Assembly: GCA_009928985.1 (NCBI GenBank)
Contig: SABL01000003.1
Location: 1 to 57,466, forward strand
Source: Clostridia bacterium
Lineage (GTDB): Bacteria; Bacillota; Clostridia; Saccharofermentanales; UBA5734
DNA length: 57,466 nt
Direction: 5' to 3'
Shown here: one piece after another, positions 1 to 57,466 of the stretch
Position numbering within the stretch: position 1 is the first letter of the stretch
Layout of the letters: each line of letters begins with the position of its first letter
The notes under the pieces: generated by a model
Database searches by the model: none
Told to the model about the DNA's origin: nothing
The model's input: only the letters and a program-made list of their open reading frames with translations
Program-made: the position numbers and the translations under genes

Positions 1-128
1 TGCACGGTGAAGATCGGATAAACCGATAGCAACGTCGCCATGAGAACAAAGATGACCAGAACGACAATGGCTAGATCAACATAGCCCTCGCCAGACTGAT
101 CACGTGAGAAATGGATGAGTTTTTGCAT
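1..128 (-). CDS. Small membrane pseudopilin-like protein (DUF4320/Tad-like), 5' part only; truncated by the window edge
   Basis: Reverse complement from the ATG at 128 reads MQKLIHFSRDQSGEGYVDLAIVVLVIFVLMATLLSVYPIFTV, preceded by an AGGAGG SD. GEGY-D plus one hydrophobic helix is typical of DUF4320/TadE-like proteins. Missing from the ORF track because it is partial. Confidence 0.6.
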   Translation of the reverse strand, partial: MQKLIHFSRDQSGEGYVDLAIVVLVIFVLMATLLSVYPIFTV

Positions 129-197
129 GTTGGGATCCTCCTGGTTCTGAATCGATTCATTGAAATGAATGCATTTGAGAAGGCGTTTGGTGTGACA

Positions 198-222
198 ACG
201 GTCGCATAATTTGCGACCGTTA
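198..222. repeat. Perfect hairpin in the 5' region of the pseudopilin gene (10-bp arms, 5-nt loop)
   Basis: AACGGTCGCA-taatt-TGCGACCGTT. Confidence 0.7.
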
Positions 223-565
223 AATTAGAAAAAGTTAATTTGGTGCAATTTCGAGCGATGTTGCTTGGAAAGAGAATTGTCGGCATAAGACTGATAGTAG
301 TCACCATATAAAATTGAAAAACTTATTATGGCCAGAGGATATATGTAATTATGTCGATTCATATGTAGTTCAAGGAAGCGATATGCTTTCAGTGTCCCTC
401 ATGTTAAGGACAAATTTAAAGGATTAAACAATTCACTAATACCCGGCATCATGATTATTCGAACAGCCTGATGTCGAGTTATGATTAATCGAAGCGATTA
501 AAATTCCCCATGATTTGTAAAATGCAATCCAATAATAGAATGGTTCGGGTGTCTAAAGCCGGGTT

Positions 566-2233
566 CTAAAAAACAGCCGTTAGAATCAATTGGCTGGTCC
601 TCATCCGAATTTTTGATCTGAAAAAGTTTGAGTAGGCACAGCACAGATCAAAACGAATCAAAGAGCCCTGTTCCTTGGCCCACTCCAGTACTCTTTTGGT
701 ATTCATTGCCCCGATTTTCAGGAAGTACCACAGTTTTGAACGCACGTATCCCCTGACCGGCATGTTGTCCACTCGGTATTTGCGTCTCAGTACGGAAGGA
801 ATTCCTTCGACCGCATTGCGTAACCGCGTCAGCTTCTTGTACTCCGGTTTGCCTAGCCGCTTCAGGTAGGCCGCGCGACGGATCGACTTCCCGCTGATAT
901 GAACCAGGCCAGTCTTCTTCTGGAACTTGACGCCGCAGTGATGGCGCAGCGGACAGGTGCTGCAGGTCCCCTTGTTGAAATGAGCGTAGTAGCTATCGGT
1001 TTTCACCTTGTATTGGCAGACAATCGGTGCTTGGCCGGCCGGACAGCTGGCAATCGCCTGCATCTTTTCATCAATCACGAACTCGCTCATGACCGGATCC
1101 GGTGTCTTCCCGATCAACGCCGTGGTTATCAGGTTGACATGATTCTGTTTTGCCAATGCCACCAGTTCGTCACTGCCATAGGCCCCATCGGCCAGAATCG
1201 TGACCGGCTGCTCAGGGCTGTTCTGCTCCGCTTCAATGACACTTCTGGAGAAGGCGATGTCGCTGCGGGTGTTCGGCGCATAGTCCATACCCGTGATGAT
1301 GGCGCCTTTTTCGTCGAAGGTCTCCACGAAATTGCCGACATAACCCTTGTGCTTCTTGCCTGCCTTTTCACGATAGGTGGCATCCTCATCCGACGGGTTC
1401 TGCAGACTCTGAGGACTGATCTTCTCGCGCAGTTTCCAGCCTTGCTCCGTTTCTTCGGTCTGTTCTGCCGCCAACCGCTTGAGCTGCTGGTATTCCGAAA
1501 GATCGCCATAAGCCTCGCCCGTCAGAGCCAGCAGACGCTGGGCATCTGTCAGGGCCGCTTCCAGCTTGCTGCCGGCTTCGCTCGATGGGGTTCGGTACAG
1601 TGTGTCGTTCTCATCATCGGCATCAAGATACTTCTGCAGGCGTTTGTCCAGCAATGCTGTCTCGCCGGTTGCCTGGATGGCTTTGACCATCCGGCTGACA
1701 CAGCGGTAGACCAGCTCCAACCGGCTCATCTTCTTGCAGCTCGACGCCACCATCAGGCTGTCCATGCGTTTGGTCTGACCGCTGATCTTCATCATCTCGA
1801 CAAAGGCATCTGCCAGTGACTCCATCTCTTCCTTCATCAGGTCAATGCTGGTTTGCTGCTCATAGTCATAAAGCCGGGCGCGGAACCGACTCAACGTGCG
1901 GTCGCTGACCGGCTGCTCGGTAAAACTGGTTGTGTGCAGAGCATTTTGGTAGCGAATATCGAATAAAACCTCTTCCAGCAGATCGTCATCAGTATGATTA
2001 TATATTTCTTTTAAGATCATCATGCCTACGATCACATTCACCGGCGTATTGGGGCGGCTGGCCGGGTTATCGCTAAAGAGAACGGCAAACCGATCCTCGT
2101 TGATCATCGGGAAAATGTGTCTGGAAAAAGCCTCAGACCAGCCTTTCTTCAGAATATTTCGTTCTCTGTCTGTTATGCTGAAGATACTGTCAACGAGGGA
2201 TATCTGCTGGTTTTTGTTGGCGACAAATGCCAT
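566..2233 (-). CDS. IS1182-family transposase
   Basis: 555-aa ORF; N-terminal RPNTPVNVIVGMMILKE and QPVSDRTLSRFRARL, central ILADGAYGSDE, C-terminal CSTCPLRHHC, typical of IS1182 transposases. Confidence 0.92.
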   Translation of the reverse strand: MAFVANKNQQISLVDSIFSITDRERNILKKGWSEAFSRHIFPMINEDRFAVLFSDNPASRPNTPVNVIVGMMILKEIYNHTDDDLLEEVLFDIRYQNALHTTSFTEQPVSDRTLSRFRARLYDYEQQTSIDLMKEEMESLADAFVEMMKISGQTKRMDSLMVASSCKKMSRLELVYRCVSRMVKAIQATGETALLDKRLQKYLDADDENDTLYRTPSSEAGSKLEAALTDAQRLLALTGEAYGDLSEYQQLKRLAAEQTEETEQGWKLREKISPQSLQNPSDEDATYREKAGKKHKGYVGNFVETFDEKGAIITGMDYAPNTRSDIAFSRSVIEAEQNSPEQPVTILADGAYGSDELVALAKQNHVNLITTALIGKTPDPVMSEFVIDEKMQAIASCPAGQAPIVCQYKVKTDSYYAHFNKGTCSTCPLRHHCGVKFQKKTGLVHISGKSIRRAAYLKRLGKPEYKKLTRLRNAVEGIPSVLRRKYRVDNMPVRGYVRSKLWYFLKIGAMNTKRVLEWAKEQGSLIRFDLCCAYSNFFRSKIRMRTSQLILTAVF

Positions 2234-2310
2234 GTTTGTGAACCGCCTCAGCTCATATTATATAAATATATTATCATATTATGCGGCCTATTATAAGTTA
2301 AATTCACGAT

Positions 2311-2330
2311 TTCACGACTCCTGTCGTGAA
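2311..2330. repeat. Perfect subterminal hairpin inside the IS right end
   Basis: TTCACGAC-tcct-GTCGTGAA, 8-bp arms. Confidence 0.65.
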
Positions 2331-2503
2331 GGGCTGCTTTTGACACCCGAACCAATCATTATACAAACACGAATATCAAGGTCATCGCTATGAAGTCGAT
2401 AGGATGTTGGACAAACGTGACCGGGTGTCCTTTTGAAAAATGCCGGGTTCTATGAACGTTGCCCGATTGTTTTCACCACAGATCATTGAGTTGCGTTTCC
2501 AAC

Positions 2504-3067
2504 TCAAAAGAGCAGATAGCAAATACCGCCAATGACACCGCTGCCCAGCATGACCATGATGGGATTAGGCTTGAATTTTCGCAGGATAAGCAGGCCTGCT
2601 ATAAAAAGAGCCACCGCAATCAAGTCGATCGATTCAAGGTTCCAGTTCACGCCAGCGACTCCCCAGAAGGACAGAATCAGGATGGACAGCCCGGCGGACA
2701 GGATCAGGGCGACAACCGTCGGCCGCAGCCCGGCGAGGATCCCCTTGATGACAAACAAATTCTGGTATTTGCCATAGAGCCAGGCGAGCAGGGAGACCAG
2801 AATCGTCGAAGGCAGGATATTGCCAAGAGTTGAGACCAACGCACCACCGAAACCAGCGATTTTGATGCCGACAAAGGTCGCTGAATTGATGGCGATCGGT
2901 CCGGGTGTCATTTGCGAGATCGTAATCAGATCTGTGAACTCCGTCAGGCTGAGCCAGCCATGCAGATTGACGACTTCGTTTTGAATCAGAGGCACCGCAG
3001 CGTAGCCGCCACCGAAACTGAAAAAGCCGACTTTGAAAAAGCTCCATAACAGCTGCAAGTAGATCAT
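2504..3067 (-). CDS. Chromate transporter (half-size, CHR family)
   Basis: FKVGFFSFGGGYAAVPLIQ...ISQMTPGPIAINSATFVG signature; ~190 aa half-size protein paired with the next gene. Confidence 0.9.
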   Translation of the reverse strand: MIYLQLLWSFFKVGFFSFGGGYAAVPLIQNEVVNLHGWLSLTEFTDLITISQMTPGPIAINSATFVGIKIAGFGGALVSTLGNILPSTILVSLLAWLYGKYQNLFVIKGILAGLRPTVVALILSAGLSILILSFWGVAGVNWNLESIDLIAVALFIAGLLILRKFKPNPIMVMLGSGVIGGICYLLF

Positions 3068-3070
3068 GAT

Positions 3071-3664
3071 TTAGAGCAGCTCCTTTTCGGTTATCCTGTC
3101 ATGCAGGCTGACCAGCGCCCCTAGCATGGCACAGAACAAGATAATATAGATCACATTGATTTCCATAAGGAAACTGGCGACAAAGGCACCGACCATGATC
3201 AACGTCGGGAGAACTTTTTTTGTCTTTAGGACATTCTGGCCCATGGTGATTACCACATCGAAAATAACTGCACAGACTCCAGCCATCATGCCTTTCAGCA
3301 CGGCACTGACGACTGGATTGTCACGGAAAGTTGCATAGAACAGGGAAATGACTGATAGAATGATCAGCGGTGGCAGCACCGTGCCGATGATGGCCACAAG
3401 GGTTCCAGTAATGCCCATCAGGCGCCAGCCGATCAGGATCGCCGCATTGACTGCCATGGCACCTGGCGAAGACTGGGCAATCGCCGCGATGTTCAACATT
3501 TCTTCTTCATCCAGCCAGCCCAGTTCATCCACGAACTTCTTCTTCATCAGTGGGATGATGACATAACCACCGCCAAAGGTGAATGCGCTGAGGAAAAAGG
3601 TTGATTGGAAGATCGTCCGGTAATTTTTTCGACTCATTTCATGTATCCCCTTGGCTAACAGCAT
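3071..3664 (-). CDS. Chromate transporter (half-size, CHR family)
   Basis: TFGGGYVIIPLMKKKFVDELGWLDEEEMLNIAAIAQSSPGAMAVNAAILIGWR. Confidence 0.9.
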   Translation of the reverse strand: MLLAKGIHEMSRKNYRTIFQSTFFLSAFTFGGGYVIIPLMKKKFVDELGWLDEEEMLNIAAIAQSSPGAMAVNAAILIGWRLMGITGTLVAIIGTVLPPLIILSVISLFYATFRDNPVVSAVLKGMMAGVCAVIFDVVITMGQNVLKTKKVLPTLIMVGAFVASFLMEINVIYIILFCAMLGALVSLHDRITEKELL

Positions 3665-3702
3665 AAACCTTTGTATATTGAAAATAGTATTATCAGATCA
3701 AT

Positions 3703-3825
3703 ATCATAACGATCAGCCTGGCGATCAGCGAACTGGAAAAGCTTTATGGTACTAAGCTGTTCGATCGGATTGGCCGACGCATGTACCTCACAGATGCCGG
3801 CCAGCGCCTGCGTTTTTATGCTTAG
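3703..3825 (+). pseudogene. Fragment of a LysR-family transcriptional regulator (HTH region)
   Basis: Translation IITISLAISELEKLYGTKLFDRIGRRMYLTDAGQRLRFYA*: LysR HTH recognition helix and wing, with no valid N-terminus and no effector domain. Confidence 0.75.
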
Positions 3826-3842
3826 CATATCACTTTATGGAA

Positions 3843-3876
3843 AACAAAAAGCAGGCTCCGCTGAACCTGCTCTTTG
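3843..3876 (-). terminator. Rho-independent terminator of rhaA
   Basis: Reverse complement: AGCAGGttcagcggagCCTGCTTTTTGTTTT. Confidence 0.7.
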
Positions 3877-3901
3877 TTGGAACATGTGTATCAAACTTTT
3901 G

Positions 3902-5155
3902 TTAGCTTCTTTTCAGCAAGACATCTTGTTCGTACTGCATGATTTCATCAAACCAGGATTCGTTTGCAGCGACACCGCACTCCAGGCAGTATTGATTCCA
4001 CACATCGCAGAAGGGCAGCATTTTCATTTCTTCCTGCATGACTTGAAGCTTGGTCAGCTGACCTTCATCCTGCAAGGTTTTCAGCATATCATGCGGGGTG
4101 CAAAGTGCCGCCAGCAAAGCCTTCTGCCAGCTCCTGAAAGCGACGACCCACGCAGAAACGCGATTGATGCTGGCGTCAAAGCAATCGAGCGCCATGAACA
4201 CCTGGTTCAGAGCATCACAGCGGATAATCTCTTTGGCCATTTCTTTCGTTTCGTCATCAAAAAGGACAACATGGTCCGAATCCCAGCGAACCGAACGGGT
4301 GATGTGCAGCGCGATTTCCGGGAAAAAGCAAAGCAAAGCCGGTATTTTATCGGAAACCACCTCAGTCGGATGATAGTGCCCATTATCCATGAGTGGCAAG
4401 CAATTCGGATGCGTTGCAGCAAAACTCAATGTGAATTCTGCAGAGCCGGTCGTGTAGGATTCCACACCAATCCCAAACACCTTTGACTCAACACAGGGCT
4501 TGACTTTGGCTGGATCGAAGGGCTCCGAGAGGATCTCCTCAATCGATTCCTTGTACCGCATTCTCGGTCCCATTCTGTCAGCGGGGATATCTTTGAAGCC
4601 GTCACCGGTCCAGATATTCATAACGCACGGGACACCGGTTTCCTCGGCAAAATATTGGGAAATCCGAATGCAAGCCTTGCCATGGTTGACCCAGAAGCGT
4701 CTGATGTCTGCATCCGGGCTGGACAGGGTCAGTCCATCCTTGATCTTGCTATGGGAGAAGAAGGTTGGGTTGAAATCAATGCCCATCTCTCTGGCCTTGG
4801 CATAGTCAACCCATTTTTTAAAATGCCTGGGTTCCAGCTGGTCACGATCGACGGATTCACCCTCGTCCAAAATGGCATAGCTCGCATGGAGATTCAGTTT
4901 CTTCTTGCCAGGACAGAGCGCAATAGCCAGATCCATGTCAGCCATGAGTTCTTGCCAATTTCTGGCTTTGCCCGGATAGTTACCTGTCGCCTGAATCCCG
5001 CCCGTCAGAGGGCCATCCTGATCAAAGCCACTGACATCATCGCCTTGCCAGCAATTGATGGACACAGGAATGGTTTTTAGCTTCTGGATGGCTGTATCGG
5101 TGTCGACTCCGTACGCAGCATAGATTTCTTTCGCGGATGGATATCTGGCATTCAT
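3902..5155 (-). CDS. rhaA: L-rhamnose isomerase
   Basis: 417 aa; SINCWQGDDVSGFDQDGPLTGGIQATGNYPGKA, NLHASYAI, GIDFNPTFFSHSK. Confidence 0.95.
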   Translation of the reverse strand: MNARYPSAKEIYAAYGVDTDTAIQKLKTIPVSINCWQGDDVSGFDQDGPLTGGIQATGNYPGKARNWQELMADMDLAIALCPGKKKLNLHASYAILDEGESVDRDQLEPRHFKKWVDYAKAREMGIDFNPTFFSHSKIKDGLTLSSPDADIRRFWVNHGKACIRISQYFAEETGVPCVMNIWTGDGFKDIPADRMGPRMRYKESIEEILSEPFDPAKVKPCVESKVFGIGVESYTTGSAEFTLSFAATHPNCLPLMDNGHYHPTEVVSDKIPALLCFFPEIALHITRSVRWDSDHVVLFDDETKEMAKEIIRCDALNQVFMALDCFDASINRVSAWVVAFRSWQKALLAALCTPHDMLKTLQDEGQLTKLQVMQEEMKMLPFCDVWNQYCLECGVAANESWFDEIMQYEQDVLLKRS

Positions 5156-5271
5156 GCTTCATTCCCCTTTTTGAAAATAGATGATGGCCATGGGAAACCC
5201 CTCGGCTCTTACTCTATTTTTGACTCTTTCGAAGCCAGGAAAAAGGAGGATGGATGACCAAAAAAGTGTCC

Positions 5272-6231
5272 TTAGATGCAGCTTCGGTATTTCTTGGGCG
5301 ACGTACCGAAATAGCGCTGGAAGATGCGGTGGAAGTAGCTGAAATTGTCATAACCGACACTCTCGCTGATTTCAGAGATCTTCATGCGGGTTGTTTTCAA
5401 GAGAAACAACGCCTGGTTCAGGCGCTTCACTTGCATCAGTTCGGTAAACGATTTGCCGGATTTCCGTTTGATTTCCCTGCTTAGCCAGCTGGGATCATAA
5501 TGCAGTTCATTGGCGATGAAATTCAATTGACCATCGCGGTAATGCTCTTCGATATAACGGAGAACCTGCAGCATGATTTGCTGATTGTCGCACTGTGGAT
5601 CGGTGCGAAGCCTGTCCGTGTGATTCAGGAGATGGAGAAACAGGAGCCCCATCGTATATTGGTTGATGCTTCGTTTGTTGATTTGATGATTCACAAGTGT
5701 CCAGATCAGGTTTTCGACCAGATTCTGGATCGGCAGGATCTCGGAAACCTCGAAATGCAAATAGCTGGTGCAGCCACTTTTGCCTTTCAGGCAATCAATC
5801 AGGAAATCACGGATGATGTTTTCCCGGTCATCGATCATCTGCAAGGTGGTATCAAAGAAATTGGGCAGGATGATAAAATTGACAGCGATATCATCGATCT
5901 GTGCGGGCAAGATCTCCTGGGTTGCCTGCTGGCCCAGGATGAGCAATTCGCCTGTATTGAGGACAATCTCCTGCCCATTGATCCGGTGCCTGGTTGTCCC
6001 GTGGCACATGTAAACCATTTCAATGTAGTTATGTGTGTGCTTGGGGAAATAGGCAAAACGAGTGTGCGGACGGACAGAAATCAGCTTGCCTTCTTCCAGA
6101 AGAAGTTGACTGTCAATTTCCCTGGAACTACGATGCATATAGATGCTGCTGTCAATTTCTTTTCGACCTTCGAGCAGCTCTTGCTCCTCTGGGCTGATTA
6201 TCCGCAATTGATCCAGTAATTCTCGATTCAT
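5272..6231 (-). CDS. AraC-family transcriptional regulator
   Basis: N-terminal cupin-like region plus C-terminal AraC HTH (SWLSREIKRKSGKSFTELMQVKRLNQALFLLKTTRMKISEISESVGYDNFSYFHRIFQRYFGTSPKKYR). Confidence 0.9.
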   Translation of the reverse strand: MNRELLDQLRIISPEEQELLEGRKEIDSSIYMHRSSREIDSQLLLEEGKLISVRPHTRFAYFPKHTHNYIEMVYMCHGTTRHRINGQEIVLNTGELLILGQQATQEILPAQIDDIAVNFIILPNFFDTTLQMIDDRENIIRDFLIDCLKGKSGCTSYLHFEVSEILPIQNLVENLIWTLVNHQINKRSINQYTMGLLFLHLLNHTDRLRTDPQCDNQQIMLQVLRYIEEHYRDGQLNFIANELHYDPSWLSREIKRKSGKSFTELMQVKRLNQALFLLKTTRMKISEISESVGYDNFSYFHRIFQRYFGTSPKKYRSCI

Positions 6232-6296
6232 TTCGCATACCCATTTCTTGTTTTCTGCCTGAGATAGTCATAGCAGTATGCCACGATTGCAAGGCT

Positions 6297-7478
6297 TTAT
6301 AACGAACCCCTCCGCACCACCCGTTCGAACCGTTCCAGAGCCTGTTCCAGAGTTGCTCTGGGGCAGGCGTAATTGATCCGTTCAAAATTCTCCCCGCCGG
6401 CGCCAAACATCGAGCCCTTGTCGAGCCAGAGCTTGGCCCGGTTGACGATCAGGTCCTGGCGTGCGGCTTCGGAGAGTCCTAAGCCGGAGCAGTCGAGCCA
6501 GGCCAGATAAGTCCCTTGCGGTTCGACGAGGCGGATTTCCGGCAGGCGCTCCAGGAGAAATTTGCGCATGAAGGACAGATTGCCTTGCAAATAGGCGATC
6601 AGTTCGTCCAGCCATTCAGCGCCGTGCTCATAAGCCGCCTGGCAGGCGACCAGGCCCAGGGTATTGAGCTGACTGTAGCCACTGTGATGGATCTCTTGGT
6701 TGACCGCCTGCCGGATCTCCGGGTTGGCGGCAAACAGATTGGAGACCTGAAGGCCTGCCAGATTGAAGGTTTTGCTCGGGGCCGTGCAGGTAACGGTGAT
6801 CGCGGCCAACTCAGGCTGCAGATTGGCAAAAACCTCATGTCGAAAGCCCGGATAGATGAAATCAGCATGGATTTCGTCGGCAATGACTTTCACCTGGTGT
6901 TTGAGGCAGATCTCGCCCAACTGCTCAAGCTCTGAGCGGGTCCAGACGCGGCCGACAGGGTTGTGCGGATTGCACAGGATGAATAGTTTAACCTGGTTAG
7001 CGACGATTTTGGCCTCGAAATCGGCAAAATCGATGTGATAGTGACCATCTGTGTAGAGGAGTTCATTGACGACCAGGCGTCGCCCGTTGTCGCGCACGAC
7101 CAATTCAAAGGGGTAATAGACCGGCTGCTGGATGATCACCGCATCACCGGGATTCGTCAGGGCACGGACCGTATTGGCGATCGCAAACACGACCCCGGGC
7201 GCCTTGATCAGCCAGTCCTTTTCGACCTGCCAGCCCAGACGCTTGCCCAGCCAGTTCTGGACGGCACGAAAGTAATCGTCCTTCGCATCTGAATAACCGA
7301 AAATCCCGTGCTGAGCGGCTGCGACCAAGGCATCGACCACAGTGGGCGGGGTGCGAAAATCCATGTCAGCAACCCACAGGGGCAACAGGTCTTCGGGCAT
7401 GCCGCGCTCAACCGCGAAATCGTATTTCAGGGAGTTGGTGTTCTGGCGACTGATGATTTTGTCAAAATTGAAGGACAT
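6297..7478 (-). CDS. MalY/PatB-type PLP-dependent aminotransferase / C-S lyase
   Basis: MSFNFDKIISRQNTNSLKYDFAVERGMPEDLLPLWVADMDF..., NPHNPVGRVW, SKTFNLAGLQ. Start set at the ATG (7476-7478) behind an SD-like AAGGAG rather than the longer ORF. Confidence 0.88.
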   Translation of the reverse strand: MSFNFDKIISRQNTNSLKYDFAVERGMPEDLLPLWVADMDFRTPPTVVDALVAAAQHGIFGYSDAKDDYFRAVQNWLGKRLGWQVEKDWLIKAPGVVFAIANTVRALTNPGDAVIIQQPVYYPFELVVRDNGRRLVVNELLYTDGHYHIDFADFEAKIVANQVKLFILCNPHNPVGRVWTRSELEQLGEICLKHQVKVIADEIHADFIYPGFRHEVFANLQPELAAITVTCTAPSKTFNLAGLQVSNLFAANPEIRQAVNQEIHHSGYSQLNTLGLVACQAAYEHGAEWLDELIAYLQGNLSFMRKFLLERLPEIRLVEPQGTYLAWLDCSGLGLSEAARQDLIVNRAKLWLDKGSMFGAGGENFERINYACPRATLEQALERFERVVRRGSL

Positions 7479-7552
7479 GAAATCATTCTCCTTGGATCTT
7501 TCTCGTCCATCGCTGTGGTGCTTGACTCGTTGTATGGACCATGAGCCCCGTA

Positions 7553-8692
7553 TCAAGCCAGCGCCTGTTCCAGATCTGCGATCAGATCGTCGATGTGCTC
7601 GATCCCGGCTGACAGGCGCAGCAGGTGGTCGTCGATTCCCAGTTTATCACGCATCTCGGCAGGTATCGCCTGGTGGGTCTGCAAAATCGGATAGGTGATC
7701 AAGGTTTCCGTGCCACCGAGGCTTTCGGCGTAATAGATCAGGCGGACCTGGTTGAGCACCGCTTCAGCCGTTGCGGCATTTTTGACGCGGAAGGAGAGGG
7801 TCGCTCCGAAACCGCGGGCCTGGGTGAGGAGCAGGTTGCGACCGGGGTGATCCGGCAGGCCGGGGAAGAAGACCTGCTCGACTTTCGGGTGCTTCTGGAG
7901 CCACTCGGCTATCGTCAGGGCGTTTTGCTGCTGGCGTTCCATCCGGATGGCCAGGGTCTTGATCCCGCGCAGGATCAGCCAGCTGTCGAGCGGCGCCAGC
8001 ACCGCACCTTCAGATTTCTGGATCAGGCGCAGCTTCTCATGCAGGCTCGGGACGTTCAGGGCCAGGACACCAGCCAGGGTGTCGTTGTGGCCGCCCAGGT
8101 ATTTGCTGGCACTGTGAACGACCAGGTCAGCGCCGAGGACCAGAGGCTGGATCAGGAACGGGGAGAGCAAGGTGCTGTCGACAATCGTCAGCAGGTTGTG
8201 TGCTCGTGCCAGCTCGCTGATGGCCCGGATATCGACGATTTTCATCATCGGATTGGTCGGGACTTCCAGGAAAACAGCCTTGGTTTCGGGCTGGATCGCC
8301 GCTTGTGTTGCGGCCAGATCGGTCAGGTCGACGAAAGTCGCCGTGATGCCGTAATCCTTGTAGATTTCTGTGACCAACCGGTAGACACCCCCATAGAGGT
8401 CATCGGAGAGAATGAAATGCGAGCCGGCCGGGAAGAGTTTGACGATCGTCGAGATGGCTGCCATCCCGCTGGCAAAGGCCAGGCCGTATTTTGCATGTTC
8501 CAGGCGGGCGATTGTATTCTCGAGTTCTTCCCGCGTGGGATTCTGCAAACGCGAATAATCATAGCCCGTCGTCGCCGCAAGTCCGGGATGGCGGAAGGTC
8601 ACACTCTGGTAGATCGGGATACTGACTGCCCCGGTCAGGGGATCGTACCCTTTGGCGCCATGTACGGCGATGGTTTCCAGATGATTAGCCAT
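7553..8692 (-). CDS. Cystathionine gamma-synthase / beta-lyase type PLP enzyme
   Basis: MANHLETIAVHGAKGYDPLTGAVSIPIYQSVTF, YSRLQNPTREELE, HSASKYLGGHNDTLAG. Confidence 0.9.
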   Translation of the reverse strand: MANHLETIAVHGAKGYDPLTGAVSIPIYQSVTFRHPGLAATTGYDYSRLQNPTREELENTIARLEHAKYGLAFASGMAAISTIVKLFPAGSHFILSDDLYGGVYRLVTEIYKDYGITATFVDLTDLAATQAAIQPETKAVFLEVPTNPMMKIVDIRAISELARAHNLLTIVDSTLLSPFLIQPLVLGADLVVHSASKYLGGHNDTLAGVLALNVPSLHEKLRLIQKSEGAVLAPLDSWLILRGIKTLAIRMERQQQNALTIAEWLQKHPKVEQVFFPGLPDHPGRNLLLTQARGFGATLSFRVKNAATAEAVLNQVRLIYYAESLGGTETLITYPILQTHQAIPAEMRDKLGIDDHLLRLSAGIEHIDDLIADLEQALA

Positions 8693-8918
8693 TTTTAATC
8701 CTCCCGGTCTCAAGTCGCACTTTTGCAAAATATTAAATCCTATATAAATAATCGGATTAAAGTGATCTTAACATCCGAAAGACGCGCTGGTCAATGAAAT
8801 TGTCCTTCTTTTTCGTAGTCGAGGATACGATGTCTGGTTGGTGCTCGTGCTACAGTAAACGTGTACGGAACATCCGTGAGGCTCTGGCCTTGCACACAGC
8901 ATAGGAGGATACACATCC

Positions 8919-9248
8919 ATGGCACTACTCAAGAACATCGTCCACGAACAAATCGTCCGCCTCAAAGATCTCGTTTCAGTGGCCCCGGGCCAGATCGTCA
9001 GCAAGACCCTGGTCCAGAACAAATCGGTCAGTGTGACCCTTTTCGCCTTCGCCCAAGGGGAAGAAATCAGCTCCCATGATTCCGAGGGTGATGCCCTGGT
9101 CACCGTTTTTGAAGGCGTCGGCCGCTTCACCATCCATGGCACGGACCACATCCTCAAGGAAGGCGAAAGCATCGTCATGCCTGCCACCCTGCCCCATGCC
9201 ATCCAGGCCGTCGAAGACTGCAAATGGATGCTGACGGTTGTTTTTTAA
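8919..9248 (+). CDS. Small cupin-domain protein
   Basis: 109 aa; GEEISSHDSEGDALVTVFEGVGRFTIHG...LPHAIQA. Confidence 0.85.
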   Translation: MALLKNIVHEQIVRLKDLVSVAPGQIVSKTLVQNKSVSVTLFAFAQGEEISSHDSEGDALVTVFEGVGRFTIHGTDHILKEGESIVMPATLPHAIQAVEDCKWMLTVVF

Positions 9249-9338
9249 TCTGCACGGGGATCTTTTTCTGTCACATTTCCGTCCAATAAATGGACTATAA
9301 TGGTACTTAGATGGAGACAGAAAGAGGGTGCTTTGAAC

Positions 9339-10715
9339 ATGAGATCCATGATCCGTTTCCGATCCAGATTTGCGGCGACATGCCTGGTCCTGGTAGCCAC
9401 ACTCGCTCTGACATCCTGCGAGAGCCCGACCACAAGTGGACTTGTGACTGGGACGAGCGAATCGACCGCCCCACCCACAACCAGCATTACGCCCACCACT
9501 GGGCCCACGACTGGTTCGACCACCCAGCCATCCGAGACGACTGGTACGACCGCCCAAACTACAACCACAGAAACCACGTCCGCCCCGACTGAGCCCACGC
9601 AGCCTGCACGGACCGTTGAGCAGTACTTCCCCCTGACGCCGGATGTATTTGCCCGCTATTCAGGGACGGGCAACGAATATGTCCCGATGACCGTCTATGT
9701 CGATTATTCAAGGCCAGGACAGGTTCAGCTGGCCTATGACAATGGCGGCACCGAAATCCATGTTCTTTATGGCGTGGGCAATGGCAAAGTCCAGATCCTG
9801 CAAGAGCTGCCGGAACTATATGTCCGTGAAGACCTCGCCCAATTGCCGCCGCTTTCCAATGGCGAAATTCTCCTGATGGAACCGCTCGAGGTGGGCACGA
9901 CTTGGAACGTCGAGCACGGGATCCGGGCAATCACCGCCATCGATGTCCCGGTTGACACAGAGGCGGGCGCATTCAATGCGATTGAAGTCACGACCACCAG
10001 TTCCGATGTCGTGACCAAGCATTACTACGCGCGTGGCTTTGGCCTGGTCCAGATGACGGCGCAAGACGGTTACGAGATCCATCAGGAGCTGGCTGAGCGG
10101 CAGCTCAATGCATCCCGCAGCCAGAGACTGACCGTTTATTACCCGCGCATGACCCAGACCGACATTGAGATCGTCGCCAAAGAGGTGACAGTCGAGATGA
10201 AAACCAACACAGGCATCCGCGAGATCCTGGACCGCTTCTTTCGTTCTGCCGCCCAGGCGTTTCCAAAACGGACCTACACCGTCAAGCCCCACGATACCTT
10301 GTGGTCGATTGCCCTGTACCAACTTGGCGACGGCCAGAAATACAAAGATATTGCCGCCTTGAATGGCATCCCAGCACCCTATACAATCAAGCCGGGCCAG
10401 ATCGTCGTTCTCGAGTCTGATACGAATTTGCCAGCTCTGATGAGTCCGCAGACCGTAATCCACTCGATTCATCTCCAACAAGACCGCGGCATTGTGGCAA
10501 TCGATTTTTCCCGCAGCCTGGTGACCGATATGAATGCCGGTTCCGGGTTCGAAGCTGCGCTGGTCCGCTCAATTGTCAATGCGGTCGGTCATGCCTATGA
10601 CGTGCCCAATGTCCAGGTCACGCTCGATGGCGATCCATACGAATCCGGCCACATCGCACTGGCTCCCGGTGAAAGTTTCACGGTCGACTACCAGGGTGTC
10701 ATCGTGGTGAACTGA
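9339..10715 (+). CDS. Lipoprotein with LysM and GerMN-like domain
   Basis: Lipobox (LALTSC), Thr/Pro-rich linker, LysM (YTVKPHDTLWSIALYQLGDGQKYKDIAALNGI), C-terminal GerMN-like VAIDFSRSLVTDMNAGSGFEAALVRSIVNAVGHAYDVPNVQVTLDGDPYESGHI. Confidence 0.85.
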   Translation: MRSMIRFRSRFAATCLVLVATLALTSCESPTTSGLVTGTSESTAPPTTSITPTTGPTTGSTTQPSETTGTTAQTTTTETTSAPTEPTQPARTVEQYFPLTPDVFARYSGTGNEYVPMTVYVDYSRPGQVQLAYDNGGTEIHVLYGVGNGKVQILQELPELYVREDLAQLPPLSNGEILLMEPLEVGTTWNVEHGIRAITAIDVPVDTEAGAFNAIEVTTTSSDVVTKHYYARGFGLVQMTAQDGYEIHQELAERQLNASRSQRLTVYYPRMTQTDIEIVAKEVTVEMKTNTGIREILDRFFRSAAQAFPKRTYTVKPHDTLWSIALYQLGDGQKYKDIAALNGIPAPYTIKPGQIVVLESDTNLPALMSPQTVIHSIHLQQDRGIVAIDFSRSLVTDMNAGSGFEAALVRSIVNAVGHAYDVPNVQVTLDGDPYESGHIALAPGESFTVDYQGVIVVN

Positions 10716-10753
10716 CGAGGTAAAATGACGAAGTGCTTTGAAAGGTACATAAC

Positions 10754-11032
10754 ATGGACAGTCTGCTCATCGCCCTGGTGATCTGGAACATCGTGACATT
10801 TCTGCTCATGGGGTATGACAAATACCAGGCGATCCACAACCAATGGCGTGTGCCGGAAAAAACGCTGCTGACCGTTGCTTTTGCCATGGGTGGAGCAGGC
10901 TGTTGGGCAGGTGCTACAGTTTTCCGGCACAAAACCCGCAAAACACAGTTTCGCATCCTGCTGCCCCTGGCCACGGTGCTGAATCTGGCGATCGTCGCCT
11001 ATGTGCTCCAGGGCCAAGGCCCGTTGTTTTGA
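10754..11032 (+). CDS. DUF1294 family membrane protein
   Basis: 92 aa; NIVTFLLMGYDKYQA...RVPEKTLLTVAFAMGGAGCWAGATVFRHKTRKTQF. Confidence 0.85.
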   Translation: MDSLLIALVIWNIVTFLLMGYDKYQAIHNQWRVPEKTLLTVAFAMGGAGCWAGATVFRHKTRKTQFRILLPLATVLNLAIVAYVLQGQGPLF

Positions 11033-11043
11033 GCACTGCCGCC

Positions 11044-11757
11044 ATGGAAAGCCGCCAGAATATCGATGAATCCCAGCCCGGCAGATTATTTGCCATCGGA
11101 GACATCCATGGTTGTTACCTGGAGTTTTGTGCAGTCCTGGATTGCCTGGCTCCAGATCTGGCGCTCGATTATCTGGTCATCGTAGGTGACCTGATCGACC
11201 GCGGTCCGGACAGTTATGAAGTGGTGCGCAAGATCCGCCAGATGCAGACGCTCTATGGTACGGACCATGTGACGGTGCTCCGCGGCAACCATGAACAGAT
11301 GGCCTTGGACTATTTCTCTGGAGAAGGCGAATGGTGGAATTTCAATGGCAACGAATTCACCCTCGCCAGCTATGACAAGCATGGCGCGACGATCCAGTCA
11401 GATCTGGACTATTTTGCCGGCTTGCCGCTGACTCGTGAAAAGGATGGCTTCCTGTTCGTCCATGCCGGACTCAACCCGCACAGATCGCTCGAGCAGCAAG
11501 ACGAATCCGATCTGCTCTGGATCCGCGAAGCATTTTACAACAGCCGCAAGCAATGGCCGTTCACCATTGTGTTTGGCCATACGCCGACCTATGTTCTGGT
11601 CCGGCAGGATGTGCCCGTCAGCCGCTCTGGCTGGATTGCCATCGACACCGGTTGTGTCTATGGCGGCAGCCTGACCGGTGTCGAACTCCATAACGGTGCC
11701 ATGACAAGAATCTGTTCTGTCAAAAGAAAGGATGGTCGAAATGGATTTGTTGATTAA
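11044..11757 (+). CDS. Metallophosphoesterase (serine/threonine phosphatase-like)
   Basis: FAIGDIHGCYLEF, VIVGDLIDRGPDSYEVV, VLRGNHEQM, FGHTP motifs. Confidence 0.9.
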   Translation: MESRQNIDESQPGRLFAIGDIHGCYLEFCAVLDCLAPDLALDYLVIVGDLIDRGPDSYEVVRKIRQMQTLYGTDHVTVLRGNHEQMALDYFSGEGEWWNFNGNEFTLASYDKHGATIQSDLDYFAGLPLTREKDGFLFVHAGLNPHRSLEQQDESDLLWIREAFYNSRKQWPFTIVFGHTPTYVLVRQDVPVSRSGWIAIDTGCVYGGSLTGVELHNGAMTRICSVKRKDGRNGFVD

Positions 11758-12070
11758 TCAATTGAAAAACCAGGAACTCACCATGGAAATGGTCCTGCAG
11801 CAGGGCCTGACCCGGGCGATCGTCAACTACCCTGCGGCCAGCGGCGACAATCCGGCCGGATTATTGGACCGGCTGCTGGAAATCCGCACCGAACCGGAAG
11901 TGGTATCGGCCATCAACAAGGCTTTCCAGGACGATCTCGTGCGCCGGCTGCTGCTCGATTGCCTCGAGGATGCCACCGTGCGCCAGGTCAACCATCTCAG
12001 CAGCGACAAAGCTCAGGCTCGTGAAACACGGCTCGAACAGGAACGCGATACGGAGCAGTTCGATACCTGA
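11741..12070 (+). CDS. Conserved hypothetical protein
   Basis: ORF of about 110 aa overlapping the phosphatase gene end; no recognised motif. Confidence 0.55.
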   Translation: MDLLINQLKNQELTMEMVLQQGLTRAIVNYPAASGDNPAGLLDRLLEIRTEPEVVSAINKAFQDDLVRRLLLDCLEDATVRQVNHLSSDKAQARETRLEQERDTEQFDT

Positions 12071-12128
12071 CAGATACCAAGACCCCATCAGACCTCGGCA
12101 GGTCTGGCCGGCAGGATGACACGTTGGA

Positions 12129-13004
12129 TCAGCTCTTTCCGGGCTGATCTGGCTGCTGGCTTGCCAGATCGCTGCGCCGCCGCAGCAGCAAGGCATTGAT
12201 TTCCACGCCCAGCAAGATGATGGTCGAGATCAGCTGGACCCACAGCAACAAAGCGACCATGGTGCCCAATGCGCCGTAAAACAGCGAATAATCGGCAAAA
12301 TTATCGACATAGTACTGGAACAGCAGCGTCAGACCGGTCCAGGCAACCGTTGTGAAAACCGCCCCGGGGAATGCGGTGCGAAAGCGGACCCGGCGGGCAG
12401 GTACAAACATGTAGAACAGTGTCAGGATGATAAAGATCAGCAGCACAGGCACGACGTGGCGTGAAAGCTGGATCAAAGGATACAGGGGCAGCTGCGGAAA
12501 GCGCCGCATCATCAGGTCGATGATCTGTTGGCCAAAAACCATCGCCGCCAGAACGATGATGATCGTCAGGGCAAACACGATCACCCCGGCCACGGAGATC
12601 AGGTAATTGACGATGAAGTTACGCCGGTCCTGAAGGCCCAGAACCTGGTTGCTTCCTTTGGTCAGTGCCCGAAAGCCCCGTGACGCTGCGTGGATCGCTA
12701 CGACAATCGAGATCGAAAGCAACTGCCCATGCTGGCGGCCCAAAACATCCTCGATGATCCCGGACACTTGGCGAAAGATCGAGAGTGGCAGAATCTGGGA
12801 CAATTGTTCCAGCAGCGAGGTGGAGTCCAGCTGCAAAAAGCCCAGCAGGGTGAACAGGAAAATGACAAACGGGAAAAAGGCCAGAATCAGACTGAGAGTC
12901 AGCTGGTTGGCATAAGATACCAGGTGGTTTTCCTCAATCTTCCGGCCAAATTCACGGATGCCTGCATAGGCGCTGTGAAGCCATTTCAAATAGGGTCTGG
13001 GCAA
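12129..13004 (-). CDS. YihY/BrkB family membrane protein
   Basis: Multi-TM; ANQLTLSLILAFFPFVIFLFTLLG, SRGFRALTKGSNQVLGL, FVPARRVRFRTAFPGAVFTTVAW. Confidence 0.9.
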   Translation of the reverse strand: MPRPYLKWLHSAYAGIREFGRKIEENHLVSYANQLTLSLILAFFPFVIFLFTLLGFLQLDSTSLLEQLSQILPLSIFRQVSGIIEDVLGRQHGQLLSISIVVAIHAASRGFRALTKGSNQVLGLQDRRNFIVNYLISVAGVIVFALTIIIVLAAMVFGQQIIDLMMRRFPQLPLYPLIQLSRHVVPVLLIFIILTLFYMFVPARRVRFRTAFPGAVFTTVAWTGLTLLFQYYVDNFADYSLFYGALGTMVALLLWVQLISTIILLGVEINALLLRRRSDLASQQPDQPGKS

Positions 13005-13041
13005 TCCAGTCCTCCTGGATTCCAGTCAGCATCTGCCTGAC

Positions 13042-13611
13042 TTAGGGGTTGGTCGCCAAGGGGTATTCGGCGATCTTGCGGTAGACACGCCGGCCTTCTG
13101 TTTCCTCGCTGGCAAAGAGAACCAGCCAATGGACCGTCATGTCTTTGATCTGGACCGGTCCCAGAGCTGCTTTGACATCTTCGAATTCTGTCTTGAAAAC
13201 CAAGTCCTGCCCCAGGGTGACATGGGGGGCAAAACCGCGTTTTTCTGCCGGATAGCCGAGTGGTTCGAGCGCCATGTCGACAGCTGCCTGCAAGTTGCGC
13301 AAGGCAACGAGGTCACCGGCCAGGCCCAGCCAGAGGAAGCGCATCAGGTCTTTGTCATCATAGGTCCAGAAATCAGCCAAGGACAGGGAAAAGGGCTTCA
13401 CGTGCTTTGCGACTGCTTTCATGGCATCGTTGATCGGCTCCAGTGGTCCAGAACCAATTTCACCCATGAATTTCAAGGTCAGGTGCAAATCATCAAAGGA
13501 CTTCCAACGTCCTGAAACGGTATGGGGTTTCAGCTTGTCCTGGATGGCCAGGATCTCGTTCTTGATCTCGTCATTGAAATCGATCCCGATAAAAGCTCTC
13601 AAAAAACTCAC
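13042..13611 (-). CDS. thpR: RNA 2',3'-cyclic phosphodiesterase (2H family), copy 1
   Basis: LRAFIGIDF, HLTLKFMGEI and HVTLGQ (two HxTx motifs). Confidence 0.9.
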   Translation of the reverse strand: MSFLRAFIGIDFNDEIKNEILAIQDKLKPHTVSGRWKSFDDLHLTLKFMGEIGSGPLEPINDAMKAVAKHVKPFSLSLADFWTYDDKDLMRFLWLGLAGDLVALRNLQAAVDMALEPLGYPAEKRGFAPHVTLGQDLVFKTEFEDVKAALGPVQIKDMTVHWLVLFASEETEGRRVYRKIAEYPLATNP

Positions 13612-13853
13612 GCTCCTCGTCCGATAGTATTGATTGGATCTGGGGCAGCTTGGCTGCTGCTTTAATTTTACACGATCTGGCCGGTAAACCGTAGCCTGAA
13701 AATGGGGAATAACAGGAAAATATGGCTAGATGATTTCAAGAACCAAAGAATGAGACTGTAACGAGTGCAAAAGCCGATTGGCATTCAGGACTTTATAATG
13801 AAATCAGAGTCTGGGTATTTCCAAAAAGACTCGGCAAGAAATACCTGTCCTGA

Positions 13854-14546
13854 TCAGGTGGGTGAATTTGCCTGATCCAGGAAATGGGGCAGAATCCGTT
13901 TCTGGTAAAAATGATCCGGATCATGCCTCAATTGCCAGTAAACCAGCAAACTGATGATCAAGGCGCCCAGCAGTCCGACGGAAAGGTCAATCATGGTGTC
14001 GGTGAGTGCGATCAGGTCACCCTCCTGCCAGCGTTGCATGTCTGCTGACACCAATCTGTCACCGGCAAATTCATAGAGCTCCCAGACAACTTTCCCCAGC
14101 GTGGCAAATGAAAGGCCAGACAACCAGACCAGCCCAGGATCAAGGGGCTGGTTTTTCTTCAGGTTTTTTGTTTTCCGATACAACAGGAGAATTCCCGCCC
14201 AGGCCAGCACCATGCCGAAGAGGAAGTGCGTCAGAGTGTCATAACTCGAAAACTGGTCGTACCCGTGGTAAATCGTCCCCCAGACAATGCCTTGACCAGT
14301 CAGCAATGAAACAATTAGATCCAGACTGCGGCAATAGTTCCCCGGACACAGCCAGCTCAGAAACCACCAGGCCAGAAGCAGGGCAACGATCCCTCCGGCC
14401 CCGGCTGCCAGCCCATACCATTTGGCATGGATGACACAGTCGATCGATCCAGCAAACATTCCGGCAAGTGTGAGCAAGTGAACCAGATCAGTGGCGAATG
14501 GTAATTTCCGCGCTCCAGTTGCCATGATCAAACCTCCATGATTCAC
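13854..14546 (-). CDS. Integral membrane protein (DUF2238-like)
   Basis: Multi-TM with YDTLTHFLFGMVLAW, GKVVWELYEF, and DTMIDLSVGLLGA. Confidence 0.6.
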   Translation of the reverse strand: MNHGGLIMATGARKLPFATDLVHLLTLAGMFAGSIDCVIHAKWYGLAAGAGGIVALLLAWWFLSWLCPGNYCRSLDLIVSLLTGQGIVWGTIYHGYDQFSSYDTLTHFLFGMVLAWAGILLLYRKTKNLKKNQPLDPGLVWLSGLSFATLGKVVWELYEFAGDRLVSADMQRWQEGDLIALTDTMIDLSVGLLGALIISLLVYWQLRHDPDHFYQKRILPHFLDQANSPT

Positions 14547-14746
14547 CTTTATTATAGACCTTCAGGTTCGATTTGTATGAAATAATGCATATCTATGTCA
14601 AAAATAACTCTAGTTGAGTTTTGCAAAATTAAGTCATCCGTGTCAATGGATTCATTCAAATTAAATATTAAAAATATCAATATATAAGGTTAAAAATTAC
14701 AAATAAGGCATAAATACCGCAATATACTGCATTAATAAGCACTGTA

Positions 14747-14776
14747 TTGTCAAAATAGACGTAAAAGGTATATGAT
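14747..14776 (+). promoter_or_regulatory. Putative sigma-A promoter of the bactofilin operon
   Basis: TTGTCA (14747-14752), 18-bp spacer, TATGAT (14771-14776). Confidence 0.55.
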
Positions 14777-14830
14777 GAAGCGATGCAACAATTTATATAA
14801 AATCAGATAATATTCCGGAGGCAAGCGTTT

Positions 14831-15526
14831 ATGGGAATGCGTGATAATTTTCGTCAGGCGATCGATGAAATGATCGGTTCTAAACCGGCTGATACGACAA
14901 CTCCGGATGAACTGGATAAACGCAACCAGGCTCCAGCCGGCCTTGATCTGAGCTCAGTTGGGTTTGATTTTGCTGAGCAAACACAAGTCGAAATGTCTGA
15001 TCCAGGGAAAAATGGCCCCGTCACGGCGCCTGTCAAATCTTTGTCGAACCTGAGCATCCGTCCGGGCCAAAATGCCGGTGCCAAAACCGTCATTACCATT
15101 GGCACGGTGATCAAAGGTGACCTTGCCAGCCAGAGCGACCTGGACGTCCAGGGTACCATCATCGGCAATGTTAAAAGTGAAGGCCTGATCCGTGTCACTG
15201 GCAAGGTCGAAGGCGACATCGCTTGTGAAAACCTGGAGCTCGATAGCGCCGATATCAAAGGCCAGATCACGGTCAGCAAGCACCTCGTTGTGCGGGGCGC
15301 AACCATGGTTGTTGGCAATCTCCTCGGTGAACAGATGGAGATCAATGGCAAGATCAAAGGCAACATCAGTGTCAATGCCACCTTGCACTTGCAGTCCAAA
15401 TCGTCGGTCCTCGGTGACATCCATGCCAGCACGATCCAGATCGATGCCGGCGCCAAGGTGTTTGGCCATCTGAACATCACATCCTCCAGCGAAACTGCGG
15501 TGGAATCTGATCTGCTTCTGGAATAA
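14831..15526 (+). CDS. Bactofilin (polymer-forming cytoskeletal protein)
   Basis: TVITIGTVIKGDLASQSDLDVQGTIIGNVKSEGLIRVTGKVEGDIACENLELDSADIKGQI repeats; GGAGG SD upstream. Confidence 0.92.
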   Translation: MGMRDNFRQAIDEMIGSKPADTTTPDELDKRNQAPAGLDLSSVGFDFAEQTQVEMSDPGKNGPVTAPVKSLSNLSIRPGQNAGAKTVITIGTVIKGDLASQSDLDVQGTIIGNVKSEGLIRVTGKVEGDIACENLELDSADIKGQITVSKHLVVRGATMVVGNLLGEQMEINGKIKGNISVNATLHLQSKSSVLGDIHASTIQIDAGAKVFGHLNITSSSETAVESDLLLE

Positions 15527-15528
15527 TC

Positions 15529-16581
15529 ATGCCACACGCTGATCAATCACCGACTCAGACCAATAGACCCCTGTCTGGCCGCACCAAGGCCACTTTCGGC
15601 AGTGTCCAATTCTTCCGCCAACTGATCTTGACGATGCTTTTCATCGTTCTGCCATTAAGCCTGGTTGCGCTGGTAACATTATCTATTCTGTTTGTCCAGA
15701 TGCAGGCAGATTTACAAGGCCAGATCAATAAGCTGCACACAGAAATGAACGCTTTAATGGCTTTGCACCCAGGACTGGACGAGACCGCCGAACCCTCTCC
15801 AGCCGCCGCACTGGAATTAACCACGGACACCAGTCTGGGCCAGGCGAATTACCAGGGCAATGGTTCACAGCATCCTACCGAGATCGTCAGCCTGAATGCG
15901 GACCTTACAGTCGATTCCGTAGCTGGATCTGTGCAAAACCCTACCCCTGTGCCAGCCAAGCTGGCCTATCTGACTTTTGATGATGGCCCATCTCCACGGA
16001 CAACCGAAATCCTCGATGTGCTGGATGCTTATCAGGTCAAGGCCACTTTTTTTGTCACCAATCCTGCGCTGGAGGACTACCCTGAGATCGCTCGTGATCT
16101 GGTCGCCCGCGGCCATGCCATCGGATTGCACACTGCTTCACATCGGTACAATGATATTTACCAGTCTGTCGATCTCTTTATTTCCGACATCACGGAGAAT
16201 TTCTCGCTGATTGAAAAGGTCACCGGCGTCGCGCCATCTGTCTTGCGTTTCCCCGGTGGCAGTGTTAACGCCTACAATGAAGACATTGCGGCTGACTTGA
16301 TTGAGGCGGTGGCAGAACATGGATACACCTACTTTGACTGGAACTGTGCCAGCGGAGATGCGGTCGGCCAGTCGATTTCGAAAAGCAAAATCGTCGAAAA
16401 TGTCCATAAGTCCCGGCAAGGGAAAAACTCTCTGGTGATTTTATTTCATGATTCCATGGGGAAGAAAACGACCGTCCAGGCTTTGCCTGAAGTGATCGAA
16501 GACCTCAGGGCCGATGGCTACGAATTTGCCGCGCTCGCACCAGACAGCGTCCCGGTCCGGTTTGCCAATATCCCTGGATGA
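15529..16581 (+). CDS. Membrane-anchored polysaccharide deacetylase
   Basis: N-terminal TM; AYLTFDDGPSPRTTEILDVL, HAIGLHTASHRYNDIY, RFPGGSVN. Confidence 0.92.
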   Translation: MPHADQSPTQTNRPLSGRTKATFGSVQFFRQLILTMLFIVLPLSLVALVTLSILFVQMQADLQGQINKLHTEMNALMALHPGLDETAEPSPAAALELTTDTSLGQANYQGNGSQHPTEIVSLNADLTVDSVAGSVQNPTPVPAKLAYLTFDDGPSPRTTEILDVLDAYQVKATFFVTNPALEDYPEIARDLVARGHAIGLHTASHRYNDIYQSVDLFISDITENFSLIEKVTGVAPSVLRFPGGSVNAYNEDIAADLIEAVAEHGYTYFDWNCASGDAVGQSISKSKIVENVHKSRQGKNSLVILFHDSMGKKTTVQALPEVIEDLRADGYEFAALAPDSVPVRFANIPG

Positions 16582-16713
16582 TAGTTAATGAAACGGGTTT
16601 GATTTTTTAAAATAATTTGCTGCCTGTGGCAACAGAAGTGTGATAACATTCTAAATTGAGTTGTTTTTTAACGAGCTCGATTCTGGTTAGCACAGCCTTG
16701 AGGTGGTATCTCA

Positions 16714-17901
16714 ATGTTAGAAATTGATTTTTTCCTGGATTTGGCGATTATCCTGATCAGTACAAAAGTGTTGGGCCTGATCACTCGGCGTCTGGAGATG
16801 CCACAGGTAGTGGGCGCCTTGATCGCCGGGGTCATCCTTGGCCCATCACTACTGGACGTCGTTTTCGAAACGGATTTCATCCACAAAATGGCGGAGTTGG
16901 GCGTGATCGCCCTGATGTTTACAGCCGGTCTGGAAACGGATACCGACGAACTGAAAAAGAGTGGCAAAGCGTCTCTGGTGATTGCCCTGTTTGGTGTCCT
17001 CGTGCCCTTAGGTGGCGGTTTTCTCGTCTCTTGGCTTTTTGCCGGTTCCTCGCTGGCCCAGATGACCAAGATCGAGTTGCTCCAGCACATCTTCATCGGG
17101 GTCATTCTGACTGCGACCTCGGTGAGCATCACCGTCGAAACCTTGCGTGAAATGGGCTATCTGAAATCTCCCACGGGAACGGCCATTCTGGGGGCGGCGG
17201 TCATTGACGATATTATCGGCATTGTGGTGTACACCTTTGTTTCCAGCATGGCGGACGAGACCGTCAGCTTGATGAGTGTGGTCACTCGCATCGTACTTTT
17301 CTTCCTGTTTGCTGCAGTCATCGGCGTCATTTTCTATCTGGTCTTCAAATTTCTCAGCTATCGCTATGGCAAGAAGCGCCGCGTCCCGATCTATGGCCTC
17401 GTTTTTGCCCTGTTGCTCTCCTATGCGGCCGAACGATTTTTCGGCATCGCCGATATCACTGGCGCCTATCTGGCCGGCTTGATCATTTCCAATGTCCGGC
17501 AGGCTGACTACATTTCGAGCAAATTCGAAGTCCTGTCCTATATGCTGCTGTCGCCAATCTTTTTTGCCAGCATTGGCCTGCAAACCCGCTTGTCCGGTCT
17601 GTCCGGCAGCATTCTGGCATTCTCGGCGGTTTTGCTGGTGGTTGCCATCGGGTCCAAAGTCATCGGCTGCGGTCTGGGCGCCAAGATCATGGGCTATCGT
17701 GGCAAGGATCCGCTGCGCATCGGGGTCGGCATGATTTCGCGTGGTGAAGTGGCCCTGATCTTGGCCGGAAAAGGGGCGGCGATTGGCCTGATGAACAACA
17801 CCTTGTTCGCGCCCCTGATCCTGGTTGTCGTGATCACCACCCTCCTGACGCCCGTGCTTTTGAAATTGGTTTACAAAGGCGATACTGCTGCCATTCCCTA
17901 A
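16714..17901 (+). CDS. Cation:proton antiporter (CPA2/Kef-type)
   Basis: RRLEMPQVVGALIAGVILGPSLL, TAILGAAVIDDIIGIVVY, GVGMISRGEVALILAGKG. Confidence 0.9.
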   Translation: MLEIDFFLDLAIILISTKVLGLITRRLEMPQVVGALIAGVILGPSLLDVVFETDFIHKMAELGVIALMFTAGLETDTDELKKSGKASLVIALFGVLVPLGGGFLVSWLFAGSSLAQMTKIELLQHIFIGVILTATSVSITVETLREMGYLKSPTGTAILGAAVIDDIIGIVVYTFVSSMADETVSLMSVVTRIVLFFLFAAVIGVIFYLVFKFLSYRYGKKRRVPIYGLVFALLLSYAAERFFGIADITGAYLAGLIISNVRQADYISSKFEVLSYMLLSPIFFASIGLQTRLSGLSGSILAFSAVLLVVAIGSKVIGCGLGAKIMGYRGKDPLRIGVGMISRGEVALILAGKGAAIGLMNNTLFAPLILVVVITTLLTPVLLKLVYKGDTAAIP

Positions 17902-17929
17902 GTTTTATAAAGGTGTTTTACAAAACATG

Positions 17930-17958
17930 TTGACAGCGATCAGGTACGATGCTATCTT
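17930..17958 (+). promoter_or_regulatory. Sigma-A promoter of the aldo/keto reductase - LacI - dehydrogenase operon
   Basis: TTGACA (17930-17935), exactly 17 bp, TATCTT (17953-17958). Confidence 0.8.
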
Positions 17959-17964
17959 TAAAGA

Positions 17965-17978
17965 GCGAAACGTTTCGC
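17965..17978. promoter_or_regulatory. LacI-family operator
   Basis: Perfect 14-bp palindrome GCGAAACGTTTCGC with the LacI-type central CG, 6 bp downstream of the -10 box. Confidence 0.8.
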
Positions 17979-18011
17979 GCAGCTTTTTAAACCAGATTTG
18001 GAGGTCCCCCG

Positions 18012-19043
18012 ATGGCAGCATGCGTTGATCCCGATCTCGTTCCCAAGCGCCGCCTGGTCACAGGCGAATGGATCCCCGGCATCGGCATGGGGACCTTTGG
18101 CTCGGACAACTGCACAGCGCAGCAAATTTCAGATGCCGTGGCTGGTGCGATCCGGTCTGGCTATCGTCTATTTGACTGTGCCTCGGTCTATGGCAATGAA
18201 GCCCAGATCGGCCAGGTCTTTGCTGGTGCGATCGCAGACGGCAGCGTCACGCGCGAGGAACTCTTTATTACTTCCAAGGTCTGGAATGACAAGCATGGCC
18301 ACAACGATGTCCTGCTATCTTGTGCCCAATCCATAAAGGATCTCCGACTGAACCAGATCGATTTGTATTTCATCCACTGGCCTTTTCCCAATTACCATGC
18401 ACCGGGTTGCTCCGGCGATGCACGATCTCCAGATGCCGTACCGTTTTCGGTGGAGCGCTTCATGGCGACTTGGCGCCAGATGGAGCGGCTCCATGACATG
18501 GGGCTTGTGCGCCACATCGGCATGTCCAACATGACGATCCCGAAGCTCGAGGCTGTCCTGCCCCTGTGCCGGATCCGGCCGGTCGCGCTCGAGATGGAAC
18601 TGCATCCGAGTTTCCAGCAGCCCGAGCTTTTCCAGTATTGTCTCGACCACGACATTCTGCCGATCGGCTTCTCCCCGATTGGCTCGCCGGCCCGCCCGGC
18701 CCGGGATACATCCGAGACCGATGTGGTCGATCTGGAAATGCCGGAGATTGTTGCCGCGGCCCGAAATCACAACATCCACCCGGCCCTGGTTTGCCTGAAA
18801 TGGGCAGTCCAGCGAGGTCAGGTGCCGATCCCTTTTTCCGTTCATGAATCCCATTATAGTGCCAATCTTCGCTGCGTGACCGAAGATCCCTTAAGTGACG
18901 ACGAAATGGCCGCGATTGCAGCAGCTGACAAAAACTGCCGCCTGATCAAGGGCCAAGTCTTTCTCTGGGAAGGTGCCCGTGGTTGGGAGGATCTCTGGGA
19001 TCTGGATGGCACGATCACCGGATCCAGCCTGAGCCTGGGCTGA
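18012..19043 (+). CDS. Aldo/keto reductase
   Basis: IPGIGMGTFGSD, LFDCASVYGNEAQIG, IDLYFIHWP, HIGMSNMT. Confidence 0.93.
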   Translation: MAACVDPDLVPKRRLVTGEWIPGIGMGTFGSDNCTAQQISDAVAGAIRSGYRLFDCASVYGNEAQIGQVFAGAIADGSVTREELFITSKVWNDKHGHNDVLLSCAQSIKDLRLNQIDLYFIHWPFPNYHAPGCSGDARSPDAVPFSVERFMATWRQMERLHDMGLVRHIGMSNMTIPKLEAVLPLCRIRPVALEMELHPSFQQPELFQYCLDHDILPIGFSPIGSPARPARDTSETDVVDLEMPEIVAAARNHNIHPALVCLKWAVQRGQVPIPFSVHESHYSANLRCVTEDPLSDDEMAAIAAADKNCRLIKGQVFLWEGARGWEDLWDLDGTITGSSLSLG

Positions 19044-19047
19044 TATC

Positions 19048-20064
19048 ATGGCTGTCACCATCAAGGATGTTGCCCGTGCTGCCGGATTGTCGATCGCGAC
19101 AGTTTCCAAATACATGAATGGCGGCCATGTCCTGGAAAGCAATCGTGCAGCGATCGAGCTAGCCATTGCTTCGCTGGGTTATCGCGTCAATGTCGTCGCC
19201 CGTGGTTTGAAAACGCGCCGCACGATGACGGTCGGCGTCCTGATCCCATCCATCGAGCAGATTTTCAGCACGGAGATCATTGCGGCTGTGGAAAAAAAGC
19301 TCTCAGAAGCTGGCTTTTCCACCATCGTCTGCGATTGCCAGCTCGATGCAGAGCTGGAAAGCCGTAAGATGGAGATCCTCCTGGAAAAACAAGTAGACGG
19401 GATCATCACGATGCCTTTCTCAGGGTCGGCTGAACCGATCCAGAAAGCCATTGACCAGGGCGTTCCTGTTGTCTTGATTGACCGCAAAGTGGAGGGATTA
19501 TCGCTCGACACGGTGCTGGTCGACAATGAAAACCTGGCCTATCAAGCAGTGAGCCGCCTGATTGAGGCTGGCCACCGGCGCATCGGCATCGTGCTGGGGC
19601 CGGAGACCCTCTATACCTCGCAAAGACGCCTCGCGGGCTATCTGGCAGCAATGCAAACACATGGCATCCCGGTTGACCCCGGCCTGATCCACCCAAGTGA
19701 CTACCAGATCGCTGGTGGCCAGGCGGCATTCCTGGCGCTGCTTGAGCGATCCGACCGTCCGACTGCAATTTTCACCACCAATTACGAAACAACGTTCGCC
19801 GCCGGCCTGATGATCAATGAAAAGGGCTTGGCCATTCCCCAGGACTTATCCTGGATTGGCTTTGACAGTCTGAGCATGGCCCAGATTTTCAAGCCGCGAC
19901 TGACGATTGTTGTCCAGCCCATCCGGCAAATCGGCGAGACAGCCGCCCAGCTGATCCTGGAACGAGTGGCCAACGGTTTGGAACTTGCAGCCCGCGAGAT
20001 TATCTTGCCCGGTGCAATGATCGAAGGCTTATCCACAAGGTCCATCCGCAAGTATGCAGATTAA
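19048..20064 (+). CDS. LacI-family transcriptional regulator
   Basis: MAVTIKDVARAAGLSIATVSKYMNGGHVLESNRAAIELAIASLGYRVNVVARGLKTRRT. Confidence 0.95.
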   Translation: MAVTIKDVARAAGLSIATVSKYMNGGHVLESNRAAIELAIASLGYRVNVVARGLKTRRTMTVGVLIPSIEQIFSTEIIAAVEKKLSEAGFSTIVCDCQLDAELESRKMEILLEKQVDGIITMPFSGSAEPIQKAIDQGVPVVLIDRKVEGLSLDTVLVDNENLAYQAVSRLIEAGHRRIGIVLGPETLYTSQRRLAGYLAAMQTHGIPVDPGLIHPSDYQIAGGQAAFLALLERSDRPTAIFTTNYETTFAAGLMINEKGLAIPQDLSWIGFDSLSMAQIFKPRLTIVVQPIRQIGETAAQLILERVANGLELAAREIILPGAMIEGLSTRSIRKYAD

Positions 20065-20133
20065 ATCCGCAAGTTTGCGGATTAGATAAAACCGGGGAAC
20101 TACACCCCCAAGAGTGTCAAAGGAGAAACGACC

Positions 20134-21204
20134 ATGAACCAGATCCCAGAAACAATGCTCGCCGCCTACCTGCCTGGCAACAGCACCGTCGACCTCAAGG
20201 AAGTTGAAATCCCCGAGCCCGGCCATGGCCAGGTTCTGATCCGGACCAAATCCTCGACCATCTGCGGCAGCGACATCCGCGCCATCTACCGCGAGCATCT
20301 CGGCAAAGGTCCGGAAGGCTACCAGAACAAGATCGCCGGCCATGAACCGGCCGGCCAGATCGTCAAATGCGGCCCCGGAATGCGCCGTTTCAAAGAAGGC
20401 GACCGCGTCATCATTTACCACATCAGTGGCTGCGGCATCTGCATGGATTGCCGTCAGGGCTTCATGATCAGCTGCACCAGCCCCCTGCGTGCTGCCTATG
20501 GCTGGCAGCGTGATGGCGGCATGGCACCCTACATCCTGGCAGATGAAAAAGACCTCGTACCACTGCCGGATTCCCTGACCTACACCGATGGCGCCCAGGT
20601 CGCTTGCGGCTTTGGCACCGTTTATGAGGGACTGGAAAAAATCGGCATCTCCGGCAATGACGCAGTGCTCGTCGTCGGTCTCGGCCCAGTCGGCCTGGCC
20701 ACCCTGATGCTGGCCAAATCACTCGGCGCCAACAAGCTGATCGGTGTCGATGTCAACCCGGACCGCTGCCAGCTCGCCCTCGACAAAGGCCTGGCGGACA
20801 CTGTCTTCATCTCCGGCCCGGATACCCTCGCTCAAGTGCTTGAAGCCACCGGCGGCCAAGGCGTGGAACGCGCGATCGACTGCTCCGGCCACACGTCCGG
20901 TCGTCAGCTTGCCATCCGCGCCACCCGCAAATGGGGCCGGATCGCCTTTGTCGGCGAAGGTGGCACCGTTGAGTTCAATCCCAGCCCCGACATGCTCCAT
21001 GACCAGAAGACCATCTACGGCTCCTGGGTCACCAGCATCTGGAAAATGGAAGAGCTCGTCTCCAAAATCGTCCGCTGGGGCATCCACCCGGAAGATCTCG
21101 TCACCCACCGCTTCACATTGGACAAAGCCGACGAAGCTTACGCCCTGATGGCCAGCGGCAATTGCGGCAAAGTTGCCGTTGTTTTCGACGAAGAGGTTAA
21201 GTAA
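20134..21204 (+). CDS. Zinc-dependent medium-chain alcohol/polyol dehydrogenase
   Basis: GHEPAGQIVKCGPGMRRFKEGDRV, GCGICMDCRQGFMISC, VVGLGPVGLATLMLAKSLGANKLIGVDVN. Confidence 0.93.
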   Translation: MNQIPETMLAAYLPGNSTVDLKEVEIPEPGHGQVLIRTKSSTICGSDIRAIYREHLGKGPEGYQNKIAGHEPAGQIVKCGPGMRRFKEGDRVIIYHISGCGICMDCRQGFMISCTSPLRAAYGWQRDGGMAPYILADEKDLVPLPDSLTYTDGAQVACGFGTVYEGLEKIGISGNDAVLVVGLGPVGLATLMLAKSLGANKLIGVDVNPDRCQLALDKGLADTVFISGPDTLAQVLEATGGQGVERAIDCSGHTSGRQLAIRATRKWGRIAFVGEGGTVEFNPSPDMLHDQKTIYGSWVTSIWKMEELVSKIVRWGIHPEDLVTHRFTLDKADEAYALMASGNCGKVAVVFDEEVK

Positions 21205-21369
21205 GCGGTCGCGTTCGCGAGTTGCGAGCTGTGGCTCGCTGCTGATTGCAGCTCAACGCGCGTGATGGGTGGCATTGACGGCGGCATTTGCCACGATTGT
21301 GCCAGACTTGGCGCGGAGGGTGGTGTGATTCCGGCAATTACCACGTCATGCCGAACAGGCGAACCAGTC

Positions 21370-21389
21370 AAATATGTCCAAATATGTCT
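21370..21389 (+). repeat. Tandem 10-bp direct repeat upstream of the leader-A promoter
   Basis: AAATATGTCC AAATATGTCT. Confidence 0.7.
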
Positions 21390-21405
21390 ACAAAGTGAGT
21401 TGGTG

Positions 21406-21434
21406 TTGTCAAAATAGTGCCATTGGCGTATAAT
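21406..21434 (+). promoter_or_regulatory. Sigma-A promoter for leader A / secreted-protein cluster
   Basis: TTGTCA (21406-21411), 17-bp spacer, TATAAT (21429-21434). Confidence 0.75.
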
Positions 21435-21440
21435 AACGAT

Positions 21441-21540
21441 GGACTTTGGATGCTATGATGATCTGGCCTTATTGTGGACGCTTTGGCCAGATATGAGCAA
21501 CTAGCGTAACCGGCTGAAAAGCCGGTTATATTTTTTTTGA
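21441..21540 (+). ncRNA. Structured 5' leader RNA A (candidate riboswitch-like element)
   Basis: GCTA/TAGC closing helix, perfect hairpin ATCTGGCC(21461-21468)-16-nt loop TTATTGTGGACGCTTT-GGCCAGAT(21485-21492), then terminator TAACCGGC-tgaaaa-GCCGGTTA-TATTTTTTTT. Shares its core with leader B at 31.9 kb. Confidence 0.65.
21507..21538 (+). terminator. Intrinsic terminator within leader A, upstream of the CDS
   Basis: TAACCGGCtgaaaaGCCGGTTATATTTTTTTT. Confidence 0.85.
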
Positions 21541-21570
21541 TCGGAGTCATCCTGGACAGGGGGTGTCACG

Positions 21571-22155
21571 ATGAAAGTCAGACGAAGCGTATTGGTCCTT
21601 TTGGTGATCCTTGCCGTTGCCTTGACGTATCAAGTCCAGGCTTTTCTGTCTGCTGAAATCAAGAACAAAACTACGCTCGATGTGACCAATCCGGAGCAGG
21701 CAATTGTTGCTTTCCCGGATGATCTGGTACTTTTTGTCGAACAAACCGTTCAAGTGACCTCAGATGAAAGTGCGCTCACAGAGGAATCTCTTGTGGAAGT
21801 GACTGACGCATCCCACAACGTCGAAATCACAAACCACTCCAGTCGCCTGATGACTGTGCGCATCGAGTGTGACATGGAACAATTGATTATTGATGATCTG
21901 GTTGTCAGCCCGGGTCTGACGGAACGCGCCAGCATCCAGGTCGCCGAAGATCTTGAAAGTGGATTAGCGACCTTGATAATCCATGCCAGCTGGGAAGGTG
22001 GCACGGCGGATATCCGCACGCCGCTGTCGGTGAAAGTCCATCAGATTGAAACATTTGAATCAAAAGGATCAGCTGAACCATCAGATTTAGTGGAAGTGAC
22101 CGAGCAAGGCCTTGAACTTGCAAGTCCAGAAACACTCTCAACCATCGGAGAATAA
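21571..22155 (+). CDS. Secreted protein, TasA/CalY/DUF1102-like (tentative)
   Basis: Signal peptide MKVRRSVLVLLVILAVALTYQVQA followed by FLSAEIKNKTTLDVTNPEQAIVAF. Beta-rich acidic 194-aa protein. Confidence 0.55.
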   Translation: MKVRRSVLVLLVILAVALTYQVQAFLSAEIKNKTTLDVTNPEQAIVAFPDDLVLFVEQTVQVTSDESALTEESLVEVTDASHNVEITNHSSRLMTVRIECDMEQLIIDDLVVSPGLTERASIQVAEDLESGLATLIIHASWEGGTADIRTPLSVKVHQIETFESKGSAEPSDLVEVTEQGLELASPETLSTIGE

Positions 22156-22206
22156 CGTCAGTCAACCTTGCTTGTTGACAGCAGGCCAATCGAAAGTGGA
22201 CGCATT

Positions 22207-23277
22207 ATGGCCAAGATTGTGGTTCCCTTTTTCCACGAAAAAATCTGGATTCCGATTGCCCTTGCAATCCTGAGCCTTGGATTCGCCACCGGAGCCGTCC
22301 GGGCATTCCAACAATCTTCTGTAACTGAACAGACACACGTCACAAACACAATTGTGGAAGATATCCTGCTAGATTATGCAGCTCAGATGCGATCGAGCAC
22401 CTTGTATCCCGATGGTGGAGACTTAGTGGCCAAAGACCTGATCTTGACAGGTCTGCTCGAACAGTTCAACACTCTGTCTGAAGTTAAGATCACGGCGCAA
22501 GAACCTTTGGAGATGGAGCTGCGCAGTGAACTGTCTTATCAGATCCAGACTAAAGACCTGTGGCAGAGCCAGCCGGCCATCATGAGTGTCAAGGTGAGCC
22601 GTTCGGAACCGACAACCCAGGTGACATTGCCTCATGCTGCCCATCTGGATTTCGGTCCAATATACGAATTTATCCATAAGGTTGATGAGGAAACTCAGAT
22701 CCGGGCCAACACCGTGCTCGTCCTCAACCTCCATGTAACAGGCAACTTGTCAGATCTTGAAGGACAGATGGTACATCAGGTGGATCAAGCCATGAGCTTG
22801 CCTTTTGAACTGGCTGCCCCCTATGTTCGATATGTTGGAACACCGGAAAGCAAGGTCAAGTCAACCACCACAACTTTGACAGTAACGTCGGCAACCCAGC
22901 CCGGGTTTCACTTGTTTGGCATCATGGTCCCGCTGCTCCTGGCCAGAATCGCTTTTAGCCTGCTGGCATTGATTGCGATGGGTCTGGCTCTTTTGCTGGT
23001 GTGGCGTCACAGATTGCAGAGGAAAGAGCAGAGGGGCCACTCTTTAGCGTCTGTCCGAAAAGTGGAGAACAAGAACAAAAGCAAAATCCTTACTGTTCCG
23101 ATGCCCTTCAGTCTGGAGCGGGAATGGGCTGTGCCTCTGAACCGTTTGCAGGACTTGGTGACCCTGGCAGAGGACAAGGAAGAAAAAGTCTTCAAATACA
23201 TCGATGCTACAGGCACGACGTACTATTTGATCACACCCACTGTGACGTTTTATTGTGTTGTGCCAAGTTTGCATTGA
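22207..23277 (+). CDS. Membrane-anchored protein, DUF5305-like
   Basis: N-terminal TM, beta-rich external region with VNTIVEDILLDYAAQM..YPDGG, C-terminal TM (LLLARIAFSLLALIAMGLALLLVWRHR) and cytoplasmic tail. Architecture matches DUF5305 proteins that co-occur with S26 signal peptidases. Confidence 0.6.
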   Translation: MAKIVVPFFHEKIWIPIALAILSLGFATGAVRAFQQSSVTEQTHVTNTIVEDILLDYAAQMRSSTLYPDGGDLVAKDLILTGLLEQFNTLSEVKITAQEPLEMELRSELSYQIQTKDLWQSQPAIMSVKVSRSEPTTQVTLPHAAHLDFGPIYEFIHKVDEETQIRANTVLVLNLHVTGNLSDLEGQMVHQVDQAMSLPFELAAPYVRYVGTPESKVKSTTTTLTVTSATQPGFHLFGIMVPLLLARIAFSLLALIAMGLALLLVWRHRLQRKEQRGHSLASVRKVENKNKSKILTVPMPFSLEREWAVPLNRLQDLVTLAEDKEEKVFKYIDATGTTYYLITPTVTFYCVVPSLH

Positions 23278-23318
23278 TGTACTTTTAGCTTGCATGAAGT
23301 CTTGAAGGTAGAATCGTC

Positions 23319-24977
23319 ATGATTCGGATTTTGACAGGTCATGGACCGTTACTGGGTCGTTTAAGGCAAGTGCTGGTCATAGACCGAACCAATCTGGTGC
23401 GTGTCTACCGAACCTGTGCGCTGGTGCTGATTGCCATTGCGTATCTGGCGCGATTCCCCGTCGAACCCCTGGCTTACAAAATGGCTGTTGTCATTTGTCT
23501 GGCGCTGGCTGTCCTCCTGCTGCAGAAGTTGTTTGACCTCTCGAACCAGAAGCCGCGCACACTCCGCTTTTTGGTCCTGGTTGAAATCATTGGCATCGAT
23601 CTCATTCTGCTGTCAACCGGCGGTTTGACCAGCCCGTTCATCTGGTACGCCACCTGTCCGGCCTTGATTGCTTCCGCTTATCTCTCACCTGGATTTGCCT
23701 GGCTGGCGCTGACTTTTTTTCTGGGAACAGGAGTCGGCATCAATTATTTCCTGTTCAATCCCAGCCAGATTACTCTTGGCGACCTGATCCTGAGAAATGC
23801 CCAGCTGATCCTGGTGTTCATTTTGATCAATCTCATGGTTGTGCTTCTTTCTGGTTTGCTGCGAAAGCTGCAGACACTGGAAAAATACCAGGAAGAGGCA
23901 ATGGATACGGTCCTTTCGCTTTACCAGTTCATGGAAGCGTTGAATGCGCATAGCACCCGCGAAGAGCTGTTCTCGGTATTGCCGGCGTACACCGTCAGAC
24001 TGACCCACTGTGAACCATGCATTTTCTGGATCCGGGACAAAGGACAGGTCTATGCATCAAAACAGCTGAGCAAACAGGAACGGTCAGACTTCAAGTCGAT
24101 TTTCCGGCAGCCGCTTCCTGAAAATAAGATGGAGCTGGCCTTGGTCAATGTGAACGGCCAGCTTTACTGGCAGGTACCGATTCAATCTCATGCTGAATAT
24201 TTTGGCCGGATCCTGGCATGCCCCTGGGGTGTCAGCAGCATCGAAAAGGAACAGGCGCAAAAGCTCATTCATTTTATTGCGGACCTGTGCGCGGTGACTT
24301 TGGAACGCTTCAATCTCGAGGCGGTCGCGGACACCTTGCTGGTGCTTGATGAACAAAACCGGATTGCCGGCGAAATCCATGACAGTGTTGCCCAGCGACT
24401 CTTTTGCATCAGTTACGGCTTGCATGGTTTGCTTGGCAAAAAAGAGGACCTGAACAATCCCGAAAGCTTGGCATGTCTGTCAGAGCTCCGGGATACAGCC
24501 CAGGCAGCCATGCGAGAACTGCGACAATCGATTTACCGCTGGAGTACCGCCAAAAACGGACAGGATTATTTCAGGACCGCAATTGAACAATTCCTGGGCG
24601 GACTGCATCGCTTGCATGGTGTCCAGACAAAGTTGAATATATCCAATGATTGCCTGGAAATTCCTGCCCGATATGAAAATGGATTCATCCGCCTGATCCG
24701 TGAAGCCTGCAGCAATGCGATCCGGCATGGTCAATGCCAAAACATCCGGATCGAGCTATGGAACGAGCTCGGCTGGATTCACCTTGCCATTACCGACGAT
24801 GGCAGTGGGTTTGAGGCAGGCACCTTTGCAGCCAGCAGGGGTCTCGGGCTTGCGAATATGAAAAACCTGGCACATGCGTTCAGGGGGACGATATCGATCA
24901 CAAGTGCCATCGGGTCTGGAACAGTCATTGACGTGGTGGTGCCGCTTGTTGACCAAAAAGGAGGAGTCCCGTGCTAA
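23319..24977 (+). CDS. Membrane sensor histidine kinase, NarL/HisKA_3 type
   Basis: N-terminal TMs; H-box RIAGEIHDSVAQRLFCISYGLHGLL; N-box IRLIREACSNAIRHGQ; DDGSGFE and GLGLANMKNLA. Confidence 0.9.
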   Translation: MIRILTGHGPLLGRLRQVLVIDRTNLVRVYRTCALVLIAIAYLARFPVEPLAYKMAVVICLALAVLLLQKLFDLSNQKPRTLRFLVLVEIIGIDLILLSTGGLTSPFIWYATCPALIASAYLSPGFAWLALTFFLGTGVGINYFLFNPSQITLGDLILRNAQLILVFILINLMVVLLSGLLRKLQTLEKYQEEAMDTVLSLYQFMEALNAHSTREELFSVLPAYTVRLTHCEPCIFWIRDKGQVYASKQLSKQERSDFKSIFRQPLPENKMELALVNVNGQLYWQVPIQSHAEYFGRILACPWGVSSIEKEQAQKLIHFIADLCAVTLERFNLEAVADTLLVLDEQNRIAGEIHDSVAQRLFCISYGLHGLLGKKEDLNNPESLACLSELRDTAQAAMRELRQSIYRWSTAKNGQDYFRTAIEQFLGGLHRLHGVQTKLNISNDCLEIPARYENGFIRLIREACSNAIRHGQCQNIRIELWNELGWIHLAITDDGSGFEAGTFAASRGLGLANMKNLAHAFRGTISITSAIGSGTVIDVVVPLVDQKGGVPC

Positions 24978-25621
24978 GTGTGCTGTTGGTGGATGATCAT
25001 CCTCTGGTGCGCCAGGGCTTGAAGGCAGTCCTGTCCCTCGAGCCAGATCTGGCTATTGTGGGTGAGGCGGGCAGCATTGAAGGCGCCTGGTCTCTGATCC
25101 AGGCTCAAAGGCCAGACTTGATTCTTCTGGATATCCGCCTCGACCAGGAGAACGGGCTGACCATCCTGGATCGTTGCCAGAACGAACATCTGGCAAGCAA
25201 GTTTCTTGTCCTGACGTCTTCAACAACTGCCAGTGATTTTGAATCTGCCCGAGCCTCAGGGGCGTCAGGCTATGTGCTCAAGGATGCCCTGCCGGAAGAG
25301 CTGGTCTTTGCCATCCGCCTGATCGGACAAGGTCGCAAATATTACGATCCGAAAATTCTGGACCAATGGCTGGAGACACAACGTCATCCGGATCTTGAAG
25401 TTGACTCTCTCAGTGAGCGAGAATGGGATGTGCTTTCAGCGCTGGGCGAGGGGTTGTCGAACAGGGAAATCGCCGAAAAATTATACATCAGCATTTTCAC
25501 CGTCAAGAAACACGTCAGTCAAATCTTGGCCAAATTGAGCCTTGCTGACCGGACACAGGCAGCCCTGTATGCCTTGTCCCGGCAAATGGACAATCAAATG
25601 GATGTGACCAGCAAACACTGA
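24971..25621 (+). CDS. LuxR/NarL-family response regulator
   Basis: LLVDDHPLVRQGL, LILLDIRL, HTH LSEREWDVLSALGEGLSNREIAEKLYISIFTVKKHVSQILAKL. Confidence 0.93.
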   Translation: MLSVLLVDDHPLVRQGLKAVLSLEPDLAIVGEAGSIEGAWSLIQAQRPDLILLDIRLDQENGLTILDRCQNEHLASKFLVLTSSTTASDFESARASGASGYVLKDALPEELVFAIRLIGQGRKYYDPKILDQWLETQRHPDLEVDSLSEREWDVLSALGEGLSNREIAEKLYISIFTVKKHVSQILAKLSLADRTQAALYALSRQMDNQMDVTSKH

Positions 25622-25655
25622 AAAAGCCGCTGGTCTGGAAAGATCAGCGGCTTTT
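25621..25655 (+). terminator. Rho-independent terminator after the response regulator
   Basis: AAAAAGCCGCTGgtctggaaagatCAGCGGCTTTT. Confidence 0.85.
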
Positions 25656-25758
25656 GAGGTCAGGGTCTGGATTTGCCCCTTCGCGGAGGCTTACCCGGAG
25701 ACTTGCCCCAAGGATGACCTCGGCCAAGTCTGGAGGATGTCCCCGGGGCCTTGAGCAT

Positions 25759-26337
25759 CTAGGCAATCGCTTCAGCTTTGATGACGACTTCCATGTTGGA
25801 CAAGCCGTTGACAGCAGTATCCCCAACTGTGATCCGCACGCCAATGTCACACGTGCTGCCACTCGTCAATGTCCGCGGCAGGACCACAAACGAACCGGTC
25901 GCATTCTGCCAGCCATTGCCACCGTCACCCATGGACTGGTTCGTTTCGATCGTCACACCGGCAGGTACGCCTGTGACCTTGATTGAAAGCCGGATGTGCT
26001 CGGCAGAACGGTTCTGGATCGCGAACATGCCCGTGTTGGAGGCGCCGCCATTGAACCATTCATAAACGCTGTTGCGTTGCAGGCCATAATTCTGGTCGCC
26101 GCCAAACCAGGGATTGTTGCCGCGGCCGAATTCAAACACCAGGTCGCCACCGTCGAGATAGGCCGTCTGATCGAGATTACCAATGCCTCCCAGCGGGACC
26201 AGGGCCAACAAGGCTGTATTGGTATTCGTGATCTTCAGCTCCGCTGCATTTGTCACCGTAGCTGTGTTGTACGCCATGGAAGCCATCAGGCTGGACACGC
26301 AGAGCAACACAATGACAAGAATCAATTTGCGTTTCAT
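25759..26337 (-). CDS. Secreted DUF1102/TasA-like protein
   Basis: MKRKLILVIVLLCVSSLMASMA|YNTATVTNAAELKITNTNTALLALVPLGG...; ELKITNTNTALLAL block followed by a beta-rich domain. Confidence 0.65.
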   Translation of the reverse strand: MKRKLILVIVLLCVSSLMASMAYNTATVTNAAELKITNTNTALLALVPLGGIGNLDQTAYLDGGDLVFEFGRGNNPWFGGDQNYGLQRNSVYEWFNGGASNTGMFAIQNRSAEHIRLSIKVTGVPAGVTIETNQSMGDGGNGWQNATGSFVVLPRTLTSGSTCDIGVRITVGDTAVNGLSNMEVVIKAEAIA

Positions 26338-26538
26338 GAAACATCCCTCCTAACTGTGAATGTGTTTCCAAATCTAATTATCTGATTTTGGCTCCGGACA
26401 GACAGCGGGCGCAAGGATAGACTTTGCCAGGTCGAGCGAGCCATCAATAAATCGCCCCAGGATGCAGTGCGATAGAACGAAAGAAGGGGCTGCAGTAGAC
26501 TTCGGATCACCCAGACATCCCGCTTGAGGAGTAACTCC

Positions 26539-27639
26539 ATGCGACGCTTAGATCGAGTGATTGATGCTTTCCTGATGATTCTGGCTGCCTTGATCCTGGC
26601 TGCGGCCATTGCCTCGTCTGTCGGGAACAAGCCTTTTCTGTTCACTGCCGTCCGTTCCAACAGCATGTATCCTGTTCTCGAACGCGGAGATCTGGTTCTG
26701 ATCCAGAATCTGGCTCCTGACGAGCCGGTCTTGATGGGTGATCTGGTTATCTTCCGGGCAAAATCCGGAGAACTCGCTTCGCAAGGCTACATTGTGCATC
26801 GGATAACAGGCGGAGATTCGGAAAGTGGCTTTGAGACCAAGGGTGATGGCAACACCTATTCTGACCAGGAAGCAGGCAATCCAAAGATCGACCGTGCTTG
26901 GGTCAGCAGCCGAGTGCTTGTCTGGCAAGGGAAACCAGCCCATGTTCCATTGCTTGGTTTTTTTCCTGTCTGGCTGGAAAGGCTTGAACTCAATCGCATG
27001 ATCCTGCCGGTGATCGCCTTTGCCTTGGCTTTGATCGTGGTTACAGGGGAATTTCGCAAGCCAAGGCGGAAGGCCAGAAAGAAGAAGGCCGCCCTGGCCC
27101 GGCCGCTGGTCTTTGTAACAAGCGGCCTGACCTTGTCGATACTCATGGCCGCGACCATGATGGCGGCATCTGAACGTGTGACCTATCTTTATGAAGTCAC
27201 AGCTGATCAACGCGGCGCGATGCTCGGCAGCAGCGCCGGGATTCTCCTGGTTGGCGATGAACTCGATCAACCACTGGCAGACCTGGAAAACAATGGGTTT
27301 CTGCCTGTTTTGGTGACGATTGTCTCAGATGATGATCAATTGTCCTTCAGCCATCCTCTGCAGGTTCTGGGACGTGGTAGCCACATCAACACAAAGGTCC
27401 ATCTGCTCGCTCAAGCACCAGGCATCTATCATTCCAAGATCCAGATTGGCCTGTTTTACCAGCTCCTTCCCAGTATCCTGATCTATCAGCTGGCCAGGAT
27501 CAGCTACTGGCTGGCACTGTCGGTGGTCGCACTGATACCGGGCCTGCCATTGCTGCTCTTTCCCTGGCTGGACAGAACGATGCGGCACACGGTGGTACGT
27601 GTCCTGCGCAAGAAAACTCGCCAGGTTCTTCGGCTTTGA
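26539..27639 (+). CDS. Signal peptidase I, ER/archaeal S26B (SipW-like) type, with a long C-terminal extension
   Basis: AVRSNSMYPVLERGDLVLIQN (catalytic Ser box), GYIVHRI (His in place of Lys), FETKGDGN. About 200 further residues with additional TMs. A TTG at 26524 is an alternative start. Confidence 0.88.
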   Translation: MRRLDRVIDAFLMILAALILAAAIASSVGNKPFLFTAVRSNSMYPVLERGDLVLIQNLAPDEPVLMGDLVIFRAKSGELASQGYIVHRITGGDSESGFETKGDGNTYSDQEAGNPKIDRAWVSSRVLVWQGKPAHVPLLGFFPVWLERLELNRMILPVIAFALALIVVTGEFRKPRRKARKKKAALARPLVFVTSGLTLSILMAATMMAASERVTYLYEVTADQRGAMLGSSAGILLVGDELDQPLADLENNGFLPVLVTIVSDDDQLSFSHPLQVLGRGSHINTKVHLLAQAPGIYHSKIQIGLFYQLLPSILIYQLARISYWLALSVVALIPGLPLLLFPWLDRTMRHTVVRVLRKKTRQVLRL

Positions 27640-27772
27640 GCAAGTTTGTGGGACTGGTTTTTGGGTATAATCAGTCAAAAGAAGTGAACTCAAAATGCGT
27701 TTGACCAAGTTATGCCTGATGCTAGTCTGGGCAACTGGATCTGAGCGTAAAGCAAGGCAGGAACTTAAACCA

Positions 27773-28957
27773 ATGAGCCATTCAACCATTCGCCTCTTTG
27801 AAGCCAATGTTTATCTTTGTGAATTCGACGCGCGCGTTTTAACTTGCAAGCCAGCTGGCGATTTGTATGCGGTGATCCTGGACCAGACGGTCTTTTATCC
27901 GGAGGGCGGGGGCCAGCCTGCTGACCAGGGTGAGCTAGCCGGGCAACAAGTGATCAATGTCCGGGAAAAGCCGGAGGGATTGGTGCACATCCTCAGTGAA
28001 CCCCTGGTGGAGGGGGCGATGGTTCACGGCGCAATTGACTGGACCACACGCTTCGCACGCATGCAGCATCACAGCGGTGAACACATCGTATCCGGCCTGG
28101 TCAAGCAGCGATTTGGCTTGGACAATGTCGGTTTTCATATGGGTAGCGAAGTTGTGACCATGGATTTCAATGGCGTGCTGGATGATACCATGCTGGAAGA
28201 AGTGGAGCGGTTGGCGAACCAGGTGATTTACCATAATGTGCCGGTCGAGGCGGCCTATCCGCTGGAATCAGACTTGGCAAATCTGGATTATCGCAGTAAA
28301 AAAGCGCTCGAGGGCAACATCCGGATTGTCACGATCCCCGGGGCGGACATGTGTGCCTGCTGTGGCACCCATGTCCGGCACACGGGTGAGATCGGGATCA
28401 TTCGCCTGGTCAAAGCTGAGAAGTACAAAGGTGGCTCCCGGGTGACTCTGCTGTGTGGTCTGAAGGCTTGGCAGGACGCACGCACCCAGGCCTTGCGTGT
28501 GCAGGCGATTGCGTCTGGTCTGTCTACTGCGGCTGACACCGTAGTGCAGGCCGTACAGCGGTTGAATGAGGAACTGACGGCAACGAAAAAGCAAAACCAG
28601 GCGCTGAAAGGTCAAGTCTGGGCGCTGGAAACAGCTCGGGTAGTCGCGATCAAAGGCTGGGTAGTCCGGTTTGAGGATGATTTGACCGCGGATGACCTCA
28701 GACAGTGCTGCCAGATCTTTGGCCAGAAAACCGGACGGGCGATCATTCTGTCAGCAAAAATAAATGACAGCAGGGAAGAAGTGCCCTCTGAATATCGCTA
28801 CGCGATGTTCAGCACCAATGAAGATCTACGGGAAATGGCCAAATTTTTCAACCAGCACTTTTCTGGTAAGGGCGGAGGCAGTGCCACACTCGTCCAAGGC
28901 ACGATTCAAGGGACAAAGCGCGAAATCGAGGAATTTTTCTCAGAGCTGTCAAAGTAA
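27773..28957 (+). CDS. AlaX-like / alanyl-tRNA synthetase-related editing protein with DHHA1 domain
   Basis: FYPEGGGQPADQG, MQHHSGEHI, ADMCACCGTHV, C-terminal GKGGGSATLVQG. Confidence 0.9.
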   Translation: MSHSTIRLFEANVYLCEFDARVLTCKPAGDLYAVILDQTVFYPEGGGQPADQGELAGQQVINVREKPEGLVHILSEPLVEGAMVHGAIDWTTRFARMQHHSGEHIVSGLVKQRFGLDNVGFHMGSEVVTMDFNGVLDDTMLEEVERLANQVIYHNVPVEAAYPLESDLANLDYRSKKALEGNIRIVTIPGADMCACCGTHVRHTGEIGIIRLVKAEKYKGGSRVTLLCGLKAWQDARTQALRVQAIASGLSTAADTVVQAVQRLNEELTATKKQNQALKGQVWALETARVVAIKGWVVRFEDDLTADDLRQCCQIFGQKTGRAIILSAKINDSREEVPSEYRYAMFSTNEDLREMAKFFNQHFSGKGGGSATLVQGTIQGTKREIEEFFSELSK

Positions 28958-28994
28958 GCCTTTGGTGGGACTAACTAAAAGAGAAAACAATAGA

Positions 28995-29033
28995 AAAGGG
29001 CCGTCATGAAACTTGCGTTTCAGACGGCCCTTT
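28995..29033. terminator. Bidirectional rho-independent terminator
   Basis: AAAGGGCCGTC-atgaaacttgcgtttca-GACGGCCCTTT between convergent genes. Confidence 0.85.
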
Positions 29034-29054
29034 GATGTTTCGATGTGGGTGTTA

Positions 29055-29237
29055 TTATCTCTTTTTGCGATTGCGCTTGCGGGCAGCAGCCTGGCGGCGG
29101 ATGTCCTTTTCACGGCTGTTTTCAAAATGGGACTTGATCTTGTAATCGCGCAGGATGCCTTCCTTGGCGACGGTTTGTTTGAATTTACGCAGAGCCTGTT
29201 CGAAACTTTCCGGACTATTGACTGTGATTTTGACCAT
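29055..29237 (-). CDS. rpsU: 30S ribosomal protein bS21
   Basis: MVKITVNSPESFEQALRKFKQTVAKEGILRDYKIKSHFENSREKDIRRQAAARKRNRKKR. Confidence 0.95.
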   Translation of the reverse strand: MVKITVNSPESFEQALRKFKQTVAKEGILRDYKIKSHFENSREKDIRRQAAARKRNRKKR

Positions 29238-29632
29238 ATTGCACTCCTTTTTGCATAACTGCAGGATACTGACCTGCGACCGGCGGTTCATGGGAAGAGC
29301 CGCCCTCTGAATAATCTGTTTTGTCTGAGCTTAGCCTGGTGAATCATTCGAAATCATCAGGAAATGGGAGATTCTATATAGATCTATCACATTCTTTCTT
29401 TGTAACATTTCGCAACTGAATCAAAAGTATACCACAATAATCGGACGACGGAAATAGTGATTTCAAGTTTTGTCGATTTGGCTTTGCTGTGTCGGGAAGG
29501 AGCGTGACAAACCATTAATGCCGATCATTTTTAGGCCGCATGTTTCACCTCGTAGACACAATGCGGCTTGCCAAAAATTCTTGATGAGTGCGCATAATAC
29601 GTATAAAATGAAAGTGCGGGGGAATAGATGAA

Positions 29633-29751
29633 ATGAGGTTCAAGGAAATCGAACGGATTCTATTAGAAGATGGGTGGAAACTCGAGAACTCAAAGGGATC
29701 TCATTTTCAGTCATCATCAAGGCGATTAAAAGGCAAGCGGGCCTGAAGTAG
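29633..29751 (+). pseudogene. hicA: HicA-family toxin remnant (internal deletion/frameshift)
   Basis: MRFKEIERILLEDGWKLENSKGSHFQ (HicA N-terminus with GSH), then a shift of frame to ...VIIKAIKRQAGLK* (HicA C-terminus). The middle of the fold is missing. Confidence 0.75.
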
Positions 29752-29774
29752 GTCGGCGTAAGGGGGGTAATTCG

Positions 29775-30197
29775 ATGAAACTTGTTTATTGTGCGTGCTT
29801 TTATCAAGATCATGAAAGCGGTGCATATGCCGTCGTTGTTCCAGATCTGCCCGGATGTACAACCGGTGGTGAAGGTCTGGCTGAAGCAATAGAAATGGCA
29901 ACAGATGCAGCGTCTGGTTGGGTGCTTGATGAACTTGAAAACGGTAAAAATATTCCTTTGGCTACCCCTGTTGAAAAGGTCGAGCTTGACCCGGACATGG
30001 GGAAAGGTTTTGTCGCTCCCATCGTTCTCGATATGGATCGTTATACAGAAAAGTATGGTAAAAAGTCTATCCGGAAAAATTTGACGGTACCAAATTGGCT
30101 GAATACAAAAGCCGAACAAGCACATATTAACTTTTCTCAAGTCTTAAAAGAGGCGCTAATGGAACGACTTGGCTTGTCCGAGCGGAAAGGGGCGTGA
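29775..30197 (+). CDS. hicB: HicB-family antitoxin
   Basis: MKLVYCACFYQDHESGAYAVVVPDLPGCTTGGEGLAEAIEMATDAASGW...; C-terminal ribbon-helix-helix-like region. Confidence 0.88.
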   Translation: MKLVYCACFYQDHESGAYAVVVPDLPGCTTGGEGLAEAIEMATDAASGWVLDELENGKNIPLATPVEKVELDPDMGKGFVAPIVLDMDRYTEKYGKKSIRKNLTVPNWLNTKAEQAHINFSQVLKEALMERLGLSERKGA

Positions 30198-30244
30198 CAA
30201 ACCATAAAAGTGCGATGCGCTGCGATCGGTGGTCAAGAATAAAA

Positions 30245-30275
30245 TAGACCGCCAAGTTATGACGGTCTACTTTTT
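30245..30275 (+). terminator. Rho-independent terminator downstream of hicB
   Basis: TAGACCGccaagttatgaCGGTCTACTTTTT. Confidence 0.8.
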
Positions 30276-30295
30276 CTCCGGTAAGGAGAATGTTG

Positions 30296-30371
30296 TGGTT
30301 GCGGAGGCAGGATTCGAACCTGCGACCTTCGGGTTATGAGCCCGACAAGCTACCAACTGCTCCACTCCGCG
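30296..30371 (-). tRNA. tRNA-fMet (initiator, CAT)
   Basis: Reverse complement CGCGGAGTGGAGCAGTTGGTAGCTTGTCGGGCTCATAACCCGAAGGTCGCAGGTTCGAATCCTGCCTCCGCAACCA. C1-A72 mismatch and GGG/CCC anticodon stem identify the initiator; CCA is encoded. Confidence 0.95.
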
Positions 30372-30406
30372 GTATAAAATTGAGGCGGTTCGTTGCACCC
30401 AAGTGG

Positions 30407-30493
30407 TGGTGCTCGTGGCCGGACTCGAACCGGCACGGAGGTTAATCCGACGGATTTTAAGTCCGGTGCGTCTGCCTATTCCGCCACACGAGC
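30407..30493 (-). tRNA. tRNA-Leu (TAA)
   Basis: Reverse complement GCTCGTGTGGCGGAATAGGCAGACGCACCGGACTTAAAATCCGTCGG...CGTGCCGGTTCGAGTCCGGCCACGAGCACCA; class II with variable arm. Confidence 0.95.
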
Positions 30494-30588
30494 AAGAGTT
30501 TCTTGTTGTGTGCTCAGTAATAATAGCACCAGAGTGGATGTCTGTCAAATACTTTTATCTGGCCCGTTTTCCCCCTTGAATGTATTTT

Positions 30589-31749
30589 TTAAAGCAAGGA
30601 TTCGCCATCTGTCTGGGTCGCTACACCCAGGAGGGTTGTCACGGTGGCGCCGGCATCGGCGAAGGTCCTGCGGGTGCCCTTGGCAAGGCCGGGCGGGACC
30701 AGATGGCCCCAGATCAGGAGCGGCACGTACTCACGTGAATGATCCGTGCTGGGTGAGGCCGGATCGCAGCCGTGATCGGCGGTGATCATCAGGACGTCAT
30801 CCTCGTGCAGCAGAGGCAGCAGGTCGCCGAGCCTTTCATCGAAGCGACCCAGGGCCTGGGCATAGCCTACCGCATCGTTGCGATGGCCATAGACCATGTC
30901 AAATTCGACCAGATTGACAAAGCAAAGCCCCTGCCAGTCTTCACCGGCAATGGTCAGCAATTTATCCATGCCGTCCTCGTTGCTGATGGTTGGCAGCGAG
31001 CGGCTGATGCCCTGGCCGGCGAAAATGTCGTTGATTTTTCCGATGCTGATCGTCTCCTGTCCTGCCTGCTGCAGTTCGTCGAGGATCGTCGGCCGCGGTG
31101 GCAGCAGGGAGAAGTCGTGGCGCCGGGCGGTGCGCTTGAACTGGCCCGGCTCGCCCTCGAATGGTCGGGCAATCACACGGCCGACGGCGTGTTCGCCCTG
31201 CAGGAGATCGCGTGCGATCTGGCAGTAAGCATAGAGCTGTTCGACCGGAACGATGGCTTCGTGAGCTGCAACCTGGAAAACACTGTCGGCCGAGGTGTAG
31301 ACAATCAGCTTGCCCGTCGCCAAGTGCTCTTCGCCAAAATCTGTCAGCACCTTTGTACCGGAATAAGGCAAATTACATAGTGTGCCACGTCCCGTTTGCT
31401 GTTCAAAAGCCTGGATGATCTCCGGCGGGAATCCTTGGGGGTAGGTGGGCATGGCCTGCGGCGAAATCAGGCCGGCGATCTCCCAGTGTCCGATGGTCGT
31501 GTCTTTGCCGGCCGACTGCTCAGCCAGACGGGCAAACGCGCCAGCCGGTCTGGCGACCGGTGTTCCGAACGTGACCCCGTCGATGTTGTAAAGGCCGAGC
31601 CGGGTCAAATTCGGCACAGCGAGCACGCCCGTGTCAAAACAGGCCTTCAGGGTATTGCTGCCCTCATCACCATACTTGGCGGCATCCGGCAGTTCGCCGA
31701 TTCCGAAACTATCCAGGACGATGAGAAAAACGCGTTGGGCATTTGGCAT
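30589..31749 (-). CDS. deoB: Phosphopentomutase
   Basis: [67 protein letters not shown]. Confidence 0.95.
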
Positions 31750-31900
31750 GGCGGTGACACTCCCTTGTTCAATCATGGACTTGAGTTTCGAACTTAGGTG
31801 ACTTCATTAGTATACAGCTTTGTCTGCTGGATGCATTGCAGCTTTCAGACGGTCATTTTTCAGTTGGCATAAATAATGCCATCGTTCTAAGGTTGACGGT

Positions 31901-32014
31901 GCTATGATGGAAGTAACAGAATAAGCTTTGGCGGCGTTGAAGTGCATCCTGTATCTGGACGCTTGGGGTGCATGGAGCCAATAGCGAAACCGGTCAATTC
32001 GGCCGGTTTTTTTG
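31901..32014 (+). ncRNA. Structured 5' leader RNA B (same core as leader A)
   Basis: GGTGCTATGATGG..., hairpin TGCATCC(31943-31949)-16-nt loop TGTATCTGGACGCTTG-GGGTGCA(31966-31972), TGGAGCCAATAGCGAAACCGG, terminator. 5' end not determined. Confidence 0.65.
31987..32013 (+). terminator. Intrinsic terminator within leader B
   Basis: AAACCGG-tcaattcgg-CCGGTTTTTTT. Confidence 0.85.
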
Positions 32015-32054
32015 TGCCGGTTCGAGATCCAAGGAAAAGGAGTGTGATGTGTGG

Positions 32055-33119
32055 ATGAATGCGAAGAAGAAGCTGGCTTTGCTGTTGTCGCTGGTGCTCC
32101 TGGTTATGATGCTGCCTGCCACAGTCCTGGCAGAGGAGGCGACCGCAGAAGTTGTAGCACCGCCGTTGTACCTGGCACTGGGCGACTCGATTAGCTTTGG
32201 GTTGACGGACTATGATTTTGCCGAATCAGAGTTCGATGGCTATACGCAGATGTTTTATGATGACGTACTCGAGGACCTGGGATTTGTTCACGATGAAAAT
32301 TTAAATAATCTCAGTTATCCAGGTGATACAACGCAGGATTTGCTGAATCTGCTAAATGGAGAAGACCATTTGGAGGGAATATACAACAGGGTTCCTGCAC
32401 TGCAATACTATTTGCCTCAGGCTGATATCATTACAATCAGTATTGGCAGCAACAATTTGTTGGGTCCGTTTATTGCAGGAATTGCAGGAATGTATGAAGG
32501 CATCGATTCTGTACTTGGGGATATAACAGGAGCAGCCATGCTGACTCAACTGGCTGGAGCCATTTATTCTGATTACCATGATGGCGACACGAGCACTCCT
32601 GAGACAAAACTGGCTGCGCTGATGGATCCGCTCGACGATGCCTGGCATGAGGGCACCATTCAATTCCTGAATGATTGGGCTGTTATCTTGGCTAAGATAC
32701 GCAAAATCAATCCGGATGCAAAGATTTATGTTAACAATTTGTACAATCCACTGCTCGCCTCCAAGCTGAGCAGTCCTTCATTCGCTGGTTTTTATGATCT
32801 GGTAAATAAATACATTTCAAAAATCAATTCACAGATGAATCGCTTGGGCAAAAATGGACGATTCGAATACACTGTGGTTGATGTCTACCAGCCATTTGAT
32901 AATGTTGGGAATTTCGGATACTTGCTTGGATCGCCACCAAATCCGTTAACTGCCCCGGTTGCCTTCAATCTGCCCTTAGCACTCTTGACCATACAATCAG
33001 CACAATCATTCGATGAAATCAATCTACCGTCATTCATCATCTTCTGTGACCCGCATCCCACTACCTTTGGCCACATGATCATCACACAGGAACTTGTTTT
33101 AGTGGCAGAGATTGACTGA
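32055..33119 (+). CDS. Secreted SGNH/GDSL-type hydrolase
   Basis: Signal peptide, then YLALGDSISFG (block I), ISIGSNNLLGPF, and FCDPHPTTFGH (block V). ATG at 32055 chosen because the terminator lies upstream; AAGGAG SD. Confidence 0.88.
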   Translation: MNAKKKLALLLSLVLLVMMLPATVLAEEATAEVVAPPLYLALGDSISFGLTDYDFAESEFDGYTQMFYDDVLEDLGFVHDENLNNLSYPGDTTQDLLNLLNGEDHLEGIYNRVPALQYYLPQADIITISIGSNNLLGPFIAGIAGMYEGIDSVLGDITGAAMLTQLAGAIYSDYHDGDTSTPETKLAALMDPLDDAWHEGTIQFLNDWAVILAKIRKINPDAKIYVNNLYNPLLASKLSSPSFAGFYDLVNKYISKINSQMNRLGKNGRFEYTVVDVYQPFDNVGNFGYLLGSPPNPLTAPVAFNLPLALLTIQSAQSFDEINLPSFIIFCDPHPTTFGHMIITQELVLVAEID

Positions 33120-33150
33120 TTTCTTGATCGGTTGACTGAGACATTGCAAA

Positions 33151-33172
33151 GGTGCCTGGAAGACCAGGCACC
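33151..33172. terminator. Hairpin between convergent genes, likely terminator
   Basis: GGTGCCTGG-aaga-CCAGGCACC perfect 9-bp stem. Confidence 0.6.
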
Positions 33173-33210
33173 CTAACTTATTTGGTATGCTTAGCTGATT
33201 GCGATTGATT

Positions 33211-34038
33211 TTATTGATTAAGTGGCGTTCTGATTGCGGTATTCAACTTCTTCCGTCCTCTCGCCACCACCACAATCAAGGCAATCGCAAATAACACCAG
33301 ACAACCAATCACTGTCACGATCACCCACGGGTACTGCCCATCAAACCCACTGGCGGAGAGATGCTTGAGCAGGATGCCGGTATAAGCCCAGACCAGGACC
33401 AGACCATAAGCGATGCTCTTGAGGAAAACCGTCGTGACCCAGCCGATCAAAAGACCGGCCAGCAGAATCAGGACCGTCCAGATGGGTTCGCTCAATCCAG
33501 CGCCAGTCCACTCCAGATCGACCAGCAAGGTCGTAACATTGGCGATCGTCGCCACGGTAATCCAGCCGAAATAGATTGCAAACGGCAGGCGGACGAAAAC
33601 TTTCCCGCCTGTTTCATAGGCCTGTTTGCGAGTGATCAGGTTGATGGCAGCCAGGCTGATCAGCAGGACGAGCATCAAGGCCATTGTCAGCGGAATCAGG
33701 CGGTAGTGCCAGGCAAAAATCCAGCTTGCATTGGCGAGCGAAGAGACAATGAAAAGCAGGCGGATCTTCTGCTCACTTAAGAACAAGGAATCCTGTCTGT
33801 TTTTCTGGAACAGTCCGAACTGGTAAAGCACATAGCCAGCCAGCGCTAGGTAGATCACACCCCAGATGGCAAATGTCAGCCCGGCAGGGGCGAACAGGTT
33901 GGGGTAAGAATCGGAAACATCTCCCGTTGTGAGGCCGTTGATCGGCAGGATATTGGCCAGGGCATTGACCAGGATCATGACCAGATAAGCGGTCAGGACC
34001 AGTAACTTGGTGGGGACCCGTCTTGTTTGAGTTTCCAT
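33211..34038 (-). CDS. TspO/MBR-related membrane protein
   Basis: ANILPINGLTTGDVSDSYPNLFAPAGLTFAIWGVIYLALAGYVLYQFGLF; multi-TM. Confidence 0.75.
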   Translation of the reverse strand: METQTRRVPTKLLVLTAYLVMILVNALANILPINGLTTGDVSDSYPNLFAPAGLTFAIWGVIYLALAGYVLYQFGLFQKNRQDSLFLSEQKIRLLFIVSSLANASWIFAWHYRLIPLTMALMLVLLISLAAINLITRKQAYETGGKVFVRLPFAIYFGWITVATIANVTTLLVDLEWTGAGLSEPIWTVLILLAGLLIGWVTTVFLKSIAYGLVLVWAYTGILLKHLSASGFDGQYPWVIVTVIGCLVLFAIALIVVVARGRKKLNTAIRTPLNQ

Positions 34039-34052
34039 GGGTGCACGCTCCT

Positions 34053-34619
34053 TTAGCATGAGATGAAATCATAGCGGAGGATCGGGGTATAGACTCGCCG
34101 CCCCTCGATCTGCTCGCTCTTGAACAACGTCAAATGGTCGACTTTGATCGGCTCGATGGTGACTGGCCCGAGTGACTGCTCGATCATCTGGAAATCTTGT
34201 GTAAATACGACATCTTGGCCCAATGTGATGTGCGGTGCATAAGGCCGGGTTTCGGCGGCAAATCCAGTCGGCACAAGACCTTGCTCGGTCTGACGCTTCA
34301 GCTGCTGCAAGACCTGCAAGTCGCCGGCCAGCCCGATCCAGACGACCCGGATCGAATCGCGGCCGCGAAACTGGCCCAGCCCGGTGAACTCGAGCTGGAA
34401 TGGCGCCTGCTGCTGGGCCAGGCTGCCTATCACCGCATCGATCAGCGCCAACTGATCCTCCCGCACCTCCGGAAGAAATTTCAAAGTCAGGTGCAGATTC
34501 TCCTCACGCTTCCAGCGCCCCTTCCGTGCATCTTTATGCAATAAATTAATTATTCTGGCAATCTCGGATTTTTGCAGATCACCCAGCTCAACCCCGATAA
34601 ACGCCCTGATAGCAACCAC
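34053..34619 (-). CDS. RNA 2',3'-cyclic phosphodiesterase (2H family), copy 2
   Basis: VVAIRAFIGVELGD, HLTLKFLPEV and HITLGQ. Start uncertain (GTG proposed). Confidence 0.85.
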   Translation of the reverse strand: MVAIRAFIGVELGDLQKSEIARIINLLHKDARKGRWKREENLHLTLKFLPEVREDQLALIDAVIGSLAQQQAPFQLEFTGLGQFRGRDSIRVVWIGLAGDLQVLQQLKRQTEQGLVPTGFAAETRPYAPHITLGQDVVFTQDFQMIEQSLGPVTIEPIKVDHLTLFKSEQIEGRRVYTPILRYDFISC

Positions 34620-34631
34620 CTCCGGAATCGG

Positions 34632-34664
34632 TGCCGAAAAAGGGACGGGGTCCCTTTTTCGGCA
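34632..34664. repeat. Dispersed palindromic repeat, copy 1
   Basis: TGCCGAAAAAGGGAC-GGG-GTCCCTTTTTCGGCA, 15-bp arms. Confidence 0.9.
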
Positions 34665-34668
34665 AAAT

Positions 34669-37107
34669 TTAATCCTTGTCCCCTTGCTGTGCATCGTGGA
34701 AGGTTTGCAGCTTGTTGTTGGCTTTGGCGAAGATGCTGCCTTCTGGGTAGGCGCCGGTGGCGTCTTTCTGGCCGGCAGGCTGGCCGGTGAGGATTTCGAT
34801 GCCTTGGTCGATGGTCTGGACGGCGTAGAGGTGGAAGCGCCCGGCGCGGACGGCGTCGAGGACTTCGTCTTTGAGCATCAGGTTGTCGATATTGCTCTGT
34901 GGGATGATGACACCCTGGTCACCGGTCAGACCCTTGGCAACGCAGATGTCGTAAAAACCTTCGATCTTCTCGGTGACACCGCCGATCGGCTGGATCTCAC
35001 CATACTGGTTGACCGAGCCGGTGACGGCCAGGGACTGGCGGACGGGTGCATCGGCGAGGCTGGAGAGAATGGCATAGAGTTCGGCGCTGGAAGCACTGTC
35101 GCCCTCAATGCCGCCATAGTTCTGCTCAAATGTGATCTGGGCCGTCAGGGAGAGCGGCTTGTCCTGTGCGAACTTCATTCCCAGATATCCGGCCAGTGTC
35201 AGGACCCCCTTGCTGTGGATGCTGCCGCTCATCTCAGTCTCGCGCTCGATCGCGATGACCCCATCCTTGCCCATGAAAGTGACCGCTGTGATCCGGGAAG
35301 GCTGGCCAAAAGCGAAATTGCCCAGCTCGACAACAGACAACCCGTTGACCTGGCCGATGCGTTCACCCGCTGTGTCGATCAACAGTTTGCCGGTCAGGAT
35401 CATCTCCTGGACCTTTTCCTCGACTCGGCTCCGGCGGAAATGCCTCTGGCGGATCGCCTCATCGACATGGGTAGCTGAGACAAGCGTCGAACCATCGAGT
35501 GCCGCCAGCGCACTGGCCTCGTAAATAATCTCGCCAACTTCATTGAACCGGGTCGAAAGCTTGGTCTGGTCACCGGCCAGGCGCGAACCGTACTCGATGA
35601 TCTGGGCCAGGGCGGTCCGGTCGAGGTGGTGGAGCTTTTCGCGCTGGCACAACGAGCTGACAAACGAGACATATTTGCAGAGATTTTCCCGTGAACGAGC
35701 CATTTCGACATCAAAATCGACCTTGACCTTGAACAGCTTGGCAAAATCTTCATCCGAGGTCAGGACCAGATAGAAGAGCGGACTGCCGATCAGGATGACC
35801 TTGAGCCGCAAGGGGATTGGCTCCATGCGCATGGTGGCGGTCGGGATGTTGCGATACTGCTCACCGATGTTTTCGATCACCGCCTGGCGGTATTTCAGAG
35901 TCCGCTTGAGCTGCTCCCAGACCAGCGGCTCGATCAGGGCATCCCGGGCCTGCAAGATCAGATAGCCGCCGTTGGCCCGGTGGATTGCCCCCGGTTTGAC
36001 CATGGTGAAATCTGTCGACACCGACATCAGCTGGTTCTTGTATTCGACCTTGCCAAACAAGTTGTAATAGTTGGGGTTGGTTTCCAGGATGACGGGTGCC
36101 CCAGTAGCTCCTTCATGGCTGATGAACAGATTGACCTTGTAGCGGGTGAATTCTTCGCCGTCCCCGGGTCCCGCGACCAGTGAAAGGTCAACGAGTTCTT
36201 CTTCATCACTGGATTCGGTTGTTTCTCCAGCTTCTTCAGTCTCCAATTCCAAAAACAGCTCGCGGTTCTCCTCGATGTCTTTGCGGACAGCTTCGAGATA
36301 GGCCAGTACCTTGGCGTGACCTTCATATTTCTCGCGCAGGCGGTCGACAGAGGGCGTGGCAGCTGCCCGGGCGATCTGCTTTTCCAAATCGACGATTTTC
36401 TCGGCCGTCTGCTTTTCCAAGGACTTGCCTTCACGCAAAATCTCTTCCAGAACGCTTTCCAGCCGATGGCCGGTTGCTTCGAGCGACTGGCGCTGCTCAT
36501 CCGGAAGATCGGAGAATTCCTGGTTCGAATAAGGCTTTTCGTCCTTTAGCGGCATGATCATCAGCTTGCCGCCGGCCTGGCGGAACAGGAAGCGAACCTC
36601 GCTGGCCTGCTTTTGCAAGGCGTTGAGGCGTTCTTGCATATGGCTTTGGAAGGATGTTTCGAGCGACTTTTTCTTTTGTTCGTAATCGCTGCTCTCGAAA
36701 GCTTTCGGCATCGCAGCGCGCAGTTCGCGTACCAGCTCATCCATGTCTTTCTGGAACTGCCGTCCCTGGCCGGCTGGCAGTGAAATGGCAACCGGGTTTT
36801 CCTTGTCGACAAAATTGTTGACATAGCACCAGTCGTCCGGCACTGTGCCGTCCGCAGCAGCCTTGGTGACGCTGGCATTGACGTAAGTCGTCTTGCCCGT
36901 GCCTGGCTGTCCCGAGACAAAAATATTGTAGCCCGGGGCATCCATCGCCAGGCCGAATTGCATCGAGCGCACAGCCCGATCCTGGCCAATTACTCCTTCC
37001 AGACCGGGAACGTCTTGGCTTGAGGCGCAAAAATCCAGCTCAGTATCCAGGTCGCAGACCCGTCTGAGTTTGGCCACGGGAATCTGGAAACGTTCGGCTT
37101 GTTCCAT
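34669..37107 (-). CDS. Lon-like ATP-dependent protease (AAA ATPase plus S16 protease domain)
   Basis: VSGQPGTGKTTYVNAS, HRANGGYLILQARDALIEPLVWEQLKRTLK, S16 region EGDSASSAELYAILSSLADAPVRQSLAVTGSVNQYGEIQPIGGVTEKIEGFYD. Confidence 0.93.
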   Translation of the reverse strand: MEQAERFQIPVAKLRRVCDLDTELDFCASSQDVPGLEGVIGQDRAVRSMQFGLAMDAPGYNIFVSGQPGTGKTTYVNASVTKAAADGTVPDDWCYVNNFVDKENPVAISLPAGQGRQFQKDMDELVRELRAAMPKAFESSDYEQKKKSLETSFQSHMQERLNALQKQASEVRFLFRQAGGKLMIMPLKDEKPYSNQEFSDLPDEQRQSLEATGHRLESVLEEILREGKSLEKQTAEKIVDLEKQIARAAATPSVDRLREKYEGHAKVLAYLEAVRKDIEENRELFLELETEEAGETTESSDEEELVDLSLVAGPGDGEEFTRYKVNLFISHEGATGAPVILETNPNYYNLFGKVEYKNQLMSVSTDFTMVKPGAIHRANGGYLILQARDALIEPLVWEQLKRTLKYRQAVIENIGEQYRNIPTATMRMEPIPLRLKVILIGSPLFYLVLTSDEDFAKLFKVKVDFDVEMARSRENLCKYVSFVSSLCQREKLHHLDRTALAQIIEYGSRLAGDQTKLSTRFNEVGEIIYEASALAALDGSTLVSATHVDEAIRQRHFRRSRVEEKVQEMILTGKLLIDTAGERIGQVNGLSVVELGNFAFGQPSRITAVTFMGKDGVIAIERETEMSGSIHSKGVLTLAGYLGMKFAQDKPLSLTAQITFEQNYGGIEGDSASSAELYAILSSLADAPVRQSLAVTGSVNQYGEIQPIGGVTEKIEGFYDICVAKGLTGDQGVIIPQSNIDNLMLKDEVLDAVRAGRFHLYAVQTIDQGIEILTGQPAGQKDATGAYPEGSIFAKANNKLQTFHDAQQGDKD

Positions 37108-37141
37108 GAAGATCCCTCCTTGAGTTGTTGTCGGGTGCCAG

Positions 37142-37603
37142 TTATTGCAGGCTGTGATATGGCTCTATACTGACGATCTGCCGTTTAGGGTGATCGATCT
37201 GCAGCGGGATGAAGGAGAAATGCTGGCCGGTCTTGCGCAGGCAAAAACGCTCCAGATCGAGAAAACCATCATACAAATCGCGATGGACGGGGATGGCCCG
37301 CATCGAGCGCATCACGCCGGCGATGAAAAAAGAAAGGGGCCAGGCCAGGGTGGCTGCCAGAACTTTGGGTATTTTTAGACGCTGGGTGAAGGTATAATGG
37401 TAGTACTGGTCAAAACAGGCTCGCTGGCTGAAAGGGATAGCGCCAGCGATTGGCCGCCCTGCTGATGGAAAAAAGTGCTCCGGTCCGTTTCTGTGCCATG
37501 TAGCCACGATCCCCCTATGAGTTGATTTTACCGTTATTCGAGCTCGAACGGTACCATTCCTTGATAAGACGATCAAGAACCGCAGTGACCCGCTCAGCGA
37601 CAA
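37142..37603 (-). CDS. Hypothetical protein, possibly a degraded acyltransferase-like fragment
   Basis: Open frame of 153 aa; MRSMRAIPVHRD weakly resembles PlsC-like proteins, but neither HX4D nor PEG motif is present. Confidence 0.25.
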   Translation of the reverse strand: MSLSGSLRFLIVLSRNGTVRARITVKSTHRGIVATWHRNGPEHFFPSAGRPIAGAIPFSQRACFDQYYHYTFTQRLKIPKVLAATLAWPLSFFIAGVMRSMRAIPVHRDLYDGFLDLERFCLRKTGQHFSFIPLQIDHPKRQIVSIEPYHSLQ

Positions 37604-37642
37604 ACCTGCATTCGAACAGTCAGGAAAGGGAGAAACGTTTCA

Positions 37643-38176
37643 ATGGATTTGATCCTGCTCCGCCATGGTGAAGCCGAAGATGCAGCCGATCCAACCGACG
37701 ATGCTGCTCGCCGATTGACCGACGACGGCAAAAAGAAGTTGGCCCGTTCTTTGCCCCAGCTGAACTTGCTGCTGGACGAAAAGAAAAAGCTGGTCGTCTG
37801 GACCAGTCCTCTGGTCCGGGCCCGGGAAACAGCCGAAATCCTCATGAACAGTCTGGATACAGGCGAAAGGGTTATGCCGGCTGATTTGCCTCAGCACGAG
37901 TTCATCGCCTTGGGAGACTGGTCCAGTTTCATCCAGACAGCCAAGACGCTCGATCCTTCGACCAGCCTGGTCCTGGTCGGGCACGAACCGCATTGGGGCA
38001 ATTGGAGCCAGCGACTCTGCAACTGCCTGCTGCCCTTCAAAAAAGGTGCCGCCGCCTGTTTCGATTTCGACCCTTTCTCCTGGGACCCGCTTGGCAATGG
38101 CCAGGCTATTTGGAAAGGCCAGGGCCAGTTGCAATGGTTTGTCCAGCCCAGGATCCTGAAGAAAATGCGCCCGTGA
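37643..38176 (+). CDS. Histidine phosphatase (SixA-like)
   Basis: MDLILLRHGEAEDA, TSPLVRARETAEIL, LVLVGHEPHWGNW. Confidence 0.9.
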   Translation: MDLILLRHGEAEDAADPTDDAARRLTDDGKKKLARSLPQLNLLLDEKKKLVVWTSPLVRARETAEILMNSLDTGERVMPADLPQHEFIALGDWSSFIQTAKTLDPSTSLVLVGHEPHWGNWSQRLCNCLLPFKKGAAACFDFDPFSWDPLGNGQAIWKGQGQLQWFVQPRILKKMRP

Positions 38177-38193
38177 AGTCCTGAGCGTGGGAG

Positions 38194-38601
38194 GTGAACA
38201 CCATGGATGAAAATCTGGAAAGCAATACACTGGCCAAGGCACTGGCCCAGATCCAGGATCAAAATGAGAGGCAGCTGGACTTGATGAAAAAGCAGCTCCT
38301 GCTGTATCGCTTGGTGGCTTTGCTTCTGGTGGCGGTGGTGATGGTTCTTGTGCTTGGCCTGGGAACAACCTATGTCCGGATCAATCGCACGATCGAGCAC
38401 GTCGAGACCGTGACGGCAGATCTGGCCAGGGCGGACTGGACCGGCATGGTCGAGAACATCAACACCCTGGTCGAATCGAGCCAGGAAAGCCTGGGCCAGG
38501 CCACAGCCAAAATCGACAGCATCGACATCGAGACACTGAATCAGTCCATCCAGGACCTCAGCACCGTGATCGGTCCGATTGCCCGCCTGTTCGGCGGCTA
38601 A
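38194..38601 (+). CDS. Single-TM hypothetical protein
   Basis: Central TM (LVALLLVAVVMVLVLGLGTTYVRI) then a coiled-coil-like region. Confidence 0.6.
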   Translation: MNTMDENLESNTLAKALAQIQDQNERQLDLMKKQLLLYRLVALLLVAVVMVLVLGLGTTYVRINRTIEHVETVTADLARADWTGMVENINTLVESSQESLGQATAKIDSIDIETLNQSIQDLSTVIGPIARLFGG

Positions 38602-38616
38602 ATGGAGGCATCACGT

Positions 38617-39426
38617 ATGGAACTCAAACTTGCTGCCGTCCAGATGAAAGTCACGGATGACAAGGAGCAGAATATCCGGACAGCTGCCCGGGCCATCGCA
38701 CGCCTTGCCAGGCAGGGTGCCGACCTGGTCGTCCTGCCGGAGATGTTCCTGTGCCCCTACCAGACAGATGTGTTCCATACCTATGCCGAACCAGCCGACG
38801 GACCTTCAGTCCATCAGCTATCCAGCCTGGCTGCCCGGCACCAGGTCTGGCTCGTGGCCGGCTCGATTCCCGAGCGCGATGCGGCCGGTCTTGTCTACAA
38901 CACCTCGATTGTGTTTGACCGCATGGGCCAACCCGTCGCCTATCACCGCAAGGCGCATCTTTTTGACATCGACATCAAGGGCGGACAGTATTTCAAAGAG
39001 TCCGACACCCTCACACCCGGCCAGTCTGCCACGACCTTTGAGACTGAGTTTGGCCGGATCGGTTTATGCATCTGCTATGATTTCCGTTTTCCTGAACTGG
39101 CGCGCCGGATGGCCCTCGATGGGGCGAAACTGATCCTGGTCCCCGGCGCATTCAACCAGACGACCGGTCCGGCTCATTGGGAGGTGTTATTCAGAAGCCG
39201 GGCGATCGATAACCAGGTTTACACCTTGGGCTGTGCCCCGGCCCGCAATCCCGACGCTTCGTACCAGTCCTGGGGTCACTCCATCCTGGCTGGACCCTGG
39301 GGCAATATCATCCGTCAGCTGGGCCAGACGCCCGGCAGCTTTCTTGTGCCCATCGACCTTGGCCTTGTAGACAAGGTCCGCCGCGAATTGCCGCTGCTTT
39401 TGCACCGACGACCGGAAATTTATTAA
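38617..39426 (+). CDS. Carbon-nitrogen hydrolase (omega-amidase/nitrilase-like)
   Basis: VVLPEMFLCPY, YHRKAHLFDID, GLCICYDFRFPEL (Glu-Lys-Cys triad). Confidence 0.92.
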   Translation: MELKLAAVQMKVTDDKEQNIRTAARAIARLARQGADLVVLPEMFLCPYQTDVFHTYAEPADGPSVHQLSSLAARHQVWLVAGSIPERDAAGLVYNTSIVFDRMGQPVAYHRKAHLFDIDIKGGQYFKESDTLTPGQSATTFETEFGRIGLCICYDFRFPELARRMALDGAKLILVPGAFNQTTGPAHWEVLFRSRAIDNQVYTLGCAPARNPDASYQSWGHSILAGPWGNIIRQLGQTPGSFLVPIDLGLVDKVRRELPLLLHRRPEIY

Positions 39427-39707
39427 ATAGTGACTGATTAGATCGGCCGAACAGGTTATCGAAAACGATTCCGAACGCTTTGGAGCCGCGTTTTTGTAAA
39501 CGTTTGCCCTTGTTTATGGAGGAAATCGATAACGTTTGCGGATATGAGCAACTTTTTGTTATGTAAAATGACAAAATGCGCAAAAATGACCCTGCCAGTC
39601 TCTTTATTTGCATAAAAAAGTATGCTTAAATGGGTGTTATTGGAACATAGGTTACCAAAAGCGGGACTTTTTCCCCCGCTTGGAAAACAGAGGAGGTCAG
39701 CTTATTC

Positions 39708-40196
39708 ATGTGCACAAATGAATTACTGCACGAGAAGTTCGTCGAACTAGATGCGTTCATCGATGGACTCGAAGAAAAAGAAGGCTCGTTGATCACAGTT
39801 TTGCACAAGACTCAGGAGATTTTCGGATACCTGCCGAAGGAAATCCAGCTCCACGTTGCGCGCAAACTCGACATCCCAGCCGCCAAGGTCAACGGCGTTG
39901 TCACGTTCTATTCCTATTTCACGGAAACGCCACGTGGTGAATACGTCATCAACGTTTGCATGGGCACTGCCTGCTTCGTCCGCGGAGCCGAGGAAATCCT
40001 CAAAGATCTCCAGGACAAGCTCAAAATCAAGTCCGGTGAAACGACCCCGGACGGCAAATTCACTCTCGACGCTCTGCGCTGCGTCGGTGCCTGCGGCCTG
40101 GCCCCCGTCGTCATGGTCAATGGCAAGGTCTATGGCCGTGTCAAGCTCGAACAAGTCGACCACATCCTCAACGAATACAAGGGCGAGGAAGCCTGA
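39708..40196 (+). CDS. hndA: NADP/NAD-reducing [FeFe]-hydrogenase subunit HndA (NuoE-like)
   Basis: KTQEIFGYLPKEIQLHVARKLDIPAAKVNGVVTFYSYF, VCMGTACFVRGAEEIL, CVGACGLAPVVMVNGKVYG. Confidence 0.92.
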   Translation: MCTNELLHEKFVELDAFIDGLEEKEGSLITVLHKTQEIFGYLPKEIQLHVARKLDIPAAKVNGVVTFYSYFTETPRGEYVINVCMGTACFVRGAEEILKDLQDKLKIKSGETTPDGKFTLDALRCVGACGLAPVVMVNGKVYGRVKLEQVDHILNEYKGEEA

Positions 40197-40226
40197 CCTT
40201 AACGCAAAGGAGAAAGGTTTGATACT

Positions 40227-40613
40227 ATGGCCAAGATGAAATCCTTGGAAGAACTCAAGGCAATCAAAGAACAGCTCAAGACCAACATGAACGTCCGCAA
40301 TGAAAACGAAGGTGTTACCAAAGTCATTATCGGCATGGCAACCTGCGGCATCGCTGCCGGTGCCCGTGAAACCTTCAACGCCATGGCCAGCAAGGCTTCC
40401 GAGCTCGGACTCGAGAACATCAAGTTCGTCACCGCCGGTTGTATGGGTTCCTGCTACGCCGAACCGACGGTTGAAATCCAGATCCCTGGACAGGCCTCTA
40501 TCCTCTATGGCTATGTTTCCGCCGACAAGGGTGTCGAAATCGTCGAAAAACACCTCAAAAATGGCGAACTCGTCGAAAACCTGATCATCGGCCAGCCTTT
40601 TGAAAAGGCCTGA
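40227..40613 (+). CDS. hndB: [2Fe-2S] thioredoxin-like ferredoxin subunit HndB
   Basis: IIGMATCGIAAGARETFNAM, VTAGCMGSCYAEPTVEI. Confidence 0.88.
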   Translation: MAKMKSLEELKAIKEQLKTNMNVRNENEGVTKVIIGMATCGIAAGARETFNAMASKASELGLENIKFVTAGCMGSCYAEPTVEIQIPGQASILYGYVSADKGVEIVEKHLKNGELVENLIIGQPFEKA

Positions 40614-40654
40614 GCGGCGACTTACCAGTCCGAAATCTTTTGGGAGGAATGCGA

Positions 40655-42448
40655 ATGAGCAAGTTTAGAATGCACGTGCTGGTTTGCGGTGGCACAGGCT
40701 GTGTCTCGTCAGACAGCATGAAGATTGTCGAGAATTTCAAAAAACAGATCAAGGCCGCCGGATTGGCCGAGGAAGTCCAGGTCGTTGCGACCGGTTGCTT
40801 CGGTTTCTGCGAAAAAGGCCCGATCGTCAAGATCCACCCGGATAATATCCTCTATGTCGAAGTCAAGCCGGAAGACACCCAGGAGATTGTCAACGAACAC
40901 TGCATCAAAGGCCGTACCGTTGACCGTCTGCTGTATGTCGAACCGACCTTCGAACAGCGCATCAGCGAACACAAAGACATGCCCTTCTACAAGAAACAGC
41001 TCCGCGTCGCGCTCCGCAACTGCGGCGCCATCGATCCGGAGAACATTGAAGAATACATCGCTGCCGATGGCTACCAGGCCCTGGGCAAGATCCTGACCGA
41101 CATGACCCCGGCCCAGGTTGTCGATACCGTCAAGCTGAGCGGTCTGCGGGGCAGAGGCGGCGGTGGCTTCCCCACCGGCATGAAATGGGATTTTGCCAGC
41201 CGTTATGCCGCGGACCAGAAATACGTCATTTGCAATGCTGACGAAGGTGATCCGGGCGCGTTCATGGACCGCTCCATCCTCGAAGGCGACCCGCACAGCG
41301 TTCTCGAAGCCATGGCCATCGCCGGCTATGCCATCGGAGCCACCAAGGGCTATATTTACATCCGTGCGGAATATCCTCTGGCCATCAAGCGCCTCGATAT
41401 CGCCATCAAGCAGGCGTATGACTACGGCCTCCTCGGCAAAGACCTGTTTGATTCCGGTTTCGACTTTGACATCCAGCTGCGCTTTGGCGCTGGTGCCTTT
41501 GTCTGCGGCGAAGAAACCTCGCTGATCAAATCGATCGAAGGCCTGCGCGGTGAGCCGACCAACAAGCCGCCGTTCCCAGCCGAAAAAGGCTTGTGGCAGA
41601 AGCCGACCATCGTCAACAATGTCGAGACGCTGGCCAATGTCCCGGTCATCTTCCTCAAGGGCGCCGAGTGGTTCTCCTCCGTCGGTACTGCCAAGAGCAA
41701 GGGTACCAAGGTTTTCGCCCTCGCCGGCAAGGTCAACAACGTCGGTCTGGTTGAAGTCCCGATGGGCATGACCCTCAGGGAAATCATCTATGACATCGGC
41801 GGCGGCATCAAGGGCGGCAAGCAGTTCAAGGCCGTCCAGACCGGCGGTCCTTCCGGTGGCTGTATCACCGCTGCCAACCTCGACACCCCGATTGACTATG
41901 ACAACCTGATCGCCATCGGCTCCATGATGGGCTCCGGCGGCATGATCGTCATGGACGAAGACGACTGCATGGTCAACATCGCCAAGTTCTACCTCGAGTT
42001 CACCATGGAAGAATCCTGTGGCAAATGCACCGCCTGCCGCATCGGCAACAAGCGCCTGCACGAAATGCTGACCCGCATCACCGAAGGCAAAGCCACCCCG
42101 GACTGCATCGAGGAACTCAAGGAACTCTCCGTGATCATCAAGGACACCGCCCTGTGCGGCCTCGGCCAGACCTCGCCGAACCCGGTTCTGTCCACGATCA
42201 ACCACTTCATCGATGAGTACAAGGCCCACGTCTTCGAAAAACGCTGCCCGGCTGGTGTCTGCCAGGCACTGTCGGTCTACACCATCATCGAAGACAAGTG
42301 CATCGGCTGCACCGCCTGCGCCCGTGCCTGCCCAGTCAAGTGCATCTCCGGCTCTGTCAAGAAGCCGCATGTCATTGACCAGAGCAAGTGCATCAAGTGC
42401 GGTGCCTGCCTCAAAGCCTGCGCCTTCAGCGCTGTCGACAAGAAATAA
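40655..42448 (+). CDS. hndC: Hydrogenase subunit HndC (NuoF-like, NAD(P)H/FMN-binding)
   Basis: LRGRGGGGFPTGMKWDF, VICNADEGDPGAFMDRSILEGDPH, ESCGKCTACRIGNKRL, C-terminal 2[4Fe-4S]. Confidence 0.94.
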   Translation: MSKFRMHVLVCGGTGCVSSDSMKIVENFKKQIKAAGLAEEVQVVATGCFGFCEKGPIVKIHPDNILYVEVKPEDTQEIVNEHCIKGRTVDRLLYVEPTFEQRISEHKDMPFYKKQLRVALRNCGAIDPENIEEYIAADGYQALGKILTDMTPAQVVDTVKLSGLRGRGGGGFPTGMKWDFASRYAADQKYVICNADEGDPGAFMDRSILEGDPHSVLEAMAIAGYAIGATKGYIYIRAEYPLAIKRLDIAIKQAYDYGLLGKDLFDSGFDFDIQLRFGAGAFVCGEETSLIKSIEGLRGEPTNKPPFPAEKGLWQKPTIVNNVETLANVPVIFLKGAEWFSSVGTAKSKGTKVFALAGKVNNVGLVEVPMGMTLREIIYDIGGGIKGGKQFKAVQTGGPSGGCITAANLDTPIDYDNLIAIGSMMGSGGMIVMDEDDCMVNIAKFYLEFTMEESCGKCTACRIGNKRLHEMLTRITEGKATPDCIEELKELSVIIKDTALCGLGQTSPNPVLSTINHFIDEYKAHVFEKRCPAGVCQALSVYTIIEDKCIGCTACARACPVKCISGSVKKPHVIDQSKCIKCGACLKACAFSAVDKK

Positions 42449-42468
42449 GGAGGTCTGAAGTTAAGCTT

Positions 42469-44214
42469 ATGCGCGAAATAAAAATCAAAATCAATGACGT
42501 CGAGCTGACTGTACCGGATACCATGACGGTTCTGGAAGCAGCCAAGCAAGTCAACGTCAAGATCCCGACCCTCTGCCACCTGAACCTTCACGATCTCAAG
42601 GCCGTTAACCAGGCCGCTTCCTGCCGCGTCTGCATGGTCGAAATCGATGGCCGCCGCAACCTCGCCCCCGCCTGTGCCACTTACGTCACTGAGGGCATGA
42701 ACATCAAGACGACCACCCCGCGGGTTGTCAAGGCCCGCCGGACCATGGTCGAGCTCCTGTTGTCCGACCATCCGAAGGAATGCCTTAACTGCGAGAAGAA
42801 CCAGTCCTGCGACCTGCAGAAGCTCGCCTCCGACCTCGGCGTGCGTGGCCAGATCCGTTATGAAGGCGCCATGTCCACCTATACGGATGACGCCTCCAGT
42901 TTCGCCATCTACCGCGATCTCGACAAGTGCATCCTCTGCCGCCGCTGCGAAACCATGTGCAACACCGTCCAGACCTGTGGCATCCTGTCCGCTGTCGGCC
43001 GCGGTTTTGACACCGTCGTCGCTCCGGCCTTCAATCTGCCGATGATCGACACCATGTGCACCTTCTGCGGCCAATGCGTTGCCGTCTGCCCGACTGGCGC
43101 CCTGACCGAGATGAATGACATCCGCAATGTCTGGAACTCCCTCAACGATCCTGACAAGTACGTCATCGTCCAGACCGCCCCGGCCGTTCGCGTCGCCCTC
43201 GGCGAAGAATTCGGCATGGAACCCGGCACGATCGTCACGGGCAAAATGGCTGCCGCCCTGCGCCGCCTCGGTTTCAACAATGTCTTTGACACCGACTTCG
43301 CCGCTGACTTGACCATCATCGAGGAAGCCTCCGAGTTCATTCACCGCCTGCAGCATGGTGGCACCCTGCCGATCCTGACCAGCTGCTGCCCGGCCTGGGT
43401 CAAGTTCTTCGAACACCAGTTCCCGGATCTGCTGGACATTCCTTCGTCCTGCAAATCCCCGCACGAAATGTTCGGTGCCGTCGCCAAGACTTACTACGCC
43501 AACAAGATGGGCATCGATCCAGCAAAAATGGTCGTCGTCTCGATCATGCCTTGCCTCTCCAAGAAAAACGAAGCTGCTCGTCCCGAGCTGTCCGGCGAAT
43601 CCTTCAAGAACGTCGACTATGTCCTCTCCACCCGTGAGCTGGCGATGATGATCAAGGAAACCGGCATCGACTTCGTCTCCCTGCCGGACGAAGACTTCGA
43701 CCATCCGCTCGGCGAATCCACCGGTGCTGGTGTCATCTTTGGCGCCACCGGCGGCGTTATCGAGGCTGCTGTCCGTACCGCCTATGAATGGCTGACTGGC
43801 GAAACCCTCGAATTCGTTGATTTCCACGCTCTCCGCGGCCTCCAGGGCATCCGCGAGGCCACCATCGACATCGGCGGGACCGAAGTCAAGATCGGCGTCG
43901 CCCATGGTCTCGGCAATGCGAGAAAACTCCTCGAAGCCATCCGCCGCGGTGAATCCAAATACCACGCCATCGAAATCATGGCCTGCCCCGGCGGCTGCGT
44001 CGGTGGTGGTGGCCAGCCCTTCCACCATGGCGATGACACCATCATCAAGAAACGTACCGAAGCCATCTACCGTGAAGACCAGGGCAAGGCCCGCCGCAAA
44101 TCGCACGAGAACAAAGACGTCATGAAACTCTACGAAGAGTTCCTCGGCGAATTCTACGGCGAAAAAGCCCACGAACTCCTCCACACCCACTACGTCGCCC
44201 GCGAAAAGATCTAA
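42469..44214 (+). CDS. hndD: [FeFe]-hydrogenase catalytic subunit HndD
   Basis: H-cluster motifs TSCCPAW, MPCLSKKNEAARPE, MACPGGCVGGGGQP; N-terminal 2Fe-2S and 4Fe-4S domains. Confidence 0.96.
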   Translation: MREIKIKINDVELTVPDTMTVLEAAKQVNVKIPTLCHLNLHDLKAVNQAASCRVCMVEIDGRRNLAPACATYVTEGMNIKTTTPRVVKARRTMVELLLSDHPKECLNCEKNQSCDLQKLASDLGVRGQIRYEGAMSTYTDDASSFAIYRDLDKCILCRRCETMCNTVQTCGILSAVGRGFDTVVAPAFNLPMIDTMCTFCGQCVAVCPTGALTEMNDIRNVWNSLNDPDKYVIVQTAPAVRVALGEEFGMEPGTIVTGKMAAALRRLGFNNVFDTDFAADLTIIEEASEFIHRLQHGGTLPILTSCCPAWVKFFEHQFPDLLDIPSSCKSPHEMFGAVAKTYYANKMGIDPAKMVVVSIMPCLSKKNEAARPELSGESFKNVDYVLSTRELAMMIKETGIDFVSLPDEDFDHPLGESTGAGVIFGATGGVIEAAVRTAYEWLTGETLEFVDFHALRGLQGIREATIDIGGTEVKIGVAHGLGNARKLLEAIRRGESKYHAIEIMACPGGCVGGGGQPFHHGDDTIIKKRTEAIYREDQGKARRKSHENKDVMKLYEEFLGEFYGEKAHELLHTHYVAREKI

Positions 44215-44260
44215 GTGCATGCCACGAACTAGAGCGAGCACGAAAAACGCTCAAACAAAG

Positions 44261-44292
44261 CCCCGGCGCCATGAACTGGCGCCGGGGTTTTT
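44261..44292 (+). terminator. Rho-independent terminator of the hnd operon
   Basis: CCCCGGCGCC-atgaact-GGCGCCGGGG-TTTTT. Confidence 0.92.
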
Positions 44293-44410
44293 GCTGAGTT
44301 AAAGCGCCACGAATGGCGTACAATGAGTCCGGCGGAGCCGGACACCACTGGGATTGTGCGACAACGCGCAAAGGGTGGCGCGCGGCGCCGAAGGCCCTGA
44401 GCGAGTAACG

Positions 44411-45931
44411 TCAGGAACCTGGCTCCTTGAGCGTCCCGGTTGCCCAGGCTGCGACCTCGGAGAGGGCGGGGTGGATGACCATGGCCTGGTCGATGGCGGC
44501 GGTGGAGTCTGGGGAAAAGGAGAGGTGGGGCCGCAACATGGTCCGACCTGGATCATGGGCCTGGAGTGTGGTTTCGAGCTGGTCGCAGTCTTCGGCCCGG
44601 ACGTGGAGGCCTTGGTTCATCAGGTAAATGAAGGGCTGGATCAGAATGGCAGCCTGGGGTCCGATGATGTGGACGCCTAGGATGGTGCGATCCTTGCTGA
44701 CGACGAGTTTGACGAAGCCGTCGTCTTCATCGCCGGGCAGATAACCCATGGCATAGCCCTTGGCAGTCGAAGAATAATGATTGACCCCGGTGAGCAGCTC
44801 ATACCCGGCCTCGCGGGCCTGCTGCTCAGTCAGGCCGACGTGGGCGATCTGGGGATGGGTGAAAATCGCCCAGGGCACCCGGTCGTAGCAGGCGACCCGT
44901 TCCGGTTTTTCGGGCTCGTAGAGATTGTTGGCCAAGATATAGGCTTCGTAGTTTGCTTTGTGGCGATACTGGAACTTGCCGTTGATATCGCCAACTGCAT
45001 AGATACCGGGCACATTGGTGCGCAGATGTTCGTCAGTCAGGATGTAGCCGCGCTCATCCATTGCCAGGCCGCAACGGTCTGCCTGGAGCCAGTCGCTGTT
45101 GCTGACAAAACCCGTGGCGATAAAAATCTCGTCAGTGGAAAAAATCTCTTCGGCTCCGGTGACTTTGTCGCGCACCGTCACACGCTTCTCACCAGCGACT
45201 TTCTCTGCCCGGACGGGCTCGACACCGGTCCGGACCTGGATCCCGACCCGGCGGAATTCTTTTTCCAGCAGGGCGCTGACTTCCGGCTCCTCATGCTTGG
45301 CCAGGCGCGGATTGTGGTCCATGATCGTGACCTCGGCACCATAAGACGAGAAGATGTGGGCGAATTCGGTACCAACGATGCCGCCACCGATGATCAGGAG
45401 CCGCTTGTAGGGTGCAGCGGGAAACCGATCACCGAAAAAGCTCTCGAAATTGACAAATCCGGTCTCGGATAGCCCTTCGATGGTCGGCTTTTTTGCCCGG
45501 CCACCGACGCCAACCACGATCGTCGCAGACTGCAGGCTGTCTGTGACCTGGCCTTGGGCATCCAGAACCTCGAGCACATAGGGTTTGGTGAACCGGGCAG
45601 TGCCCTGGAAAACGGTCAGGCCCGGCCATGACTGGTAGGCTTCCAGGATCTGGCGGTTTTCCCCGATTTTATCCCACATCCGCTGGCCCAGTTTCTCCCA
45701 GTCGACCTGGGGCGGTGCAATCTCCAGACCGATCTTCTCGCCCCGCTCACATTCTCGAATCGTATCCGCGGGATGGACCAGGATCTTGGACGGGATGCAG
45801 CCACGGTTGAGACACGTGCCGCCAAATTTGTGCCGTTCCACCAGGGCGCACTTTTTACCCTGGGCCAGGGCCGCTTCCAGAACGATCAAGGCAGCACCGC
45901 TGCCGACCACGATCAAATCAAATTCCTGCAT
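44411..45931 (-). CDS. Pyridine nucleotide-disulfide oxidoreductase (dihydrolipoyl dehydrogenase-like)
   Basis: FDLIVVGSGAALIVLEAALAQGKKCALVERHKFGGTCLNRGCIPSKILVH; IYAVGDINGK; dimerisation domain. Confidence 0.88.
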   Translation of the reverse strand: MQEFDLIVVGSGAALIVLEAALAQGKKCALVERHKFGGTCLNRGCIPSKILVHPADTIRECERGEKIGLEIAPPQVDWEKLGQRMWDKIGENRQILEAYQSWPGLTVFQGTARFTKPYVLEVLDAQGQVTDSLQSATIVVGVGGRAKKPTIEGLSETGFVNFESFFGDRFPAAPYKRLLIIGGGIVGTEFAHIFSSYGAEVTIMDHNPRLAKHEEPEVSALLEKEFRRVGIQVRTGVEPVRAEKVAGEKRVTVRDKVTGAEEIFSTDEIFIATGFVSNSDWLQADRCGLAMDERGYILTDEHLRTNVPGIYAVGDINGKFQYRHKANYEAYILANNLYEPEKPERVACYDRVPWAIFTHPQIAHVGLTEQQAREAGYELLTGVNHYSSTAKGYAMGYLPGDEDDGFVKLVVSKDRTILGVHIIGPQAAILIQPFIYLMNQGLHVRAEDCDQLETTLQAHDPGRTMLRPHLSFSPDSTAAIDQAMVIHPALSEVAAWATGTLKEPGS

Positions 45932-45958
45932 GTCAAAACTCCTCAAGAAAAATCTGGT

Positions 45959-46183
45959 TTAGTCAGCCAGTAGCTCGCCTGCCGGCAAGTCCAGGATCCG
46001 GGCCAGATCAAAGAGCCGGTCCATCGGCATGTCGACCTCTCCGCGCTCATAGTGTTCGATCTGGTTGACCGATGCCTCGATCCGCTGAGCCAGCTCAGAC
46101 TGGGAGATCCCTTTGTCGACCCGGGCCTTTTTCAGGCGGAAAGCAGTGGTTGCTGTGATCCATACATTTTCATAGTCAGTCAT
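45959..46183 (-). CDS. XRE-family HTH regulator
   Basis: 74 aa; LKKARVDKGISQSELAQRIEASVNQIEHYERGEVDMPMDRLFDLARIL. Confidence 0.88.
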   Translation of the reverse strand: MTDYENVWITATTAFRLKKARVDKGISQSELAQRIEASVNQIEHYERGEVDMPMDRLFDLARILDLPAGELLAD

Positions 46184-46310
46184 GGGAGACCTCTTTTCTG
46201 AACAGTGAGTCTAGCATGCCTCGTGTCCGCATGCGGTTTCATCAGCTACCAACAAATCCCAGGGCGGCACAGATGGCCTGTACCACAGGAATTTGCCCAG
46301 ACAAGAAAAT

Positions 46311-47228
46311 TCATTCCACCTGTGTGACAGTGCAGCCATTTTCCTGGAGCAGGGAGACCAGTCCCTTGCTGCCCAGGACATGTCCTGCCCCGACTGCAAC
46401 GAAGGCACAGTTCCCCTGGTCGAGCCAGAGAAGGATTTCTGACAGCATTTTCTCATTGCGCCGGGTCCAGTACAAGGCCTGGAAGGCAGGGGCCCGGGAC
46501 TGTTCCAGATCCGCTTGCAGGGACTCGGCCCTGAAATCTCCAGCCAGGATGGCTTCAAAGTGCTCCAACATCTCCTGGCTGGCCTGACCGGGGTCCTGTG
46601 GAATCAGATTCAGAATCACATCGCTGTCCGTCGCAACTAATTCCGTGGCCATGCGTTGTTCAAATTCAATCCCTTCGACCTCTTTGATAGGCTTTCCAAG
46701 CTGGCGAGCCCGATAGGTCCAGTACTGGTCGAGCCCAAACTGCGCCTTCAGACCTGCCTTTTCGGCGATCTGGTTTTCAAAAACAGCGAGAACGGCCAGT
46801 GCATCGAGCGGCTCCAGATTGTCCCAATTGATCTGGTAGGTCGCTGCTAATTGTCGGATTTTATCAACCGTGTCGGGTGAGGCACGATCCAGGAAAGAAC
46901 CCTGGCTGAAAGTGGCCGGCAATGGCTGAGTCAGATCCCGTTCTGTTGCCAGGAAATCACTGCTGGCAAAGGCAGATTCGATTTCCGGACGCAAGGGGTA
47001 GAGGTCGAGGTATCCTTGGTGTGTGATTCCCATCAGGTAGAGGTGGTTGCCTGATTTCTCCACTGAAAAGAACAGCTGCTTGTCTGTTGCCGACGGCTTT
47101 CCCGCGTTGAAGGTCCGGACTGGACGGTAAATAAAATAGGCGACCACGTTGAAAACCAGGAGAACAGACAAGATGATGACCACCCCGGCCAGGGTTTGCC
47201 TATGCTCAGTTTTCCATGAGTTATCCAT
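46311..47228 (-). CDS. TraB/GumN family membrane-anchored protein
   Basis: HLYLMGITHQGYLDLYPL, C-terminal GNCAFVAVGAGHVLGSKGLVSLLQENGCTV. Confidence 0.85.
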   Translation of the reverse strand: MDNSWKTEHRQTLAGVVIILSVLLVFNVVAYFIYRPVRTFNAGKPSATDKQLFFSVEKSGNHLYLMGITHQGYLDLYPLRPEIESAFASSDFLATERDLTQPLPATFSQGSFLDRASPDTVDKIRQLAATYQINWDNLEPLDALAVLAVFENQIAEKAGLKAQFGLDQYWTYRARQLGKPIKEVEGIEFEQRMATELVATDSDVILNLIPQDPGQASQEMLEHFEAILAGDFRAESLQADLEQSRAPAFQALYWTRRNEKMLSEILLWLDQGNCAFVAVGAGHVLGSKGLVSLLQENGCTVTQVE

Positions 47229-47269
47229 TAAAATCCCCACAAAGTCGTTGAGCTCGAACGCAAACTGCA

Positions 47270-47818
47270 CTATACTCTTGTCTGAGACCTTCCAGCCGAA
47301 AATGACTCGTTCTGCAGCAAGAGCCAGTCCTTGATCGCCGTGGCGATCTGCTGGGCTGACAATCCTGCGGTCGGTTGGATCTTATCGGCATAGCGCTCAT
47401 AGAGTGGACGCCGGATGCGGTAGATATCCCGGATCGACTGGTGTTTTTTGATGACGATGCCGCGAGTCTTGATATTCCAAAGCCGGCGTTCGATCTTGGG
47501 CAACGGGACGTCGAGGTAGACTACAAATCCCAGGGCGCGCAGATGCTGCATCGCAATCTGGTCGAGGACCACACTGCCACCGGTGGCGATGATGTGGTGC
47601 GAGAGGTTCAGGGCGCGCACGACCTGGGCTTCCACCCGGATAAAGGCACCGATGCCCTCCTGGTCGAGGATGGTTTGCAAAGGTTTTTGCCGGCGTTCTT
47701 CGATCAGTTTGTCGGTATCGACGAAAGCCCAGCCCAAAAGACCGGCCAGAATCCGGCCGACGGTGCTTTTGCCACTGCCTGGCATGCCGATCAAGATGAG
47801 GTTGCTGCTTGGGTCCAT
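47270..47818 (-). CDS. aroK: Shikimate kinase
   Basis: NLILIGMPGSGKSTVGRILAGLLGWAFVDTDKLIE, IIATGGSVVL, RRPLYERYAD. ATG at 47818. Confidence 0.92.
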   Translation of the reverse strand: MDPSSNLILIGMPGSGKSTVGRILAGLLGWAFVDTDKLIEERRQKPLQTILDQEGIGAFIRVEAQVVRALNLSHHIIATGGSVVLDQIAMQHLRALGFVVYLDVPLPKIERRLWNIKTRGIVIKKHQSIRDIYRIRRPLYERYADKIQPTAGLSAQQIATAIKDWLLLQNESFSAGRSQTRV

Positions 47819-47860
47819 GCCGGTATTATACAGCAGGACCACAAGATTTGGGGAAAAGAC

Positions 47861-48961
47861 ATGAATGAATCGAACCACAGGCGAGATAAAATCCTGATCG
47901 TAGACAGCAGCCCGGATGCAATCCGCTCCCTGGCTGGAGCTTTGCCGTCCCGATTTACAAAACTGATAGCGACCAGTGGTGCCAAGGCCTTTGATTTGCT
48001 GGCTGCCGCCGAAGATTTGCCCAGCTTGATCTTGCTGGAAACACTCATGCCTCAGATGGATGGATATGAGATCTGCAGTCTGCTCAAGGCTGATGACCGC
48101 TACCGGGAAATCCCTGTCATTTTCATTTCCAGCAAGAATGAGATCAGGGAAAAGATCGAAGGATTGCAGCGGGGTGCAGTCGATTTCATCACCAAACCCT
48201 TCGATCCCGGCGAGGTAATGTCGCGGGTCGATGTCCATCTCAAGATCTTCAATCTGCAGCAGGAACTCACGCGACGCCAGCACGATCTGGAAGACCTGGT
48301 CGAAGCCAAGGCTAAAGAAGTGACCGAGATGCAGCTGGCGACCATATTTGCCCTCGTCCGCCTGACCGATCGCCGCGATGACAAGATCGGGGGGCACCTC
48401 GAGCGCACCCAGAGGATCTGCGCCAGCCTGGCCAGGAAACTAAGTGAATCCCCCCGGTTCCAGAACCAGATCGACGAGGCTTTCATGGATAACCTGTTCA
48501 AAGCAGCCCCTCTGCACGATATCGGCAAAGTTGGCATACCGGACCATATTTACCTCAAGCCAGGTCGCCTCACCCCGGAAGAATTTGCCACCATGCAGCA
48601 GCATACTTTGGTCGGTGCCCAGACCCTGGCCAAAGTTCTGGAGAAATTTCCCGACAACCAGCTGATCCACACGGGGGTTGAAATTGCCCGCTACCATCAT
48701 GAACGCTGGGACGGTCAGGGATATCCCGAGGGTCTTGCGGGTGAGGCTATTCCATTGAGCGCCCGGATCATGGCGGTGGCGGATGTCTTTGATGCCTTGC
48801 GCATGCTACGGCCTTATAAGAAACCGATGCCGCACAAAGACAGCGTTGTGGTCATCCGTGAAGGCCGCGGCAGCCATTTCGATCCAGATGTCGTCGATGC
48901 TTTCCTGGCAGTCGAATCAGATCTGGAGAAACTCTACCCAGCCGCGGGCTGGCATGCCTAG
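47861..48961 (+). CDS. Response regulator with HD-GYP domain, atypical receiver
   Basis: Receiver ILIVDSSPDAIR...SLILLETLMPQMDGYEI; HD-GYP HDIGKVGIPDHI, HHERWDGQGYPEGL. Confidence 0.93.
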   Translation: MNESNHRRDKILIVDSSPDAIRSLAGALPSRFTKLIATSGAKAFDLLAAAEDLPSLILLETLMPQMDGYEICSLLKADDRYREIPVIFISSKNEIREKIEGLQRGAVDFITKPFDPGEVMSRVDVHLKIFNLQQELTRRQHDLEDLVEAKAKEVTEMQLATIFALVRLTDRRDDKIGGHLERTQRICASLARKLSESPRFQNQIDEAFMDNLFKAAPLHDIGKVGIPDHIYLKPGRLTPEEFATMQQHTLVGAQTLAKVLEKFPDNQLIHTGVEIARYHHERWDGQGYPEGLAGEAIPLSARIMAVADVFDALRMLRPYKKPMPHKDSVVVIREGRGSHFDPDVVDAFLAVESDLEKLYPAAGWHA

Positions 48962-49047
48962 CCCGCGGCTGGAAAGATCAAGCAGGTACGGAGGGTCGGC
49001 ACGAGAACTGCCACCCTTGCTGATATCCCATAACTGGAGCGATCATC

Positions 49048-51732
49048 ATGGGCAAAGAACGCGTTTTTAATCAAGTCCTTGATTCCATCCCCGACCTGGT
49101 GTTCTACAAAGACCTCCAGGGCGTTTATCTGGGCTGCAATCGAGCATTTGCCGCATTCATCGGGTGCGACATCCTTGACGTCGTGGGCCAGACGGATCAT
49201 GACCTGTTCCCATCCGATTTGGCCCAGACTTTTGTTTCATTTGACCAGGCCATGCTGGCATCAGGCGACCCGCAATACAATCAGGAGTGGACCACGTTTC
49301 CTGATGGCCACCGGGTTCTGTATGACACACTCAAAGCCCCGATGCGCGACCGTGAAGGCCATTTACTGGGGATCTTGGGCATTGCCCGCGACATCACCAG
49401 CCAGGAGCTTGTCAAGCAAGAGCTCAAGACGACCCTGGCCAATTTCAGAACGTTCATCGAAACCATCGACGACATGATTTTCATCACGGACCTCAATGGC
49501 CGTGCCCTCTACATCAACCCAGCAGTAACCACCAAGCTGGGGCTGTCTTTGGCAGACCTCCAGGACATGCACCTGCTCGATGTTCATCCACCGGAATTGC
49601 GAGAGACGGCCGAGCAGATCTTCGCCGAGATGCTGGCCGGGCTAACAGAAGTCTGCCCGCTGCCTCTGGCCAGGAAAGATGGTGTGCGCGTCCCGGTAGA
49701 GACCCGCGTGTGGATGGGCCGCTGGGACAACCAGGACTGCCTCTTTGGCATTTGCAAAGACCTCAGCGGCGAACAGGAGGCCCTGCAGCGCTTTAACAAG
49801 ATTTTCCAGGTTAATCCAACGCCGATGATGATCACCACCATCCCCGAGGGCAGGATCCTCGATGTCAACGATGCCTTCATTGCCACGTTTGGTTACCGGC
49901 GGCTCGAGGCAATTGGTTGCCTGGTGTCGGAGCTGAGTTTTTTCACAACCGAGGAAGATGCCGACCGAGCCCAGGCGTATCTGTCGTCTGCTGAGCCTCT
50001 GATCCAGTATGAAATGTCTGTCAGGACCCGGTCAAACCAGATCCTGGTGGGCCAGATTTCCGGCGAGATCGTCAAAACACAATCAGAGGACCTGCGTCTG
50101 ACGGTGATGAATGACTTGACAGCGATCAAAAAGGCCGAAGAGAGTCTGCGCTACCAGGCCCAGTTCCACAACATGCTGATGAAAATCGCCACCGAGTACA
50201 TCAACGTGCCGCTGGATCATGTCTCTGATGCCATCAACAATGCCCTGCGCGAGATTGGGTTGTTTGTCGATGCGGATCGTGTTTATATTTTCGATTATGA
50301 TTTCCGGCGCCAGACCTGTTCCAATACCTATGAATGGTGCAACACGGACATCAATCCGGAGATTGACAATCTCCAGGAAGTCCCCCTGGCCGAAATCCCG
50401 GACTGGGCCAATGCCCATAAGAATGGCGTCAAAATGCAGATCGACGATGTCCTGGCGTTGCCAGCGGACAATGGAGTGCGCCAGATCCTGGAACCTCAGT
50501 CAGTCAAAAGCTTCCTGACACTGCCGCTCATGGCTGGCAATGACTGCATTGGCTTTGTCGGGTTTGATTCCTGCCGCCATGTCCGGATCTACAACAGAGA
50601 CGAAATCGGCCTGCTCACCTTGTTTTGCGAGATGCTCGTCAACATGCGCAACCGCCAGGAGCAGCAGCTGCGCCTGAAAAAAACCAAGGAGCAGGCCGAG
50701 ATGGCCAGCCGCTCGAAAAGCCAGTTCCTGGCCAACATGAGCCATGAAATCCGCACACCGCTCAATGCGGTCATGGGCTACCTTCAGCTCCTTGAGCAAC
50801 AGGAAGCTGATCCGGACAAAAGGCAGCTGATCGCCCGGATGTCTGACTCAGCCGATTCCTTGCTCAAGGTCATCAATGACATCCTGGATGTCTCGAAAAT
50901 CGAAGCCGGCAAGCTCCAGCTGGAACAGATCCCGTTCAACCTCGTGAAAACCCTGGAGACGATTGCCGAGCCCTTTGCCTTCGCCGCCCGGGGAAAAGGC
51001 CTCGACTTTTCCCTGGAAATATCCGATAACCTTCCCCGCGAGGTTCTGGGCGATCCCCTGCGCCTGCGCCAGATCGTCAATAATCTGTGCAGCAATGCCG
51101 TCAAATTTACGTTCTCTGGATTCGTCCGGGTAAAGGCTTATCTGTCTGGCCGGACAGATGAGTCCGCGATGGTTGAACTGTCCGTTGCCGATTCTGGACC
51201 TGGCGTCGCTCCGGATTTTCTAGCAAATATTTTCGAGCCATTCGCCCAGGAAGACAGCACTCTGCCGCGCCGCTTTGGTGGCACCGGTCTGGGCTTGTCG
51301 ATCAGCCACGAGCTGGCCCAGCTGATGCAAGGCCAGCTGCACGTTGAGAGCGAGCAGGGGAGGGGCAGTGTCTTCACCTTGTCACTTCCCTTGGCCATTA
51401 GCAGAATCAGACCGGCCCAAGCCAGCCCAGGTATCCCGGCCGATCCGGACATCACACCGCGCCGCCCCGTCAAGGCTGAGAACACGCCGTTCTGGCTGAC
51501 CCGCCACCAGTGGCAGACCTTTCTGAACCGAGAATACCAGCTCCTGGACCAAGGAGATTTTCAGGCGGCTGACGAGCTTTCGCGCATTGTTGAGGGGCGG
51601 GATTTTGAAGAATTGGATGATGGGCTCCAGGCGCTGGTGACGGCGACCAACCAATTTGATTTTGATCAGGCGCTCCTTATCGTCCAGGATATGATAAAAT
51701 CATTGGATGGAACAAAACCAGATGTCACCTGA
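49048..51732 (+). CDS. Soluble PAS/GAF sensor histidine kinase
   Basis: Several PAS-like domains, GAF-like region, HisKA MSHEIRTPLNAVMGYLQLL, HATPase FGGTGLGLSISHELAQLM. Confidence 0.92.
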   Translation: MGKERVFNQVLDSIPDLVFYKDLQGVYLGCNRAFAAFIGCDILDVVGQTDHDLFPSDLAQTFVSFDQAMLASGDPQYNQEWTTFPDGHRVLYDTLKAPMRDREGHLLGILGIARDITSQELVKQELKTTLANFRTFIETIDDMIFITDLNGRALYINPAVTTKLGLSLADLQDMHLLDVHPPELRETAEQIFAEMLAGLTEVCPLPLARKDGVRVPVETRVWMGRWDNQDCLFGICKDLSGEQEALQRFNKIFQVNPTPMMITTIPEGRILDVNDAFIATFGYRRLEAIGCLVSELSFFTTEEDADRAQAYLSSAEPLIQYEMSVRTRSNQILVGQISGEIVKTQSEDLRLTVMNDLTAIKKAEESLRYQAQFHNMLMKIATEYINVPLDHVSDAINNALREIGLFVDADRVYIFDYDFRRQTCSNTYEWCNTDINPEIDNLQEVPLAEIPDWANAHKNGVKMQIDDVLALPADNGVRQILEPQSVKSFLTLPLMAGNDCIGFVGFDSCRHVRIYNRDEIGLLTLFCEMLVNMRNRQEQQLRLKKTKEQAEMASRSKSQFLANMSHEIRTPLNAVMGYLQLLEQQEADPDKRQLIARMSDSADSLLKVINDILDVSKIEAGKLQLEQIPFNLVKTLETIAEPFAFAARGKGLDFSLEISDNLPREVLGDPLRLRQIVNNLCSNAVKFTFSGFVRVKAYLSGRTDESAMVELSVADSGPGVAPDFLANIFEPFAQEDSTLPRRFGGTGLGLSISHELAQLMQGQLHVESEQGRGSVFTLSLPLAISRIRPAQASPGIPADPDITPRRPVKAENTPFWLTRHQWQTFLNREYQLLDQGDFQAADELSRIVEGRDFEELDDGLQALVTATNQFDFDQALLIVQDMIKSLDGTKPDVT

Positions 51733-52906
51733 ATCTTTTCCCACGGCCAAGATCCTGATTGTCGACGATTATCCGGGCAATATCGACATCCTTTGCCAGG
51801 CTTTGCCGGAGTCCTATGAGCTCAGGACAGCCCTGAGTGGGCGGGAAGCACTTGATCTGCTCCAGCGGACCACTTTCTTGCCGGACTTGATCTTGCTCGA
51901 TGTCATGATGCCTGACCTTGATGGTTACGAGGTTTGCCGGATCCTGAAACAGGACGCCCGTTTTCGCGAGATTCCAGTCATTTTTGTCAGTGCCGTAGCC
52001 GATGTCCAGAGCAAAATCAATGGACTGAAAATCGGTGGTGTGGATTACATCACCAAACCCTACAATTTCAGGGAAGTCCAGGCCCGGATCGACATCCACT
52101 TGAAATTGCGCCATCTCAACCAGACGGTCACCGAGTCGAACCGCCAGCTTGAGGCTCTGGTCGAAACCAAGATCCAGGCCATTTCAGACACTCAGCTCGA
52201 GCTGATCTTCGCCTTGTCCAATCTGGTCACTTTGCGTGATCCCAGTACTGGCGGACATATCGAGCGTGTCCGTGACGTCATTCAGATTCTGGCGCAAGCA
52301 CTGGCGCAAGATCCTCGTTACAGTGGCCTGGTCGATGCCAGGTATATGGATCAGCTGATCAAGGCCAGCTCTTTGCATGACATCGGCAAAATCAGCGTGC
52401 CTGACCGGATCCTGGGCAAAACCGCCCCGCTCAATGAGCAAGAAGCAGCCATCCTGGCTGAACACACCCAGATCGGCGCCGCCACCCTCGCCGAGGTCTC
52501 TGCCCGCTTTCCCGGCAATTCCTTTATCGACATGGGCATCGACATGACGCACAGCCATCATGAACGCTGGGACGGCACAGGCTATCCTGACGGCCTCAAA
52601 GGCGACGCCATCCCGCTCTCCGCCCAGATCCTGGCACTTGCCGATACCCTCGACTATCGTTATGCCGAAGCACTGGGTGGCAAAGCCTGCCTGTCCCCGA
52701 TTGAAATGGACCAGCCGTTCCCACCTGCGACTGCAGGCAGTGCTGACGCGATCCGGAACGTCCGTGCCTGGATCGAAGCAGAGAAAGGCCGGGCTTTTTC
52801 CTCCTCGCTGGTCGAGACATACCAGACCGTTGCTGACAATATCGAAAACTTGTATATGCCAGCTGGGACGAGTTTTTTGAGACCCAGCCCGATAAAGGAA
52901 ACGTAA
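51722..52906 (+). CDS. Response regulator with HD-GYP domain, canonical receiver
   Basis: ILIVDDYPGN, LILLDVMMPDLDGYEV, HDIGKISVPDRI, HERWDGTGYPDGL. ATG overlaps the kinase stop region. Confidence 0.93.
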   Translation: MSPESFPTAKILIVDDYPGNIDILCQALPESYELRTALSGREALDLLQRTTFLPDLILLDVMMPDLDGYEVCRILKQDARFREIPVIFVSAVADVQSKINGLKIGGVDYITKPYNFREVQARIDIHLKLRHLNQTVTESNRQLEALVETKIQAISDTQLELIFALSNLVTLRDPSTGGHIERVRDVIQILAQALAQDPRYSGLVDARYMDQLIKASSLHDIGKISVPDRILGKTAPLNEQEAAILAEHTQIGAATLAEVSARFPGNSFIDMGIDMTHSHHERWDGTGYPDGLKGDAIPLSAQILALADTLDYRYAEALGGKACLSPIEMDQPFPPATAGSADAIRNVRAWIEAEKGRAFSSSLVETYQTVADNIENLYMPAGTSFLRPSPIKET

Positions 52907-52907
52907 C

Positions 52908-54086
52908 ATGCAAATTGCCGACTCTTTTTCCGCCATGAACCTGTCCGAAGCCATCCACGCCGCCCTGGCCCAGGCCAACATCACGACGCCGACCCCGATC
53001 CAGGCCCAGACCATCCTGTCGATGATCGACTGGTATGACATCATCGGCAAAGCGCCGACCGGCACCGGCAAAACCCTGGCTTTCGGAATCCCGATCATGG
53101 AGCACCTCGATCTGTCGATCCAGGCCCCCCAGGCCCTGATCCTGGCCCCGACACGCGAGCTGGTCCTCCAGATCGTCGAAGAGCTCAAAAAGCTCTCTGC
53201 TTTCATGCCCCATGTCCGTTCAGTCGCCATCTATGGTGGTTCCAGCATCGGACAGCAGATTGAAGCCCTGCGCCAAAACCCCCAGATCATTGTCGCCACC
53301 CCAGGTCGCCTGATCGATCATCTTGGCCGCCGCACCATCCACCTCGACAAGGTCCAGACCGTGGTCCTTGACGAGGCCGACCGCATGCTCGATATGGGTT
53401 TCGTCCGCGATGTGAGAAAAATCCTCGACAAAATGCCCCGCGTCGGCCAGATCGCCATGTTTTCGGCCACCCTTTCCCGGGCCGTCATGGATATTTCCTG
53501 GATCTACCAGCGCGATCCCGTCGAGGTCACCGTCCAGGAGGACGAGGACAACAAGCCGCCGATCACGCAGTACAGCATCAATCTCGGCGGCCATGCCCGG
53601 GTCGAAACCATCGCCCATATTGTCAAGAAATTCCAGTATGAAAAGGTCATGGTATTCTGCAATACCAAGGGGATGGTCCAGGGCGTCGCCAAGCGCCTGA
53701 ACCAGGCTGGCTGCAAAGCCGATTGCATCCATGGCGATATTCGCCAGTCCCAGCGCGAAAAAGTCCTGGCCAGCTTCCGCAAGGGCCATCTGCCGGTCAT
53801 CGTCTGCACCGATGTCGCTGCGCGCGGGATTGACATATTTGGTGTGGACGCAGTCATCAACTATGATGTGCCGCTTGAAAATGAAAACTACACCCACCGC
53901 ATTGGCCGGACCGGCCGGGCGCACCATCCCGGTGTGGCCTATACGTTCTATGCTTTCCTCGACAAGATCCGCCTCGATGAGATCGTGCGCTTCACAAAAA
54001 CGCCGCTGACGCCATTTGACGCCGAGCGGCTGGAACCTTTGGCTGATGCTGTCGTGGATGTGGCAGAGGGCCTGGCTGGCGATTAG
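52908..54086 (+). CDS. DEAD-box RNA helicase
   Basis: APTGTGKTLAFGIP, PTRELVLQI, LDEADRMLDMGF, HRIGRTGRA. Confidence 0.94.
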   Translation: MQIADSFSAMNLSEAIHAALAQANITTPTPIQAQTILSMIDWYDIIGKAPTGTGKTLAFGIPIMEHLDLSIQAPQALILAPTRELVLQIVEELKKLSAFMPHVRSVAIYGGSSIGQQIEALRQNPQIIVATPGRLIDHLGRRTIHLDKVQTVVLDEADRMLDMGFVRDVRKILDKMPRVGQIAMFSATLSRAVMDISWIYQRDPVEVTVQEDEDNKPPITQYSINLGGHARVETIAHIVKKFQYEKVMVFCNTKGMVQGVAKRLNQAGCKADCIHGDIRQSQREKVLASFRKGHLPVIVCTDVAARGIDIFGVDAVINYDVPLENENYTHRIGRTGRAHHPGVAYTFYAFLDKIRLDEIVRFTKTPLTPFDAERLEPLADAVVDVAEGLAGD

Positions 54087-55114
54087 CGGCGAGGTGACCG
54101 GTAGACAAACTCCCGCTGGGCAAAGAAGCTCAGCACATACAGCAGCCCGTCACCGACGATTTTCGCGATCAGGAGCGGCCAGCCCAGGACTTGGCTGAAC
54201 AATCGGATCAAGCTATAGCTTTCACAGCATGATGATCGAAGCCATCACATAACAACGGGCCAGTGCCTGACGGTGGTGGCTGCCCCGCGCAAAAACCAGT
54301 TTGTGGTTGAGGAAATAGTTAACCATGGAACTGACGATGCGTGCAGCAATGACCGTTGCCAGCAGATACCCCGTAATCACGCGCGACAAGCCATAGAAAA
54401 TGCCAAGATCGATCAGGCCGGCCGTCGAAACGAGGCAATGAAACGCAGCAGCAGGCCATAGATTTTCAGTGAGTCCCGGACTGGATTAAAATGCGATGAC
54501 CGGTTCTCTTCAATGTAGATCGTTTCGATTGGCACTTGAGAGACTTTGATCCCGTGCGTGCGGATCGCCAGGAGCTGGTTCATATCGCACTCGTATTGTT
54601 CACCCTTTAATTGCAGAAAGAGGCGCAGATGTCTGGCTGGCAGACCTCTCAGGCCTGTCTGCGTGTCGCGGATATCGATTCCGTTGATCGCCGCATAGAC
54701 CAGCCGCGTCAGGCGGTTGCCAAACTTGCTGCGGAGGGGCACGTCATCGGTGAATTCACGCACGCACAGAACCAATGCATCCGGATCCAGTGCCATGGCC
54801 TGGACGATTTTCCGGATGTCCTGTGGTTAGTGCTGGCCATCTGCATCCGCCGTGATGACACCATCATCCCCCAGTCCATGTTCCAGGATGTAATTCAAGC
54901 CGGACTTCAACGCCCGCCCCTTGCCCAAGTTCACCACATGCTTGACCACCGGTACGTTCAGCTTCCGGACCTCGGCAAACAAAGCCGCCGATCGACCCTC
55001 GCCGCCATCATCCACAACCACAATCCGCTCCAGCCCGGCCGCGCGCAAATCACGCACCAAAGCCACCAGCTTGTCATCAGGTCGATATGCAGGAATAAGC
55101 ACACAAGGTTGCAT
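54083..55114 (-). pseudogene. GT2 glycosyltransferase-GtrA fusion, disrupted by one in-frame stop and two frameshifts
   Basis: 55114->: MQPCVLIPAYRPDDKL...ITADADGQH*PQDIRKIVQAMALDPDALVLCVREF...RFIASF / (shift) VSTAGLIDLGIFYGLSRVITGYLLATVIAARIVSSMVNYFLNHKLVFARGSHHRQALARCYVMASIIM / (shift) SLIRLFSQVLGWPLLIAKIVGDGLLYVLSFFAQREFVYRSPRR*. Confidence 0.85.
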
Positions 55115-55125
55115 TAAAAGTCCTC

Positions 55126-55162
55126 TTTGCCGAAAAAGGGACCCCGTCCCTTTTTCGGCAAA
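55126..55162. repeat. Dispersed palindromic repeat, copy 2
   Basis: TTTGCCGAAAAAGGGAC-CCC-GTCCCTTTTTCGGCAAA, 17-bp arms. Confidence 0.92.
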
Positions 55163-55213
55163 AATGAAAGCTTGACACGCGCAGATTGTAATAAATCACG
55201 TTATTCGATAAAA

Positions 55214-55242
55214 GTGCCGAAAATCGGACCCCGTCCCTTTTT
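55214..55242. repeat. Degenerate palindromic repeat, copy 3
   Basis: AGTGCCGAAAATCGGACCCCGTCCCTTTTTG: same core, one arm decayed. Confidence 0.7.
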
Positions 55243-55243
55243 G

Positions 55244-57070
55244 TTATTTTTGCTTCTCGGCGCGCACGGGGCGGCTGCCGATCTTGCGGCCGGTGAGGTT
55301 TTTGACGACCTCATCCGCGGCTTCCCTGGGGACGTCGACGAAGGTGTAGCGGCCGTAGATGGCGATGGCACCGATCTGCTTGCCAGTGAGGGAAGAGTGG
55401 GAGCAGACGGCTTTGACGATGTGCTGCGGCAGGACGTTGTCGTCAGAACCGACGTTGAGGAACAAGCGCGACATGCCGGCTTCGATTTTCTTGCCGCCGC
55501 GACTTTTTTTGTCATTGGCGTCGAACTTGCCCTTTTTCCCGCCCGCACGGTCGTCGTCGGCAACGAAAAAACCGGCTCGGCTGTTGTTGTAGCTCGACTG
55601 GTAGCGGTTGTTGCGGGCGATGTGTTCGAGATAGGGCACCACTGGCTCGATTTCCTCGGCCTGGTGGAATTGCTCGCCCATCGATAGGCGGAGCAGGGCT
55701 GCCGCCAGATCCGCCGTGGTGTAGAAAGAATCTGCCGGGCTTTCAACATTGAGGTCCTGGAGATATTGCTCAACTGCCTCGATATAATAAGCCAGGTCGT
55801 CGGCGCCGAGGCTGTCCTTGAGACCCTTGAGGATCGAGCTCACCCGGCTCTGCGTCACCTCGGTCAGGCTCGGCGGCTGGGCACAGACAATATTGGCCTT
55901 GGCATAATGCTGGATATTTTTCAGTTCAATAATTTCGCGGCCGACGACAAATGTGTAGGCCTTGCCCGAACGGCCGGCACGGCCTGTGCGGCCGATGCGA
56001 TGCACGTAATATTCCTCGTCCTGGGGCAGGTCGTAATTGATGACAACTTCAATATCGTCAACATCGATGCCGCGCGCAGCGACATCCGTGGCCACCAGCA
56101 AATCAACTTCGCCCGAGCGGAACCGGTTCATGACCCGCGTCCGGAGCGGCTGCTTCATGTCGCCATGCAGGGCCTCGGCCGCATAGCCGCGTGTGGCCAG
56201 TTTTTCGCAGACTTCATCGACTTTGCGCTTGGTGTTGCAAAAAACCAGCGCCAGCTTGATCCGTTCCGATTCGATCAGGCGGCACAACACCTCAAGCTTG
56301 TTTGATTCGCGGACTTCGATGTAGAACTGGCTGATGTTCTCAACCGCCAGCTGCTTCGGCGCGATCCGGACATGGACCGGGTCATGCAAATACTTCTGCG
56401 TCAGCTCGAGGATTGATTTCGGCATCGTCGCAGAAAAGAAGACCTTCTGGATCTCGGTTGGCGTCGACTCCAGGATCGTGTCGATGTCTTCCTTGAAACC
56501 CATGTTGAGCATTTCATCGGCTTCATCGAGGATGATCCCGGAAATGCTGTCCAGGCGCAGCGTCTTGCGGCGCATGTGGTCCATGACCCGGCCTGGTGTG
56601 CCAACGATGATCTGCGGCCGCTTTTTCAGGGCCAGGATCTGGCGGTCGATCGGCTGGCCGCCATAAACGGCCAGGATCCGGATGCCTTCCTTGTATTTGG
56701 CGACTTCGTGCATTTCATCAGCGATCTGGATCGCCAGCTCACGTGTCGGTGCCAAGATCAAAAACTGGACTCGGCTATCGTCGCGGTCCACCCGTTCAAT
56801 GACCGGAATACCAAAGGCACATGTCTTGCCCGTGCCGGTCTGGGCCTGGCCCAGCATATCCACGCCACCCAGGATATGGGGGATCGACTCGCTCTGGATC
56901 GGTGTTGCCTCCTCAAAGCCCATATCCGCAACTGCGCGCTGGATTTCGTACGATAAAGGTAAATCTTTAAAAGCTACTGTGTTCAAACTAACTCGACTTT
57001 CTCTGGGCAAAAGGCCTGCCCGCCGCCATTTTGCAATTTTAGCCCAGAGAATCTCAACGCTCCTGAGCAC
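55244..57070 (-). CDS. DEAD-box RNA helicase (DeaD/CsdA-like) with C-terminal DbpA-like RNA-binding domain
   Basis: AQTGTGKTCAFGIPVIERV, PTRELAIQIADEM, LDEADEMLNMGF, HRIGRTGRAGRSG. Start uncertain: the true start may lie near 56986 (TTG), giving ...LNTVAFKDLPLSYEIQ. Confidence 0.92.
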   Translation of the reverse strand: MLRSVEILWAKIAKWRRAGLLPRESRVSLNTVAFKDLPLSYEIQRAVADMGFEEATPIQSESIPHILGGVDMLGQAQTGTGKTCAFGIPVIERVDRDDSRVQFLILAPTRELAIQIADEMHEVAKYKEGIRILAVYGGQPIDRQILALKKRPQIIVGTPGRVMDHMRRKTLRLDSISGIILDEADEMLNMGFKEDIDTILESTPTEIQKVFFSATMPKSILELTQKYLHDPVHVRIAPKQLAVENISQFYIEVRESNKLEVLCRLIESERIKLALVFCNTKRKVDEVCEKLATRGYAAEALHGDMKQPLRTRVMNRFRSGEVDLLVATDVAARGIDVDDIEVVINYDLPQDEEYYVHRIGRTGRAGRSGKAYTFVVGREIIELKNIQHYAKANIVCAQPPSLTEVTQSRVSSILKGLKDSLGADDLAYYIEAVEQYLQDLNVESPADSFYTTADLAAALLRLSMGEQFHQAEEIEPVVPYLEHIARNNRYQSSYNNSRAGFFVADDDRAGGKKGKFDANDKKSRGGKKIEAGMSRLFLNVGSDDNVLPQHIVKAVCSHSSLTGKQIGAIAIYGRYTFVDVPREAADEVVKNLTGRKIGSRPVRAEKQK

Positions 57071-57416
57071 ACCGCATCATTTGTCAATAAAATCGATCAA
57101 GAATAGCATAAAACAAACCGCTTGTCGAGCAAGTCGCAAAAAAGGCTCTTTGCTTATTACCGTGAAAAATCTGTAAAAAATCAGCTGATTCATCCAAGAG
57201 TGGTCCGGTGGGCAGCCAAGATTTGTGAAGCACCCAGGCTGGCTGCAAGTCTGGCACATTTTCCAGAAACTGGGCCTGACTTCGCGCCAAGTCCGGCACC
57301 CTGGTAGGAATTTTCCGTAAACAGGGTCGGCGCACCAAAACGGCAACAACTCCGGGAGGTGCGAAGTCGACTGCGGCTGTAAGCTTTGCTGATCTGCGAC
57401 TGGACTTTCCCCAAAG

Positions 57417-57462
57417 GGGCTCCGACATAGGGTTGGAAATTTCCAACCCTATGTCGGAGCCC
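57417..57462. repeat. 46-bp perfect palindrome with no spacer
   Basis: GGGCTCCGACATAGGGTTGGAAA|TTTCCAACCCTATGTCGGAGCCC. Confidence 0.95.
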
Positions 57463-57466
57463 TAAA

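Follow-up and report, generated by a model that had tools for sequence, protein, structure and literature searches.

The structured leader at 21439-21524 of the analysed window, a 57,466-nucleotide stretch that is one complete contig from a clostridial MAG, is most probably (roughly 0.9) a canonical c-di-GMP-II (class II) riboswitch acting as an ON switch of transcription. It belongs to this family by sequence, structure and covariation; from this class membership, c-di-GMP would be its ligand, and the ON direction is predicted from the overlap between the aptamer and the terminator that follows it. The leader adds one more member to a known class, and its expression platform and targets are the usual ones. 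The MAG is 96.9% complete and 7.7% contaminated; that the contig itself is a contaminant is unlikely, given that one of its proteins, of 812 aa, is 91-92% identical to those of three congeners.

Family membership and structure of the leader

A cmscan search of the whole window yields four matches, namely, two tRNAs, a c-di-GMP-II riboswitch (RF01786) at 31921-32002, and a match of the leader to the related model c-di-GMP-II-GAG (RF03169; 40.7 bits against a cut-off of 40). When RF01786 is applied to the 351 bp around the leader with an E-value threshold, it aligns over its full length (model positions 1-84) with 46.9 bits and an E-value of 2.2e-9, a score that is below the curated cut-off of 53.5. 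The leader is one of nine RF01786 matches in the genome, six of which exceed the cut-off. A sequence-only reading of this DNA had proposed an undescribed regulatory RNA, naming c-di-GMP-II among the classes whose consensus it did not match, and had suggested a search of Rfam, where a strong hit would make the RNA a known one. That search returned members of the c-di-GMP-II clan for both this leader and the second one, so that neither the novelty nor the exclusion of c-di-GMP-II holds. An undescribed class accordingly has virtually no probability: nothing speaks for it beyond the failure to recognise the family, and it is contradicted by the Rfam matches, by covariation and by the genome-wide evidence for the family.

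The individual elements are listed in Table 1. The aptamer match begins near the expected start site of the predicted promoter, slightly upstream of the position 21441 given previously, and its last bases are common to the terminator, the T tract of which is followed by the ATG of the first gene after about 30 nt. The promoter, the 8-bp hairpin with its 16-nt loop (P3 of the family), the GCTA and TAGC words (21452-21455 and 21502-21505) and the terminator all lie at or beside the positions where they had been placed by eye, and the view of the leader as a cis-regulatory RNA composed of a promoter, a structured domain and a premature terminator is borne out. The promoter and terminator scans carry little weight by themselves because they are close to chance level and not significant alone (one TTGTCA-17-TATAAT-like promoter in 501 bp compared to 0.4 expected in shuffled sequences; one terminator-like match in the leader stretch compared to 0.6), but the leader as a whole is far beyond chance, as indicated by the E-value of the RF01786 match.

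Table 1. Features of the riboswitch leader, the downstream operon and the second leader in the window
Feature	Position	Strand	Basis or remark
Sigma-70-type promoter TTGTCA-17-TATAAT	21406..21434	+	Predicted; consensus match 11/12
c-di-GMP-II riboswitch aptamer	21439..21524	+	Rfam bounds, alignment, covariation
P1, 5' strand TTTGG	21445..21449	+	Pairs with CTGAA 21514-21518
P2, 5' strand TGC	21451..21453	+	Pairs with GCA 21497-21499
P3 hairpin	21461..21492	+	Perfect 8 bp; strands ATCTGGCC 21461-21468 and GGCCAGAT 21485-21492; 16-nt loop 21469-21484
Pseudoknot, 5' strand ACGC	21478..21481	+	Pairs with GCGT 21504-21507
Pseudoknot, 3' strand GCGT	21504..21507	+	Alignment, covariation
Ligand-pocket strand AACCGGC	21508..21514	+	Conserved; common to aptamer core and 5' arm of terminator
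Intrinsic terminator	21506..21540	+	Stem GTAACCGGCT-GAAA-AGCCGGTTAT 21506-21529, then T tract to ~21539
First controlled gene, 194-aa protein	21571..22155	+	N-terminal signal-like segment
DUF5305 protein (PF17231)	22168..23277	+	ORF bounds as listed; start 22168 or 22207
Sensor histidine kinase (HisKA_3, HATPase_c)	23319..24977	+	Domain matches
NarL/LuxR-type response regulator	24971..25621	+	Domain matches
Hairpin AAAAAGCCGCTG...CAGCGGCTTTT	25622-25656		Directly after response regulator gene
Second c-di-GMP-II riboswitch	31921..32002	+	RF01786, 58 bits

To assess the structure, 55 aptamers were aligned; nine came from the same genome, and the rest from its genus and family or from a sample of the class. 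With the Rfam structure and the pseudoknot taken together, 79.4% of the cells pair in this alignment, compared to 57.0% in shuffles and 34-41% when the strands are slid. Among the 54 distinct sequences used for the helix statistics, P2 is paired in 92.6% of the cells, with changes on both sides, and P3 in 93.7%, with all pairs changed on both sides. The loop pseudoknot is paired in 98.1% of the cells and shows 47 double-change cells compared to 16.9 in shuffles; it alternates in the family between GCAC/GUGC and ACGC/GCGU in a compensatory manner. The homologues were gathered with Rfam models that reward nested helices, and because the pseudoknot is not part of the pairing in those models, the covariation there is the cleaner evidence.

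The same alignment separates two pairings that had been suggested from the letters as possible competitors. Pairing of CGCT in the loop with the downstream AGCG is the family pseudoknot. The GCTA/TAGC helix is not conserved, one of its four pairs failing in 38 of the 54 sequences, and was rejected both as a closing helix and as a switch partner (75.3% of the cells paired compared to 73.6% in shuffles); the apparent retention of its outer pairs is explained by P2, the pseudoknot and conserved segments, whose columns they share.

The leader shares with RF01786 the helices P2 and P3, the loop pseudoknot, the near-invariant GGA...GA, UGGRC, GAG and AACCGGC segments, the overlap of the terminator with the pocket strand, and surface and signalling targets. 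It differs in its score and in a weak P1, which consists of five consecutive base pairs, two of them G-U. These are the two features that could point to a decayed, non-functional aptamer of which only the promoter and terminator are left, but such decay is very unlikely, considering that the near-invariant positions are all intact, as are P2, P3 and the pseudoknot, and that a short P1 is not unusual because only the two or three innermost pairs of P1 are strong across the family. Another difference is the ACGC/GCGU pseudoknot in place of the consensus GCAC/GUGC, a compensatory change that is common to the relatives of the leader and to many other lineages. It is hardly probable that members with this pseudoknot, or this leader with its weak P1, have shifted their ligand preference to another cyclic dinucleotide or respond at an unusual threshold; nothing in the analysis points to a shift of either kind.

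The GAG subclass label

Taken at face value, the call at the gathering threshold (RF03169) would make the leader a c-di-GMP-II-GAG variant with an altered pocket and, possibly, a different ligand. The overall fold is alike, and the score is marginally over the cut-off. The GAG variant is named for a change at the first A of AACCG, a residue that contacts the ligand in the class II pocket (pocket residues are named here after the Rfam consensus lines). In the cmscan alignment, the consensus of the RF03169 model reads GCGAGACCG, with G at this position, whereas the leader reads GCGUAACCG, so that the diagnostic G, and with it the GAG segment of the variant, is absent; the A is retained in 54 of the 55 aligned members, the leader included. 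Moreover, this stretch receives a higher score from RF01786, and other RF03169 calls (in L020, L021 and L036) also carry the canonical AACCG, which suggests that the low cut-off of the model admits canonical members. The GAG variant was rejected for the leader on the diagnostic residue and is, on all this evidence, quite improbable.

The label of the leader is, judging from these residues, probably a misassignment: the leader is called RF03169 because its RF01786 score is under the cut-off of that model and the cut-off of RF03169 is lower, not because of the diagnostic residues. Members of this lineage that fall below the RF01786 cut-off receive the GAG label by default, and an RF03169 label near the cut-off looks unreliable. 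A clostridial aptamer on the minus strand of another contig (L177:1501-1585; GUGCGACCGG), unlike the leader, does carry a G where AACCG has its first A and is a real pocket variant.

Overlap of the aptamer and the terminator

The pocket strand forms the beginning of the terminator stem (GUAACCGGCU/AGCCGGUUAU; -15.7 kcal/mol). This arrangement recurs in homologous leaders, of which 168 distinct ones, drawn from many phyla, were scanned. A terminator-like hairpin lies within 80 nt in 148 of them, and its 5' arm starts within AACCG in 109, compared to none of 93 control slots located 300-900 bp downstream, where eight terminators were detected, none of them in the AACCG slot. In the remaining 59 leaders, the strict scan shows no overlap, with no hit in 20 and the best hit elsewhere in 39.

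Because the 5' arm of the terminator is the conserved pocket strand, the bound aptamer and the terminator would be mutually exclusive, and an ON switch is predicted. Under the proposed mechanism, transcription would start just upstream of the aptamer; with c-di-GMP bound, P1, P2, P3 and the ACGC/GCGU pseudoknot would keep AACCGGC in the ligand pocket, the terminator would be blocked, and the operon would be transcribed when c-di-GMP is high. Without the ligand, the AACCGGCU/AGCCGGUU hairpin would form and transcription would stop ahead of the first gene. The opposite wiring, in which the ligand frees or promotes the terminator and the switch is OFF, has to be considered given that the ON direction is itself deduced from the overlap; it is, nevertheless, very improbable, both because a 5' arm lying within the conserved pocket strand means that the bound aptamer excludes the terminator and because the class II switches of Clostridioides difficile are transcriptional ON switches (PMC11477304).

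Elsewhere in the family, a Parcubacteria leader (L040:5523-5690) has a terminator that, by eye, holds CCTCATTAG, the complement of the aptamer 5' strand CTAATGAGG; given this complementarity, that switch may be OFF, that is, wired opposite to the clostridial ones.

The operon and the probable c-di-GMP regulon

The ON switch predicted here would control four genes (Table 1). The 194-aa protein encoded by the first gene has no match in Pfam or NCBIfam and no relatives in viral contigs. The hairpin directly after the response regulator gene looks like the terminator of the operon. The operon was not found in four congeneric genomes, where the DUF5305 protein and the kinase have no close relative. 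The operon would probably serve surface or matrix functions and signalling. In C. difficile, class II switches control the CmrRST two-component system, adhesins and type IV pili (PMC11477304); the cmrRST riboswitch and the leader described here both belong to class II and both lie ahead of an operon that encodes a histidine kinase and a response regulator, but the regulator of the present operon is NarL-like and its first two genes encode a secreted protein and a DUF5305 protein, and the likeness is one of gene content. Two further genes adjoin the operon, one for a small secreted protein (25759-26337, minus strand) and one for a signal peptidase I of the archaeal/SipW-like type (26524-27639, plus strand; TIGR02228 above cut-off). 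Together with the DUF5305 protein, these suggest a SipW-type matrix-fibre cluster.

The second leader of the window, presumably the one that the sequence-only reading had paired with the first, likewise has a terminator that overlaps the aptamer, and it precedes a gene for a secreted GDSL lipase (ORF to 33119). Genome-wide, the nine c-di-GMP-II matches are accompanied by one c-di-GMP-I match and by 28 matches to GGDEF, the diguanylate cyclase domain, of which 27 exceed the cut-off. The nine aptamers are mostly located ahead of secreted or surface proteins: apart from the operon above, the genes that follow class II leaders encode a 1975-aa SdrD_B repeat protein, a DUF7507/DUF11 protein, the secreted GDSL lipase, and threonine-rich surface proteins that end in MPxTGD and a membrane segment. 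The class II targets in this genome are the usual c-di-GMP adhesion and matrix regulon. Two genomes from the family to which the window genome belongs carry both aptamer classes on one strand, c-di-GMP-I about 0.6 kb upstream of c-di-GMP-II (L010:509-593 and 1180-1263; L011:647-731 and 1281-1365).

The collection of homologues also includes c-di-GMP-II riboswitches in eight small genomes of candidate phyla, on contigs titled Komeilibacteria, Parcubacteria, Patescibacteria and Saccharibacteria (L038, L040, L042, L087, L108, L033, L076 and L104). These aptamers score 55-76 bits with RF01786 and have AACCG intact, and some form tandem doublets. In four cases (L038, L040, L042 and L087), a small receiver-like protein is encoded just downstream; the four are similar in sequence, with a weak Response_reg match in three. 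In the assembled sequences as they stand, six of the eight genomes show no GGDEF match and all eight show no PilZ match. A literature search on candidate-phyla c-di-GMP-II riboswitches found no report. If real, these switches would imply that candidate-phyla cells sense c-di-GMP without visibly making it, or that they sense something else.

For the leader itself, the analysis corrects both the claim of an undescribed class and a subclass label that is likely misleading. It also assigns an operon for a secreted protein and a two-component system to the c-di-GMP regulon of a clostridial genus that is uncultured and has at least nine class II switches.
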